Shown here: positions 1 to 64,000 of the stretch, in pieces
How positions within the stretch are numbered: position 1 is the stretch's first letter
Layout: every line of letters starts with the position of its first letter
Source of the DNA: Nesterenkonia pannonica
Lineage (GTDB): Bacteria > Actinomycetota > Actinomycetes > Actinomycetales > Micrococcaceae
Reading direction: 5' to 3'
Assembly (NCBI RefSeq): GCF_019575955.1
Contig: NZ_CP080575.1
Span: forward strand, 930,001 to 994,000
Length of the DNA: 64,000 nt
The notes under the pieces: model-generated
Database searches by the model: none
The model's input: only the letters and a program-made list of their open reading frames with translations
Told to the model about the DNA's origin: nothing
Position numbers and translations under genes: made by a program

Positions 1-26
1 GCTCAAGAAAGGTATTTCCACCACCC

Positions 27-3000
27 ATGATATTTTCCCGTCGCACCTCGAAAAACTCTACGCGACAAGAAGAGCTATTGGATGCCTCGGTCGACGAGTT
101 CGCGGACCATTTGAATTTAGAGGAGTCTGAACACGGTGTCGTCACGGAAGAGGTGGCCATCGCTGAACTTGAGGGCCTTCGTCAAGAGGTTCTCGAGCTT
201 CGAGAAGTTAACCAAGGACTTCAGGAAGAGCGCCGAAACCACTTGAGGGCATACCGCCGCCTCGCGGGAACCGCTCTAGAGCTTGATCCCAAAGAGCTCA
301 AGTCGCATGTAGACGATCAATTGACTGCCGAGGCAGAGCGGGAGGTCCGACAGCAGGTGCGCCAGTCACGGCGAACCTTCAGGCAGCAGACGCGGCGCGA
401 TGACCGGACTTACGAGTCAGCATATCGACGTTTGGTCGCTTCGGCCTTGAAGGTTCGCCCTCGTGAAGTGAGTGAGATGATCGGTGCGGAATTGACTCCC
501 GATAAGGAGAGGGAGCTCCGTGATTCCGCGTTGGAGAGGGCACATGCGTCACGCGCCAAGGGACGGCGTAAGTCGGGTCCTTACGAACTCGCCTACCGGC
601 GGCTCGTTGCGTCGGCATTGAGGGTGCCTCCTAGTGAGGTACGCGAGATGATCGGTGCGGAACTGACTTCCGAGAAAGAAAAAGAGCTTCGAGGCCTCGT
701 TAAGGAAGCCAACAAAACGGACCTCAGAGTTGCCAAGGAATCTGGCAAAGCCGACCTCAAGACTGTCAAGGAAGAAGCCCGTCAATACCGGCTGTCCTAT
801 CGGAGGCTCGCGGCGACAAGCATGGGGTCAAGCCCCGTGAGCTCGACGAGGTCCTTGGGGAGCATCTCATCACAGAAGAGACCCTTGCAGAGATGCAAGC
901 GTCGGTTAAGCGATACCGTGCTGGCAATGAGCTCGTTCACCTTCTTGAACGTGGACACAACCTGACGGAAGCGATCGTAGGAGCTGTTCGATACATGGTC
1001 GCGGAGGGCGATCATGTACGTGCTGGGGATTAGCGCAGGCACTGCAACAGCAGTCATCCGTCAGTGGAGCGGGTTTGATCGGAGAGGCTCTGGTAGCTGC
1101 GGGTACCTTCCGCGATGAACTCGCCTGGGAGCGATTCTCCCAAGCGCCCAAGGGTGACGTTCTGAAATATGCCCCGGGTGAGTACCTCTTAGCAGCGGCT
1201 TGGAGTGCACCGAACGACATGGCCGCTTTCGCGCAGGGGATCTTCGATCATGCCGAGAACTACGATCTGCCAACGTGTGTCGACGTCCTTTCGGGTCTTC
1301 TCGCTGGCCGCACGTACGGGGACGCCGCTCGCTTCTATGAACTCGTGCGAGACCGTTTCAAGGGATCAAATGAGGAGGACGAAAACGATCTTAAGGAGCT
1401 CGAATGGTTGGGCCAATGGGCCCGCCAGGGAAACGAGCCGTCTGTGCCGGACGCGGTAGAGTCGGGGATGTTCCTTTCGCTGTGATGGCCTACAAGGCTC
1501 CGGACCGTGGGCGCGCATCCTCCAACATTGGGGACTACGTCCAAACCATTGCAGCATCGTCTCACGTGGTTCGGAGACAGGGTTTGGAATTTGTGGGGAT
1601 GAAGAGCTTTCGCAGTCATTCAGGGCTCTGGCGGCACGCGTTCCTGCAGAAAGACAAGTTGAAGGGACCAAGAAACGCCTGCACCTTGTCACTATGAATA
1701 GGGACGCCTCGACCCTTGATCCAATTCCAAAAGACACGTGGACGTTAGCGTTTGGTTGGTATGCGCACAACCTCTTCGGTATGGGAAGGGACTTCCCCTT
1801 CCATGAGAATCTTAACCCGATTTTCATTTCGTTCCACATTAATCGACTGGATATGCTGACCCCTGAGGGTGTCGAGTACTTAAAAAACACTCTCCGATCG
1901 GCTGTCGTGATTGGAACACCGTCTACCTCTTGAAGGCAGCAGGTGTTCCCGCTTTCTTCTCGGGATGTTTGACGACTACCTCAGGTAATCTTTTCGGCCC
2001 GCAACCGACAGATCCGAGCAAGCCGGAGATTTACGTGGATACCAGAGCGCCGAGAGGCGTAGAGGAAATGACCCAGGCTTGGGACGCAGTCCGCGATGAC
2101 AGTGTGGCGACCAACATCGCCGAAGCTGTCAAACTCATCGAGAATTACCAACGCGAGTATTCGAAAGTTACGAGTTCGCGTCTCCACTGTTACCTCCCCG
2201 CATGGGCAGCTGGAGTGAACGTAGAGTTCAGGCCCCGAAACTCGGCTGACATTCGCTTCAACGGGTTGCTTGACGCTGATGAGCAGGGTCGTAGGGAAAT
2301 GCGTGACAGAATCAATTCGCTGCTCGATCAAATTCTGACTGTGATCGTAGACGGTGCTTCTAAAGACGAGGTGTACGAGGCGTGGCAGAAAATTTGCGCA
2401 CCGGAAGTTGAAAAAGCAGACGTGCGATTCAGCTCAAGTGCAGCGCCTTTACCTGAACTCCCGTTCAACATGCAGGAGGTTGTTCGGTCCGTTAGCGAGA
2501 ACATGAGGCACGATGCCGCGAGAGTTAATTCTCAAGGAGAGTCGGTCCACGTTGCCATCGCACTCGATGGGAACCTGAAGCACGAAGCTCAAGTCGTTGT
2601 GGAGGGAATGGTGAGTAATACCAAGCGACCCCTTCACGTATACGTGCTCTGCCGTGACCATTCTCAGAACGACATGGACGCAGTCGTTGACCTTTTCCCA
2701 GAAGTCGAATTCACGTGGATTCCGTGTGACTCTTTGGACTATGGCGAGATCACGGGGATGCTCTCTCACATCACCGTCTCAACTATGGACCGTTTGATGC
2801 TCCCGTACCTTTGAATGGTCTCGAGAAGGTCGTTTATCACGATATCGATGCGCTGGCAGTCGGTGACGTGGGTGACTTGTACGACACTGAGCTGGGTGAC
2901 GCGCCGCTAGCAGCTCGCGATGCTGTCACGAGAACAGTTGTTAGTGGCTTTAGGACAGCATGGGCGTATGCGAAAAAGATGAGCGGCGACCCCGAACGTG

Positions 3001-3386
3001 CCAATGACTACCTACACCGGGTAGCGAAGCACCTGACGTACGACTTCCGGTCCTTCAACGCGGGAATCATGGTGCTCAACCTTGAGAAGATGCGCAGAGA
3101 TGATTTCGGCCACCAGTACCTTCCCTGGGTCGCGGCATATGGCATAAATGACCAGCAGCTGCTCAACTGCTACGCGGGGAACACTCGGGTTGAGCTGGAC
3201 CCTCGTTGGAATTCGCTCCCAACGCAGGAGCCGGTCGCAGACCCGCTTCTCATTCACTGGGCTGGTCATAGGAAGCCTTGGAAAGCGGGATACGTTGCGT
3301 GGAAGGGTGAGTGGCACGAGGCCGAGGCGCGTTTGGAGACTCGAAAGAGTTCCACAAGTGCAGGCCTGGAGACCATTGCGGCTTAG
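27..3386 (+). CDS. Fusion protein: helical repeats, polysaccharide pyruvyl transferase domain, GT8 glycosyltransferase domain (frame-broken in this sequence)
   Basis: About 1119 residues once one-base breaks are restored. The N-terminal third is charged and helical with four copies of a YRRLxxxAL...PxE unit, beginning near residues 76, 133, 190 and 258. A pyruvyl-transferase-like domain follows: NIGDYVQT near 1530, GWYAHNLFG near 1758, CRDWNTVYLLKAAG near 1915, and SRLHCYLPAWAAG near 2176. The C-terminal domain looks like GT8: VHVAIALDG near 2548, HDIDALAVGD near 2839 in the DxD position, SFNAGIMVLN near 3052 and LLIHWAGHRKPW near 3246. Breaks lie at G4 runs 824-827, 1025-1028, 1464-1467 and 1595-1598, at A6 1882-1887 and at TTT 2811. 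The frame is open to the left window edge, so the true start could be upstream; ATG at 27 has an AAGAAAGG about 13 bases before it. Inferred role: transferring a sugar and a ketal pyruvate during surface glycan synthesis. Confidence 0.75.
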
Positions 3387-3404
3387 GCTTCCTAAAGGAA
3401 CGCC

Positions 3405-3453
3405 AGGTAGCCTTTCCGTAACGAACTACAGTTCTTTACGGAAAGGCTTACCT
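3405..3453. terminator. Long inverted repeat between convergent genes
   Basis: The arms 3405-3421 (AGGTAGCCTTTCCGTAA) and 3436-3453 (TTACGGAAAGGCTTACCT) pair almost perfectly across a 14-base loop. It lies between the stop of the plus-strand fusion gene (3386) and the stop of the minus-strand acyltransferase gene (3620). That position fits a bidirectional transcription terminator. There is no clear T tract, so the call rests on stem and position. Confidence 0.65.
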
Positions 3454-3619
3454 ATTTCCGCTAGTAGGGTTACATTGTTACTCTCGAATTCAACGGGGCT
3501 TGCGCAACTCGGTCGGTACTTCCGGGCTGGGTACCTTTCGGTCTCCGTGTGATTCTAGTCCTACGTCGTCTCGGGTTAATTGCTTGAAGGTTCGCCAGCT
3601 CTCGTGTAACGGATCCCTC

Positions 3620-5825
3620 TTAAAGCGCGTTTTCGAAAAGGTCTGGTTTCTCGCGCCGCAGAGCCTCTTCGAGCATCGGGGCCAGAGTCTCGACGTAGTA
3701 CGTGGAGAGGTGGCTACCGTCCCGATAGACAGCGATGTTCCCAATGACCCCATCACACCTGCCTCGGGGGCAGACATAATCAGCCGTCAGATCCACGACC
3801 GCGGTGTTCTCAGGCAGGTGTGTGTTCTCCAACGGATTTGAGTCTTCAATCAAGTCCTCTTCGGGGCCGCACCCTTCAGACTCGTCTTCATCGGCTTCAG
3901 CAAGGCACTCATCCGCATCATCAACTGGTCGACCCGTGCCGCGCATGAGGACTAGCTCGGCTCCGGCACCTGATATTTCGTCCCAACGTTCAGGGGTCCC
4001 CGGTTCGATCACCTCCTCGGACTCAGCCAAGATGACCGTGCCAGGCGTCACCACAATGTCGGGTTGCCTATCCTCTACCACAGCGGGGAAGTTGCGGTTC
4101 CATTCTGCGCATTTGTCGTCGTCGGGGTTCTCCACGGAGCCGAAGCGGCAGCCGCTCTTGTCCGCCAGGATGACTTCCCATCCATACGCTTCACCCAACA
4201 TGGCATACGCGTGATGCCACTGACCTGCGTGGGATCCCCTGCGAGCATGACGGTAGCGGTGGGATTCTCGGGGGCGTTCGGGTCCTCACATATTTCCACT
4301 TCGCCGGTACCCGGGTCGTCACCTGACTCCTGGCGGCAATCCCATCCGTAGTACATCGGCTCATCTCGGGAGAGCTCGCGCACATCCGGAAGGAAGTCGT
4401 CGCCCCGAAAAGGTCGTCCTCGCCGTCCACGATCGCCCGCGCGCCTGGGAACGCGTCTCTGTCCACCCCGGCCAGCGAATATCCCTCCGGAAGGGAGCTG
4501 TCCGGTGCGTCCCCTTCGTCCTCATCCTCATCGCCCCCTGGGAGGGGCGCTCCTGCGCTGGCGGAGCAGGCTGGCCGCCCGGAGTATCGACTGCCTGCGT
4601 GCTCACTGCCCATGTGAGAGCAGCGGCTGCGGCCAATAGGGCCGCAGCCGCCACAGCCACCAGCGCATTAGGAGAAGAAATCTCCGTACGCACCAGCGGC
4701 TGCTCCACAAGGCGGAACGTCAGCCAAGCCAGGAGGAAGGAAACTACCAGGAGGAAGGAGCCTCCCGTCCACGCCACGGACTCGTGATCCCGCAGCTCCA
4801 AGTAGAAGATCAGCAGCGGCCAGTGCCACAGGTACAAGCTGTATGCCAACGTTCCCACCCAGCCAATCGGAGGGTGCTGAGCAAATGCGCGACCGTTCCC
4901 CATCGTGCATGGTCCCCGGCCTCTGCGTCAGCGGAGAGGAGCACCAACGCCATGCCGAGCAGCGGCCACAGGGCCCACGGCCCAGGAAACACATTAGCCC
5001 CATCGAGCACAAAGCCAGACGAGACAACCAGTGCTAGTCCGGCCCATCCTGCTGTGTCACGCCACATCCTAGGAAGGTTGAGGCCAGATATGACCAGTGC
5101 CAGAATCCCGCCGAAAGCCAGCTCCCAGAAACGAGTCCTCGTCATCAGGTACGCCGCCTCCTGATGTGCATAGCCCATATAGATGCTGAAGACGAACGAG
5201 GTCACGAGGACAGCACCTGTGAGGGCGAACATCGCCGAGGCCGCCGACAGTCGCGTGCGATTCGCTACCATCACGGCAATGACGGCAACTAGGGGCCACA
5301 CCAGAAAGAATTGCCCCTGGACTGACAGGGACCAGAAATGCTGAAACGGACTGCTGTCCGGCCCGGCAGCCTCGTATGCCAGCTGTGAGCTGATCAGCTC
5401 CACGTTCTGGACGTACAGCAGCGATGCTCGTGCCTCGGCGAAAAGCTGCTCCCATCGCGTCACCGGCAGGAGTGCCATCCCCACCAAGACGGTCGCACTG
5501 ATAACCAAGACAGCGGGGGAAGCAGGCGCCGCACTAAGCGTCCGAGGTAGCGGGCCAAATCCACCTCCCCGCCGTTTTCAGCGGCCTCACGCAGCAACAT
5601 CCCTGTGAACAGGAAGCCCGAGATCGCGAGGAAAATGTCAATGCCGCCCGATACGCGCCCCTCCCCGTAGAGGTGGAACATAACTACACCGAGGATCGCC
5701 AGACCACGTAGCCCATGAACCTCCGGGCGGTAATTGCGCGCGGGCACCTGCGGTCGCAGAAATGTCCTATTGCGCTTTTGCATGGATGTATCACCGGTCG
5801 AAGGCTGAAGGTTCGGCGCTGTCAT
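3620..5825 (-). CDS. OafA-like membrane acyltransferase with C-terminal SGNH domain (frame-broken)
   Basis: About 735 residues after repair, the size of acyltransferase-3/SGNH fusions that O-acetylate surface polysaccharides. The membrane half opens with HGLRGLAILGVVMFH, the family motif with the catalytic histidine, then GGIDIFLAISGFLFT, WSLSVQGQFFLVWPL and SLYLWHWPLLIFY, with about ten hydrophobic segments. The C-terminal half is acidic and extracellular and ends in a YRDGSHLSTYY block, matching the Asp/His end of SGNH acetyl transferases. Start ATG 5825 is chosen because the first motif follows soon after; a second ATG at 5783 is possible. Breaks sit at G5 5515-5519, C4 4898-4901, C5 4534-4538, C4 4403-4406 and near 4214. 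It is divergent from the GT gene at 5887 and probably decorates the glycan made by this locus. Confidence 0.85.
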
Positions 5826-5886
5826 GGTGCTGTTAGTCTGCCGGAAGTTGATTGCACATTCCTCATGTTGGCCCTTTGGAGAGAAA

Positions 5887-8800
5887 ATGATCTTGGAGAC
5901 CGCCAAGTTCGATTCGAACATCGTGATCGGCTGGTGCTACGAGTCCGACGGCGAGAACGCCCCAGCGGTTCTCGAGCTTCGGGTGGACGGGACCACCATC
6001 ACCACGATCACTGCGGATAAACCATTCAACGCAGTCTACCCAGATAGCACGAGTAACAAACCCGTAGGATTTTCTGCGAAGCTACCGGCCTTCCTTCGGG
6101 ATGGTCAGCCACATCGAGTAGAGCTGCTAGAAGCGGGCGGTCGCGCGCGACTGTCCAAAATCATCGAAGGTCCGGACTCCCGGGTCTCTATTGGTGACCA
6201 GATCTACGGCGAATACCATGGTTATGAGCGAGGCCTAGTGCGGGGCTGGCTTTGTCGCCGTGGCGAAACCCTGAAGCCCGTGCTCACCGTGGATGGCCAA
6301 GAAGTGGAGTGCGAGATCTACCTCGACCCCACACATCCACAGCGCGGGCAACACGGTTTCCAAGCGGCCATTCCCCAAAATTCTACGATGACGCTCATCA
6401 TGAAATAGAACTCTGCGTTAACGCGGATGCTGGACGGCACGTGTTTGGTGGAGAGAGCGTCTCGCTACCCGCGGAGCGCCAAAAGATGCAATGGTGGCGG
6501 CGCAACCCCAAGCAGGAAGACACGATCATTGTCGAGTCTCTTAGGCTCTCTGGGACCGAGGTCATTCTTAGTCTCGTGGGACAGGTCCGTCACAAGAGAG
6601 TCGCCTTTCGTGTGGGTGAGCACCGGGCGGAACTGGAATTGGTTTCGGCGCCTGCCTCCGGCCGGGGTGGGGTGCGTTTTCTTGGGCAATACGTTGGTCA
6701 GCTTCCTGTGACTCTCACTGCGTTCACCACTTATGGCCTACACACACCGGGTGCATCCGTAGAGAGTACTTACGACTTGCGCCTGGGCGATTCGAGCGGT
6801 CGCCGACCTGACTACGCGCCTGGTGTTGTCACCGTCGCCCGCAGAGCAGCGCAAGGCATCTCAAACGAACTGTTGCCCACCCTCAACTATTGGGCGAGAG
6901 AGATTCGCCGCAACGGTTCCTCCCGGCTCACTTGGTTCTCCAGCCTGGCCAGAGAAACTCAATCTGAAGAGGCGCGGGACGTCCTTGCTATGGCTTCCAC
7001 TGGTGGTCAGCATGATTACGCCTCACTTATGGAACTTCTTGAACTCGCTCGCTTGCGAAGTGAAGATAGCCGACTTCAAAGCGCTATGGCTGAGAGTATC
7101 TGGTTGCCGAGTCTATTCACGCTCGCTCAGGTGGTCTACAGCCAGCGGTTGGCTGCGCAGGACTTCGGCGACGTCTACTCGATCTACGAGTACATCAACC
7201 ACACCTTCGGGCTCGAAGCCTTCACCAATGGCGTAGACCGTTCCTATTACGCAGATCTGTTAACGCAGCGGCGATTCACCGCCAAAGCTCGCGAAGTCCT
7301 TGACTACGAAGAAAGCAATGCAACGCGGGCTTATTCCCAGCGATACCTGGAGCTTAATACCCATAATACTAATCTGCGGAGCCCGGGTGAAAAGGCTTCT
7401 ACTGAACAGTGGCTTCACCAGCTTAACGACATGCTCGACGAAGAGAACCTCGCCGGGATCCGAATAGAGACTGGTGCAGAGCCAGATTTTTATCAGCTCT
7501 CAAGTGAAGCTGAGGCAGCATCCCTAGTGTCGCCTGACCTGCCGCTTGTAACCGTGATAATGCCAATTTATGAGCCGAACGCCGCCACAGACGTAGCGAT
7601 TCGCTCTTTGCTCGACCAAACTTGGCGTGATCTTGAGATCATCATTGTGGATGATGCGTCACCTCCCAAGGATGAGGATGGTAATCCGACGGCCTATCAC
7701 GACCAGCTGCGACGATGGGCGGCGCAAGACGATCGAATAAGACTTGTCCTTTGCGAAGCAAACCGTGGTGCCTACTCGGTCCGCAATGACGCCTTTGAAA
7801 TGGCGCGGGGAGATTTTGTCACGATAGCCGACAAGGACGACTGGCACCACCCTCAACGAATTGAGTTGCAGGCGCGGGAGCTGATGGATAACCCCACCAA
7901 GCATGCGAACATCGTGAACTGGGCCCGAGTCGACGAAGACATGATGTTCCAGATTCGATGGGGTCCAGACCGCGTCATTCATCCTAGCTTTGCCTGCATC
8001 ATGTTCCGACGGGACGAAGTCATGGAGAAGCTCGGTTACTGGGACCCTATTCGAAAGTCCGCTGACAACGAGTACCGGAAACGGTACGAATTGGTCTTCG
8101 GACAGAAACTTAAGCCGCTGATCAATGCGCCCATGGCGTTCTCCCTCCTAGGAGATGACAACCTTACAAGTTCCGACTTCGGGCTCGGGTACCGTCATCC
8201 GGATCGTGAGGTTTACCAATGGGCCTATAGCTACTGGCACACCGAGATTCAGCGGGGACGAGCGGCACGGCTTCTTCCTGAAGAAGAGCGAGCGTTCTAT
8301 TCACCGTCTTCTTTCCGGCCCGAGCGTCGAAAGGACGAACTCTCGCATTTCGATATCGTGTTCGTATCTGAGTTCGGACTCTTGGGCGGACCCGCACTGA
8401 CTATGCGCCGTCAGATCGATGCAGCTGCTCGCGCAGGAATGAAAGTCGGTATTATGCCTTTGCAAGGCGGATTGTATGCTGCTGCGTCGAAGCGTCGCCT
8501 TGCCCCTGAGATAGAGGAAGCTTGGCGGCTGGGGACCGTCGAGTGGGTTACATGGAACACCACCGCCACTGCCGCGCACCTCGTTCTCGCATGGCCGAGC
8601 GCCATGGAGCTAAAACCTGGGGCGCCGACGGGTATTCAGCCCCAACGTGTGACGATCGTCGCCAGCCAGTTCCCGACTCTCCCGCACGGCGGGGAGCGCA
8701 ATTACAGTGTCCAACGCGTCAATCGCAACGTGGCGAACACATTCGGCGTCGTCCCAGTCTGGGCTGGTCAGGGCCCTGTCGTTGAGGAAGCCTTACGTGA

Positions 8801-9419
8801 GCTCCTCAGTACCACAGGCGTACATACTCAACTTTGGCGAACGCCTGTATTGGCCCCTGACCCAGACTCTCGCCAGGAACGACGGGCAACGCGTGCGGTG
8901 GTGGGACGCGTCCTTGATGAAGAAGAGCGGCACTGGCCGCACCCGGATATCATTCGTGACGCGTACCCCGAGGACCAACTTTTCGAGATCTCGTTGTTGA
9001 GCAGCGTGCAAATACTGCAGAACCGGGGCGTCCTGCCCAAGGAACGCCTCCCGTCGAACTGGTCTGTAGTGCCACCCGAGATGGTTCCCTACGACGAGTA
9101 CCTGCGGTCTCTCGATTTCCTGGTGCACTACGTGAACACTCCCTGGGACCCCTACATAGAGCCGACGCTTGTTCGGGCCCTTGAGCTGGGGGTGGTGTGT
9201 ATCTTGCACCCAGCGATGAAGCCTGTTTATGGCGACGCGGCTCTTTACGCCGCCCCCGGCAGAACTCACTCTCTACTCCGGTCGTACTGGGATGATCCTC
9301 ACGCTATGCGAACCCAACAAAGGTGTGGGTGGGATTTCATCGCGACGCAACCTGCAGCAGCCGATTATGCGGAGCGACTTGTAGCTCTTTCACCAAGGTC
9401 TAAGGATGAGGAGAAGTAA
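5887..9419 (+). CDS. Large glycosyltransferase: GT2 domain followed by a GT-B-like domain
   Basis: About 1177 residues. The first ~500 residues are an unassigned beta-rich and helical region. A GT2 (GT-A) domain starts near 7537: PLVTVIMPIYEPN, LEIIIVDDASPP, NRGAYSVRNDAF and the nucleotide-sugar/metal site ADKDDWHHPQR near 7828. The last ~370 residues (from about 8345) resemble a GT-B Rossmann domain: HFDIVFVSEFGLLGGPALT, an AVVGR block near 8899, and SLDFLVHYVNTPWDPYIEPTLVRALELG (quoted in parts: SLDFLVHY, EPTLVRALELG), as in GT1/GT4 C-terminal lobes. Start ATG 5887 has GGAGAG just upstream; the longer frame from 5824 lacks one. One break at A4 near 6379 joins the two halves. It is a paralogue of the gene at 15723. 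Inferred to add one or two sugars to a surface glycan; the substrate is unknown. Confidence 0.75.
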
Positions 9420-9424
9420 TCGTT

Positions 9425-10737
9425 ATGGCGTTGCCCGAAGTGATTAAGCTTCGAACCTGGTCGGCCTCGAAAGTGCAAGGAGTTTTGAAGCAAGACGAAG
9501 TTGAAAACTTTCAGAGATATGCAACACGTGCTGCTCGCAATGAAGAACTGAATAGAGTGGCTCTGCGATGTATGCGGCAGGAGAAGTCTCCATTTTTCCA
9601 TCCTTTTACAGGAAATCCAGTTCCCTGTCGCGGCTCCCTCAGTCATGAGAACACATATAATATAGTGGCGTTCGGTCACGGTGACGAACTCGTCTTTGTA
9701 ATCCAGCGTGTTTCATCGATCGAGGCTCTTTATTTTCCTCGGCGGAACCTTCTCATCTCATTTCGGTTGCACCAAGATCATATTGAGAAGCTATTTTCCG
9801 AAATAAAGTTTGAAAAGTTTCCCTTGAAAGAGGGTCGTGAGTTCGCTGGTTTTATCCTCTCTCACCACCGACCTTATCACTTATTCTATGATGTACTTCC
9901 GGCATTTACTGATATAGACCGATCTTGGGAGGGGTCGGCAGAAGTTCGTCAAGACGTCGAACTTGTTCAGCTCCAAGGGGTGACTACCTTCCGCTCAACT
10001 CGCTCTATCCTGAGTATGCGAGCTACACGGCGTCGACGGTTTTCCTAAATCATCGAACGAAGTTGCGAGATCAGTACTATTTCAAAGTTGGATATTTCGG
10101 CCTCCATGACGAGGCGCACGAAGCGAGTATTGAGCGCTTCGATGAGTTCGTGCTTAGTTCGCGGATCCTTAGACACGATGTCCAGGAATCGCCTTCGAGG
10201 GCGGGAACGTTGACGCTCGCTGTTGACGTCTCCGATGAGAAGGGTACTTGGACAACACTTGAGAGGGATCTTCCACGCGTAGTTCGGCGCCTGGGTGAGC
10301 AACTCGAGAGGGAAGTCGAAGTACTGCTGGACGGCTGGACTCTGCCTCACACGCCAGGCACTCGGGACCTAAGGCGGGTCCGTGAAGAGAAGAAGGTAGC
10401 CGATGCGCTTAGGGAGCGTCTCCAGGAGGTCGCTGCGCGTGTAGAACTCCTCGTGGGTGCCAGCCCTCGGGATAAGATCCAGCGGTTAGCGGGGGCGGAT
10501 GTTTTCCTTTCTCGCTACGGCACGGGGTCTATGTTTGTGTCACGTATGCTTCGCCGCCCAGGTGTCGTTCATCACAGCGGCCTGGCGAACTACGAAGACA
10601 TACATATTCAGGGTCCTAAGGTAGAAGTACTCGTTGGCGAACCTGACGCTAAGGAACCAGGCAAGAGGGTTCACACCGTGTCGTACGACTTAAGCTGGGA
10701 AGATGTCGTTGAGCGACTCCTTGCGGTGCTCCGTTAA
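9425..10737 (+). CDS. Unrecognised protein, possibly GT61-like glycosyltransferase (copy A)
   Basis: About 437 residues, beginning 6 bases after the GT gene stop, so co-transcribed. No signal peptide or membrane segment is seen. Conserved with the gene at 14391 along its whole length: a HHRPYHxFYDVLPAFxDID block (residues ~140-160), GDYLPLN, DGWTLPHTP near 10336, LVGASPxDK near 10453, SRYGTGSM near 10511 and PGVVHHSGL near 10558. The H-x-x-YDVLP and late glycine-rich blocks recall GT61 glycosyltransferases, but this is resemblance only. One break lies at G4 near 9977-9980. A/T is clearly higher in 9425-10100 than in the flanking genes. Its place beside large glycosyltransferases suggests a cytoplasmic glycan-assembly enzyme. 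Confidence 0.6.
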
Positions 10738-10773
10738 CTGGCCCCCAGGTCTCATTCAGCTACTACTGATCTG

Positions 10774-11956
10774 ATGACTGTAGTGAATAATCGCGAGCAG
10801 GTTGACTGGGAACCAGTGACTATAGCTGGCACTTCTCACGTTTTGCGCTGGCGGACCGGCACGAAGTACGGCCAAGTCGCAGCCCCTCGCCGTCGGATCA
10901 AGAGATGGCACGCTAAGAGGGGCCAGAAGTTTGCGACTGATTTCTTCCTTTGCGAAGACTTCGCCAACAAAGATGTGCCTACATTACTCGTGGTCCCCGA
11001 CTTCCGCTTGGGCAACGCAACCCTTATTGATGGTAGCGAAGACGAGGCGGATACACGTGTACATCGAGATCTTATCACCCCAGAGAACGATCGTGCCCTG
11101 CGGGATGAATCCATATCTTGGTTGCGCGAAATAAGGAATAGAAACCCTAGCTGTCGATTCCTTTTCTGGTCACTAGCCGGACGCGAAGCCATGAATCGTG
11201 CGGCCGGTAAATACCAAGAGTCGGGCAACTACCAACACCCGGTGTGGAATCTGCACGAGGTGGAGCAGGAATTCGGCGATCAGGTGCTCGGCATGCGTGA
11301 GGTCATCCTGCGGTCAGAGTGCCACCTCCTCTACAGTGATGATTCCCTCCACCCCTCTTGGGTGGGCCTGGAACTGCTGCGCCGCGTCGTGGATCAGCCC
11401 AGCACGCCAATGATTACCCTCTTCCAGGAAATCCTGGATGTAGTCACTCGCCCGGTGATCCGCTATCCCCGCGACACAGTTCTCACGGGGACTCCGTATG
11501 GATCAAGCGATTGAGGCAACAGGTCGAGAACGGGCTGGTCGGGCTAGGACCCAATGTGATCCTCGCGAAGCCCAGGGAGTTCGACCAGAACAGTAATCAT
11601 GACGTCGTGTGGGTTTCGGAGTATGACCAAGAGGACGTCCACGGGTTTGCCGATGATCTTCCGGAACGACTGGAAACCGTAGCTACTGGCGACCACATTG
11701 CACACGTCTTTCTGTGGGAGACGCGCGCTAAAGCCGCCAAGCGAGAGCCTGCGGAGACCACGGCTAACGGTATGAACGAACTCCATGTTCCACGCCACTG
11801 GAGCCCTACGTGCTCACTGAACCCAGCAAAAGTGACCGCTACATCCAGCGCCAGCACATCGAAAGCTCCGCGGCAGCGCACCCCAGCATCGATGGGGTGA
11901 TCAAAGTTGTTGAGCTCACCGGCGGCTTTACAGGACGAGAGCCGCTGACCCTGTAG
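10774..11956 (+). CDS. Unrecognised protein with SGNH-hydrolase-like motifs (frame-broken)
   Basis: About 394 residues after two breaks (G4 near 11488-11491 and near 11806) are closed. The first half has a hydrolase-like pattern: LLVVPDFRLG, a FLFWSLAGR strand, and DDSLHPSWVGLELLRR near 11337, which resembles the D-x-x-H plus glycine end of SGNH esterases. The second half, after the repaired junction, reads LTGDSVWIKRLRQQ, a GDS-like block, then VWVSEYDQEDVHGF and VFLWETRAK. The order (DxxH first, GDS later) is unusual; two adjoining domains, or two separate genes, are possible. No secretion signal is seen, so a role as cytoplasmic glycan-acyl enzyme is only a guess. It lies 36 bases after copy A of the unknown family and 11 bases before the aldolase gene. 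Confidence 0.45.
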
Positions 11957-11967
11957 TACTCTCCAAG

Positions 11968-13605
11968 GTGCAGGATCAGACTTCTACACATTCAGATTGG
12001 CTCCACCGTGATCTTTTGGACTGCACCTTCCGCGACGGCGGGTACTACAACGCGTGGGACTTCCCCGAGAGCACCGTCCTGGATTATTTGGACGCTATGA
12101 ACGACAGCGGCGTTGATGTAATTGAGTTGGGGTTCCGTTCGTTGAAGAAGACGGGCTTTGCAGGGGCGGCGTCGTACACAACAGACGACTACCTCCGAGG
12201 ATTGCCGCTGCCGGAAGGCCTCACCGTCGGGGTCATGGTGAACGCCGCCGAACTCGTCGGAGAGGTGGCGCAGCACGAAGTGCTAGAGCGGCTCTTCCCG
12301 CGGAGGAGAAGGAATCCCCTGTGGGGCTCGTTCGCATTGCGAGCCACGTGCACGAATTTGAGAAGGCGCTGCCCGCCGTCACGTGGCTCAAAGACAAGGG
12401 CTACAAGGTCGGCTTCAATCTGATGCAGGTGGCGGATCGCAACGAAGACGAGATCAAGCATCTCGCTCGGCAAGCGGCCAAGTACCCGATGGACGTGCTC
12501 TACTTCGCCGACAGCTTCGGCTCTATGACCCCCGAGCAGGCCGCGCAGATCATCCAATGGATGCGGACCGAATGGGATGGACCCATGGGCATCCATACCC
12601 ACGAGAACATGGGCCTCGCACTCTCCAATGTGCTTCGCGCGCTCGATGAAGGCGTCACCTGGGTGGACTCCACTATGACGGGAATGGGACGCGGTCCCGG
12701 TAACGCCCGGACCGAAGAAGTCGCCATCGAAGTGGCTGCCCGTCGCGGCCAGGAGTTGAACTTGGTGCCGCTTATGGCCCTCATTCGAAACCATTTTAAA
12801 CCCCTCCAGGAGCATTACGGTTGGGGAACCAACTCCTACTATTACCTCGCTAAGCAAGTACGGAATTCACCCCACCTACATTCAAACGATGCTCGCCGAT
12901 TCGCGGTACGACGAAGAGGACGTTCTCTCGGTCATTGACCACCTCCGGCGTGAAGGCGGAAAGAAGTACAACGCCACCACGTTGGAGCACGCGCGTCACT
13001 TCTATGGCAAGGAACCTCAGGGAACGTGGAGCCCGGCAGAGGTCTTCGAGGACCGGGACGTGCTGCTCCTGGGAGCAGGTCCGGCCGTGGGCAAGCATCA
13101 GCACGCCATCGAAACGTTTATTCGCAACCACAAGCCGGTTGTCGTGGCACTGAACACGCAGATGGGCGTTTCACCGGACCTGATCGACCTGCGTGTAGCG
13201 TCCCACCCAGTACGGCTGCTGGCCGACGGTGCCAAGCACGCAGCACTGCCACAGCCGCTCATTGCCCCACTATCCATGCTTCCTGATGAGGTTCGGCAGA
13301 CGCTGGAGGGCCAGAACGTCTTCGACTTCGGCCTCGTCGTAGATGCGGGACGGGTGGAGTTCGGCGACCGCTACTGCATCATGCCGAGCTCATTAGTGGT
13401 AAACTACGCGCTGGCCGCCGCAGCATCGGGTCGAGCCCAGCGTGTATTCCTTGCAGGCTTCGACGGGTACGGTGCAGGTGACCCGCGAGATCAGGAGATG
13501 CAGAGCCTGATGGAGTCCTATCAATCCCACACGGACTCCCTGCCGCTGACTGCGATCACCCCGACCCAGTACGGCATACATACAGAGTCCGTGTACGCCC
13601 TCTGA
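11968..13605 (+). CDS. DRE-TIM aldolase domain protein with C-terminal alpha/beta domain
   Basis: About 546 residues. The N-terminal domain is an HMG-CoA-lyase-like (DRE-TIM) aldolase: the opening LLDCTFRDGGYYNAW carries the D-x-x-x-RDGG metal-binding start, GVDVIELGFR follows, then VGFNLMQ, YFADSFGSMTPEQ and GIHTHENMGLALSN with the HxH metal ligands, and a GMGRGPGNARTEE turn as in 4-hydroxy-2-oxovalerate aldolases. The C-terminal ~220 residues form a separate domain with DVLLLGAGPAVGKH near 13059, nucleotide-binding in look. Breaks are near 12310 (CCC) and at TAAGC 12851-12855, where LA-KYGIHPTYIQ is rejoined. GTG 11968 is the likely start. It sits 51 bases before kdsB, so an attractive but unproven job is joining pyruvate to an aldose to make a 3-deoxy-2-ulosonic acid. 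Confidence 0.75.
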
Positions 13606-13656
13606 ACTGGGATCCAGTCTCTGCAGAATACTTTCAGCGAACCTAAGAGGTAGTAA

Positions 13657-14394
13657 GTGCGAAGCGTTGCCATGATCCCCGCTCGATACGGGTCCAGCCG
13701 ATACCCCGGCAAGCCTCTAGTACCTCTGCTTGGCAAGCCCATGGTGCTCTGGGTGGCAGAGCTTTCTGCCAAAGCCCTCGGCGCTGACAATGTGTATGTA
13801 GCCACTGAGGATGAGCGCATTGCTAGTCAGGTCGAGGACGCCGGGTTCAACGCTGTAATGACTGGTGACAACCTCACCGGAACTGACCGCCTTGCCGAAG
13901 CCGCCGTGAAGATCGACGCGGACATTTTCATCAACGTGCAGGGTGACGAACCCCTCGCGTTCCCCGAGGACATCATTAAGGTTCGGGACGCCAAGATGAG
14001 TCATATGGACGACATCATCAACGGCTACGCCTGGATCAGCGGAGACGAGGATCCACACAGCGTCAATATCCCGAAGGTCATCTCCAACGAACGTGACGAG
14101 ATGGTGTACATGTCCCGAGTGGCGTTGCCCGGTTACAAGGACCAGGAGAATGCGCCTGCCAGGTACAAGAAGCAAGTCTGCATCTATGCATTCACCCGTG
14201 AAGAGCTTGCCGCCTTCCGAGAGTTCGGTCGTAAGAGCACACTGGAGCACAGCGAAGACATCGAGATTCTGCGCTTCCTAGAGCTCGGCAAGACGATTCG
14301 CATGGTGGAGACTCAACCCGGAAGCCTCGCCGTGGACGTTCCCGAAGACGTCGTCAAGGTGGAAGCCGCGCTGGCTGCCGCGGGGAGAGCATGA
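13657..14394 (+). CDS. kdsB: CMP-ulosonate (CMP-Kdo-type) synthetase
   Basis: 245 residues, unbroken, the normal length for 3-deoxy-manno-octulosonate cytidylyltransferase. Motifs: MIPARYGSSRYPGKPL at the start (CTP binding), VYVATEDERI, NVQGDEPLAFPEDI (metal/CTP site), KKQVCIYAF and the ending SLAVDVPEDVVKVEAAL. The family activates an eight-carbon (or related) ulosonic acid as its CMP ester in the cytoplasm. Start GTG 13657 follows AGAGGTAG. Its stop overlaps the ATG of the next gene (ATGA at 14391), so the two are translationally coupled. Kdo itself is not expected in an actinobacterium; Kdn or a related sugar acid of wall polymers is more likely. A second kdsB lies at 22025. Confidence 0.88.
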   Translation: MRSVAMIPARYGSSRYPGKPLVPLLGKPMVLWVAELSAKALGADNVYVATEDERIASQVEDAGFNAVMTGDNLTGTDRLAEAAVKIDADIFINVQGDEPLAFPEDIIKVRDAKMSHMDDIINGYAWISGDEDPHSVNIPKVISNERDEMVYMSRVALPGYKDQENAPARYKKQVCIYAFTREELAAFREFGRKSTLEHSEDIEILRFLELGKTIRMVETQPGSLAVDVPEDVVKVEAALAAAGRA

Positions 14395-15733
14395 GCCCCA
14401 AACAAAGACCTCCGAAAGTGCTGAAGCTTTGGGAGTGGGATGCGACGCGGTTGGGGAGATACTTCAGCGCGCCTGAAATCTCTCAGCTCGAGCGTTACGC
14501 CACCAGGTCTCACCGTGACCAGGAGATTCGTGAAATGGCGACTCGCTGCGTGAATGGTGAGAAACGGCCGTTTCGTCACCCACTGACCGGCGTTGCCGCA
14601 AACTGTTATGACTCATTCAACCAGGAAAACCTGTATCAGGCCCTCGCTATTGACGACGGAACTGAGCCGGTATACATCATCCAGCGGCTTTCCTCCCTCG
14701 ACGCGTTCTACTTCCCAGCCCGAGACCTAGTCGTCAGCTTTCGCCTTCAGGACAGTCACGTAGCAGAGCTCTTCGGAGCGGTAGATCTGGCCAAGCGCCG
14801 ACGCAAGAGTGTGCACCATTTCGCTGGCTTCATACTGGCGCACCATAGGCCTTACCACTACTTCTATGATGTCCTTCCGGCGTTCAACGACATTGACGCT
14901 TCGTGGGAGAAGGAGAACGAACACAAGAGGGCCGTGGATCTGATCCAGCTCCAGGGTGGCGACTATCTGCCGCTGAATGTGCTGTATCCGGACTACACGT
15001 CGTACACCTCGAACGCCGAGTACTTGAACCACTCTGCCCAGCTCCAAAGAAGTTCCACTTCAAAATCGGCTACTCCGGAGCGCAGGAGCCTGCTCAGCAG
15101 GAAGCAATCAAACGGTTTGACCACATGGTCAGAGCGTCCAACCTGCGCAGCCTCACCAGAGGCCGCGGTGGAGCGGAGAGCCCGGACATCACCTTGGCTT
15201 TTGACATCTCCAATGAGAAGGGGACGTGGAGGACGCTTCGCGAGGATATTCCGAGGATCGTTCAACGCGTCGCCCATCGGATGGGTGCGGACGTTTACGT
15301 GCTCCTTGACGGGTGGACTCTGCCCCACACGCCACGTCCGAACGATCTGGACCGGCTCCGGGGTGAGAGGAGGCGCTTTGGGGCAGTCAGGCGCCGCCTT
15401 GAGGGTATTTCCTCGGGCACAGAAGCTTTGGTCGGTGCGAGCCCATCCGACAAGCTGAGACGCCTGGGCGACGCTGACGCATTCGTTTCCCGCTACGGAA
15501 CGGGCTCGATGTTGGCCTCACGCATCCTTGAGCTGCCCGGCGTCGTGCATCACAGCGGCTTGGGGCGTTACGAAGAGATACACATGCAGGGTCCGAATGT
15601 AGCCACCATGGTCGGCGAGCCCAAACACGAAACCGTCCGCGAAAAAGAAGCGAACAACGTGCCCTATGACCTGGATTGGGAACGGGTCACTGAGCTTCTT
15701 CTCAACATACTGGAGGCGCGGCGTGCGGGCTGA
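14391..15733 (+). CDS. Unrecognised protein, possibly GT61-like glycosyltransferase (copy B)
   Basis: About 447 residues, a full-length paralogue of the gene at 9425. It shares HHRPYHYFYDVLPAFNDID, GGDYLPLNVLYPDYTSYT, NEKGTWRTLREDIPRI, DGWTLPHTP, LVGASPSDKLRRL, SRYGTGSMLASRIL and GVVHHSGLGRYEEIH. Conservation across both halves suggests one enzyme with two lobes. One break near 15053 (AAA) separates the halves. The ATG overlaps the kdsB stop by 4 bases, so its product is probably made in step with the CMP-sugar synthetase; a role in transferring the ulosonic acid is therefore worth considering, but no known transferase signature is clear. Confidence 0.6.
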
Positions 15734-18206
15734 TCAGTATCTGCTCCGTGGTCGGCTCTTCGACCAGTATTTGAAACAGGCCAGTTCACAAGGCCTGGCG
15801 CTTGAGCGGACGGCTCTGCGCAGCGAGTCGCTCCATATGCGTGAACTGCTGTCCTATGCCGCCGTTTATGGAAACCTGAGCTTCAGTGAGCTCAAGACCT
15901 GTCTGCTCAGCAATCGGTTGAGCGCCTACTCAGTGGATCCGCTCCCCTGGGAAGACTGGCACATGCGGTCGCGCTCAATCCTGTGCAGCCAGACGATCTC
16001 GCATTCGCGACCAGGGCGCTCGAGCTCGTGACCCCGGAGTTAGTGCGTCTAGGCGAGGCGCGCCGGTACAACAAGCTCCTCGCTGACCTTTACTTTGAGC
16101 AGCAGCGCTTCTCGGACCTGGAGAGCTTGGCGAACTCACGGGGAGATATAAAGACCCACTTCTTTAGCTATCTGCCGACGGACGCCCGGAGCCCGTTCGT
16201 GCGCGACGACCTCGGTCCCGGTGCCTATGACAACTGGCTGGAACGGTTCAACCGGCAGTTCACCCGCAACGATTTATTGCCGGTCCGTCTTGAGGCCGGA
16301 GAACAGGTCCCTTTCAACCGTCTTACGGCGCCCCCGGTGCAGGGTCCTCAGCCGGAGGGTCCCTTGGTGACAGTCATTATGACCAGCTTCAAGCCGCCGC
16401 GAGAGGACATCCTGCAGTCGGCGCGGTCTATCCTGGCGCAGAGCTGGCGGAACCTCGAACTGCTCATCGTGGACGACGCCTCGCCTGAGGAGTACGGCCC
16501 TGTTCTTGACGAGCTTGAGGCCCTAGACCCTCGTCTGCAGGTCTTGCGACTGGATACGAACGGTGGCACGTACGTGGCTCGAAACGTGGGGATCGCGCGA
16601 GCTCGCGGAGAGTTCGTCACGGGTCAGGACGCAGATGATTGGTCTCACCCGCAGCGCCTCGAAACACAGGTCAACCACTTGCTGCGCAACCCTCGCCGCC
16701 CCGGCAACCAGGTCTACACGGTGAATATGACTGAAGATCTGGTGCGCGTTAGGCGGGGTTACACCCCTTCATACCGAGCGCGCCGACTCTCATGGTTCGA
16801 ACCCGGATCCTGCGGGAAGTGGGCGGCTACCTCACGGCTCGTAAGGCTGCCGACAACGAACTGCGCGACCGGGTTTCGGCATACAGCGGCAGCCCGGTCT
16901 ACGCCATCCAAGAACCCCTGATCTTCATGAGGATCCTGCCTGAGTCTCTCTCGAGGGCCGATTTTCGTCCCGGATGGCAGCACCCGGCGCGACGAGCCTT
17001 CTGGAGCGCTTACAAGACCTGGCACCGTTCATCCGACCCTCGCGATCTCCGAGCCGAGGCTTCTAGTGCGAACCCGATCCCGTGCCTTATCGATTCACTC
17101 TGCCCCCACAGGAGCGAGAGAATCTGGACGTCGTCTACGCTGCTGACTGGTGCGAAACCGGTGAGACGCAGGCTGCGGCCGCAGAGGAGATCGAGCAGCT
17201 CGTAGCCGCCGGGTTTCGCGTCGGCCTGTTCCACCTCGAGAACGCACGACATCTCTCCGAATATGCTCGTACCTTCTCGATGCAGTTTCAGCAGATGATC
17301 ACTTCGGGCAAGGTCACCCACGTACTCGCGGACGAGGACTACTACAATGTCGAGCTCGTGGTCCTCCGGCAAGCAGCGCTGCTGCAGTTCATGCCCAAGG
17401 GAAAGAGCCTGTGGAAGCCTCGGGAACTTGCGGTCATCGGCAATGAGACACCAGTCGATAGTGAGTTCTACAACATACGGTACGTTCCGGAAGACTGCGC
17501 TGAGCACGCCGCTGAGTTCTTCGGTGTCAGACCTGTCTGGTGTCCCGAGGGTGACGATGTCAGAGTCGCTCTTGACCAATGTCTTCCAGAGGAAGAGATT
17601 TCCACCGACGACTTCGTTACGGGCTTCGACCCAAGACGGTGGGAGGCGCGGCGTCGGGGCCCAGGGGCTCGCGTCCGGTCTTGGGCCGCTGGACGGGTGA
17701 CACCACCGCCGCGTGGCTGCAAGGGGAGGACAATATCTTCAGGGTTTGGCCTACCGATATGAGCGCGGATGTCCGGCTGTACGGAAGTCCCAATTACGTG
17801 CTCCAAGCGCTCAACTCCAAACGATTGCTTGCAGCATGGGTCAACTTCCAGGAAGGCGATCTCTCGCGGAAGACCTTCTATCGTTCGATCGACTTCTACG
17901 TGCACTATCCGCAGAGATCCGGAGTGCGCGCCGAGGAGCTTCCTATCCTTGAGGCAATGGCGGCAGGCTGCATCCCAGTACTCCTCCTGACTATAGGCCC
18001 GTCTATGGTGACGCGGCCCTGTACTCTGAGCCGGACGGTGTACAAGAACTTCTCCGGCGGTATGTGGATGATGACGAAGCGTATGCGCGCCAGTCCCGCC
18101 TTGGCGTAGCCTTCGCCCAACAGCAGCATCGCGGAGGTTTCCTTGAACTCATCAGCGAACTGATCGCAGCGGCATCGGACCAGCCACAGGAGGTTTCCGC
18201 ATCGTG
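15723..18206 (+). CDS. Glycosyltransferase: GT2 domain followed by GT-B-like domain (paralogue of 5887 gene)
   Basis: About 828 residues; a shorter relative of the gene at 5887. GTG 15723 has GGAGG 7 bases upstream and overlaps the preceding gene by 11 bases. The GT2 domain begins near 16363: PLVTVIMTSFKPP, LELLIVDDASPEEYG, NGGTYVARNVGIARARG and the metal/sugar site GQDADDWSHPQR near 16623. The C-terminal half is GT-B-like: LDVVYAADWCETGETQAA near 17125, ARHLSEYARTFS, RPVLGRWTGDTTAAWL near 17671, SIDFYVHYPQR and PILEAMAAGCIPVLL near 17944, a typical nucleotide-sugar-binding end. Several one-base breaks (near 15968, 16790, 17080, 17640 and 17990) were bridged by following these motifs. The end at 18206 overlaps the next start (GTGA). 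Confidence 0.7.
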
Positions 18207-18614
18207 AAGGGGATATCGAAGAATCAACTGGTTTTCTTGGCGGTCATAGCTTTCGGTATAGCGGCGTCCGCCGTATCAGTGCTTCTAGAAGCCTGGCGCA
18301 TCGCAGCTTTGGCAGCGCTGGGCAGTTTCGGGCTGTTCGTTCTCTTTGTGGCTTTCAGCCTCGCCGCGATGACCAGATCCTCGCAATTGGTGCGCTCTAG
18401 GGTCCGTGAGATCTACTCTTTGACCAAGATGGTGCATGCTTCGACCCGGCGCGTGGATAACCGCACAGCAGAACGCTTCAAGACGTTGGAATCCACACAG
18501 GACAGGATTGAAGCCGCCGAGCGCAGGCTCCTAGCCACGCTCGAGAGTCAGCGCTTTCAGCTCGAAGACGATATCGCACGCCTTGCAGACGGTACTCAGG
18601 CCTCGTCACGCTGA
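18204..18614 (+). CDS. Small membrane protein with C-terminal coiled coil
   Basis: 136 residues, unbroken. Two hydrophobic segments (residues about 9-27 and 32-55) are followed by a charged helical tail of about 80 residues with heptad-like spacing. The GTG start shares four bases with the stop of the glycosyltransferase gene upstream (GTGA), indicating coupled translation. The tail probably lies in the cytoplasm or along the membrane and may hold glycosyltransferases together; that is inference. No family recognised. Confidence 0.6.
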   Translation: MKGISKNQLVFLAVIAFGIAASAVSVLLEAWRIAALAALGSFGLFVLFVAFSLAAMTRSSQLVRSRVREIYSLTKMVHASTRRVDNRTAERFKTLESTQDRIEAAERRLLATLESQRFQLEDDIARLADGTQASSR

Positions 18615-18692
18615 CCCGAGGATGTGGGGTTCTAATCTTTCTGCAATGAACCGCGCGATAGCTGTGGGAGCTCGACGAGTATTGTAGGACTC

Positions 18693-19802
18693 ATGCCAGA
18701 TACTTCGGCGCCCACCGACGTCCCCAGCCTCCGTCATCCCGGTCCACATTTCAGAACAACGCGGTGACACGTTTCATCTCACAGGCGCTATTGGGTGAGG
18801 CTGCTCAGGCCAATTATTGGGAAGAGCGCGAACTCCTTGGACATCGCGAGATGATCGCCAAAGATGCAAAACACCTCAGAAGGCTTGCGGTGAAGAAGGT
18901 GGTCTCGAGCTTCGTTCTTGAACGTTCGGGAACGATCGTTGGAGGTATCGACGGGCAATACACCACGCTAGTGAGCTACCTCGCTCGAAAAGCAGCAGAG
19001 TCTCCCGTGGCAGCCCGCCACCATCTGCAAGCAGCGGAACTTCCGATGCTCGATGGACGAGCATTCCATGCATCGCAGAAGGGCTTGGCCGATCGCTACG
19101 TCGCCGAGCGTCCTGGGCCCGTCACTCTGCGCCCCGCTTCGCCCCAAGCAAAACGCGGCATCAGCGTTGCAGTGCGCCCAGGGGCGGAGTTCGAGGAAGC
19201 TTGGCGACACGCTGACGAAGCAGTCGCTGACCGCTCCCGAGCGAGCGACAGGTGGCGATCGAGGACTATATGCCAGGCTTGACGATACGAATTTACGTCG
19301 TTGGGGAGGAAGCCGTGGCCGCAGTAGTGCGTGTTCCGTTCCACGTGGTCGGAGACGGAGAGTCCACGGTGGGGATCTGCTCGACCGCGAAGTGAGCAGG
19401 CGCAAGGAATGCGCCTACTTGAAGGCCCGCATCCCCAGACTGAAGGAGGCGGACCTGGCTCGAGTCGGGGTAGATCGAGAAACTCTCCTTGCCCCAGGAG
19501 AGATCCAGCAGCTTACGCGCGGAACGGAGGAGCATAAAGGCGGAAGCATCAGCGTGGACGTTCTGGACACAATGGCTTCAGAACTGGGAGCCCTCGCGGT
19601 CAGCGCGACTTGGGCATTCCCTGGGTTAGCCGCCGCGGCCGTTGACATTGTCGCTCCATCACTCGACTCCGCGGAAGCTGGGAGAGTGACCGCCGTGCTG
19701 CCCGGGGCGGACATCACTGAGTTTCAATATCCGGCATACGGCCAGCCACGCCGGTGCAGCGTCCCCATGCTCAACCACATGCTTCGTGCGTCCATACGAT
19801 GA
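18693..19802 (+). CDS. ATP-grasp domain protein, cyanophycin-synthetase/glutathione-ligase-like
   Basis: About 370 residues. Start ATG 18693 with AGGA upstream; a break near 18752 (TTT) leads into the QNNAVTRFISQALLGEA frame. ATP-grasp features: a KP-like strand replaced by TLRPASPQAKRGISVAV near 19128, then IEDYMPGLTIRIYVV near 19258 and VRVPFHVVGDGESTV near 19327, which match the E-x-x-PG-x-x-x-R and R-x-P-x-x-VxGDG-x-ST blocks of the cyanophycin synthetase/GshAB group. Breaks near 19245 and at G4 19372-19375. Enzymes of this class join a carboxylate to an amine at the cost of ATP. It ends the glycan locus, so an amide ligation on a sugar acid or a cell-wall peptide is possible; the substrate cannot be read from sequence. 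Confidence 0.65.
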
Positions 19803-19836
19803 GCGTCTCTGTGCGGGCGGGCGGGGAGTGGGCGTC

Positions 19837-20403
19837 CTAAGACTCTGACGCCGCCTCGGTGCCCTGGTCGAGAGATTCCCACGCCTCCGGGTCATGCTCA
19901 GCGCACCACTGGAACACGGTGCTGGGGTAAATGATCCCTCCGGCCCGCTGACCATCGAAGACCAGCAACGGCCACACCTGCTCCCGCTGATACCACGCGA
20001 GGATGTCCTCCAGAGAAGCATCAGGCCGGACCCACCTGCGCAATTCTGGAACGAGGCAGGCCGACCGCTTCCACGTCCATGACTGCGGCTCACGGGCAGC
20101 AACGGCCTTCAAGTCCGCCTCGGTGATCACACCGATGGGCTGGGAGGAAAAATTCAGCACCACCACCGCCTCGCTGCCGTCCGCAAGCTTCGACGCTGCT
20201 TCCGACAACGACTGAGTCATCCACAGCGTATGACTGATCGGCGAGGCCAGCTCGCACGCCGTCACGGAGGCGCTCTCGGCATGCTCGCGCCGAGGAGGCT
20301 CGTCATATTGGGAGGTTGAAGCTGCTGAGGGAGACGAGAGCTCTGTTGCACAGTTTCCTGCCTTACAGATAGATGAAAGCTCCTCTTTGAACTTTCGTTT
20401 CAT
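19837..20403 (-). CDS. CBS-domain-pair protein
   Basis: 188 residues, unbroken. After a poorly conserved serine-rich N terminus, two CBS motifs are seen: a first one around residues 62-100 (SLSEAASKLADGSEAVVVLN, then IGVITEADLKAVA) and a second around residues 118-165 (VRPDASLEDILAWYQREQ, then LLVFDGQRAGGII). CBS pairs bind adenine nucleotides and act as energy or ligand sensors. No enzyme or channel domain is attached. It converges with the ATP-grasp gene (35 bases between stops). Confidence 0.7.
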   Translation of the reverse strand: MKRKFKEELSSICKAGNCATELSSPSAASTSQYDEPPRREHAESASVTACELASPISHTLWMTQSLSEAASKLADGSEAVVVLNFSSQPIGVITEADLKAVAAREPQSWTWKRSACLVPELRRWVRPDASLEDILAWYQREQVWPLLVFDGQRAGGIIYPSTVFQWCAEHDPEAWESLDQGTEAASES

Positions 20404-20726
20404 TTTAACGTCTCACGCCCGCCTGTGTAAGGCCTCCACGCGGATGCCCTCGCCTGACCGAAGGCTGGATATTTACAGCGATGTGATTCCGCATGTCAGC
20501 GCCTTCTGAGGCGCGGAACCCTGACCTCACAAGGCAGGATGCCTGAAACTGTTTCTTGCTGGCCCTCTGCTCAGCCGCAGCACAAATGCGGCAGAGCGGA
20601 CCATCTATTTCATTTTTGAAGAGAATCATTGCGTAGTGGCCAGAGTGACCGGCCAGCTTTCTTCCATAAGGAACGAGCGGCGGACCGCCGTCGTCTCAGT
20701 GCCGAAATGCCCGAGCTTCTATCGGG
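20404..20726. other. Intergenic stretch without a supported gene
   Basis: 323 bases between the start of the CBS gene and the stop of the phosphatase gene, both on the minus strand. Only short overlapping frames without motifs occur. The base composition is mixed and A/T-rich around 20600-20630. It must hold the promoter of the CBS gene, but no convincing -35/-10 pair or terminator could be singled out. Confidence 0.5.
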
Positions 20727-21877
20727 CTACGCGTACCGCCGGACCACGATGACCGTGACGTCATCGGGTGCCTTCGCACGTTCGACCCGCTTCATCGTCT
20801 CCTCTACCGCCCCGTCCACGCCGCACTCGGCAAGGATTCCATCGATCTGACCCAACGGGTCATCCAGATCCAACAGATCCAGCAGGCCGTCGCTGCACGT
20901 CATCAGCGCCTCACCGGGCTCCAGATATGCCGTGCCGACCTGATGAGGCTCACCCATGCTCAGCGCCAAGGGCAGCCCGGTGGAACCGAGATGCTTCCAC
21001 GTGCCGTCAGCACCGCGGATGAAGCTCAGACTGTGCCCGCCGTCCACATAGCTGATGGTCCCGGTGGTGGTGTCGATATCCGCGCAGAAGAGGGTGGCGA
21101 ACATGTTGAGATCCCCGACATCCTCCTCCAGCAGCGAATCCACCTCGGCGACGGTCGTCAGCAGCGACCGCTCCGGGGCGGTGCGCATCGAGGCGCGAAT
21201 GGCTGAGGCGACGATCCCGCACCGATGCCCTTGCCCATCACATCCGCAAGCGTGACCCGCAGCTGACCCTGAGACAGCGACACATCATAGAAGTCACCCG
21301 CCACGCTCCCCGCGGGCGCGGAGCCCGCCGTGACAGTGAAGCGGGCAGGCTGAGGCAGCTCACCGGGGAGAGGGCCCGCTGCACCACCGCGGCATGATCG
21401 AGCTCCTGTTTATGGGCAAGCTCTATCTGCACCCAGCGGGCGAGATCCTGGAGCAGCTTCCGATCCTCGCCGCTGAGATGCCGCGGCTTGGTGTCCAGCA
21501 GACACAGGGCCCCCACATGCTCGCCGCCCGGAGCCTCCAACGGGTGCCCCGCATAGAAGCGGAGGTTCGGATCACCGGTGACGTACTGGCTCTCCACAAA
21601 GGGGCCGTCCTGCTGCAGATCCTCAATGATCAGCGAATCGGTGTGGTGAATGGTGGTGCTGCAGAACGCGTCCTCACGGGGACGTCCGTGATGTCCAAAC
21701 CGATCGAGGACTTGCTCCACTGGCGGTCGCGGTCGATCAGATTCACACTGACCATCGGCACCCCGAAGAGCTCCTGAGCCAGACGGGTGATCCTGTCCAC
21801 CCGCTCATCCGGGGTGTATCGAGAACGTTCATGGAATCGAGCGCCGCCAGCCGACGTGCTTCATCCGTCATGGTCAT
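20727..21877 (-). CDS. GAF domain plus PP2C/SpoIIE-type serine phosphatase (copy 1)
   Basis: About 383 residues. The N-terminal GAF sensor contains RITRLAQE, VNLIDRDRQWSKS, DAFCSTTIHHTDSLIIEDL, DPNLRFYAGHPLEAPGG and GALCLLDTKPRHLS. The C-terminal SpoIIE/RsbU phosphatase contains AGDFYDVSLSQGQL, LADVMGKGIGAG (metal-binding aspartates), MFATLFCADID, YVDGGHSL, MTCSDGLLDLLD and DDVTVIVV. Such proteins dephosphorylate anti-anti-sigma factors in stress signalling. Start ATG 21877 (or ATG 21871). Several one-base breaks separate the start, GAF and phosphatase parts (near 21810, 21680, 21340 and 21220). A close paralogue lies at 33618-34761, and the DNA is similar along the whole length. Confidence 0.82.
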
Positions 21878-22024
21878 CAATCCGCTCATTCCGTTGACAT
21901 CAACTCGTCAGCCGTTTCGATTCGAGCGTATTACACCGGATCTGTCGGGCTCAGCGGCAGTCCCATCTGCTGGCATACTGGCGTCGATCACAGGCGCGCA
22001 CTCCGACCCGAGGGACAACTCACC

Positions 22025-22760
22025 ATGCTCGACGAACTCGTCATCATCCCTGCCCGTTACCGATCCTCCCGCCTGCCCGGCAAACCCCTGGTGGACCTCG
22101 CTAAGCAGGCCCATGATCATCCGCACCGCCGAACGCTGCTTCGAGGTCGTCGACCGGGACCACGTCGTCGTCGCCACCGATGACGAGCGCATCGCCGAAG
22201 CATGCCGGGAGCACAACGTGCGCTACGAGATGACCCGCGATGACCACCCCACCGGCGGCGACCGCGTCGCCGAAGTGGCCGCGCGCATCCCCGCCAAGAC
22301 CTACATCAACGTCCAAGGCGACGAGCCCGTCTTCAACCCCGAAGACCTGCGCATCATCATTGAGGCCGCCCGCGCCGACCGCACCCGCACCTACATCGGC
22401 TACTGCGAGATGACCGAGGAGCAGTGGAAGGACTCGAAGTACATCAAGCTGCTCTTCGGCCAGAACAGGCAGCTCATCTACATCGGCCGGGCCCCGGTGC
22501 CCCACGGCCACAGCGGCGAATTCCAGGTCGGCTACCGGCAGGTGTGCGTCTACGCCTACCCGCTGGAGGTCCTCCAGGCTTTCGCCGCCCCGGGGAAGAA
22601 GACCCCGCTGGAGGAGATCGAGGACAACGAGGTGATGCGGTTCCTCGAACTCGGGCTGCCCGTCGACGTTCTCGAAATGTCAGAGGACTCCATGCCCGTC
22701 GACCGCCCCGACGACGTCCCGCTCGTCACCGCCAGGCTCCACGAGCTCGGGCTCGCCTGA
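22025..22760 (+). CDS. kdsB: Second CMP-ulosonate (CMP-Kdo-type) synthetase
   Basis: About 245 residues. The start at ATG 22025 follows GAGGGA and gives the family opening LVIIPARYRSSRLPGKPLVDL. After a break at TAAGC 22102-22106 the protein continues as PMIIRTAERCFEVV, VVVATDDERIAEACREH, GGDRVAEVA, YINVQGDEPVFNPEDLR and ends SMPVDRPDDVPLV. It activates an ulosonic acid with CTP in the cytoplasm. It differs well from the 13657 copy, so this is probably not a recent duplication but a second acceptor sugar or a second polymer. It lies on the same side as the GT29-like genes at 24.6-28.2 kb, which would use a CMP-sugar. Confidence 0.87.
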
Positions 22761-22851
22761 CACCCCTAGCCTGCGAATGTGACTGCAGGCCACCCGAAGC
22801 GAGCGGTCGTCTGGAGCGCAGGCGCCCGAGGATTCTTGCGACGTGCGACCA

Positions 22852-23345
22852 TCATCGCCAGGTCAGGGCCTCGGCGAACTGCACGAGGGTGCCGGGTTCG
22901 CCGCCCCCGCTCAGCCACTCAGAAGCAGAGCGATCGCCGAGCTCGTGGCGCGGGGTGGTCATGAAGTGTTCGACATCTGCCGGGTGGTAGTCGTCCGGAA
23001 GGGCGCTGACGACCTTCTCAAGGTGGGGAAGAGCCCCTGGTCGGAGAACTGCCACATTGGGAAAAGATGCTGCCGCCCTGAGCTGTCGGTGCCGGCTGCA
23101 TACAGCTTGCCCTGCTTCAGGCGCTGCCGAATCGCCCCGTCCGAGACCCCGAGACGCTTGGCCACCTCCTTGGTGGTCAAGGCCGACTCAATTGCCTGTG
23201 CGTCAAGAAGCTCAGTGCTGGCCATGACCTCGACCCGGTTCTCGCGAAGCCTCTCAGGCGCGAAATCTGTCTCCGTCGCGTCAGTGTGCTGCAGCAGAAA
23301 GTCGCGTTCAGCTCGAGGTATCGGGTCAGGCGAGGAGATGCGCAT
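22852..23345 (-). CDS. DNA-binding protein of the MbcA/ParS/Xre-antitoxin-like type
   Basis: About 164 residues. A helix-turn-helix near residues 55-80 reads LTTKEVAKRLGVSDGAIRQR, then a short linker with LFPMWQF, and a C-terminal domain with LPHLEKVVSAL, HPADVEHFMTTP and SASEWLSGGGEPGTLVQFAEAL. That layout resembles antitoxins whose partner is a RES-domain toxin; no such toxin is next to it. The start ATG (23345) overlaps the stop of the upstream glycosyltransferase gene by one base (TGATG), so translation is coupled. One break at C4 near 23034-23037 is bridged. It may be a regulator of the glycan genes or an orphan antitoxin. Confidence 0.6.
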
Positions 23346-24504
23346 CAGGCGGAGGCCCCGTCGGCCTTAGCCCGGGCGCGCTCGCGGACCTCCAGGGCCG
23401 CACCCTGGACGGTGTGGGCGTCATCGCTGCCCAGCGCCTCAAGCATCATCAGTGCCTCCTCCGTCAGGCCTGACGTGGACGCCTGCACCCCATACAGCAC
23501 CGTCATGTACCGGGCGTGCTGGGCCAGCTCCAGTGCGAGAGACGGCTCCTGCTTGCGCAGAATCAGGGCGGGCAGCTGATTCTTCAGGAACCGGTTCCAA
23601 TAATGGACCCGCATCCGCCCCGCCAGCTTGCCCACATCTCCGGCGCCGCCCCTGGCCAGCGCCAGCAGCCCGAACACATCATGGAGGAACCGCAGCTGCT
23701 GCACCGCCGTGATCTCCGCCCGAGAGATATTGCCCCGTGAGACCGTGCGCTGCACCTCCGAGGGGTCATCGGCCTCCAAGGTGATGAAGTAGCAGTCCAC
23801 GTCGTCCACCCGCGACGTCCGCTGCGCATACAGGAACGCCGCCACCATGAACGGGTGATCGTTGCAGTAGATCAGCTGCTCATTGAACCGGTACGGCAGC
23901 GACCTCAGGAACTCCGTGCGGAACAGCTTCTGCACATGCAGGCTGTTCAGCCAGCCCGAGTGATACTCGTGCACACGAGTGCCCTGCGCGTCCCGGATGT
24001 TCGGCGCCGGACGGTTCACCCCCACATAGTGGCCCGTGACCACCTGGGCATCCCGCACCGCGGCCTCCCTCGTCATCGCCTCCAGCGCCTGCGGGCCCAG
24101 ATAGTCATCCCCGTCCGCCAGAAACACGAACTCGCCGCGAGCCCGCTCCATGATCAGGTTCCGGCCCCGCGACGGCGTGCCCGTATTGCCTTGGCGATGC
24201 ACCTCAAAGCCTGCCCAGCTTACCGAATCCGCGAAGGCCTCAGCCGTGTCCGCGGTGCCGTCCGACGAGCCGTCGTCCACCACAATCACCTCGATGTGGC
24301 CAGCCCCCAACGACTGCTCCAGGATGCTCTCCAGGCAGCGGGTGATGCGCTCACCCTCGTTGTGCGCGGTGACGCCCACCGTCACCAGAGGCTCGTCCCC
24401 GAGACCGCCTTCACAGCGCTGCGGACACGGGAGCGCAGCGCCCGCCGACGCCGCAGCTCATCACGGGCACGGGAGACCTGACGCAGAGACGGAAAAAGAA
24501 TCAT
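23345..24504 (-). CDS. GT2 family glycosyltransferase
   Basis: About 386 residues. After a basic N terminus (RARDELRRRRALRSRVR) comes a GT2 domain: LVTVGVTAHNEGERI, IEVIVVDDGSSDGTADTAE, GNTGTPSRGRNLIMERA and the metal-binding FLADGDDYLG. A later block, YCNDHPFMVAAFLYAQ, is at the place of the catalytic base region. The C-terminal ~120 residues are helical. Start ATG 24504 is chosen since it precedes the basic helix; one break at C4 near 24395-24398 splits off the first 36 residues. It is divergent from the TPR/GT29-like genes and the DNA-binding protein follows it. A cytoplasmic transferase for a wall or capsule polymer is likely. Confidence 0.8.
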
Positions 24505-24560
24505 CGCGTGCCATTCTGCACTGTCATGACCGTCCGTACCTGGCAGTAAACTCAGCAGTG

Positions 24561-26537
24561 ATGCTGAAGACACTCGTGATGGGCGCAGAAGTAAGTACGG
24601 CGCACCGTGCGCGTCCTCGGACGCATACCCGGTGCCGAGTAAGCCTGGCGCGCGCCGTCATCGCCTCCGCGCGGGCCGTGCCCACCCCGCCCAAGCCGAA
24701 TTCGCGGGCAAGGACCCCGCCCTGCGACGTCTACACGCCCAAGCCGCCACTGTGCTGTTCGAAGCCAACCCGCGCGGCGCCCAACAGGTGCTGGACCAGC
24801 TCGACCTCGCCTCCGCGACCGACGCCGACCAGCTCGAACGCATGGCCGTGCGCTACATGAAGCTCGGCGAATTCGAAGCAGCCCTGGCCATGCGCCAGCG
24901 CGCCGCCGCACTCGACCCCACGACCCCGTCGGCACCTCGCCCTGGCCCGCTCCCTGCAGCGCGCCAGCAAAAGGGCCTCACCCGCGACCCCGTCCTGGGA
25001 CTGCGGCCCGGCGGAGAGCCCCAGGTCGACGAAGCCCGCGAAGCCCTACGAGCCGCCGCCGAGCTGGCGCCCGGGCACCCCGCCGTGCTCCGCGAGCAGG
25101 GCGACCTCGAATTCGCCCACGGCGACCAGGATCACGGCCTCGCCCTCCTCGAAGAGGCCGTCGCCGCCAGGCCCACCGCCGCCGGGTACAAAGACCTCGG
25201 CCAGCGGTACCGCAAGCCGCAGATCCAACGCCTCGACGACGCCCTCAGCGCCTACGAGAGCTCCCTGCAGCTCAACCCCGCGACGGGCAGGTCTTCCGAG
25301 CCGTCGTCACCCTCGGCTGCCGCACCAGCCACGACTGGCCCCGCCTCTGGCGCAGCGCCCTGCTCTACGAACGCTCCCGGGGCTGCGCCTGCCCGGAACC
25401 GGCAGCCGACGGCGCAGCCGCCTCACCGCAGAGTTCGCCGACCTCTTCACCGAAGCGCCCATCACACCCGCACGCGCACACAGCGCCGTAGCCCGTCTGG
25501 AAGCCACCGGGGAGCGCGCGGCCTACTCTCCTGGCCCACCACCGCGCTCATCACCTACCGGCTGCAGTTCGCCGGGCACCTCACCGCTTACTTCCGGCTG
25601 CGCCGCCAGCTCGCCGAACGCACCCGCGAATGGCTCGGCAGCGTCTCCGCAGGCCACGCCTACCACCGGCAGAAGCTCCTCGCCGCCGAGGTCTACCTCG
25701 ACCGCCTCGACGAGGCCCTCGCCCTCATCGACCCCATGCCCTGGAAGCCTCAGAGCCCCCTGGCCGCCCAGCAGCTGCGCAAGCTCGCCGCCGACGTGCA
25801 CCTGCTGCGCGGCAGCACCGGCCCCTACCTCGAATACTCCTGCGCCGCCCGCGCCCAGCAGCCCATGCAGGCCGAAGGGGCCGCCGAGCAGCTCGTCGCC
25901 GGGAAACGCGTGGCCATCGTCGGCCCCGTCGACACCGGAGACCGACTCGGGAGCTCATCGACAGCTACGACGTCATCGTCCGGCCCCGGTTCGCCCCCGA
26001 GTTCGTCCAGCAGCACCAGGACGCCCAAGGCAGCCGCACCGACATCGTCTACCTCAACGACCACGACATCCACGCCTCCGTGACCGCCATGCAGGAGGCC
26101 GTAGACGCCGGTCAGCTGCAGCTCGCCGTGGCCCGGCCCAGCAGCATCAGCCGCCACGGCGCGGCCCAGCAGCCCTGGCTGCGGTTCTACCGGCAGGAGT
26201 TCGCGCTCTCCCACCACGGCGCACTGCTCGGCATCCCCGCATGGTCTACGACCTCGCCCAGTTCGAGCCCGCCGAGATCGCCGTGTTCAACACCGACCTC
26301 TACACCGGCACCGACGCCTTCGCCGTCGGATACCGGGAGGACAAGGACACCGTCTTCGGCCCCGGATCCGCCATGAACGACCTCATCGTCAACCACGACC
26401 TGCGATTCGACTTCACCTTCCTGCAGCGGCTGCAGCAGGCTTACCTCCTCACCGCCCACGGGCGCACCGCCGAGGTCCTCAGCCTCACCCCAGATCAATA
26501 TGTCCGCGCTCTCGAAACCGGAAGCGCCCTGCGATAG
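24561..26537 (+). CDS. TPR protein with C-terminal GT29 (sialyltransferase)-like domain, copy 1
   Basis: About 640 residues. The start is unsure: ATG 24561 or GTG 24632, with a TAAGC string at 24640 suggesting a break between. The N-terminal ~430 residues are helical TPR-like repeats (ERMAVRYMKLGEFEAALAMR, AREALRAAAELAPGHPAVLR, HGLALLEEAVAARP). The C-terminal domain opens with GKRVAIVGPVDTGDRLG near 25903, then IDSYDVIVRPRF and RTDIVYLND, the layout of sialylmotif L of GT29, and later MVYDLAQFEPAEIAVFNTDL and YTGTDAFAVGYRED near 26300, at the place of motif S. GT29 enzymes use CMP-sugars. Breaks near 25280, 25950 and 26240. It is followed in 10 bases by its paralogue. Confidence 0.68.
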
Positions 26538-26547
26538 GAGAAAGACC

Positions 26548-28250
26548 ATGGCTGTGTCACTGCACGGGCTGCGCGGAAAGATCGCAGGCGCCGCCGTGCT
26601 CAAGGGAGCCGTCCGGCGGGCTACTCCTCACCCCGGTCGCCAAAGCGATCAGCACCGTCGCCGACGCTGTAGAGCCCGGCACGGTCGCCGCAGGGAAGCC
26701 GAAGCCAGCGGGTCCTACCGCGGGCTCCTCGCCGGCATGCTGCGCGAGGCGCTGCCGGCACCACCCGTCGACCACACCGACGTGATCTTCGACGCCGTCT
26801 GCGGACTCATCCCTGGCCCCCGAACGGAACACGTCAGCTACCAGGAGCTCCTGGACCGCGCCGAAGCCCAGCCCACCGTCGGCAACCTGCTCGCCGCCGC
26901 CGCTGAGGCCCGCTTACCCTACAACGCAGACTTCACCCGCGCCCTTCAGCTCTACGAAGCCGCCTTCGAGAAGAACCCGCAGGACCTCCGCGCCTACGAA
27001 GGCATCCTCAGCACCACCGGACGCACCGACCTGGACTGGCAGCGCGTATGGGAGGCCGCCTCCGCGCTCAAGCCCAAGCGCGGACTCCTCGGCGCCGACT
27101 CCCTCTTCTGGGTCCCCATCAACCAGCTCTTCCAGCCGCAGCCGCCCGCCGAAGCGCTGCGCCGGGCCAAGCCCCTGCTGGAGCAGTACCGCCCCCGCGT
27201 CATCCGGCTGCACCAGTTGCTCATCGAAACCATCACCGCGCGTCTCCAGTTTCTCGGCGAATTCCGGGCCGCCCAGAGCCTGCGCGCGGCTATGGCCGAG
27301 AACAGGGTCCGCGAACTGCGCGGCATCCCGTTGGAATCCCCCTCTGGCTCAAGCACCTCCTCGGCGCCTACGCCCACCTGGACCAGGACGCCCGCCTGCT
27401 GCGCACCGCCACCCGCCCGCCCCTGGACACCGGCACCGTACGCGCGGCATCGCCGCCGAAAAGCTGCGCGCCGACGCCGCCCTCTACACCGGCGACCCCT
27501 CCCACCTCGTCGCCCACGCGGCCCGCCGACGCGCAGAGCTCACCCTCCCCGGCGACGAGACCATGCACCAGCTCATCCACGGCAAGCGCGTCGCCGTCGT
27601 TGGGCCCGCCGCGGCCTCCGACGCCCTCGGAGCGGCCATCGAGGACTACGACATCGTCGTGCGCACCCAGTACAAGCCCCAGACCCTCCGAGGCAGGGCC
27701 GGAAAAGTCGGCGAACGCACCGACATCGCCTATTTCCAGACCAAAGACCTCACCGCCGACTGGGACCAGCTCGCCGACACCATCCCCACCAGCGGCGTGA
27801 AGCTGGCCGTGGCCCGGCCGCTGATGCACACCGTCCTCTCCGCCGAAGGGCGGCAGGCCCCTGACTGGCTGCGCTTCGCCCGGTTCGAATACGGCCTCTA
27901 CTTCCGCGGCGCCCCCTGGGCATCCAGCGCATCCTCTACGACCTGCTGCAGTTCGCCCCCGCCGAGATCGGCCTCTTCCACGCCGACTTCTACGCCGGGA
28001 CCGGCACCTTCACCGCCGGATACCGGCACCAGGAGAACACCTTCGGGCGCCACTCGGCCCTGAACGACCTGGTGATGATGCACGACCTCGGCTACGAGTT
28101 CCGGTTCGTCCAGCGCCTCCTCCGCGCCGGGACCATCACCGCCCACGGCACCGCCGCCGAGGTCCTCAGCCTCAGCGAAGACGAATACCTCGGTTACTCG
28201 AGAGCGGACCCCTGGCCGCGCTCTCGCCCAACCGGGCCATGCGGCAGTGA
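26548..28250 (+). CDS. TPR protein with C-terminal GT29 (sialyltransferase)-like domain, copy 2
   Basis: About 567 residues; start ATG 26548 with AGGAG just before. The helical N-terminal part contains TPR-like units (FTRALQLYEAAFEKNPQDLR). The C-terminal domain has HGKRVAVVGPAAASDALG near 27580, IEDYDIVVRTQYKPQ and GERTDIAYFQ near 27711: the order V-V-G, I-D/E-x-x-D-x-V-x-R, G-x-RT is that of sialylmotif L. Near 27925 come QRILYDLLQFAPAEIGLFH and YAGTGTFTAGYRHQ, like the first copy. Breaks near 26620, 27340, 27440 and 27917. With KdsB nearby, I infer transfer of a CMP-activated ulosonic acid to a wall polymer. The bacterial members of GT29 are few and little studied, so the family call should be tested. 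Confidence 0.7.
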
Positions 28251-28331
28251 CCGTTCAGCACCACGAAGGTGCCGTTCACACCAGGTCGTGATGATGCTGT
28301 GATCCTTTGACCCCTGCCGTACTCTGGGGCC

Positions 28332-29386
28332 GTGACGGATCACCTTTTGGACAGCACCCCGCCCCCGAGGAAAGGGGACGGAAGAAGAGCTCCCTCGGCA
28401 GACGAGTCCTGCTCGTCACCCTCTCCCTGGCAGCCCTGGTGGTGGTCGGCGGAGCGGCAGCCGTCGCCCTGTACCTCGGCTCCCTGAGCTCCAACTACGA
28501 AGAGTCCGTCAACGTCCTCCCCGAGGACCAGACCTTCCCGACGCAGACCGGCCCGAGGCCCCACCGCCGACGACGGCTCAGAGTCCGAGCAGCTGAACAT
28601 CCTGCTGCTGGGCTCCGACGCAGGAGGCGGCTCCGGCGAGGACGAGAACGTCCCCTGGCTGCCCGACGCCGCCCGCGCCGACAGCATCATGTGGGTCCAC
28701 GTCCCCACGACCGCGAATCCGTGCAGATCATGTCCATCATGCGCGACACCTGGGTGCCCATCGCCTACCAGAGCGAGGCCAAGATCAACGCCTCCCTGAG
28801 CTACGACGGGCCCGAGACCGCCGTCGCCACCCTGGAGAACCTCATCGGCGTGCCGATCGACCACGTCGCCGCCGTCGATATGGAAGGCTTCCAGGGCCTC
28901 GTGGAGGCCAAGGACGGGGTCACTGTGAACTCGCCCCAGAGCTTCACCTCCCAGGATGGCTACCACTTCGAAGCTACTCCCAGGAGCTCAGCTCCTCCGA
29001 GGCGCTGAGCTTTGTGCGCGAGCGCCAAGCCTTCAGCGACGGCGACTACACCCGAGTGGCCAACCACCAAGCCTTCATGGAAGGCGTTCTCAGCGGCGTC
29101 CTCACGCCCCAGAACCTCTCAACCCGGCCCGGGTCCACGACATGGTCACCGGCTTCACCCCCACATGACCGTGGACTCCGAGCTCTCCGAATCCGGGTAC
29201 ATCGCAGACCTCGGCTGGGACATGCGCAGCGTCCGCGCCGGGGACATCACCAGTTTCACCCTCCCCAACAACGGCATCGGCACCGCAGGCTCAGAGTCCA
29301 TCGTCGTCGCCGACTACGACGCCTTCGACGAAGCCGGCGAGGCCATGCGCGAGGGCACGTTCGAGCAGTACGCCGACCAGCACTGA
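28332..29386 (+). CDS. LytR-CpsA-Psr (LCP) wall-polymer ligase
   Basis: About 351 residues. A short basic cytoplasmic tail (GRKKSSLGRR) and one membrane helix (VLLVTLSLAALVVVGGAAAV) lead to an extracellular LCP domain: NILLLGSD near 28600, ADSIMWVHV, VQIMSIMRDTWV near 28721 with the conserved arginine and aspartate, KINASLSYDGPE, VDHVAAVDMEGF-like VAAVDMEGFQGLV, and DYTRVANHQAFM near 29043. LCP enzymes move lipid-linked teichoic or capsular polymers onto peptidoglycan or other carriers. Start GTG 28332; the break in G4 near 28374-28377 is bridged, and others lie near 28555, 28700, 28975 and 29120. It follows the GT29-like pair and presumably attaches the polymer made by these enzymes. Confidence 0.85.
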
Positions 29387-29424
29387 TTGGTTCCCGGCAC
29401 TGAAGCGCCGTAAGCTGGGGAGTC

Positions 29425-30937
29425 ATGACATCGCCCCAGGACGACGCTGCCGAGCTCGAGGCACTCGCCAGCCATCCGGACACCGACTGGGATGTTCTCC
29501 ACTGGATCGCTGAGAACTACCCGGAGCTCAGGCCTGCCGTCGCAGCCAACCCAGGCACCTACCAGGAGCTCATCGACGCGCTCGCCTCCCTCGGAGATCC
29601 AGAGATCGACTCGGCCATCGCCATGCGCGGCCGCAGCGGCATCAACTCCGGCCGGGCCGCCACAGACCCGCTCGCCGGCATGTTCGACACCTCCCGCCGA
29701 CTGCCCGCCTACACCGAGCCGGGCTACCAGGATTACGCGCCCTACCCCGCAGCTTACCAGGCGCAGCCCGTCCAGGACGAGTACCTACGAGGAGCCGCCC
29801 ACACCGCAGCCGGCCGCGTACACGGCCCCTGCTGCCATGCCGCCGGAGCCGGAGCCCGTGCAGCGCACGCCGGCCCAGCCTGAGGCAGCGCCGCCCGCGC
29901 CAGCCCAGTCGGAGCCAGCACATTCTGTCCCGGCCGAGGAGGTCGCCTCAGCGCCCGTAGTCCCCAGCGAGCCCGCTGCCGACTACGACGACACCTCCAC
30001 TCAGGCCTACCCCGCAGTGGCCGCGCAGCCCGCAGCCATCCCGCCTGCACCCCACCAGACCCCGGATACCGGCCGTCGGCTGCCAGACGGCGGCGCTCCA
30101 TGGTTCCCGTGGCGGCAGTGATCGGCCTCATCGCAGTAGTCGGACTGGGCATCGTCGCAGCCTTCGCGCTGCTCACCGGCGACGAAGACCCCGTCGCCGA
30201 CGAGCCAGCCCCACCGGCCGAGGAGCAGCCCGTCCAAGACCCCGCCGAGGACGAGGACGACGGTGAGCCCACCCCGCCGGAGGAGGACGACGCCGAACCT
30301 GAGGAGGACCAGGTCCTCGAGGCGCAGGCAGCCGTAGCCTCCCTGCCCGAGGACACCAACTGTGAGGCCCAGGAGGACGCCGAGACCTTCGCCGCATGGA
30401 TCAGCGCCGCCCCGAGGGCGACGGCATGACCGACGAAGACGTCAGCACCGCGCAGGAGTCCCTGGCCGGGCTGCAGGACTCATGCGACGCCGAGCACGCC
30501 GGGATGACCGTCGGTGAGCTCCGGGCCGAGGCCCCGACCACCAGATGCTCAACGAGCTCAGCTACGACTGGGTCGACCGAGGCATCGGAGACCGCGGAGC
30601 CCAGACCGTCAGCGGCTTCGTCACCCCCGACGGCAACATCGCCTGCGACTTCTCCGACGGTGTCAGCTGCACCGTCTATGACCACCAGTACACCGACGGC
30701 TGCGACGGCAATGAGGGCACCACCTACTCCATGACTGTCAACGGCGCCGAGATGGACTGCGACAGCCACGTTGGTGACGCGGGCGATCGGGAGACGATGC
30801 CGCACGACGAGATCGGCACCGACGGCTTCATCGAGTGCGCCTCCCTGGACGACCGGGTGAGCTGCTACAGCGCACTCAACCCCGCCGTCGGATTCGAGAT
30901 CTCAGACATCGGCCACTACACCTACGGCTCCGGCTGA
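29425..30937 (+). CDS. LRV-repeat, proline-rich, single-pass membrane protein
   Basis: About 504 residues. The N-terminal ~60 residues contain an LRV-like unit (WDVLHWIAENYPELRPAVAA, TYQELIDALASLGDPEID). A long proline/alanine/glutamate-rich cytoplasmic linker follows, then a membrane helix (VAAVIGLIAVVGLGIVAAFALL near 30110), a strongly acidic stretch and an extracellular domain with several cysteines (residues from about 370 on: NIACDFSDGVSCTVYDH, TDGCDGNEG, IECASLDDRVSC). Such proteins are widespread in Micrococcales; the function is not known to me. Breaks near 29785, 30098, 30408 and 30535 are bridged by domain continuity. Confidence 0.7.
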
Positions 30938-31023
30938 GCCGACTGGCAGGCCCATTCGCAAGCTGAGGGCCAGCCTCTGCTGTAGGCCAGCTGCGCGCCT
31001 GGCTGTAGGCCAGACGCGCGTCA

Positions 31024-31040
31024 GGGGCCGCTCAGGCCCC
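31024..31040. terminator. GC-rich hairpin between convergent genes
   Basis: GGGGCC (31024-31029) pairs with GGCCCC (31035-31040) over a five-base loop, between the stop of the LRV gene (30937) and the stop of the glycerophosphotransferase gene (31049). Just before it, the 12-base string GCTGTAGGCCAG occurs twice (near 30980 and 31001). No T tract is seen. Confidence 0.5.
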
Positions 31041-31048
31041 GTGAAGGC

Positions 31049-32145
31049 CTAGCTGAGGTTCAGGGCCCGCACGATCCGGTCGGCGCAGCCAGGGCCCTCC
31101 TCGGGCAGCTCACCGGAGGGCCCGGTGACGAAGTTCAGGTGACGGGCCCGCCACCGGCTGTAGTCCAGGTGCTTGAGCCGCATCGCCGTGTTGGCCGCCT
31201 CCTCCGCGGTGGCGACGATCGGCCCCGGCGATTCCGCCTCGTAGTCCAGCGGGAAGCCGCGCGTGTTCCGGAACTCCTCCAGGTCGTAGGCCCAGAAGAT
31301 CGTCGGAATGTCCTTCAGCGCAGCCTCGTACACCACCGCCGAATAGTCGGAGATGATCACATCGGCCACCGAGAGCCAGTCCATGATGCCGAACTCGGCG
31401 CCGCTGACGGTGCTGCCGTCGTCGGGCACCGGAGTCTTGTCCACCGGGTGCGGGATGATGACCAAGTTGGTGTCCGTGCCGCGGAACTGCTCAGCCAGCT
31501 CCTCATAGGGCAGGCCGCGCTTCAGCCGGGATGTGGGCGTGTACAGCACAGTGCGTCCCTCGGCCAGCTCCGGGTGTCGCCTGAGGATCCGCTCCCGACG
31601 CTTCTGGCTGCCCTCGTCATCCAGCAGGTAGTCCACCCGGGCCATGCCGAAGGGCTGCACCGACTCCGGCGCAATCTGAAAGGCCTTGGCGAACACCTCA
31701 GCGGGCACCGTGCCTACCGCGCACATGAACGTGTAGTTCGCATGCATCCGCATCACCTTCGCCACCGCCGGGTCCGGGCCCTCAGGGTGCCCGCCACCAG
31801 GTAGGCGAAGTTCTTGAACCCGCCCATCGCGTGCCAGATCTGCCCCACAGGCAGGCCCTTGCGATGATTGAGCACGCTGACCGGGATGATGTAGCCGTCC
31901 ACCAGGATGCCCCGGCAGGTGGCCAGGTGGTACATCTCCCGCACCGCGGCGAACAGGTACCCCATGGAAAGCTTCTTGTGCTTGATCACCTTGATCTCAT
32001 AATCCGGGTGATTCCGCCTGATGGAATCCTTCAGCAGTGCGAAGTCCACCCGAATCTGGCGCAGATCCCTGGTCATCAGCACCACTTTGCGCTGCGTGGG
32101 CAGCAGCTTCAGCACCGCGTAGATCATGCGGGCTCCCAGGACCAT
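31049..32145 (-). CDS. CDP-glycerol:glycerophosphotransferase (TagF/TagB-like)
   Basis: About 365 residues. A hydrophobic N-terminal segment (MIYAVLKLLP) is followed by the CDP-glycerol glycerophosphotransferase domain: QIWHAMGGFKNFAY with the conserved histidine, FGMARVDYLLD, TVLYTPTSR, LVIIPHPVD, DVIISDYSAVVYEAAL and TIFWAYDLEEFRNTRGFPLDY. The family polymerises or primes poly(glycerol-phosphate)-type wall teichoic acid on the inner face of the membrane. ATG 32145 is the first in frame, but the hydrophobic helix appears to extend upstream in the same frame, so GTG 32224 with a frame error is possible. One break near 31780-31790. Divergent from the M16 protease gene. Confidence 0.82.
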
Positions 32146-32272
32146 GATTCCTAGGGCATACGGGAGGACTCGGCGAATAGCTGCATCCTCCCTCAGGGCC
32201 TGACAATGAGCGAATATTTATCACGGATACCCTAACTCACCCCGCATTACATCCGGGTAGCTTGGAGGCACT

Positions 32273-33568
32273 ATGCGAATCACCATTCACCCCACCACCG
32301 AAGGCGTGCTCAACGACGACGCTTACTCCACCGTCCGCCGCACTGTTCTGCCCTCCGGGGTCAGGGTGCTCACCGAGCAGATGCCTGGCGTGCGCAGCGT
32401 GACCATCGGCTACTGGATCGCCGTAGGATCCCGGGACGAGGCCGATCACCAGTACGGCTCCACCCACTTCCTCGAGCACCTGCTGTTCAAAGGCACCCGC
32501 ACCCGGTCCGCCCTGGACATCGCCGCAGCCTTCGACACCGTCGGCGGGGAGTCCAACGCTATGACCGGCAAAGAATCCACCTGCTACTACGCCCGGGTGC
32601 TGGACACCGACCTTCCCATGGCCGCAGAGGTCCTCACCGACCTGGTCACCTCCGCGGTCATCGACCCTGACGAGATGGAGACCGAGCGGGGCGTGATCCT
32701 CGAAGAGCTCGCCATGGACGAGGACGACCCCACCGACGTGGTCCACGAGCGCTTCTCCGAGCAGGTGCTCTCCGGGCACCCGCTGGGTTACCCATCGGCG
32801 GCACCACCGAAGCGATCCTCGCCGCATCCCGCGACGACGTCATCGACCACTACAGGCGCTGGTACCGGCCCGAGGAGCTGGTCATCACCGCCGCCGGGGG
32901 CGTCGACCACGACGAGCTGGTCAGCATGGTCGCCCAGGCGCTCGAGGCCAGCGACTGGGACGTCAGCGGCCGCGGAGAGCCCGCAGCCCGCCGAGTGGGG
33001 ACGTGCAGACCATCCCGGTGGACGAAGGAGTGGTCAAGCACCGCAAGAGCATCGAGCAGTCACAGGTGATCATCGGCGGCCGCGGGCCCGCCGCCGGAGA
33101 CGAGGACCGCTTCGCCCTGTCGCTGATGCACGCCATCCTCGGGGAGGGATGTCGTCGCGGCTGTTCCAGGAGGTCCGTGAGCGGCGCGGACTCGCCTACA
33201 ACACCTACAGCTTCTCCGCGCCCTACACCGACGCTTAGCTACTACGGCCTCTACGCAGGGTGCATGCCGGAGAAGGTCGACACCGTCACCCAGGTGATGA
33301 TGGAGCAGCTGGAGCGGATCGCCTCCCAGCCGGTCACCTCCGAGGAGCTCACACGCGCCAAGGGCCAGCTGCGCGGAGGCACGGTGCTCGGCATGGAGGA
33401 CACCGCCTCACGGATGCAGCGGCTCGGAAAGGCTGAGCTGGTGCGCGGGGAGTTCGTCGACATCTCCGACTCGCTCGCCGAGATCGACGCCGTCACCGCC
33501 GATGACATCACTCGAGTGGCCCGTCGCCTGGCAGAGAGCCCCGGGCCACCACCATCATCGGCCCGTGA
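32273..33568 (+). CDS. M16 family zinc metalloprotease (insulinase-like)
   Basis: About 431 residues, the size of bacterial one-chain M16B proteases. The inverted zinc motif HFLEH is at 32467 (THFLEHLLFKGT), with the downstream glutamate in ERGVILEELAM near 32690. The C-terminal half holds SRLFQEVRERRGLAYNTYS near 33151, the R/Y substrate-binding motif of the family. Start ATG 32273, stop TGA 33566-33568. Breaks near 32790 (CCC), 32990, 33150 and at TTAGC 33235-33239, where YTDA joins SYYGLYAGC. In many actinobacteria this gene follows pnp; that is not the case here. Probable cytoplasmic peptide or protein processing. Confidence 0.87.
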
Positions 33569-33617
33569 GTAAGCTGCGGCGTCGTCGTTCAGACCTGCGA
33601 GGGTCCTTGTGCCCTGC

Positions 33618-34761
33618 TCAGGCGTCCCGCCGCACGACGGCGACCGTGACGTCGTCGGGCGCCTTCATGCGTTCGGTCAGCCGCAGCGTCTCCTCGACCG
33701 CTCCGTCGACGCCGAACTCGGTGAGGACCGCATCGACCTGCCCGAAAGGATCATCCAGATCCAACAGGTCCAGCACACCGTCGCTGCAGATCATCAGCGC
33801 ATCCCCGGGTTCCAGATGCACCGTGCCCACGTGATGCGGATCCCCATGCGCATGGCGAGGGCAGCCCGGTGGAGTCCAAGTGCTTCCAGCTGCCGTCCGC
33901 GCGACGGATGAAGCTCAGGCTGTGCCCGCCGTCGACATAGCTGACAGTGCCGGTGGTGGTGTCGACGTCGGCGCAGAAGAGGGTGGCGAACATGTTGAGC
34001 TCCCCGATGTCCTGCTCCAGCAGCTCGTCGATCTCCGAGACCGTGGCCAGCAGCGAACGGTCCGGGGCGGTGCGCATCGATGCGCGAATGGCTGAGGCGA
34101 CGATCCCGGCACCGATGCCCTTGCCCATCACATCCGCAAGAGTGACTCGAAGCTGACCCTGGCGCAGAGCCACATCATAGAAGTCGCCTGCCACGCTCCC
34201 AGTAAACGCGGAGCTTACCGTGACGGTGAAGCCAGCGGGCTGGGGCAGCTGGGCGGGGAGAGGGCCCGCTGCACCACAGCGGCATGGTCCAGCTCCTGCT
34301 TGTGGGCAAGCTCTGTCTGAACCCAGCGGGCAAGGTCCCGGAACAGTGTCCGGTCATCCTCGCTGAGGCGCCGCGGCTTGGTGTCCAGCAGGCACAGGGC
34401 TCCGACGTGCTCTCCGCCCGGAGCCTCCAGGGGTGCCCGGCATAGAAGCGCAGGTTCGGGTCACCGGTCACGTACTGGCTCTGGCTGAAGGGGCCGTTCT
34501 GCTGCAGATCCTCAATGATGAGGGAGTCGGAGTGGTAGATGGTCGTGCTGCAGAAGGCCTCCTCGCGGGGACGTTCGTGACGTCCAAGCCGACCGAGGAT
34601 TTGCTCCACTGCCGGTCCCTGTCGATCAGATTCACGCTGACCATCGGCACTCCGAAGATCTCCTGGGCCAGCCGGGTGATCCTGTCCACCCGCTCATCCG
34701 GCGGGGTGTAGAGAACGTTCAGCGAGTCGAGCGCCGCCTGTCGGCGCGCCTCATCGATCAT
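33618..34761 (-). CDS. GAF domain plus PP2C/SpoIIE-type serine phosphatase (copy 2)
   Basis: About 381 residues, paralogue of the gene at 20727. GAF part: ARRQAALDSLNVLYTPPDER, VNLIDRDRQWSKSSVGLDV, DSLIIEDLQQNGPFSQSQYV, YAGHP. Phosphatase part: MAGDFYDVALRQGQLRVTL, DVMGKGIGAGIVASAIRAS, MFATLFCADVDTTTGTVSYV, LMICSDGVLDLLDLDDPFGQ and APDDVTVAVVRRDA. The metal-binding aspartates are present. Start ATG 34761. Breaks lie near 34575, 34430, 34255 and 33850. It likely controls a sigma-factor pathway by protein dephosphorylation; no partner anti-sigma or anti-anti-sigma gene is in the window. Confidence 0.82.
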
Positions 34762-34980
34762 GACCTGAAATCCTGTTCACAGTGGGCATCATTACATATT
34801 CCCATTCGATGGTAGTGCACCACGTCAAATAGACCCAGGGGTATAGAATTGCAAAGTCCTAAGTGTGCCGACACGATGGTCCCTTCCTCACAAAGGCCTT
34901 GCGTGTCGAGCTTCTAAGCCGCATTCGACGTATGAGTGCCGTGCGGGCGCGTGGGCGCCCGAGATGGTGAGGAATTCTGA

Positions 34981-36710
34981 GTGGAGCGTCCTGCCCCGGC
35001 CGAGGGTGTCACCCCGGCCGCCGTCGACCGTGCCTATGCGCAGCAGTTGGGCCTCGATGCCCTGATCCATCAGCAATGGATCCCCCTGCTCCATCGCGAA
35101 GCGCATTCCGCGCCCGGGGACTCTGAGGGCGTCCGGCACATCGCCGCGACCTCCTCGATGACGCGACGCCGTCTCCACGCGCTCCACACCGAGGACGGCG
35201 AGCGCATCCACGTGCACGAAGTGCCCCGGACGAGCTGACGTCGCTGCTCCTGGAGGCCTTCGGCGAGGAGATCGCAGACGATGCGGCCATGGCGCTGCAC
35301 CGGGCGAACCCGGTGGCCTCCGCCCGGACGGTCTTCACCCGCGCTCAGGTGATCGGGCTGACCCTGACGGTGATCACTGTGCTGGTGTGCCTGATCCTGT
35401 GGCCCTCCATCACGATGGGAGCGCTCATCGCAGCAGTAAGCGTCGTCTTCCTCGGCTCCACCCTCTTCAAGTTCAGGGTGGCCACACGCGGCGCCGACCA
35501 CGACATCACCAGCTTCGTCAGCGCCCCCGAGCCGCCGGAGATCCCCGACGAGGACCTGCCGATGTACACGGTGCTGGTGCCTGTCTACCGCGAGGAGAAC
35601 ATCGTCGCGCAGCTGGTGCGCAACCTCGGCGGCATCGACTACCCGCAGGACAAGCTCGAAGTCTTCATCCTCGTGGAGGCGGAGGATGACGCCACCCGCA
35701 ACGCGGTGCTGGAATCCAACCCGCGGCCCACTTCCACATCATGACGGTGCCCGACGGCATGCCCCGCACCAAGCCGCGGGCATGCAACGTGGGCCTGCGC
35801 TTCGCCCGCGGCGAGTTCCTCGTGATCTACGACGCCGAAGACACCCCGAGCCGGACCAGCTGAAGAAGGCCGTCGCGGCCTTCCGCCAGGCCGACAGCAG
35901 CACCGTGGTGCTCCAGGCCGCCCTGAACTACTTCAACGCCCGCGAAAACATGCTGACCCGCATGTTCACCCTGGAGTACAACTACTGGTTCTACTACATG
36001 CTCCCGGGCCTGGACGCCGCGGGGCTGCCCATCCCGCTGGGCGGCACGTCGAACCACTTCCGCACCTCCGCCCTGCGGGAGCTCGGCGGCTGGGACCCGC
36101 ACAACGTCACCGAGGACGCCGACCTCGGGATCCGCGCCTCCGCCCTGGGGTACCGGGTGGGAGTGATCAGCTCCACCACCATGGAGGAGGCCAACACCTC
36201 GGTGCCGAACTTCATTCGCCAGCGCAGCCGGTGGATCAAGGGCTACATGCAGACCGTGCTCGTCCACGCGCGACGCCCGGCAGCCCTGATGAAGGAAGTG
36301 GGCCCCGTCGCGTTCTTCTCCTTCCTGCTGCTCATCGGCGGCACCCCGCCACTTTCCTCCTGGTGCTGCCGTTCATGGCCGTGACCGCCGTGGCCGTGCT
36401 CTTCCCGGAGCTGATCGGCCTGCTGGACCTGCCGGTGTGGCTGCTGGGGCTGGGCATGGTTAACTTCTTCGTCGGCTCAGCGCTGATGGTGCACCTGACG
36501 ATGATGGGCCCCTACCGGCGCGGCACCTTCACCATGGTCCCGTGGGCGCTGCTCAACCCGCTCTACTGGGTGCTGCATTCCATCGCGTCCTACAAGGCGC
36601 TGTGGCAGCTGCTCACACGCCCGCACTACTGGGAGAAGACAGCCCACGGGCTGACCCAGGAGACCCACGCGGACGCTGAGCCCGCGCAGGAGGCCAACCA
36701 TGTCAGCTGA
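34981..36710 (+). CDS. Processive membrane GT2 glycosyltransferase (cellulose-synthase-like)
   Basis: About 576 residues. GTG 34981 has TGAGGA upstream. A ~110-residue cytoplasmic N terminus precedes two membrane helices (near 35350-35465), then a GT2 domain: MYTVLVPVYREENIVAQLV near 35563, KLEVFILVEAEDD, KPRACNVGLRFARGEFLVIY (first aspartate region), DAEDTPEPDQL (DxD), VTEDADLGIRA near 36108 (TED) and RQRSRWIKGYMQT near 36218 (QxxRW-like). Helices at the C-terminal end follow. This set belongs to membrane synthases that polymerise and export a polysaccharide. Breaks near 35233, 35727, 35850 and 36345. The stop overlaps the ATG of the next gene, so the pair acts together. Confidence 0.85.
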
Positions 36711-37848
36711 AGCCCCCGAGCGGAGCACCAGCGCCCCCGCCGACCGTCGCATCGTCCCGAAGCGGACCCCGCGGCTCTTCTGGCGGAACCGAGCCATCGA
36801 TCTGGCCTTGGCCTCACCGCTGCTGCTTGCCGTGCTGCTCCTGAACCCCCACAAGCTGACCATGGGCACCATCAACCAGCAGCTGGTCGCCGAGGTGCAC
36901 GCCGCCGTCGATGAGGGCGGCCTGACCCAGCCTAGTAAGCCTGATCCCTCGAGTCCTGGTCACGCTGCTGCCGCATGATCATGCGTACGTCATCCTTGCG
37001 GTGCTGGGCTGCCTGCTCGCCGGGCGGCTCCTGCACTATCTTCTGGCCGCCCTGTGGCGGGAGAGCGTCGCCGTCTCGGTCACCACCGCCTGTCTTCTCA
37101 CCATTGCCGCCAGCCCGCTGTTCGCCTTCATCGCCCTGACCAACTTCCCGCTGATCCTCGCCATGACCCTGTTCGCGATGTCCGTCGTCGGTGCCATGCG
37201 CATGGCCATGTGGAACGACACCCGTGCCGGGTTCAACAGCTTAGCGCCACACTGCTGCTGGCCGTGCTCAGCCACCCGCTGGCCCTGGTCTGCGCTGCCG
37301 TGCTGGCCGTGTCCATGCCGTTCCTTCCCCACGCGCGGGGTGAGCAGGACGGCGTCCACAGAGCGAACATGACCGTCATGCTGTTCCCGGTCCTCGCCGC
37401 GACCCTGATGTGGGTCGTCTTCGAGGTGCTGTTCTTCGGCCTGGGGAGACCTGGGCCCTCTACACCTCATTCCTGCAGGGCGCCAGCGAGCGTGCGTCCT
37501 GGCTGGTCAGTGTGGCTCAGGAGTCCGCGGGCCTCGTCATCTTCGGACCCTTCCTGGCCGGGCTGCTGCTGTGGCCGGTGCTCCGCCACGGCGGAGTGCC
37601 GATAGGAAGCGGACTGGTGCTCACCGTCGTCATGGGAAGCTACATCCTCGGGGTGATCTCCTGGCGGACACCGGATCGACGTTCATGGTCACCATGATCA
37701 TCGGCATCGTGTTCTTCCCCGGCCTCGGACCGCCTGGTCAAAGGCGGGGATGGTGCTGGTCATGATGCTGCTGCTGGCCGCCACATGGTGGGGAAGCTGG
37801 CAGCACGAGGTGATGAACGAATGGCTGACCGTCGCCTTCAGCCTCTGA
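36700..37848 (+). CDS. Polytopic membrane protein, partner of the membrane glycosyltransferase
   Basis: About 383 residues with roughly nine hydrophobic segments: LALASPLLLAVLLL, VILAVLGCLLAGRLLHYLL, VTTACLLTIAASPLFAFIAL, LILAMTLFAMSVV, LLLAVLSHPLALVCAAVLAV, LFPVLAATLMWVVFEVLFFG, VIFGPFLAGLLLWPVL, VVMGSYILGVIS, VMMLLLAATWWGS. No enzyme motif recognised. ATG 36700 lies inside the end of the GT gene (overlap of 11 bases), so it is co-translated. Two breaks carry the TAAGC/TTAGC string (36936-36940 and 37241-37245), others are near 37445, 37675 and 37735. A role in exporting or modifying the polysaccharide is inferred from position only. Confidence 0.65.
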
Positions 37849-37866
37849 GGCGGGTAGGCTGACCCT

Positions 37867-38942
37867 CTACACCCAGGCCGACCAGTCCGCCTTGCGGATC
37901 ATGCAGTGGATGCCCTTGACTCCGTCCACCACCTGGCTGACCTCGAAGTCCGCACCCGCCGACAGGTACGCCATCGCCATCGCCTGCGGGACCCCAGCCG
38001 CTGGTGAAGGAACTCGATCGCGCTGCGCGTCGCATTCTGCATCGCCAGATTCAGATCCTCGTCCATCCCTGACGGGATCCAATGGGTCGGGGTCTCGATC
38101 ACCGGCCCCACCGCACCGCCTACCGTCTCACCGCGGCGCTCGCCGGGAATCACGCTCAGGCGCATCGTCGCCCGCAGTGAGGCCTCCAGGGCGGTCAGGG
38201 CGACCTCCCCGTTGCCCTGGGCGAAGTGCGGGTCCCCGGTGAAGAACAGTGCCCCCTCGGTGAGCACCGGAAGGTAGACCGTGGTGCCGACCACCGCATG
38301 CTTGATGTCCATATTGCCGCCGAACTCGCCCGGCGGCTGGGTCCGCAGGGGCTCCGCCGCTGCCGGGGCGGTGCCCATCATGCCCATGAACGGGGCCAGC
38401 GGAAACCGGACCGTCCGGCCCTCGCCCGCATCCAGGAACCCGTGCTCCACACCCTCGTGGTCACCGGTCCAGCTGAAGAGGCTCACATTGCCTTCAGCCT
38501 GGGGGTACTCGCCCGGCAGTGCGCCCAACCCGTGCCTGTTGCTGATCACCCCATACGGGACCCGAGGGGTCAGCTCCTCGATGTCCACCCGCAGCAGGTC
38601 GCCCGGCTTCGCGCCCTCCACGCGGATCGGACCGGTCACCACATGAGGCCCCGGGGCCTCGCCGGTGCGTTCCGCGCGGGCGGCGACGTCCACCGCATCC
38701 TGCAGCACCTCCTGCACCTCGTACTGGCCGAAGAAGCGCTCCGGGTCCTGTCCCTGATCCGGAAGGATCCCCTCGTGCGAGAGCGTGTCGACGGTGACCG
38801 AGGCGCCGGAGGAGACCTCGAGAACCGGGTCTGAGGCGGAGGTGGGAAGCCACCCCCACTGGGCGGTGTCCGGCGAGGTGGGCAGGTAGTGCTCACCGGG
38901 GATGGGTCCGGTGCCGGGGTGAAGAACGGGGCGGTGGCTCAT
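37867..38942 (-). CDS. fmdA: Acetamidase/formamidase
   Basis: About 358 residues. The family pattern is clear: VVTGPIRVEGAKPGDLLRVD, GVISNRHGLGALPGEYP, RFPLAPFMGMMGTAP, GEFGGNMDIKHAVVGTTVYL and the most conserved ALFFTGDPHFAQGNGEV near 38225. It hydrolyses formamide (or acetamide) to ammonia and the acid in the cytoplasm. Start ATG 38942 is chosen because GAGGAGAG lies 3-10 bases before it; an upstream GTG-type start at 38954 is weaker. A break near 38005 changes the last ~50 residues into AYLSAGADFEVSQVVDGVKG, the normal end. Divergent from a GntR regulator, the likely controller. Confidence 0.85.
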
Positions 38943-39079
38943 GGCTCTCCTCACAGAGCGGGGGCAACTGTTGAATGCTGAATGTCAGCACGTTGTTTGT
39001 GCAGGTGGGGCGCTTCTTTAACCATTTGGAACGATCCAAGATACGTGGCTGTAACACGCAATCCTTAGTGTCTTCACCT

Positions 39080-39883
39080 ATGTATACATCAATGTCCACA
39101 GATGGGCATAACGTCGATATCGCCGCTCCCGGCACCGGAGGCTCCGCAGCCGACAAGGTCTACTACGGGCTGCGCGAAGACATCCGCGCAAGCAGCGTCT
39201 ACCCCTGGGACCGCATGACCGAGAAGACCGTCGCCGCGCACTTCGGCGTCTCCCGGACCCCTGTGCGAGAGGCCGTCGGACGCCTCGCCGCCGAGGGGCT
39301 GCTGCAGCGGCACTCCGACGGCTTCGGACTGGTGCTGCCGAGTGCCGAGACCATCAGCGGCCTCTACGAAGCCCGCCTGGCCATCGAGCTGCAGGGCATC
39401 CGCAGAGTGGCTGAGGGCGAGGCGAGTACGACGGTCCGCGCCTGCAGCGGCAGCAGGCCCGGTGGGAGAAGGTCGTCGCCGAACCGTAAACCGCCGAACC
39501 CTGGCTGACGGCCTGGGATGAGGAGTTCCACCGCGAGATCCTCGCCGCCTCCGGGGAGCGGCACTGGTCGATGTGCTCAGCCACATCAACGACCGCATCC
39601 GTGCCCTGCGCATGTACGGCTACATCGCCCTCGAGCAGCTCGTCTCCTCAGCCCGGGACCACCTGAAGGTCCTGGAAGCGCTGAATTCCGGCGACTACGC
39701 CGCAGCCCAGACGGCCCTGGAGGAGCACATCGTCTCCACCCGCAACGACTCGCTCGCACGGGCCCTCCAAGGCTCCGGGGCGGCTTACTTCACACGCCGG
39801 ACCCCAGCCTGGTCACCCCGAGCCCTCACACCGCACACCCACAGAGTTCGCACCCGAATCAGAATGAGGAGAAGAACCGATGA
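39080..39883 (+). CDS. GntR/FadR-type transcriptional regulator
   Basis: Up to about 260 residues. The winged helix is in residues ~22-85: DKVYYGLREDIRASSV, MTEKTVAAHFGVSRTPVREA and VGRLAAEGLLQRH. The FCD effector domain follows in pieces: LYEARLAIELQGIRRVAEG, then AWDEEFHREILAASG and SHINDRIRALRMYGYIALEQ, DHLKVLEALNSGDYAAAQTA and LEEHIVSTRND, with the acid/histidine residues usual for metal-dependent effector binding. ATG 39080 is the likely start (ATG 39092 is also possible). The end is uncertain: one frame runs past the next start, another stops at 39883, overlapping the next gene by four bases. Breaks near 39428, 39490 and 39562. It probably controls the formamidase and the TctCBA operon. 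Confidence 0.78.
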
Positions 39884-40881
39884 AGAAGACAGCACCCTGA
39901 TCTCAGCCGCCGCCATCACCGGGCTGGTCGTCTCGGCCTGCGGCGACGGCGGAGCCGCATCCAGCCGGCGAGCCGGAGGAGGACTTCCCCTCCAGCGACA
40001 TCGAAATGGTCATCCCCTACCCGCCCGGGGAGGCTCCGACGTGCTCTTCCGCCTCATGGCCGAGTACGCCTCCGAGGAGCTGCCGGTGACCATCACCCCC
40101 TCCAACGTCGAGGGCGCCTCCGCCACGGTGGGATCCCGCCAGGTCATGGACTCCGACCCCGACGGCTACACCATCCTGGGGTCGCACCAGGTGGTCGCCG
40201 CGGCGTACCACAACGACATCGTCGACTACGGCTTCGACGCCTTCGACCCCATCGCCCTGGGAACCGTCACCCCGCACCTGCCCTCAGTCTCCGCGGACTT
40301 CGCCGAGGAGCACGGCATCGAGGACCTCCAGGACTTCCTCGACCACGTGGAGGCCAACCCCAACACCGTGAACTGGGGCTTCACCACCGGCTCCGAGGAC
40401 CACTACTCCATCGCCGCCGTCCTCGACGCCGCAGGCCTGGACACCGGCATCCTCAACTATGTCGACTACGACGGCACCGGCCCGCAGTACGCCGGGCTCG
40501 TCGCCGGGGAGATCGACGGCATGACCGGCGACTACGCCTCCGCCGAGGGCTACATCGAAGACGGCGACCTCATGCCCCTGGGCATCGTCGCCGAGGAGCG
40601 CGACGAGAACCTGCCGGACCTGCCCACTGTGGCCGAGCAGGGCGTGGACTATGAGCTCACGGTCGACCGCGGCTTCTTCGCCCCCGAAGGCACCCCGGAG
40701 GAGCACATCGAGATCATTGCCGAGGCCATCGAGACCGCCGTGAACAACCCCGAGTTCCAGGAGGACGTCGAGAACCTCGGCTCCTACTCCGACTACCTCG
40801 GCCCAGAGGACTACCAGGCGCACCTCGACGAGGCTCGACGAGGCCATGGCAGGGCTGTCCGACCAGATGCAGGAGTTCTGA
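39880..40881 (+). CDS. TctC-like solute-binding lipoprotein
   Basis: About 333 residues. ATG 39880 has AGGAG upstream. A lipoprotein signal (ISAAAITGLVVSAC, cleavage before Cys) is followed by the TctC/BugT pattern: IEMVIPYPPGGGSDVLFRLM near 40000, PSNVEGASATVGSRQVMDS, DGYTILGSHQ, GIEDLQDFLDHVEANPNTVN, GLVAGEIDGMTGDYASA near 40495, LPTVAEQGVDYEL and GFFAPEGTPEEHIEIIAEA. It binds a carboxylate outside the cell for the TctAB transporter. Breaks near 39897, 39965, 40028 and 40845. The gene leads a three-gene tripartite tricarboxylate transporter operon. Confidence 0.83.
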
Positions 40882-40887
40882 GCCGAC

Positions 40888-41336
40888 GTGGCAGACCGAG
40901 TATTCGCCCTGGTGCTGATGGTGCTGGTGGCCGCCTTCTGGACAGAGTCCGGGCAGCTCCGCCCGCGTCCGGGGGCGCAGCCGTGGTAGGCGTTCATGCC
41001 GCGGGTCATCCTGGCCGCCCTGTTCGCCCTGGCGGTGCTCATGCTCATCCGCAGCTTCACCAAGGCGGAGGACGCCGTGCGGTTCACCGGGATCGCAGGC
41101 TTCCTCCGCCTCCACTGGCGGGTGTAAGCGCTGCTGGCCGCCATCGGCGCCTACATCGCACTGATGGACGCACTGGGATTCGTCCTGGCATCGATCATCT
41201 TCCTGCTGGGCTCATTCGCCCTGCTGATCCGCGAGCGCACCCGCGGCATCCTCATCGCCGCGCTCCTGCTGGCCGTGGGGCTGCCCTTCGGGCTGTCCTG
41301 GCTCTTCGAAACCGCCCTGCGCACGTTCCTGCCCTA
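40888..41336 (+). CDS. TctB-like small membrane subunit (two in-frame stops in this sequence)
   Basis: 149 codons from GTG 40888 to TAG 41334-41336, in a single frame but with TAG at 40987 and TAA at 41125. Four hydrophobic segments match TctB: VFALVLMVLVAAFW, RVILAALFALAVLMLI, LLAAIGAYIALMDALGFVLA and GILIAALLLAVGLPFGLSWL, with the Asp-Ala-Leu-Gly-Phe block usual in this family. The two stops occur as TGG-TAG-GCG and GTG-TAA-GCG; a G run misread as TAG/TAA would explain both without a frame change. Lying between tctC- and tctA-type genes, it is surely the small subunit of the same transporter. The true residue at each stop is probably glycine or tryptophan. Confidence 0.75.
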
Positions 41337-41346
41337 GGGGAAACAC

Positions 41347-42866
41347 ATGGATATCGCCAACATTCTTGAGGCCGTTACGAGCTGGCCCAGCCGATGGTGC
41401 TGCTGACCATCTTCTTCGGCGTCTTCTTCGGCATCGTGGTAGCTCCATCCCGGGGTTCACGTTCACGATGGCGCTGGTGCTGGCCTTCCCCTTCACCTTT
41501 GCCATGGGCCCCGTCCAAGGGCTGGCGCTGATGATCGGCATCTACATCGGCGGCCTCTCCGGCGGCCTGATCGCCGGAACCCTGCTGGGCATACCCGGCA
41601 CACCGTCGTCGGTGGTGACCATCTTCGACGGCTTCCCCATGACTAAGAACGGCGAGCCCGCCCGAGCACTGGGCATCGGCATCGCCGCCAGCGTCATCGG
41701 CACCATCCTCGGCGCCATCGTGCTCTTCCTGCTCGGGCCGGTGATCGGACGGCTGACCCTGAACTTCGGCCCCTGGGAGATCTTCTCCCTGGTCCTGTTC
41801 GCACTGACCCTGGTGGCCGGGCTCTCCGGAAAGCACCTGGTCAAGGGGCTCATCGCCGGGTGCCTGGGCCTGCTGGTGGCGATGGTGGGCGTGGCCCCCA
41901 CCGGGCAGCTGCGCTTCAACTTCGACAACCCCAGCTCTCAGGCGGCCTCGACGTCATCCCGGTGCTGATCGGACTCTTCGCCATCTCCCAGCTGCTCATC
42001 AACGTGGAGGAATCGCGGATCGACTCCCGCTCAGCAGCCGGGCACATCGCCAAGATACGAGTGCCGGTGCGCACCGTGGCCAAAGACATCTGGCGGGAGA
42101 AGCGCAACGTGGGCCGATCCTCCATGATCGGCACCTTCGTCGGCACCCTCCCGCGGTAAGCGCCGAATCAGCGAACTTCATCAGCTACGACCGGGCCAAG
42201 AAGGCCGAGAAGCGAGACCCCGACGGCTACGGCAAAGGCCACCCGGGCGGGGTGGTCGCCTCCGAGGCCTCCAACTCTTCCGTGGCCGGAGGAGCGTTCA
42301 TCCCCACCATCAGCCTCGGCATCCCCGGCGACGTGGCTCAAGCCATCATGATGGGCGCGCTCATCCTCCATGGCATCGCGCCCGGGCCCGGGCTGTTCGA
42401 CCGGGAGCCGGTCCTGGTGAACTCGATATACCTCTCCATCATCATCGCCGCCGTCAGGGTGCTGATCATCCAGACCCTGCTGCTGCCGTTCCTGGCCCGA
42501 GTCACCATGGTGCCCAAAGCCGTCCTGGTGCCCTGTGTGCTGGTGCTGACCGCGGTGGGCGCCTTCGCGCTGAACAACCGCATCTTCGACATGTGGGTGG
42601 TGCTCGTCTTCGGAGTGATCGGCTACATCCTCGTCAAGCTCTCGGTGCCGCTGCCTCCGGTGATCCTGGGTCTCATCCTCGGCGGGACCCTGGAGGAGTC
42701 CATGCTGCGGGCCCTGCAGATCGGAGATCCCAGCGAGTTCCTCACCCGGCCCATCTCCGCAGCGTTTCTCCTGCTGGCCGTCGCATCCATCGGCTGGGCG
42801 GTCTACCGCAGCATCCGGCAGACCTCACGGCAGCCGACCGGCTACGAAACCCAGTCCACCGGGTGA
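41347..42866 (+). CDS. TctA-like large membrane subunit
   Basis: About 506 residues with twelve or so membrane segments. Family motifs: GSIPGFTFTMALVLAFPFTF near 41446 (TctA's gly-pro region), ALMIGIYIGGLSGGLIAGTL, LGIPGTPSSVVTIFDGFPMT near 41587, GPWEIFSLVLFALTLVAGLS, FISYDRAKKAEK and GAFIPTISLGIPGDVAQAIM near 42292. ATG 41347 follows AGGGGAAA. Breaks near 41381, 41442, 41940 and at TAAGC 42157-42161. Works with the binding lipoprotein and small subunit to import a carboxylate. Confidence 0.87.
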
Positions 42867-42900
42867 GCGCGCTCCGGGCGGACCTGGCGCCCTCAGCCCG

Positions 42901-43604
42901 TCAGTGAGGAGCCGGACCGCTTGGCCCCGCAGGTGCGGAGCCGAATGCCCGTCGGTAGGCGCGGCTGAACGTCGCCGGGTCGCTGAACCCGCAGGCGAAG
43001 GCCGCATCCGTCACCCCGGCGCCGTCCTGCAGCAGTGCCCGCCCCTTCTGCAGCCGGGCCATGCGGATCTCCCGGGCGGGGAGGTCTGGTGCTCACGGAA
43101 GGCGGCCTGCAGGGTGCGCAGCGAGACCCCAGCCTGGCGGGCCAGGCGCTCGGGGTCAGCAGCGGGTCAGAGCAGGCCTGGCGCACGTACTCCACCAGAT
43201 CGTCGAAGGCGACGGACGCCGACCCCGGGCATCGTGGGGCGCCTTCCGGGTCCGGCGTGAAGGTCAGCAGCCGGTGGTCCGAGTCGCGCAGCTGCGTGAT
43301 CCTCCACCGCACGTGCACCATCCGGCCGCGCCGGTCCACGAAATCCTCAGAGTGGCTGCGGTGCACCGTGCCGGAGGTGGTGATGATGGGGCACTGATGG
43401 ATCGGATACGGGAGCCGTCAGGGCGCCGCGAATGCAGCGCCTCGTGGCTGCACCGGCCGATGAGCTGACCCTCGCTGCTGTATCCCAGCACCGAGGCGGC
43501 CGCCTCATTGACCAGAGTGACTGCACCGTCCGGGCCGATCACCCACATGGGAGTGGGGAGGCGTCGATGACGGGTCTGAGGAGTCCGGCGGTACCGGGGC
43601 TCAT
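42901..43604 (-). CDS. AraC-family regulator with N-terminal PAS domain
   Basis: About 234 residues. Start ATG 43604 with AGGAGCAGG upstream. PAS domain: MWVIGPDGAVTLVNEAAASV, LGYSSEGQLIGRC and the later DHRLLTFTPDP. C-terminal AraC-type double helix-turn-helix: LARQAGVSLRTLQAAFRE, TSPAREIRMARLQKGRALL, and GVTDAAFACGFSDPATFSRA followed by YRRAFG. Breaks near 43540, 43400, 43150 and 43080. It is divergent from the cyanase operon, with repeated operator-like sequences between the two (43671-43738), so it is probably a ligand-controlled activator of cyanate use. Confidence 0.78.
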
Positions 43605-43670
43605 GGCGGTCCTGCTCCTTTGTCGGATGAGGAGGGTCCTATGGCATCCTGCGCTGATCCTAGGCGACGC

Positions 43671-43738
43671 ATGTTTCACGCGGCCTACACCCATGTTTCA
43701 ATAATGTTTCTGCGCAAAATGACGGATAACTCTGCGCA
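43671..43738. promoter_or_regulatory. Direct repeats between AraC/PAS gene and cyanase operon
   Basis: ATGTTTCA occurs at 43671-43678 and again at 43693-43700, 22 bases apart, with ATGTTTC at 43704, 11 bases further. TCTGCGCA occurs at 43709-43716 and 43731-43738, also 22 bases apart. Repeats two helix turns apart in the space between an AraC-type gene and its probable target are what an AraC dimer would bind. Binding is inferred. Confidence 0.5.
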
Positions 43739-43840
43739 GAATGCCTTGGGGTGCTGCGGTAATTCTCCATAGATTCGAGGAGTCGTCGGCCCGGATGCAC
43801 TCGGGCTGAGGAATTCTCACCCTTCAAGGAGGCAGTCGCT

Positions 43841-44292
43841 GTGAAACCATTTGTGAGCAAGCAGGAAGCCGCCCAGCAGGTGCGTGTGGCCCGGCACCGC
43901 GCAGGGATGAGCTGGGCGCAGATCGCCGAGCAGCTCGGCGTCGACAAGGAGTGGAGCACCGCCGCCCTGCTGGGCAGCCACCCCATGACCGCAGAGCAGT
44001 CACACGTCGTCCAGGAGCTCCTCGACCTCGACGACTCCACCGCAGAAGCCCTCCAGATGCAGCCCTATCGGGCAGCGCTGACGGAGGACGTCGTCTCCGA
44101 CCCCACCGTCTACCGGTTCCATGAGGCGCTCATGGTCTACGGCCCAGCCATCAAGGAGCTCATCCATGAGGAGTTCGGCGACGGCATCATGTCCGCCATC
44201 AACTTCCAGATGAGCGTCCGTGGCGCGAGCACCCCGGCGGCGACCGCGTCGTCGTCACCTTCGACGGCAAATTCCTCGACTACCAGTGGTGA
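43841..44292 (+). CDS. cynS: Cyanase (cyanate hydratase)
   Basis: About 150 residues (E. coli 156). GTG 43841 with AAGGAGG eight bases upstream. N-terminal helical domain: MSWAQIAEQLGVDKEWSTAA; catalytic C-terminal domain: DPTVYRFHEALMVYGPAIKE and HEEFGDGIMSAINFQMSV, which hold the conserved Arg (YRF), Glu (HEA) and Ser (MSAINF) of the active site. The last residues after a break near 44233 read RVVVTFDGKFLDYQW, the usual end. It converts cyanate and bicarbonate to ammonia and carbon dioxide in the cytoplasm. One base separates its stop from the next ATG, so it heads a cyanate operon. Confidence 0.92.
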
Positions 44293-44293
44293 C

Positions 44294-45564
44294 CATGAAC
44301 CGCCCCACGTGCACTCGCCGTCGCAGAGCAGACGCCCCGGCAGGCTCACCCGCCGCAGCCTGCTCGGCCTGGGCGGAGGCGCGCTCGGCGCCGGGCTGCT
44401 CTCCGGGTGCAACCCCACCGGCGGCACCCCGAGACCAACCCCTGGGCATCGACTTCGCCGCCGCCATGGAGTAAGTAAGCGAACTCGAGCAGCGCAATGT
44501 CACCGTCGGATTCGTGCCGATCACCTGCTCCTCGCCGATCATCAACGCCGCAGCCATGGGCATCTTCGAGCAGTACGGCCTCAACGTCACCCTGCAGCGC
44601 TACACCGGCTGGGGCGAGCTGTGGATCGCGTTCGTCGCCGGCGAGCTCGACGCCACCCAGATGCTCATCCCCATGCCCCTGGGCATCCACCACAACTTCG
44701 CCGTAAGCCACCGCGCCACCCGCCTGCCCTACATCACCAACACCAACGGACAGGCGATCACACTGGGCCTGCAGCACGAAGGGCGGGTCAACGGCCCCGA
44801 AGACTTCGACGGGCTCACCCTCGCGGTCCCGTTCGACTACTCGGGCCACAACCTGCTGCTGCGCGACTACCTCGCCCTCGGCGGGCTCGACCCGGACTAC
44901 GACGTCGGAATCCAGGTGATGCGCCCCTCAGACATGGTCGCCGCACTCAACGTCGGAGACATCGACGGGTTCCTCGCCCCGGACCCCTTCAACCAGCGGG
45001 CGGTGGCCATCGGCGCCGGGTACCTCTACACCCTGTCCAAGGAGCTGTGGGACGGGCACCCCTGCTGCAGCTTCGCCGTCGCCGACGAGTTCGCCGCTGC
45101 GAACCCCAACACGTACGCGACCCTGCTGCGCGCCATCGGCGACTCAGCGATGTGGACCGACCAGCCCGACCACCGGTCCCTGGCCGCCGAGACCATGGCC
45201 GGGCGGGCGTTCCTCAGCCAGGATCCGGCCGTGCTCGACGCGGTGCTCAGCGGCGACTACGAGGACGGCACCGGCCAGGAGCACTCGGTGGAGGACCGCA
45301 TCGGGTTCCAGCCCTACCCCCACGAGAGCTACGCCATCTGGGCGCTCACCCAGCTGCAGCGGTGGGATCTCGCCCCCACCGAGGGCTACGACTCCGCGGA
45401 GGACTACCAGAGGGCCGTGCGCGACGTGCTGGACCCGGACACCGCCGTGCCCATTCTGGAGGAGCTCGGCGCTGACACCTCTCCCGGGAGACAGAAACCA
45501 TCATCGGCCGCACATTCGACCCGGCAGACCCCTGCCCTGGACCCACAAACAGGTGAACGCATGA
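44294..45564 (+). CDS. NrtA/CmpA-like ABC solute-binding protein (Tat lipoprotein)
   Basis: About 423 residues. ATG 44294; a break in C4 at about 44303-44306 leads to the frame with a twin-arginine lipoprotein signal, LTRRSLLGLGGGALGAGLLS before Cys. The mature part follows the nitrate/cyanate/taurine binding-protein pattern: VTVGFVPITCSSPIINAAAM, GIFEQYGLNVTLQRY, LDATQMLIPMPLGIHHN, GLTLAVPFDYSGHNLLLRDY, VGDIDGFLAPDPFNQRAV. An in-frame TAA sits at 44472 in the string TAAGTAAGC and is taken as an error. The stop overlaps the permease ATG (ATGA at 45561). With cyanase upstream, cyanate (or nitrate) is the likely ligand. Confidence 0.83.
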
Positions 45565-46426
45565 GCACCCAAGCACCCGAGACCACCGCCGCCCCATCGT
45601 CCGCCGAGCAGGGCGCACCAGAGGCCCTGCAGCGCCGCGCCAGAGCCCAACGAGCGCGGGATCGGGTCCGCACCACGGGCCTGTTCCTCGCGTTCTTCCT
45701 CGCGTTCATCGCCGTGTGGCACCTGGGCACGGCCGGGCTCGACGACGGGGCCTGGCGCCCACCCCGGCGGCCACCTGGGACCGGCTCCTGGAGATGCTCG
45801 GGGATGCGTTCCTGCTGGACGGGCCCAACAACGTGGGCATCTTCTACCACCTGCTGGCCTCCATCCAACGGGTGCTGCTGGGCTTCGGGATCGCGGCACT
45901 CATCGCCATACCCCTGGGCCTGCTGCTGGGCACCTCGCAGGTGTTCAACGACGGCCTGGACCCCTTCATCCAGGTCCTGAAGCCGGTCTCCCCGCTGGCA
46001 TGGCTGCCCCTGGGACTGGCGCTGCTCCGGGACTCGCAGATGACCGCGATCTTCGTGATCTTCATGGCCGCGCTGTGGCCCATCCTCATCGCCACCATCG
46101 ACGGAGTCCGACGCGTCAACCCGCTCTACCTGGACCTGGCCAAGAGCCTCGAAGCCGACACCAGGACCAGCACCTTCAAGGTGCTGCTGCCCGCCACGCT
46201 GCCCGGCATCGTCACCGGGCTGCGCACCGCCCTGTCCACCGCCTGGCTGGTGATCGTCGCCGCCGAGATGATCGTCGGAGGACGCGGCATGGGCCACTTC
46301 GTATGGAACGAATGGAACGCCCTGAACACCCCCAGCATCGTGGTGGCCATCGTGATCATCGGCGGGGTGGGATTCATCCTGGACCGCTCGATCGCGCAGC
46401 TGCAGCGGCTGGTCCCCAAGGGCTGA
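45561..46426 (+). CDS. NrtB-like ABC permease
   Basis: About 288 residues. After a ~40-residue tail the membrane part has six segments: TGLFLAFFLAFIAVWHLG, HLLASIQRVLLGFGIAALIA, IPLGLLLGTSQVFND, MTAIFVIFMAALWPILIA, LSTAWLVIVAAEMIVGGRGM and IVVAIVIIGGVGFILDR. The EAA-type loop reads AKSLEADTRTSTFKVLLPAT before LPGIVTGLRTA. This is the NrtB/SsuC/TauC family. One break near 45757. Placed between the binding protein and the ATPase of the same transporter. Confidence 0.87.
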
Positions 46427-46446
46427 GACGCTAAGGAGACACTGAG

Positions 46447-47256
46447 ATGACTGCACAGACCATGCCGCAGGAGACCACCACCGCACCCCCGGTGGTGAAG
46501 ATCGACAGGATCACCAAAGGCTTCCCCAACCGGAAGAAGGGGTTCCAGAGAATCGTCGCCGAGACCAACGTCGACATTCAGGAGGGGAATTCATCACCAT
46601 CATCGGGCCCTCCGGCTGTGGGAAGTCGACCATCCTGAAGATGCTCGCCGGACTGGAGTCTGCGGACGAGGGCGCCATCCTGCTGGAAGGGGAGCCGATC
46701 ACCGCCCCGAGCCGCCAGCTGGGCATCGTGTTCCAGCAGCACGTGCTGCTGCCGTGGATGTCCGCCCGGCAGAACGTCGTCTTCGCCCTGGAGACCGAGC
46801 CCGGCAGCACCAGCACCAAGGAGGAGCTGCGGGAGCGGGCCGACAAGTACCTGGACCTGGTGAATCTCAGCCATGCGGCTGATCAGCGCCCCTCCCAGCT
46901 CTCCGGGGATGCAGCAGCGCGTCGGAATCGCCCGCGCCTTCGCCCTGGAGCCGAAGGTGATGCTGCTGGATGAGCCGCTGGGGGCACTGGACGCCCTGAC
47001 CCGCCACGAGCTTCAGCTGCAGCTGCTGCGGCTGTGCGAGCAGCAGAAGAGAACGTTCATCATGGTCACCCACGATGTGGACGAGGCCCTGCTGCTCTCC
47101 GACCGGATCCTGGTGATGGGCTCAGGGCCCAACGCGGAGATCATCCACGACATCACTGTCCCCTTCGGCAGGCCCCGCGACGCGGAGACCGTGGAGCAGG
47201 ACGCCAAGTATCACGAGCTGCGCAGCTTCCTGCTGGGCTCCCTGACGAGTCATTGA
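46447..47256 (+). CDS. NrtD/TauB-like ABC transporter ATPase
   Basis: About 269 residues. Walker A is IGPSGCGKSTIL near 46603, Q-loop VFQQHVLLPWMSARQN, signature LSGGMQQRVGIARA near 46899 (split by a break in the GGGG at about 46906), Walker B VMLLDEPLGALDALT and the switch histidine in TFIMVTHDVDEA. ATG 46447 follows AAGGAG. A second break is in G4 near 46585-46588. It powers the importer encoded by the two upstream genes. Confidence 0.9.
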
Positions 47257-47268
47257 GAGGCTGGGCTG

Positions 47269-47743
47269 ATGAGTGCTGAGCAGAGCCGTCCGCCGCTGCC
47301 CCGTTCGACGCCGAGACGGCTGCGCAGAAGGTGCGCGCGGCGGAGGACGCGTGGAACACCCGAGACCCGCACAAGGTTTCGCTGGCGTACACCGAGGACA
47401 GCAGCTGGCGCAACAGGGACCTGTTCCTCACCGGCCGCGCGGCGATTGAGGACTTCCTCATCGTGAAGTGGGGCCACGAGCTCGAGTACCGCCTCATCAA
47501 AGAGCTGTGGGCCCACGAGGGGAACCGGCTGGCCGTACGGTTCGTCTATGAGTGGCAGGACGCTGCGGGGACTGGTTCCGCTCCCACGGCAACGAGAACT
47601 GGGAGTTCGCGGACAACGGGCTCATGCGGGTGCGGATGGCGTCCATCAATGATCAGGCGATCGGCGAGGACGACCGGCTGTTCCGGTGGCCGCAGGGTCC
47701 ACGGCCTGCTGATCACCCCGGGCTGAGCGAACTGGGTCTCTGA
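47269..47743 (+). CDS. NTF2/SnoaL-like protein (DUF1348-type)
   Basis: About 158 residues. After a short N terminus: [68 protein letters not shown] and [20 protein letters not shown], which match the nuclear-transport-factor-2-like DUF1348 family. Breaks near 47303, 47568 and 47697. It closes the cyanase operon (12 bases after the ATPase stop), but its reaction is not known; family members bind small ligands in a cone-shaped pocket. Confidence 0.75.
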
Positions 47744-47776
47744 AGCTCGCAGGACCTGAGCGCCAGGCAGGACGGT

Positions 47777-48726
47777 TCAGAGGGTCGCCGTCCCACGACA
47801 GGTCGGCATCCGTTCGCACCGACAGCACTTCGAGGCCGGGGGTGTGCGTGAGCTCACGGATCAGTTCGGTCGTTCCCGCGATGAGCGTGGAGTCATCGTC
47901 GATTTCTGTCGCGAGCACCCACGCTCGATCCTCGGGCCACAGGATGCTGGGGACTGGGCCCATGCCGGGTCCTCCACCCATGGAGCCCGCGCGGGCCACC
48001 TCTGGTTCGCGAAATCGTCTGCGCCCGCCTCGAAGAGAATGTACTCCCGGCCTGTATCCCCATGAAGGCTGAGCTTTGGGTAAGCAGCGACCTCGGCCGT
48101 GAGCGCGCCCGACCCCGGCTCGAATAGGCGCGCCGGAACGGGACAAGCGACCTCTTGAGGCGCTGCGCGACGCCGTACCAGAAGGGAGTCAGAGTGATGA
48201 CTGGTCGTCGGAACGGTGCCGCGCCTACTGAGCTGACCAGGCCGCCCCATCCCGACCAGATTGCCGCAATGCCGGCATCCGGCGTGGAGGTATGGCGGGC
48301 GAGCACGCGCGCTGTCGCCGTGAGGGAGGTCGCATCCAGGCTGCCCTCATGCGGCTCCCCGTAGCGCCACCCATCTGGAGCGATCGCTTGCTGCACCACA
48401 TCTGATTCGTGCGGTACTAGCCGGGCGTACTGGGCTTCAGGGTGCATGGTCGTTCCGAACGAGGTCGCAGCCTGCGCCCACGTGGCGCGCTCAGATTCGA
48501 GCAAGGAGTCGATGTCTGCGAAACCCTTAAAGTACGTCGCTTCGTCGATGCCCTGCCATGTCTTGGTGGGCACCGGACGGTCGCGCTTCAGAGGATGGAA
48601 GACGCGCGCGTACATCTCGTAGCCCCGGGGCACGATCGACAGGATGCTGCCGAAAGGCTCGGCTTCCAGCGGGCGAAGCCATTCGCCGCGGCTCACATCA
48701 CGCACGTATCCGAAGCTTTCAGACAT
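47777..48726 (-). CDS. Unrecognised protein (~310 residues)
   Basis: Begins MSESFGYVRDVSRGEWLRPL at ATG 48726. Seen in it: IVPRGYEMYARVFHPLKRDR, PTKTWQGIDEATYFKGFADI, IAAIWSGWGGLVS and, after breaks near 48150 and 47990, GREYILFEAGADDF, ARAWVLATEIDDDSTLIAGT (part) and LIRELTHTPGLEVLSV. No signal peptide or membrane helix. The end is uncertain: one frame stops at 47777, another runs to 47646 and would overlap the NTF2-like gene. I recognise no family with certainty; similar proteins of this look are annotated as hypothetical in Actinobacteria. Confidence 0.6.
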
Positions 48727-48770
48727 CTAGGCTCTTTCTCGAAGTTCGACGCGACATGGTCGGCTCAAGC

Positions 48771-49061
48771 CTATAGAGACGTGTTCCTGTCGTTGTGCCA
48801 CTGGGGTGTCCCGCCCCGGTGGGAAGGACGGGAGGCTGATCCGTCGGGGTGGATGCTGCGTGTTTCGGAGCGCCGCATTCGGCTTCCGTGCCAGTCGCTG
48901 AGGTAGACCTTCGGCAGGATCTTCGTGACGGCCAGGGCGACGTACATGACGGTATTGATCGCCACGAAGCCTGCCAGGGTCTGGAACCATGCCGACTGCA
49001 GCAGCGCCGGAGAGAAGAGGACGCCCAGCTGTGTGCCGTGGGTGAGAGTGAGGCTAAGCAT
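48771..49061 (-). CDS. Small membrane protein coupled to the upstream glycosyltransferase
   Basis: 96 residues, unbroken. ATG 49061 lies within the end of the glycosyltransferase gene (8-base overlap), a strong sign of coupling. Residues ~8-50 hold two hydrophobic stretches (LGVLFSPALLQSAWFQTLAG and FVAINTVMYVALAVTKIL); the tail is polar and basic. No family recognised. It is likely an accessory subunit of the membrane glycosyltransferase. Confidence 0.6.
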   Translation of the reverse strand: MLSLTLTHGTQLGVLFSPALLQSAWFQTLAGFVAINTVMYVALAVTKILPKVYLSDWHGSRMRRSETRSIHPDGSASRPSHRGGTPQWHNDRNTSL

Positions 49062-50492
49062 CAGCGGTCACTGTCGACTCGTCCGTGCGCCTGCGAGAGA
49101 GGCTCTGCGTCTCTGCCGTGGTGTTCCCCCAGGCTGCGTTCTTGCCCAGGGTGATGTCGATGACGCCTTTGACGTACACAAGGTTCAGGAACATGTCGAA
49201 GAGCAGCTCGGGGAAGAGCGTGGCCGCCAGCAGTCGCGCCCGCCAGCCGCCTCGCCACACGCTGACGACCCGTTCGACGACGAACAGCAGACCGATGCCG
49301 AGCCAGAAGGGGAACCAGATCCAGCGGTCTACGGAGAGGACCGTGATGAAGATCAGAAGGAAGAACGTGCCCAGGGCGATGACGCTGTAGCCGATGCCCA
49401 GCTGCTGCGCCCAGTAGCGGAATGTCTGCCGGTTGATCCCGTAGGCCCCGATGTTCTCCAGGGCGCCGCGCTGCCAGCGCAGACGCTGCCTCCACAGCAG
49501 GCGCAGGTTCGGCATCAGCTCGGTGACCACGCTGCACTCGGTCGGTGAGATCATCAGACCGCCCAGAGACTTGATCGCGATGGTGAGCTCGTTGTCCTCG
49601 GTCAGGGCGGCGGTGTCGTACACGTCCCCGTGCCGTCCTGGGAGTGTGTCTCCTCGCTGGTCTGCGATCGTGCGCAGCGCTTTGGGCCTGAACAGTGAGG
49701 CGGTGCCCGTCAGGACGAACACGCGTCCGCGGCGACGTCTGATCTGGCGGCCGTAGCGGGTGTATTCGTTCCGCTGAAACTGGCCGAGCAGGCCGTGGCC
49801 CTCTTCGCCGTAGAAGAGCCCGCCGACGGCCATCAGTGCACGGTCCTGGGTGAATTTGTGCACGGCCGCTTCGAGGAACCCGTCGTCGAGCCAGGTGTCG
49901 GCGTCCATCACCATCACCACGTCATTCGGCCCCTGTGCGGGCAGGACCTCTTTGAGCGCTTGGTTCAGTGCCCCGGCCTTCTTCTCGGTGTTGCCGACCG
50001 TCTCAAAGACCTCGACCCCTGCATCGCGGGCGACCTCTGCAGTGCGGTCGGTGCAGTTGTCGGCCACGACGATCACACGTGCGGGCAGGTGCGACTGCGA
50101 AGCCAGTGAGGAGAGCGTCTGCGGCAGCGGCGTCTCCTCGTTGTGCGCGGGGATGAGCACCGTCACCGTCACGGGTCCGTGAAAGACTCCGCGCGTCTCG
50201 GCCATGACGATCTTGGGCGCGAGGGGAGTGGCGACTTCATCCGAGGAACGACGGGAGCGGTTTGTGGCTCGTCGGTCGAACACAGAGACGGCGGAAGCCA
50301 CCATCAGCACCAGGACCACTGAGGTGAGCACAAACCCCAACTGCGGGGCCTGAGGGTTGTAGAGCACAGACAGCTCACCGCCGATGAGTGCCTCGCGCGG
50401 CTCAGCCGCAGTCAGGCCTGAGCTTCTGCGAGGACGAACCACAGGAACAGGGCCATCGCCGCGGTCGTGCTGACGATGAGCACACCCGTCAT
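49054..50492 (-). CDS. Membrane GT2 glycosyltransferase
   Basis: About 479 residues. ATG 50492 starts a hydrophobic helix (MTGVLIVSTTAAMALFLWFV); a break near 50422 leads to a second helix (LGFVLTSVVLVLMVASAVSV). The GT2 domain has VTVTVLIPAHNEETPLPQTL, RVIVVADNCTDRTAEVARDA, VVMVMDADTWLDDG (DAD), GTASLFRPKALR, ALTEDNELTIAIKSLG (TED) and RLLWRQRLRWQRGALEN (QxxRW). C-terminal helices follow (VIALGTFFLLIFITVL and FPFWLGIGLLFVVERVV). It is of the processive synthase type and may make an exported polysaccharide or glycolipid. The frame continues upstream to 50709 but without a family match. Confidence 0.82.
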
Positions 50493-50548
50493 CCGGTGAA
50501 GTCGTCTCAGAGTTCTGCCCCCTCAGTATGAAACGTCGTCTGCGGACC

Positions 50549-52628
50549 TCAGCCCGCGCAGTTCTGTTCGAGCCATCCGGGCCCCTCGCTGGGGTCCATC
50601 GGCTCCGACCAGAAGAACCCTTGGGCCTTGTCGCAGCCGAGTCGCTGCAGCTCGTCGAGCTGCGGCTTCTCCTCGACCCCTTCACCGATGACCTCGATGC
50701 CCAGAGCATGGGCGAGGTTGATCACCGCCCCAATGATCTGGTCAGACCGTGAGTCAGGAGTTCCCAGGCCTTGGACAAAGGATTTGTCCAGCTTCAGAGT
50801 CTGCACCGGCAGTCGGTGCAGGTAGCGCAGGGAGGAGTGGTTAGCCCCGAAGTCATCGATGCCGAAGCACACCCCAATTCCGCGGCCTCGTTCATATGCT
50901 CTATGGCCAGATCGAGGTCAGCGATCTCTTCCACTTCAGTGATTTCGAAGTGAAGCTGATCCGCGTCGATGCCGGTCTGAGCCAGCAGCTCCTGGGTGTG
51001 TGTGATGAAGCTGCGATCGTTCAGGTGGCGGGTCGAGAGGTTCACCGCCACCGTAGGGCGACGGAGGGTGGGGTGGTTCATCTCCCATTCCCGCAGCTGT
51101 CGCATGGCGTGCTCAAGGACCCATAAATCGATGTCCACGATGAGGCCGCTGGCGTGTGCCACGGGCAGGAAATCAGTAAGCGAGAGCAGGCCTCGTTCTG
51201 GATGCTGCCAGCGCACCAACGCTTCGAACCCGGCTGGTCTGCCCGTGTCCAGGCTGATGATGGGCTGGAAGCGCAGCCGCAGCTCGTCACGCTGCATCGC
51301 AGCGCGCAGCTGCGACTCCGTGTCCATTCGCTCAGAGACTTTCTGCTGCATAAGCTCGTCGAACTCGACAGAATTTCGACGGTGGTGGTCTTTCACCGCG
51401 TACATGGCGGTGTCTGCCTTGCGAATAAGGGATTCAGCTGTGTCGTCTGTCTCGGAGAGCGCGATGCCGATGCTGACCTTTGAGAAGATCTCTTCCCCAT
51501 CGATCAGGAAGGGGTCGTCCATTGCCGCGGAGATCCGATCCGCGAGCTGGTGGGCAGTTTCAGACTCCATATCTTCGCAGAGGAGGACGAACTCATCCCC
51601 TCCGAAGCGGGCAAGCACATCGCTGTAGCGTGTGAGCTGGCGCAGGCGCTGCGACAGTTCCACGAGCATGGCGTCACCGGCAGTATGTCCGCGGGCGTCG
51701 TTGACGATCTTGAAATGATCGAGATCGATGAACAGGACCGCCACTTGGCTTCCAGCTCGTCCCGCGCGCGCCAAGAAACGGTCCAGGTATTCGACGAGAA
51801 GCCGTCGATTCGCGAGTCCGGTCAGCGGATCGTGCATGGCCAGGTGCTCGAGCTCCTGCTCTGCTCTCTTGCGCGCGGTGATGTCCTGCAGGTGCACATA
51901 GAAGGTGCTGGGAGCACCATCGGAATCACGCAAAGAACGACGACCTGCTCTACATAGAGGACTTCGCCGTTAGGACGAAGGTAACGGCGTTCATTGCAGA
52001 GATGGACTTTATCACCGCTCACGGCTTGCTCGAACAGCGTCGACTCGTCCGCGGAGGGGATGGATAAAGTCCGTGAGTCGGTGGCCCAGGAGCTGACTCG
52101 GGGGCGGTCCAGTAAGGCCATGGCAGCAGGGTTCACGCGTGTGAGGCGGGCTTCGGTATCAGTCAGGACGATGCCGATAGGTGAGTGGTCGATGCCTAGG
52201 GCAAACAGTCGTTCGGCTTCTTCCTGCTGGGCTTGAGCCTTGCGCAGGGGAGTGATGTCGCGCACGGATGCCACGGTGTAGTTTTCGCCGTCAAGCTCCA
52301 TTTTCGAGGTGGATACCTCGCTGGGGAACTCCTGACCATCTTTGCGGCAGCCCAGGAGTTCGGAGCCTGACGTGGTCCGTGAGAACCGGCCGCGCTGAGC
52401 GGTGAGTGCTTCAGCGATCGTTGCTGTGCTCGCGCCGCCTGCCACCAGCTGCCCGGCGTGCATTCCGACGAGTTCCTCGTTGGGGTACCCAAAAAGCTCC
52501 GTGGCCCTATTGTTGGCCTCCGCTATGACTCCGCCGCCGTCGACCACCAGGACCGCATCCGGGTAAAGGTTCAAGCAACTCTTGCAGCTGAGAAGGCACG
52601 CGTCGTCTCCGCACATGAGCTGACCCAT
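50549..52628 (-). CDS. PAS-PAS-GGDEF-EAL cyclic-di-GMP signalling protein
   Basis: About 693 residues, no membrane helix. First PAS: LYPDAVLVVDGGGVIAEANN and TELFGYPNEELVG; second PAS: ALGIDHSPIGIVLTDTEARL. GGDEF domain: HDPLTGLANRRLLVEYLDRF, VAVLFIDLDHFKIVNDARGH and RFGGDEFVLLCED (intact GGDEF). EAL domain: LRFQPIISLDTGRPAGFEAL with EALVRW, VNLSTRHLNDRSF, FEITEVEEIADLD, DDFGANHSSLRYLHRLPVQT, LKLDKSFVQGLG and EVIGEGVE, so the metal-binding residues are kept. It may make and degrade cyclic-di-GMP. ATG 52628. Breaks near 52060, 51925 and 50880. The end at 50549 converges on nothing; the membrane GT lies 57 bases downstream on the same strand, so cyclic-di-GMP could act on its polymer. Confidence 0.87.
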
Positions 52629-52919
52629 TCTTTTACTAGTTATCGTTAGTTACTCATAATTAGAACATGCGCGGGTCGTCTGAACCATTCTTTCTTGTGA
52701 CGTATCTCTCATAGTGAGACCTTGGCGGACGTCCGCAGGGACTTTAAGCCGCAGACAGTTCAGGTTTCAGAGGCCGGGGTTTAGGTGCCTTGTCCACAGA
52801 TCCGAGCGAGGGGGTGGCATGCGTGCGGCGCCCGGGCTAGTCTCTTGCGGGCGACCGGGACGGAGGGGCTCTGCTCCCGGGCGCACGAACGGATTCTCTG
52901 AACGGAACGGATTTCTTCT

Positions 52920-53638
52920 GTGCTTCCACGCACCCTCAGCACGCCTGTGCTCACTGCAAGTACCTCTGCGCTCGTCCTGCTGCTCGTCTCCTCCTGCGGG
53001 GACGATCAGCAGGCTTACGAAGCGGATCCTTCTGCGGAGCCGGATACCGGTTCCTCGCCGGACGCCGACCCAGATTCCGACTCAGGCGCGGACAGCGCTG
53101 ACGAGGAAGAGGAAGAAGAGGACGAGGAGAGCGGCGAGCCGATCCCCGCTTCCGCGGACGGCCCCGCCCAAAACTGGCCCGAACCCGAGATCCCCGACGG
53201 GATCTACGAGGAGACAGAAGAAGGCGCCGAAGCCCTGCTCCACTACTGGTGGGAGGTGCTGAACCATGCCCGCATCACGGGGAGACGAGCCTCCTTGAGG
53301 AGGTTTCTTCATCGAACTGCCTCTTCTGCGAGGCGCACATTTCAAAGACCCGACAACTGTACGACGACTATGACGGTTGGTGGGTAGGGGACCCCACGAG
53401 ATTCAGGACATGTTTACTCGCCTCGACGGGGAAGATCTCGCATCCTCGGTGTTTGTCTTGGACGAGGGGATTTCGACGTATATGTGGAGGGCCAGTACGA
53501 CGGCGCGGGGAGGGTGCTCTCGATGGCGTGACTTGGCGATCACACCAGGTCTTCTCAGACGGCGGCTGGCGAGTGGAGGAGATCTACCTCTTGAATCCTG
53601 ACCAGGTCGAGCAGTTGGAAGCGGAGGCGGAGGCGTGA
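52920..53638 (+). CDS. DUF6318-type lipoprotein
   Basis: About 239 residues from GTG 52920. A lipoprotein signal (TSALVLLLVSSC) is followed by a strongly acidic linker with a run of glutamates at 53103-53126, then the conserved part: AQNWPEPEIPDGIYEETEEG, AEALLHYWWEVLNHARITG, the SNCLFCEAHI two-cysteine motif, QLYDDYDGWWVG and the end SDGGWRVEEIYLLNPDQVEQ. This resembles DUF6318 proteins of Micrococcaceae, of unknown function. Breaks near 53282, 53396, 53466 and 53510. The stop overlaps the next gene (GTGA, 53635). Confidence 0.75.
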
Positions 53639-54739
53639 GGCGAGTACGGTCATTCACCAGACTGTTCGTTGCGAGTGGCACCCTGCTACTCGTCGCGGTG
53701 CCTGCTCAGGGTGCGGCTTACGCCGACGAGACAGGGTCGTCCGATCCTGAATTCTCCGGCCAAGTTCGAGATGTGGGCATCGAACTATTGGGGCGGATGG
53801 GCGAGCATTGGGGTGAGTCTTCGTCGTCGAATCGGGTTGACGATGGTGTTGTGACCGCTCCGATTCCAGAGGAGCGGGAGAGAAGGGTGGGAAGAGGCTC
53901 TGCCCGCGTACCTGTGGACCCCCGCCAAGCGCATATTTCGTCGAACCCCTGCATCACGTCAGAGACCGAAGCCGATTTCGACTGCGTCCGCATGCTCAAC
54001 GACACCTGCGGTGATCCCACCGAAGTGCCCGAATCTCTCCAGGCTGCCGGCGGATCCACCATGGTAAGCGGGATCTTCGCGTGCAGCACCCCGGACGCAG
54101 AACCGGTGGCCGCAGCAGAGCCCGACGACGCAGAGGCTGTCGACCCTGCGGTCCTCATCCACTCGGAAGTCATCGAGGAGTTCGCGCGCCTGAGCATCGA
54201 CGTCGGCGACGTCCGCCACGACGCCGACGGGCTCGGATTCGGATACCGGAACCACCCCTCAACGTCTACGTCGACGGCACCATCGAAACCATCACCCGGC
54301 AGATGTTCGGCGCAGATGTCACCATCCGCGCCATTCCCACACAATTCAGCTTCGACTACGGAGACGGCACACCACCCAGAACCCTGCCCACCCCAGGCAT
54401 GGACCGGATCGACTACGCCCAACGCACCGGGCAGCCCACCGACCAATACATCGAAACCCCACCAGTCACACCTACCAAGAAACAGGCGTGTACGACGTCA
54501 ACGTCACCACCACCTACACCGGCGAATACCAGATCAACAACGGACCCTGGACACCCATCCCAGGAACCATCACCGCACAAGCAGACCCCAGCCAATCCGA
54601 CATCTGGCGCACCTGCTCCGCCGCCGTCTCAGGCGACTGCGAACACAGCGCCCAATGGGGATGCGGAGAAGCATTCAACGGCAGCCCGCCCCACATCTTC
54701 ACCACCAACGGATGGTGCGAAGAAACAGGCCGCTGCTAA
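53635..54739 (+). CDS. Secreted protein with PKD-like domain
   Basis: About 368 residues. GTG 53635 opens a signal peptide (FVASGTLLLVAVPAQGAAYA). Middle part: PCITSETEADFDCVRMLNDT with paired cysteines. Near the end a PKD-like domain: IPTQFSFDYGDGTPPRTLPT, then GVYDVNVTTTYTGEYQINNG and four closely placed cysteines (TCSAAVSGDCEHSAQWGCGE, ending GWCEETGRC). Breaks near 54256 and 54475. The long frame that continues past 54739 to 55536 is antisense to moaD and moaA and is not used. Together with the DUF6318 gene it forms a two-gene operon of exported proteins of unknown role. Confidence 0.65.
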
Positions 54740-54742
54740 ACC

Positions 54743-55068
54743 TCAGCCCCCGCAAACGGCGGCAGAACATCCAACACGTCACCATCATTGATGACGCCAG
54801 ACTCACGCCCCGTCCGCGTGCCATTCACCAAAAAGCTCGACCGAGCACACACCCGCTCCAACGACGGCGCACCCTCCTCCGCACCAGAAGCAGGAATCAG
54901 ACCCGGAAGCTCATCCACAAACAGACCCAAAGGCATCGCCGTCCGAGGCAGAGGAACCCTCAGCTCCTCAGCGCCCGCCGCATCCGCAGCACCAGCGAAG
55001 AACCGCACCCGCACCGACAAACCACGCGCCAGCACAGTATCCGTATGAGCAAAAGACTCCGTCGCCAT
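54743..55068 (-). CDS. moaD: Molybdopterin synthase sulfur carrier subunit
   Basis: About 108 residues, ubiquitin-fold: VRVRFFAGAADAAGAEELRV at the start, RSSFLVNGTRTGRESGVIND and GDVLDVLPPFAG at the end. MoaD must end in Gly-Gly to carry the thiocarboxylate. As written the end reads FAGAEV and stops at 54736, but the C run 54747-54751 is a five-base homopolymer; with one more base the end becomes FAGG followed by a stop at 54743-54745. I use that end. ATG 55068 has GAGGAG six bases upstream. Works with MoaE (58672) to put sulfur on precursor Z. Confidence 0.8.
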
Positions 55069-55104
55069 CACCAACTCCTCACCGCAGCACCAGACAGCAC
55101 AGCC

Positions 55105-56200
55105 TCAGCCGCCGATCGCACTCATCGAACGCTCCGGCCTCGAAAAGCCCTCCCGCTCAAAACCAGCCTGAGACGACCCATGCGCCGCAGGCTTCGCCCA
55201 CATCGCATCAGCCCACCGCTGAGCAACATCCGCATCACCCATCCGCTCATCACGCAGCAGATGCAGCAAGTCATACTCCTCAGCCGAGAACAAGCAGCTC
55301 ATCACACGGCCCTCAGCCGTCACACGAGTGCGCGTGCACGCCGAACAGAACGGCTCAGACACACTCGCAATCACGCCCACACGGCCCAACAAAGCGCCAG
55401 AGCCCTGATCAAACACATCAAAGCGCTCCGCAGGAGCACCGCACGATCCTCATCCGTCGGAGCAAGATCGAAACGCTCACCCAGCAGCTCACGCGTCTCC
55501 GCAGCAGAGACCGTGCCCTCACGCTTCCAATTCTGATCAGCATCCAACGGCATGTGCTCAATGAACCGAAGCTCAAAATCATTCTCCAAGCACCACGCCA
55601 ACAAGTCACCCGCCTCAGCGTCATTGATGCCCCGCATCAGCACCGCATTGACCTTCAGCGGCGTCAGACCAGCCTCCGCGGCAGCCTCCACGCCCACCAG
55701 CACCTTCTCCAGCTGATCGCGCCTCGTCAGCTGCGCAAACGTCTCCCGGTGAATCGAATCCAACGAAATATTCACCCGCGTCAGCCCAGCATCCGCCAGC
55801 GCCTCAGCCTTGCGCTCAAGACCGATCGCGTTCGTCGTCATCGCAATCGGCAGATCAGGATGCTCACTGCGGATCGCAGCGATCACATCCACCAGATCAT
55901 GGCGCACCAGCGGCTCACCGCCCGTCAGCCGCAGCTCACGCACCCCAAACGTCTCCACAGCAATGCGAACAAGCCGGACTACCTCGTCCAGGCTCATCAG
56001 CTGCTCCTTCTTCAGCCACGGCAGCCCGTTCTCCGGCATGCAGTACGTGCAGCGCAGATTGCACTTATCGATCAGAGAAATGCGAAGGTCTGTGGCCCGG
56101 CGGCCGAACTGATCCACCAGCCCTGCATCCAACGAGTGCGGAGAGGCAGGCGGCGGCTCAGCCCCGGCGCCTTCGGCATGATGGATACGCTTGTCTTCAT
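55105..56200 (-). CDS. moaA: GTP 3',8-cyclase, radical SAM
   Basis: About 365 residues. Radical SAM cluster motif [10 protein letters not shown] near residue 50, then [74 protein letters not shown] and [10 protein letters not shown]. The C-terminal second cluster: [21 protein letters not shown] with three cysteines, and the end is Ile-Gly-Gly as needed for catalysis. It makes the first intermediate of molybdopterin from GTP. Start ATG 56200 or ATG 56179; breaks at G4 near 56162-56165 and near 55430. It diverges from moeA with touching start codons and is 36 bases from moaD. Confidence 0.92.
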
Positions 56201-57587
56201 GACCAGCAATTCTACGGACCCAGGCTCTGCAGAACAGGGACACCAGCTGGACATCGCCCCGGGTGAACACGGGAACGCCTCCGGTCACCCACCAGCCCCA
56301 GCGCCCCGAGCCAGCATCGAGCAGCACATCGGACGCCTCACCGCCGTCCTCACCGGCCTCAGCGACCGCGCCGTGCACACCCTGCCGATCACCAGCTCAG
56401 GCCTCGTCGGGCGCAGTGCGGCCCAACAGATCCTCGCTCCCACCAACCTCCCGGGTTCGACAACTCCCAAATGGACGGCTTCGCCATCTGGGCCGACGAC
56501 GCCCGCCCCACAGACTTCGAGCTGCCCCTGGTAAACGTCACCGCCGCCGGCAGCCCGCCCCAAGAACACCCCGCGGCACCGCGCTCGCCGTGATGACCGG
56601 GGCCCCATGCCCGAGAACGCCCCGGATACGGCCCCGCCTCCCACCTGGTCATCCCCGTGGAGAAGACAGCAGACGGCTTCGCCGACCTGACCGCTTACCG
56701 CACCATCCGCTTCCGCGGAATCACTCAGAAAGACATCGCGCCCGGCTCCTACATCCGCCGCACAGGATCAGACCTCGCCGCCGGTGAGCAGCTCGCTGCC
56801 CCGGAGACCTGCTCACCCCCGCCCTGCTCGGCGCGCTCGCTTACTCCGGGGTCGCCCAGGTGCCCGTGCACGAACGCATCCGCACCCTGCTCATCACCAC
56901 CGGCGACGAGATCCGCCCGCCCGGAGACCCCTGAAGCCCGGCGAGCTCTACGACGCCAACGGCGCCCTGCTCACCGCAGTGCTCGAAGGATTCGGCCACC
57001 AGGTCCACCCAGCCCAGGTGGCCACCGATCAGCCCGAGGCGTTCGCAGCCCAGCTCGACGGACTCATCAGTGAGCACCAGTCCCACCTCATCGTCACCGT
57101 CGGCGGCGTCAGCGCTTACGCCTTCGAAGTGGTCCGCCACGTCCTGGGCCCACGCGGCGTCAGCTTCGGCTCCGTCGCCCAGCAGCCCGGCGGACCCCAA
57201 GGCTGGGGCACCATCACCACCGGCGCCCGCCGCAGCGGAATCATCTGCCTGCCCGGCAACCCCGTCTCGGCGGCCGTCAGCCTCGAAACCCTCGTACGGC
57301 CCGCCCTGGCCGCCATCAGCGCCGAAGTGCCCCCGCAGCGGCGCCTGACCGTGAGCCTCAGCGAACCGATGAGCTCACCGCCCGGCATCACCCAGTACCG
57401 CCGGGTCACCCTTCGCCGCAGCGAGGACGGCAGCATCGAAGCCGTCCCCATGGGAGGCCCCAGCTCCCACCTGCTGGCCCACCTCGCCCGCGCCGACGCC
57501 CTGCTGGAGCTCACCGCCGACGACGCCGACGTGCCCGCAGGTGAGGCACGCAGCGCACTGCTGCTCCCAGGCCGCATCGCACCCTGA
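56199..57587 (+). CDS. moeA: Molybdopterin molybdotransferase
   Basis: About 462 residues. After a ~30-residue polar tail: [40 protein letters not shown] (family signature P-x-x-D-x-S-x-x-DG), [81 protein letters not shown] and [19 protein letters not shown]. It inserts molybdate into adenylylated molybdopterin. ATG 56199 is adopted; ATG 56182 or 56179 upstream would overlap moaA. Breaks near 56455, 56565, 56610, 56805 and 56932. The set of breaks is dense because the gene is very GC-rich. Confidence 0.9.
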
Positions 57588-57625
57588 CCTGGGCGGGCCG
57601 TAGACGACGGCGCTAGGCTGGCTGT

Positions 57626-58111
57626 GTGACCGAACCTCAGCTCTCCCACGTCCGCGAGGACGGCAGTGCCCACATGGTCGACGTCTCCGCGAAGGCCGTC
57701 ACCTCCCGCACTGCCCGCGCCCAGGCCGTGGTCGAGACCACCGCAGAGGTCACATCCCTGCTGGCCGAAGGCGGCCTCCCCAAGGGCGACGCGCTCGCCA
57801 CCGCCCGGATCGCCGGCATCATGGCCGCCAAGAGGACGTCCGAGCTGATCCCGCTGTGCCACCCGCTGCCCATCACCAAAGTGACCGTCGACCTCACGGT
57901 GGGGGAGCCCTCGCCCCACACGGTGACCATCACGTCCCTGGTGAAGACTGCCGGGCAGACCGGTGTGGAGATGGAGGCGCTCACCGCAGCCTCGGTGGCC
58001 GCCCTGACCCTGTACGACATGATCAAAGCCGTGGACAAGGGGGCAACCATCACCGAGCAGAAGGTGCTGGCCAAGTCCGGCGGCAAATCCGGCGATTGGG
58101 AGAGAGCCTGA
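57626..58111 (+). CDS. moaC: Cyclic pyranopterin monophosphate synthase
   Basis: 161 residues, unbroken and of normal length. Motifs: [80 protein letters not shown] and [10 protein letters not shown], with catalytic residues of the family (Lys and Asp in MIKAVDK, His in CHPL). It converts the MoaA product to cyclic pyranopterin monophosphate. Start GTG 57626; 38 bases after moeA, so in its operon. Confidence 0.95.
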
Positions 58112-58112
58112 C

Positions 58113-58679
58113 ATGCTTTACGACGACGAAGAGACATCCATGCGCGTGATCGCGCCAGTGATCGTCTCCACCCGGGCCTAAGCAGCGGCGAGCGCAAGGA
58201 CGAATCGGCGCCCATCATCGCCGAGTTCGCCGAGCAGATCGGCTTCGCCTGCCGCCCCCGGTGATCATCCCCGATGGGGAAGGGGTGCTGGCAGCGCTGT
58301 CCGAGCTGCTGGTGCACACTGAGCCCCAGGTCATCATCACCTCCGGCGGCACCGGGCTGACCCCGATGACCTCACACCGGAGTACACGGTGCCGCTGCTC
58401 GACAAAGAGATCCCCGGCATCATGGAAGCCGTGCGGGCCCACGGCCGGGCCAAGAACCCCCTGGCCGCCCTGTCCCGCGGAATCGCGGGGGTGACGGGCC
58501 GGACCGCCATCATCAACCTGCCCGGCTCGCCGAAGGCGGTCCGCGAAGGCATGGAGGTCCTCGCCCCGCTGCTGCCGCACCTCTGCGACCAGATCGCCGA
58601 CATTCGCGCCCACGAGGACTGGGGCACCAAGACGCCCACCTCCGAGGTGCCCGACGGCAAGGCCGCCTCCGATGAGTGA
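58113..58679 (+). CDS. MogA/MoaB-type molybdopterin adenylyltransferase
   Basis: About 188 residues. ATG 58113, one base after the moaC stop; a second ATG at 58140 directly precedes RVIAPVIVSTRA and may be the real start. Motifs: SGERKDESAPIIAEFAEQIG, VIIPDGEGVLAALSELLVHT, QVIITSGGTGLTP near 58328 (molybdopterin-binding signature TSGGTG), KEIPGIMEAVRAHGRAKNPL and AIINLPGSPKAVREGMEVLA. Breaks at TAAGC 58179-58183, near 58255 and near 58370. It activates molybdopterin with AMP for MoeA. The stop overlaps moaE by 8 bases. Confidence 0.88.
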
Positions 58680-59157
58680 GTCCCCGGAGCCCCTGAGCAG
58701 GGAGGGGCTTCAGCCGGACCAGCCGCACGAGCCTGCCGAGCACCGGCTGGTGCGCACCTCCGTCACGCACGAGGCGCTGAGCCCTGCTGAGGCGGAGGCG
58801 GCAGCGCTGAACGAGAAGGCAGGCGCCGTCGTGGTGTTCTCCGGGGTGGTGCGTGATCACGACCAGGGCCAGTCGGTGCGGCAGCTGACCTACTCCTCCC
58901 ACCCCACCGCCGAGGAGAGGCTCACCGAGGTGGCCGCTTGCGTCGCCGAGCGGTTCCCGACCGTACGGATCTGGGTCTGCCACCGGGTGGGGCCCCTCAC
59001 AGTGGGCGATCACGCCCTGGTGGCGGCCGTCGCCTCTGCGCACCGGCAGGAGGCCTTCGCAGCCTGCGCGGAGCTGGTGGAGACCATCAAGGCCGAGGTC
59101 CCCATCTGGAAGAAGCAGGAGTTCGAATCCGGCAGCTCGGAGTGGGTCGGCCTGTAA
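58672..59157 (+). CDS. moaE: Molybdopterin synthase catalytic subunit
   Basis: 161 residues, unbroken. After a ~30-residue acidic tail: SVTHEALSPAEAEAAALNEK, GAVVVFSGVVRDHDQGQSVR, QLTYSSHPTAEERLTEVAAC, IWVCHRVGPLTVGDHALVAA, VASAHRQEAFAACAELVETI and the end KAEVPIWKKQEF with the catalytic lysines, then W. It adds two sulfurs to cyclic pyranopterin monophosphate together with MoaD. ATG 58672 overlaps the end of the MogA-type gene, marking one operon. Confidence 0.95.
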   Translation: MSESPEPLSREGLQPDQPHEPAEHRLVRTSVTHEALSPAEAEAAALNEKAGAVVVFSGVVRDHDQGQSVRQLTYSSHPTAEERLTEVAACVAERFPTVRIWVCHRVGPLTVGDHALVAAVASAHRQEAFAACAELVETIKAEVPIWKKQEFESGSSEWVGL

Positions 59158-59263
59158 GTCTGAACGCCTCCACCGCCGCATGGTGAAGGCCCAGTCCCAC
59201 TGAGGACGACCGTTCACCGTCGCTAAACAGCCACTTGCGGCACGATGGGCTTGCGCATCCTTT

Positions 59264-59309
59264 TGTGAACGTTAACATCGGAGCGGCTCCTATTTGTGAC
59301 TCAGGTCAC
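59264..59309. promoter_or_regulatory. Operator-like palindromes before the arabinose operon
   Basis: Two inverted repeats lie between moaE and the sugar-binding protein gene. TGTGAACGTTAACA at 59264-59277 is a 14-base near-palindrome centred on AACGTT, the look of LacI-family operators. GTGAC (59296-59300), four bases, GTCAC (59305-59309) is an exact 5-4-5 inverted repeat. Their place 63-108 bases before the ATG fits control of the operon by a LacI- or GntR-type repressor; the protein is not in this window. Confidence 0.5.
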
Positions 59310-59371
59310 GAAATCCGGGGAGCCGTCCGTGAGGCTCGTGAAGAGGCGGGCCCTGACGATGGAGCAGGATT

Positions 59372-60519
59372 ATGCGCACCGCATCGAAGATGATGTTCAC
59401 CGCAGCGGCAGTCTCAGCACTGGCGCTCACCGCATGTGAGGGAGGGGGAGCAGGTGCCGACGAGGTCGACACCGACGCCGCCCCGGAAGACCTCACCGTC
59501 GGAGTGGCCATGCCCACCCAGACCTACGAGCGCTGGCTCAACGACGGCGCAGCCGTCGAAGACGGCCTGGAGGAGATGGGCTACAACGTCGAGCTGCAGT
59601 ACGCAGACGACGACATCCCCACCCAGTCCCAGCAGATCGACCAGATGATCACCTCCGGAGTCGACGTTCTCATCGTCGCCTCCATCGACGGCTCCGCGCT
59701 GACCAGCCAGCTCGACGCTGCCGAGGCCGAGGGCATCCCCGTCATCGCCTATGACCGTCTGCTCACCAACAGCGAGAACGTCGACTTCTACGTCACCTTC
59801 GACAACTACGAGGTCGGCGTGAACCAGGCCAACAGCCTCCTCTACGGGCTCGGCGTGCTGGACGAGAGCTTCGAGCCTACCGACGACGCACCGGACGAGA
59901 CCCTGAACGTCGAACTGTTCGCTTACTCCCTGGACGACAACAACGCCCACCTGTTCTGGCAGGGCGCGATCGACACCCTCGAGCCCTACATGGAGGACGG
60001 AACCATCGACGTTCCGTCCGAGCAGACCGACATCAACCAGGCCGCCACCCAGCGGTGGGAGCAGGAGACCGCGCAGCAGCGCATGGAGAACCTCCTGACC
60101 ACCCACTACAACGACGGCTCCGAGCTCCACGGCGTGCTGGCTCCGGCCGACCCGCTCTCCCGCGGCATCATCACCGCCCTCCGCAACGACGGCTGGGGCG
60201 ACTCCATCGAAGACGGTCTGCCGATCGTCACCGGCCAGGACGCGGAGATCGCCACCGTCTCCTGATCGCCGACGGCGTGCAGCACTCCACCATCTTCAAG
60301 GACACCCGCCTGCTCGCCGACCAGGCCGTCGAGGCAGCCAACGACTACCTCAACGGCGAAGAGCCTGAGCCCAACGACACCGAGACCTACGACAACGGCG
60401 AAATCGTGGTCCCCTCCTACCTCCTCGAGGTGGAGATGGTGCTCGAGGAGAACTACGAGGAGATCCTCGTGGACTCCGGCTACTACACCGAGGAGCAGGT
60501 CGAAGACGGCCAGCTCTGA
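59372..60519 (+). CDS. ChvE/XylF-like sugar-binding lipoprotein
   Basis: About 382 residues. Lipoprotein signal FTAAAVSALALTAC, then a type-I sugar-binding fold: LTVGVAMPTQTYERWLNDGA, VELQYADDDIPTQSQQIDQM, ITSGVDVLIVASIDGSALTS, GIPVIAYDRLLTNSENVDFY, VTFDNYEVGVNQANSL, VLAPADPLSRGIITALRNDG and GLPIVTGQDAEIATV. This is the ChvE (multiple sugar, incl. arabinose) family. One break near 60262 rejoins IADGVQHSTIFKDTRLLADQ, normally part of the same protein. Context (ABC genes and araB) points to L-arabinose as ligand. Confidence 0.88.
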
Positions 60520-60556
60520 GAAACCGGCCCGCCAGGACAGCGTAAGGACGCACACC

Positions 60557-62109
60557 ATGACTGATCACATTCTGCAGATGCGCAGCATCACCAAGCGCTT
60601 CGGCGGTGTGACGGCCCTGTCCGAGGTCTCCTGCAGGTGGCCCGTGGAGAGATCCACGCCATCTGCGGGGAGAACGGGGCGGGCAAGTCCACCCTGATGA
60701 AGGTGCTCTCCGGGTCTACCCGACGGGCTCATACGAGGGCGAGATCGAATACGACGGCAGCACGGTCAGCTTCGGGTCCATCAACGACTCCGAGTCCAAG
60801 GGCATCGTCATCATCCACCAGGAGCTGGCGCTCGTTCCGCACCTCTCCGTGGCCGAGAACATCTTCCTGGGCAACGAGCGCTCCAGAGCGGGCATCATCG
60901 ACTGGAACGCGGTCAATGCCCAGGCTTGGCGACCTGCTGAACCGGGTCGGCCTGTACGAGAACCCCACCACTCCGGTGGGCTTCCTCGGAGTCGGCAAGC
61001 AGCAGCTGGTCGAGATCGCCAAGGCCCTGAGCAAGAACGTGAAGCTGCTCATCCTCGACGAGCCCACCGCCGCGCTCAACGACGACGACTCCGAGCACCT
61101 GCTGGGGCTGCTGCGTGAGCTGCGCGAAGAGGGCATCACCTGCATCATCATCTCCCACAAGCTGGGAGAGATCGCCTCAGTCGCCGACACCACCACGATC
61201 ATCCGTGACGGCGCCACCATCGAGACGTTCCCCATGCAGGAGCAGCGAGACAGCGGCGAGTCCATCACCGGGCGCATCATCCGCGGGATGGTGGGGCGGG
61301 ACATGGACGCCATGTACCCGCACCGCGACGTCGAGATCGGCGAGGAGGTCCTGCGGATCGAGGACTGGCACGTCGGGCACCCCACCCAGCCGGGCCGCAC
61401 CGTGGTCGAAGGCGCCTCCCTGAACGTGCGTGCCGGAGAAGTCGTCGGCATCGCCGGGCTGATGGGCGCAGGCCGCACCGAACTGGCCATGAGCGTGTTC
61501 GGACGCGCCTACGGCCGGGACATCACCGGGCAGGTCTACCTGCACGGCAAGCCGGTGAAGCTGCCCGGAGTCGCCGAGGCCATCAGCGCAGGCATCGCCT
61601 ACGTCTCTGAGGACCGCAAGCGGTACGGGCTGAACCTCATCCAGGACATCTGCACCAACATCACCTCGGCCAACCTGAGCCTCTCCAAAGGCGGATGGAT
61701 CAACGGCAACGCGGAGATCGGAATCGCTGAGGAGTACCGCGCCTCCATGAAGATCAAAGCACCCTCGGTGATGACCACCGTCGGCAAGCTCTCCGGCGGA
61801 AACCAGCAGAAGGTGGTGCTGAGCAAATGGCTCTACACCGAGCCTGACGTGCTGATCCTCGACGAGCCCACCCGCGGCATCGACGTGGGCGCGAAGTTCG
61901 AGATCTACACGCTCATCAACGACCTCGCCTCCCAGGGCAAGGCCGTGCTGGTGATCTCCTCCGAGCTGCCCGAGCTTCTGGGCGTGTGCGACCGCATCTA
62001 TGCGCTCTCCGCAGGCCGGATCACCGGCCAGCTGCCCGCTGCGGACGCCACCCAGGAACGAATGATGGAACTGATGACGGCCGAGCCGTCGCTTGAGACA
62101 AGGACCTGA
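60557..62109 (+). CDS. mmsA: Sugar ABC transporter ATPase (MmsA/GguA type)
   Basis: About 517 residues, two ATPase domains. First: [36 protein letters not shown] (Walker A near 60661), [40 protein letters not shown] (Walker B) and [20 protein letters not shown]. Second: [20 protein letters not shown] (degenerate Walker A, as usual), [40 protein letters not shown] and [23 protein letters not shown] 60557. Breaks near 60632, 60716 and 60930. Powers uptake of the sugar bound by the upstream lipoprotein. Confidence 0.9.
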
Positions 62110-62111
62110 CC

Positions 62112-63323
62112 ATGCTGAAGAACAACAGCGGCGGCGCCGTCACCGCCGGAACCTCGAACGTCTTCGAGCTGATGACGCGCAACCTGCGCCAGTCGGGCAT
62201 CTACATCGCCTTCGTGGCGATCGTGGTGCTCTTCACGGTGCTCACCCAGGCGCGCTGCTCTCACCGGGCAACCTCACCAACCTGGTGCTGCAGTACTCCT
62301 ACATCCTGATCCTGGCCATCGGCATGGTCATGATCATCGTCGCCGGGCACATCGACCTCTCCGTGGGCTCGGTGGTCGCACTGACCGGTGCGGTGGCCGC
62401 GGTGGTGGTCATCCGTGAGGGCATGCCCTGGTGGGTCGGCATCCTCGCCGCCCTGCTGACCGGTGTGCTCGTCGGAGTGTGGCAGGGCTTCTGGGTGGCC
62501 ATCGTCGGCATCCCCGCCTTCATCGTCACCCTGGCCGGCATGCTGATCTTCCGCGGCATGACCATGCAGGTCCTCGACAACGTCTCCTCTCGCCCTTCCC
62601 CAGCGAGTACCAGATGATCGCTTACGGCTTCCTCAACGGGCTGCTCGGCGGAGCCGGGTACGACGTCTTCACCGTCCTCATCGGTGTCCTCGCCGCCGCC
62701 TACTTCGGCGTGCAGCAGTGGCGGGTGCGCTTAAGCACAAGGTGCGCTACCGCCAGCCGGTGGAGTCCATCTGGCTCTTCGCAGCGAAGGTGCTGCTCGT
62801 CTCGGCCGTCATCCTCGCCTTCGCCTGGAGGCTCGCCAACGCCCGCGGCCTGCCCATCGTGCTGATCCTGCTGGCAGCCCTGGTGCTCATCTACGGCTTC
62901 GTCACCCAGCGCACCATCTTCGGCCGCCACATCTACGCCATGGGCGGCAACCTGCAGGCAGCCAAGCTCTCCGGCATCAAGACCCGCCGGGTCAACTTCC
63001 TGCTCTTCATCAACATGGGCGTGCTCGCGGCCATCGCCGGCATCGTCTACTCGGCCCGATCCAACTCCGCACAGCCCGGCGCCGGCTACATGTTCGAGCT
63101 GGACGCCATCGCCGCAGCCTTCATCGGCGGCGCCGCAGTCACCGGCGGTGTGGGCAAGGTCCAGGGCGCCATCATCGGCGGACTCATCATGGCCGTGATG
63201 TCCAACGGCATGCAGATCATGGGCATCGACCAGTCCACCCAGAACGTGGTCCGCGGTGTGGTCCTCGTCCTGGCCGTGGCCTTCGACGTCTGGGCCAAGA
63301 AGAAGGCGGGGATCGAGCGATGA
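62112..63323 (+). CDS. mmsB: Sugar ABC transporter permease (MmsB/GguB type)
   Basis: About 403 residues, longer than many sugar permeases, as is normal for the MmsB/XylH group. Segments: GIYIAFVAIVVLFTVLT, YSYILILAIGMVMIIVAGHI, DLSVGSVVALTGAVAAVVVI (family DLSVG motif), VGIPAFIVTLAGMLIFRGMT, VLIGVLAAAYFGVQQW, IWLFAAKVLLVSAVILAFAW, YAMGGNLQAAKLSGIKTRRV and AAFIGGAAVTGGVGKVQGAI near 63117. ATG 62112, two bases after the ATPase stop. Breaks near 62251, 62590 and at TTAAGC 62731-62736. The stop overlaps the araB start (ATGA at 63320). Confidence 0.9.
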
Positions 63324-64000
63324 GCGCGGCAGCCCGCCACGACGACGTCACCATCGGCATCGACTTCGGCACCCTCTCCGGACGCGCAGTCGTCGTCCGG
63401 GTCTCAGACGGGGCCGAGCTCGGCAGCGGAGTCCACGAGTACGAGCACGCGGTCATGGACTCCGCCCTCACCGTTTACGACGGCCAGCAGCTCCCGCCGG
63501 ACTGGGCCCTGCAGAATCCGGGCGACTATGTGAACGTTCTCAAGAACGCCGTCCCTGCAGCCCTGCGGGACGCCGGCGTGCACCCGCAGCAGGTGATCGG
63601 AGTCGGAACCGACTTCACCGCCTGCACCATGGTGCCCACCACCGCGGACGGCACACCGCTGAACGAGCTGCCGCAGTTCGCAGACCGGCCCCACGCCTAC
63701 ACCAAGCTCTGGCGCCACCACGCCGCACAGCCGCAGGCCGACCGCATCAACCAGGCGGCACACCGCCGCTCCGAGCCGTGGATCAGCCGGTACGGCGGGT
63801 TCATCTCCTCCGAGTGGGAGTTCGCCAAAGGCCTCCAGCTGCTCGAAGAGGACCCCGAGGTCTACGCCGCCATGGAGCACTGGGTCGAGGCCGCCGACTG
63901 GATCGTCTGGCAGCTCACCGGCACCTACGTGCGCAACGCATGCTCCGCCGGATACAAGGGCATCCTCCAGGACGGCGAATACCCCTCCCGCGGCTTCCTG
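63320..64000 (+). CDS. araB: L-ribulokinase, 5' part (cut by window end)
   Basis: 227 codons are in the window and the frame is open at its end. FGGY-kinase start: VTIGIDFGTLSGRAVVVRVS near residue 10 (phosphate-binding), HEYEHAVMD, LPPDWALQNPGDYVNVLKNA, VIGVGTDFTACTMVPTTADG, LWRHHAAQPQADRINQAA, SRYGGFISSEWEFAKGLQLL and AADWIVWQLTGTYVRNACSA. These blocks are typical for AraB rather than xylulokinase or glycerol kinase. It phosphorylates L-ribulose in arabinose breakdown. ATG 63320 overlaps the permease stop by four bases. Confidence 0.93.
   Translation, partial: MSAAARHDDVTIGIDFGTLSGRAVVVRVSDGAELGSGVHEYEHAVMDSALTVYDGQQLPPDWALQNPGDYVNVLKNAVPAALRDAGVHPQQVIGVGTDFTACTMVPTTADGTPLNELPQFADRPHAYTKLWRHHAAQPQADRINQAAHRRSEPWISRYGGFISSEWEFAKGLQLLEEDPEVYAAMEHWVEAADWIVWQLTGTYVRNACSAGYKGILQDGEYPSRGFL

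Follow-up and report, generated by a model that had tools for sequence, protein, structure and literature searches.

What do two tandem genes do that each join a TPR part to a domain resembling animal sialyltransferases of family GT29, and that lie among wall-polymer genes of the bacterium Nesterenkonia pannonica? The window is the whole 64,000-nucleotide stretch analysed (G000:C1:930001-994000 of a 2.7 Mb genome; window position equals G000:C1 position minus 930000). The original prediction, made from the sequence alone, saw GT29-like domains in both genes from four ordered motifs and suggested, from the neighbouring genes, a CMP-ulosonic acid transferase for a wall polymer. All four are found in both genes, as GKRVAIVGP, IDSYDVIVR, GSRTDIVY and YDLAQFEPAEI in gene 1 and as GKRVAVVGP, IEDYDIVVR, GERTDIAY and YDLLQFAPAEI in gene 2. 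The predicted span of 24561-28250 fits the first start and the last stop codon, and ten bases separate the two plus-strand genes (Table 1). TPR_2 is matched in the gene 1 frame (E 2.2e-8); in the gene 2 frame the sole TPR match is to TPR_14 and is weak (E 0.1).

Table 1. Features of the window, numbered on the assembly as deposited, with frame breaks left uncorrected.
Feature	Position	Strand	Basis
Second KdsB-like CMP-ulosonate synthetase, intact 245-aa frame	13657..14394	+	PF02348 E 8.2e-29
KdsB-like CMP-ulosonate synthetase, frame-broken near start	22040..22649	+	PF02348 E 4.5e-21 plus 21-residue piece
Putative family 2-type glycosyltransferase, 346 aa	23345..24385	-	By eye, plus similarly placed G004 gene
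Gene 1, TPR + GT29-like, class A	24561..26537	+	Motifs; start and stop read directly (ATG at 24561, TAG at 26535-26537); frame-split
GT29-like domain, gene 1	25847..26540	+	Three pieces in different frames: 25847-25954, 25951-26238, 26235-26540
Gene 2, TPR + GT29-like, class B	26548..28250	+	Motifs; start and stop read directly (ATG at 26548, TGA at 28248-28250); frame-split
GT29-like domain, gene 2	27524..28194	+	Two pieces in different frames: 27524-27916, 27913-28194
LCP (LytR-CpsA-Psr) wall-polymer ligase, frame-broken	28358..29383	+	Matches G013 gene
TagF-like CDP-glycerol:poly(glycerophosphate) glycerophosphotransferase, frame-broken	31052..32193	-	G013 gene match, two frames

Neither gene is a single open frame in the assembly, a point that the first reading had missed. 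G013 is the closest relative with intact genes. Compared with it, gene 1 passes through at least frames 1-2-1-3, with pieces 60-90% identical to those of G013, and gene 2 through frames 1-3-2-1-3. When the G013 genes were searched by tblastn, 13 had matches inside the window or just upstream; three of these were set aside because they matched a paralogue or the antisense strand. All ten remaining comparisons, which comprise the two TPR genes and all eight other syntenic genes, extend over at least two frames. The frame breaks are therefore attributed to the assembly, and decay confined to the two TPR genes is an unlikely cause. The completeness score of this genome is 62%, compared with 93-100% in 26 of 29 same-genus genomes.

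The genes around the pair agree with the CMP-ulosonate context that had been claimed for it. The synthetase nearer to the pair matches NF009905 at E 4.5e-54, reaching 183 of the 255 bits needed. The intact synthetase scores 219 bits with NF003952, above the cut-off of 193, and comes to 254.7 of 255 bits with NF009905 (E 7.4e-76). A G004 gene placed like the family 2-type glycosyltransferase (L050:11688-12776) matches PF00535 at E 7.9e-28, and PF03816 identifies an LCP gene in the same genome (E 4.4e-42). The TagF-like gene of the window itself matches PF04464 at positions 31163-31759 (E 8.1e-27).

The kinship of the shared domain was followed with a profile, A1, built from 26 domains of intact relatives. 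This profile recovers the domain pieces of gene 1 at E 1.3e-8, 1.6e-34 and 1.7e-41 and those of gene 2 at E 2.0e-47 and 1.2e-43, each in piece order. A GT29 profile search had been proposed as a check. Against the PDB, GT29 sialyltransferases head the A1 matches (best 2wnb, E 0.0014) and account for seven of the nine sequences at E < 0.02, the other two being the ABC protein DppD (E 0.0053). The matched structures include ST3Gal, ST6Gal and ST8Sia; an eighth GT29 enzyme, ST6GalNAc2, appears at E 2.3 only, and no GT42 structure is matched in this search. The Pfam GT29 model matches 15 of the 26 members at E up to 1 (best 8.8e-5) and leaves 11 unmatched. A fragment from the window gives 13 bits with PF00777 (E 0.068), below the gathering score of 23 bits, and a search of the window's own genome with this model gives no match. 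Across 346 genomes from the phylum this model finds matches in only two, and A1 therefore served for the survey instead.

More typical GT29 proteins, nine actinobacterial and two from Bacteroidota, form a bridge between the animal enzymes and the TPR family. PF00777 matches 11 of 11, and their joint profile aligns with ST3Gal1 at E 1.1e-13 over a span from motif L to motif VS. By hhalign, the same profile also aligns with the TPR family (probability 98.8, E 1.1e-16); motifs L and VS coincide there, and the S region is off by a few residues. For the two Bacteroidota proteins alone, motif L is the sole aligned part.

Structure prediction, the other proposed check, gave an AlphaFold model of a class A domain (pLDDT 89.3, pTM 0.90) and one of a full-length class B protein (pLDDT 87.9, pTM 0.89). 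The catalytic domain is predicted to have the GT-A variant 2 (Rossmann-like) sialyltransferase fold. Foldseek matches of the domain model in the PDB are all GT29 at ranks 1-15 (E 3.0e-6), although the TM-scores are moderate (best GT29 0.48), which counts against the main reading. CstII of GT42 follows from rank 16 (E 2.3e-4, TM about 0.5). The first match in a viral structure library is a giant-virus protein named GT29. The modelled full-length class B protein consists of a helical solenoid and the GT domain, which together with the TPR_2 match in gene 1 upholds the predicted fusion. The claimed GT29 relationship likewise holds by PDB profile, Pfam, bridge alignment and fold.

The residues expected to handle the donor are less conventional. 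In ST3Gal1, as described in PMC6884586, Asn147 and Asn170 are ligands of the CMP phosphate, motif III His299 is the acid and VS His316 is the base; the first Asn place is mostly Ser in the ST3Gal5 and ST6Gal1 sequences given there. Aligned to ST3Gal1, the TPR family keeps the motif L core (G, I-D-x-x-D-x-V-x-R and G-x-R/K-T), and columns G28, I40, D44, R48, G64, R66 and T67 of A1 are invariant in all 26 domains. The His of motif VS (H-x4-E/D) is likewise present in 26 of 26, followed five residues on by Glu in 18 and Asp in 8. However, the place of Asn147 is taken by Pro in every domain, and that of Asn170 by Arg in 21, Asn in 3, Gln in 1 and Gly in 1. The motif III place reads G-Y-R (26, 25 and 24 of 26) and lacks the His. 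The Gly of motif S (P-S/T-x-G) is found in 26 of 26 domains with no preceding Ser or Thr, in a region where the hhalign register is off by a few residues. Cys is absent from 19 of the 26 domains, and most cysteines of GT29 motifs L and S are not kept. The bridging proteins, in contrast, retain the two Asn in 8 of 11 and 10 of 11 cases; a clear motif III occurs in only one of the 11 (L056, HYYD). Judged from the aligned residues, donor-phosphate binding has apparently changed in the TPR clade. This is the main reason for not filing the clade as plain GT29; it is GT29-like but divergent and falls outside the family in the strict sense. The original prediction had named an unrelated fold or a lack of CMP-binding residues as evidence that would speak against it. 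The predicted fold is GT29-like and the base His is invariant, whereas the CMP-phosphate Asn residues and the motif III His are replaced.

With the gene 2 domain as query, matches in open frames of 428-1220 aa turn up in 19 of the 29 genomes of the genus (Nesterenkonia-type). All 19 have an intact pair, with both genes on the same strand of a single contig and within 3 kb, and the loci examined show a class A gene (about 660 aa) followed by a class B gene (about 560 aa). Four of the same-genus genomes hold four or five copies. Of the ten negative genomes, nine also lacked the domain in a profile search, and G025 yielded a match that was weak and partial (E 0.003). In the tree, the 12 class B rows make up a single clade (support 100/99). 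Of the window's pieces, that of gene 1 falls with class A of G013 and that of gene 2 with class B of the same genome. Outside the genus, the only whole-domain matches among 396 genomes drawn from the order are in G410 and G185, alongside seven partial matches, and there are none among 394 genomes drawn from the class. Two named Demequina species have the same domains as G410 and G185. Demequina belongs to a different family from the Nesterenkonia-type genomes. The plasmid records searched contained no relatives.

Genomes with the pair also carry genes for making and activating ulosonates. NeuB is found in 19 of 20 genomes with a TPR-GT gene (the window's own included) and in none of ten without. 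The exception, the draft genome G029, has the pair and no NeuB match and counts against the main reading. The association amounts to 3.7e-7 under independent draws, a value that genome relatedness makes too strong; relatedness weakens all the co-occurrence counts. At E 1e-6, a threshold set after the values had been seen, a CMP-ulosonate synthetase is present in 15 of 15 genomes with the pair and in none of seven without, in a count that leaves out G022-G029. A CMP synthetase lies within the neighbourhood examined in 18 of 19 rows, or 17 of 18 genomes, as G026 and 'Nmul' are one contig. N. muleiensis has the order NeuB fusion, TPR-GT, CMP synthetase, TPR-GT. The typical actinobacterial GT29 genes occur together with NeuB and NeuA in three of the eight loci examined, and also in L076. 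The extra domain on NeuB yielded one chance match (E 0.62) in a single-sequence PDB search for GT29 or other homology, none in a profile search, one chance match in Pfam and an hhalign probability of 11.9. Against the main reading, NeuB suggests a C9 acid, whereas the synthetases match Kdo models.

Taken together, the best reading is that the pair probably encodes CMP-ulosonate (Kdn/Kdo-type) transferases for a wall glycopolymer; the neighbouring genes suggest the wall polymer as acceptor. Each enzyme would act in the cytoplasm on a lipid-linked wall glycopolymer, one of whose hydroxyls would receive a 2-ulosonate (Kdn- or Kdo-type) from the CMP donor. The reaction would presumably be an inverting single displacement in which the VS His serves as base. 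The TPR part may bind the acceptor chain or partner enzymes, and each paralogue, A or B, may form a linkage of its own; an LCP ligase would join the finished polymer to peptidoglycan. A more far-reaching version is tentative and rather doubtful. It would make the pair a new actinobacterial class of CMP-ulosonate transferase, with the animal sialyltransferase fold, other donor-phosphate ligands, no motif III acid and an OGT-like TPR solenoid, that builds the main chain of an ulosonate wall polymer with one linkage per paralogue. The proposal of a CMP-ulosonic acid wall transferase on a TPR scaffold is thus sustained in its GT29 kinship, fusion and context, but not in the expected CMP-phosphate Asn and motif III His, which are replaced.

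The solenoid could instead present proteins, so that the GT29-like domain adds an ulosonate to Ser or Thr in the manner of an OGT-like protein glycosyltransferase. Maf-type flagellin transferases use CMP-nonulosonates as donors, which speaks for such chemistry, and the full-length model has SPINDLY, GT29 and OGT among its PDB matches at E 5e-4 to 4e-3. Yet these matches of the TPR-GT41 proteins (SPY, E 4.7e-4; human OGT, E 3.8e-3) are long alignments at rmsd 11-30 A and thus reflect the TPR part, not a common active site. The neighbours, moreover, are wall-polymer genes (LCP, TagF-like and TagD-like), and a protein acceptor seems unlikely, though it still has to be reckoned with.

The replaced CMP-phosphate Asn residues could also mean that the altered site takes another cytidine donor, such as CDP-glycerol, for a teichoic-acid-type polymer. 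TagD-like genes occur in many TPR-GT loci, and TagF-like PF04464 is found in 20 of 20 genomes with the pair and in one of ten without. Because PF04464 co-occurs equally, the linkage does not single out a CMP-ulosonate as donor, and within the genus an entire wall-polymer module seems to be present or absent as a unit. No such linkage is seen for TupA-like PF14305 (16 of 20 with the pair, 9 of 10 without). The Demequina loci argue against such a switch. The stop codon of a KdsB-like gene overlaps the TPR-GT ATG in Demequina pelophila (ATGA); D. oxidasica has the same overlap if a GTG start is used, with an ATG following 24 bases later. Both species have a NeuB fusion upstream of TPR-GT, and the stretches of 20.7 and 11.4 kb examined contain no TagD or TagF match. 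TagF-like proteins, in addition, already supply a CDP-glycerol transferase. A change of donor class is accordingly quite unlikely.

Loss of both donor-phosphate Asn residues and of the motif III acid would also suit a pseudoenzyme that no longer binds a donor and serves only to arrange other wall enzymes. Against this, neither the catalytic base nor the motif L core varies in either class (26 of 26), and the domain is strongly conserved across two families of bacteria, which makes a pure scaffold improbable. A different kind of enzyme that shares the broad fold, for instance an MptE/HPPK-like diphosphokinase, is suggested by Methanocaldococcus HPPK at Foldseek rank 20 (E 3.4e-4) and by MptE-like names in the viral library, but is very improbable given GT29 chains at ranks 1-15 and separate sequence-profile routes to GT29.

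If the preferred CMP-ulosonate transferase reading is true, sialyltransferase-type chemistry would extend to Gram-positive wall assembly, and the pair would be a candidate for the enzyme that adds ulosonates to actinobacterial wall polymers. A natural GT29-like catalyst lacking two of the usual CMP ligands would also make the catalytic logic of the family testable. GT29 was fairly described as best known from animals, but bacterial GT29 proteins from alpha-, gamma- and epsilon-proteobacteria were published in 2018, without a predicted function (PMC5811610). Bacterial GT29 is thus already known, whereas no earlier report of a TPR-fused or actinobacterial GT29 was found in the open-access literature among the matches listed. 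The family bears on the bacterial origin proposed there for animal sialyltransferases (PMC5811610), as the bacterial side is wider than the proteobacterial set.

Among known systems, the GT29 enzymes (ST3Gal, ST6Gal, ST6GalNAc and ST8Sia) share the predicted fold, the motif L core and the VS H-x4-E/D with the TPR family, which differs in lacking the CMP-phosphate Asn pair and the motif III His, in having no Cys in 19 of 26 domains, and in carrying a TPR solenoid where GT29 has a membrane stem. The actinobacterial and Bacteroidota GT29 proteins are linked to it by the bridge profile but mostly keep the two Asn. GT42 (CstII) is alike by Foldseek but not by sequence profile. OGT and SPINDLY share an N-terminal TPR solenoid fused to a glycosyltransferase; GT41 is GT-B, and the TPR-family catalytic domain matches GT29 and GT42, not GT41. 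The published proteobacterial proteins resemble the TPR family in being bacterial and without the vertebrate disulphide, their motif L and S cysteines being said to be absent (PMC5811610). Arabidopsis RCKT1 is a GT29 protein described as needed for Kdo in pectin RG-II, so GT29 is not confined to sialic acid (PMC11288761). By that description it is alike in combining GT29 with a wall-polysaccharide Kdo, but it is eukaryotic and has no TPR part. The closest polymer is the teichulosonic acid of Streptomyces coelicolor, reported as a wall polymer built from Kdn and assigned to SCO4873-SCO4882 (PMC7831098, PMC13011467). No Nesterenkonia wall composition was found in the open-access literature among the matches listed; the Nesterenkonia side of this comparison is known from its genes (NeuB, CMP synthetases and LCP), set beside an actinobacterial Kdn wall polymer.

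Frame breaks were found in 10 of the 10 syntenic genes compared (window 15732-38945 and L104, a locus stretch of the same genome), and the window assembly seems rich in indel errors. The copy of the NeuB fusion in L104 is likewise frame-broken.

The synthetase at L071, with its tandem arrangement of cytidylyltransferase stretches, has counterparts in the genomes G001, G002 and G019. Small stand-alone GT29-like proteins occur in Algoriphagus and Dawidia.

Coordinates of features in the window and in the compared locus stretches
Feature	Location	Remarks
NeuB fused to extra N-terminal domain	L071:5407-6975	
NeuB fused to extra N-terminal domain	L104:3249-4878	window genome, directly upstream of window
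CMP-ulosonate synthetase	L071:9021-10598	526 aa, single frame holding two cytidylyltransferase stretches
Second KdsB-like synthetase	window 13657-14394	intact; 8 kb upstream of broken KdsB-like gene
ORF between class A and class B genes (the tandem TPR and GT29-like pair), N. alkaliphila	L082:8851-9558	further ORF, 235 aa
Small stand-alone GT29-like protein	L084:9917-10675	~250 aa
Small stand-alone GT29-like protein	L085:9899-10648	~250 aa
Typical GT29 protein, Demequina oxidasica	L076:13027-14511	29.3 bits, above Pfam cut-off

The extra domain of NeuB is N-terminal, spans ~215 aa and carries the sequences ILGKGPSAD and, further on, VYMVGFDF. Searches against Pfam and PDB gave no match of weight for this domain; judged by eye, its sequence recalls GT42.

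More typical GT29 proteins, closer to known GT29 than the TPR-fused clade, are present in other actinobacteria (L056, L057-L059, L061, L067-L069 and L076). Genes close to the one in D. oxidasica include NeuB and a fusion of CMP synthetase with a phosphatase, and NeuB and NeuA are close by in three of the eight further loci of this type.
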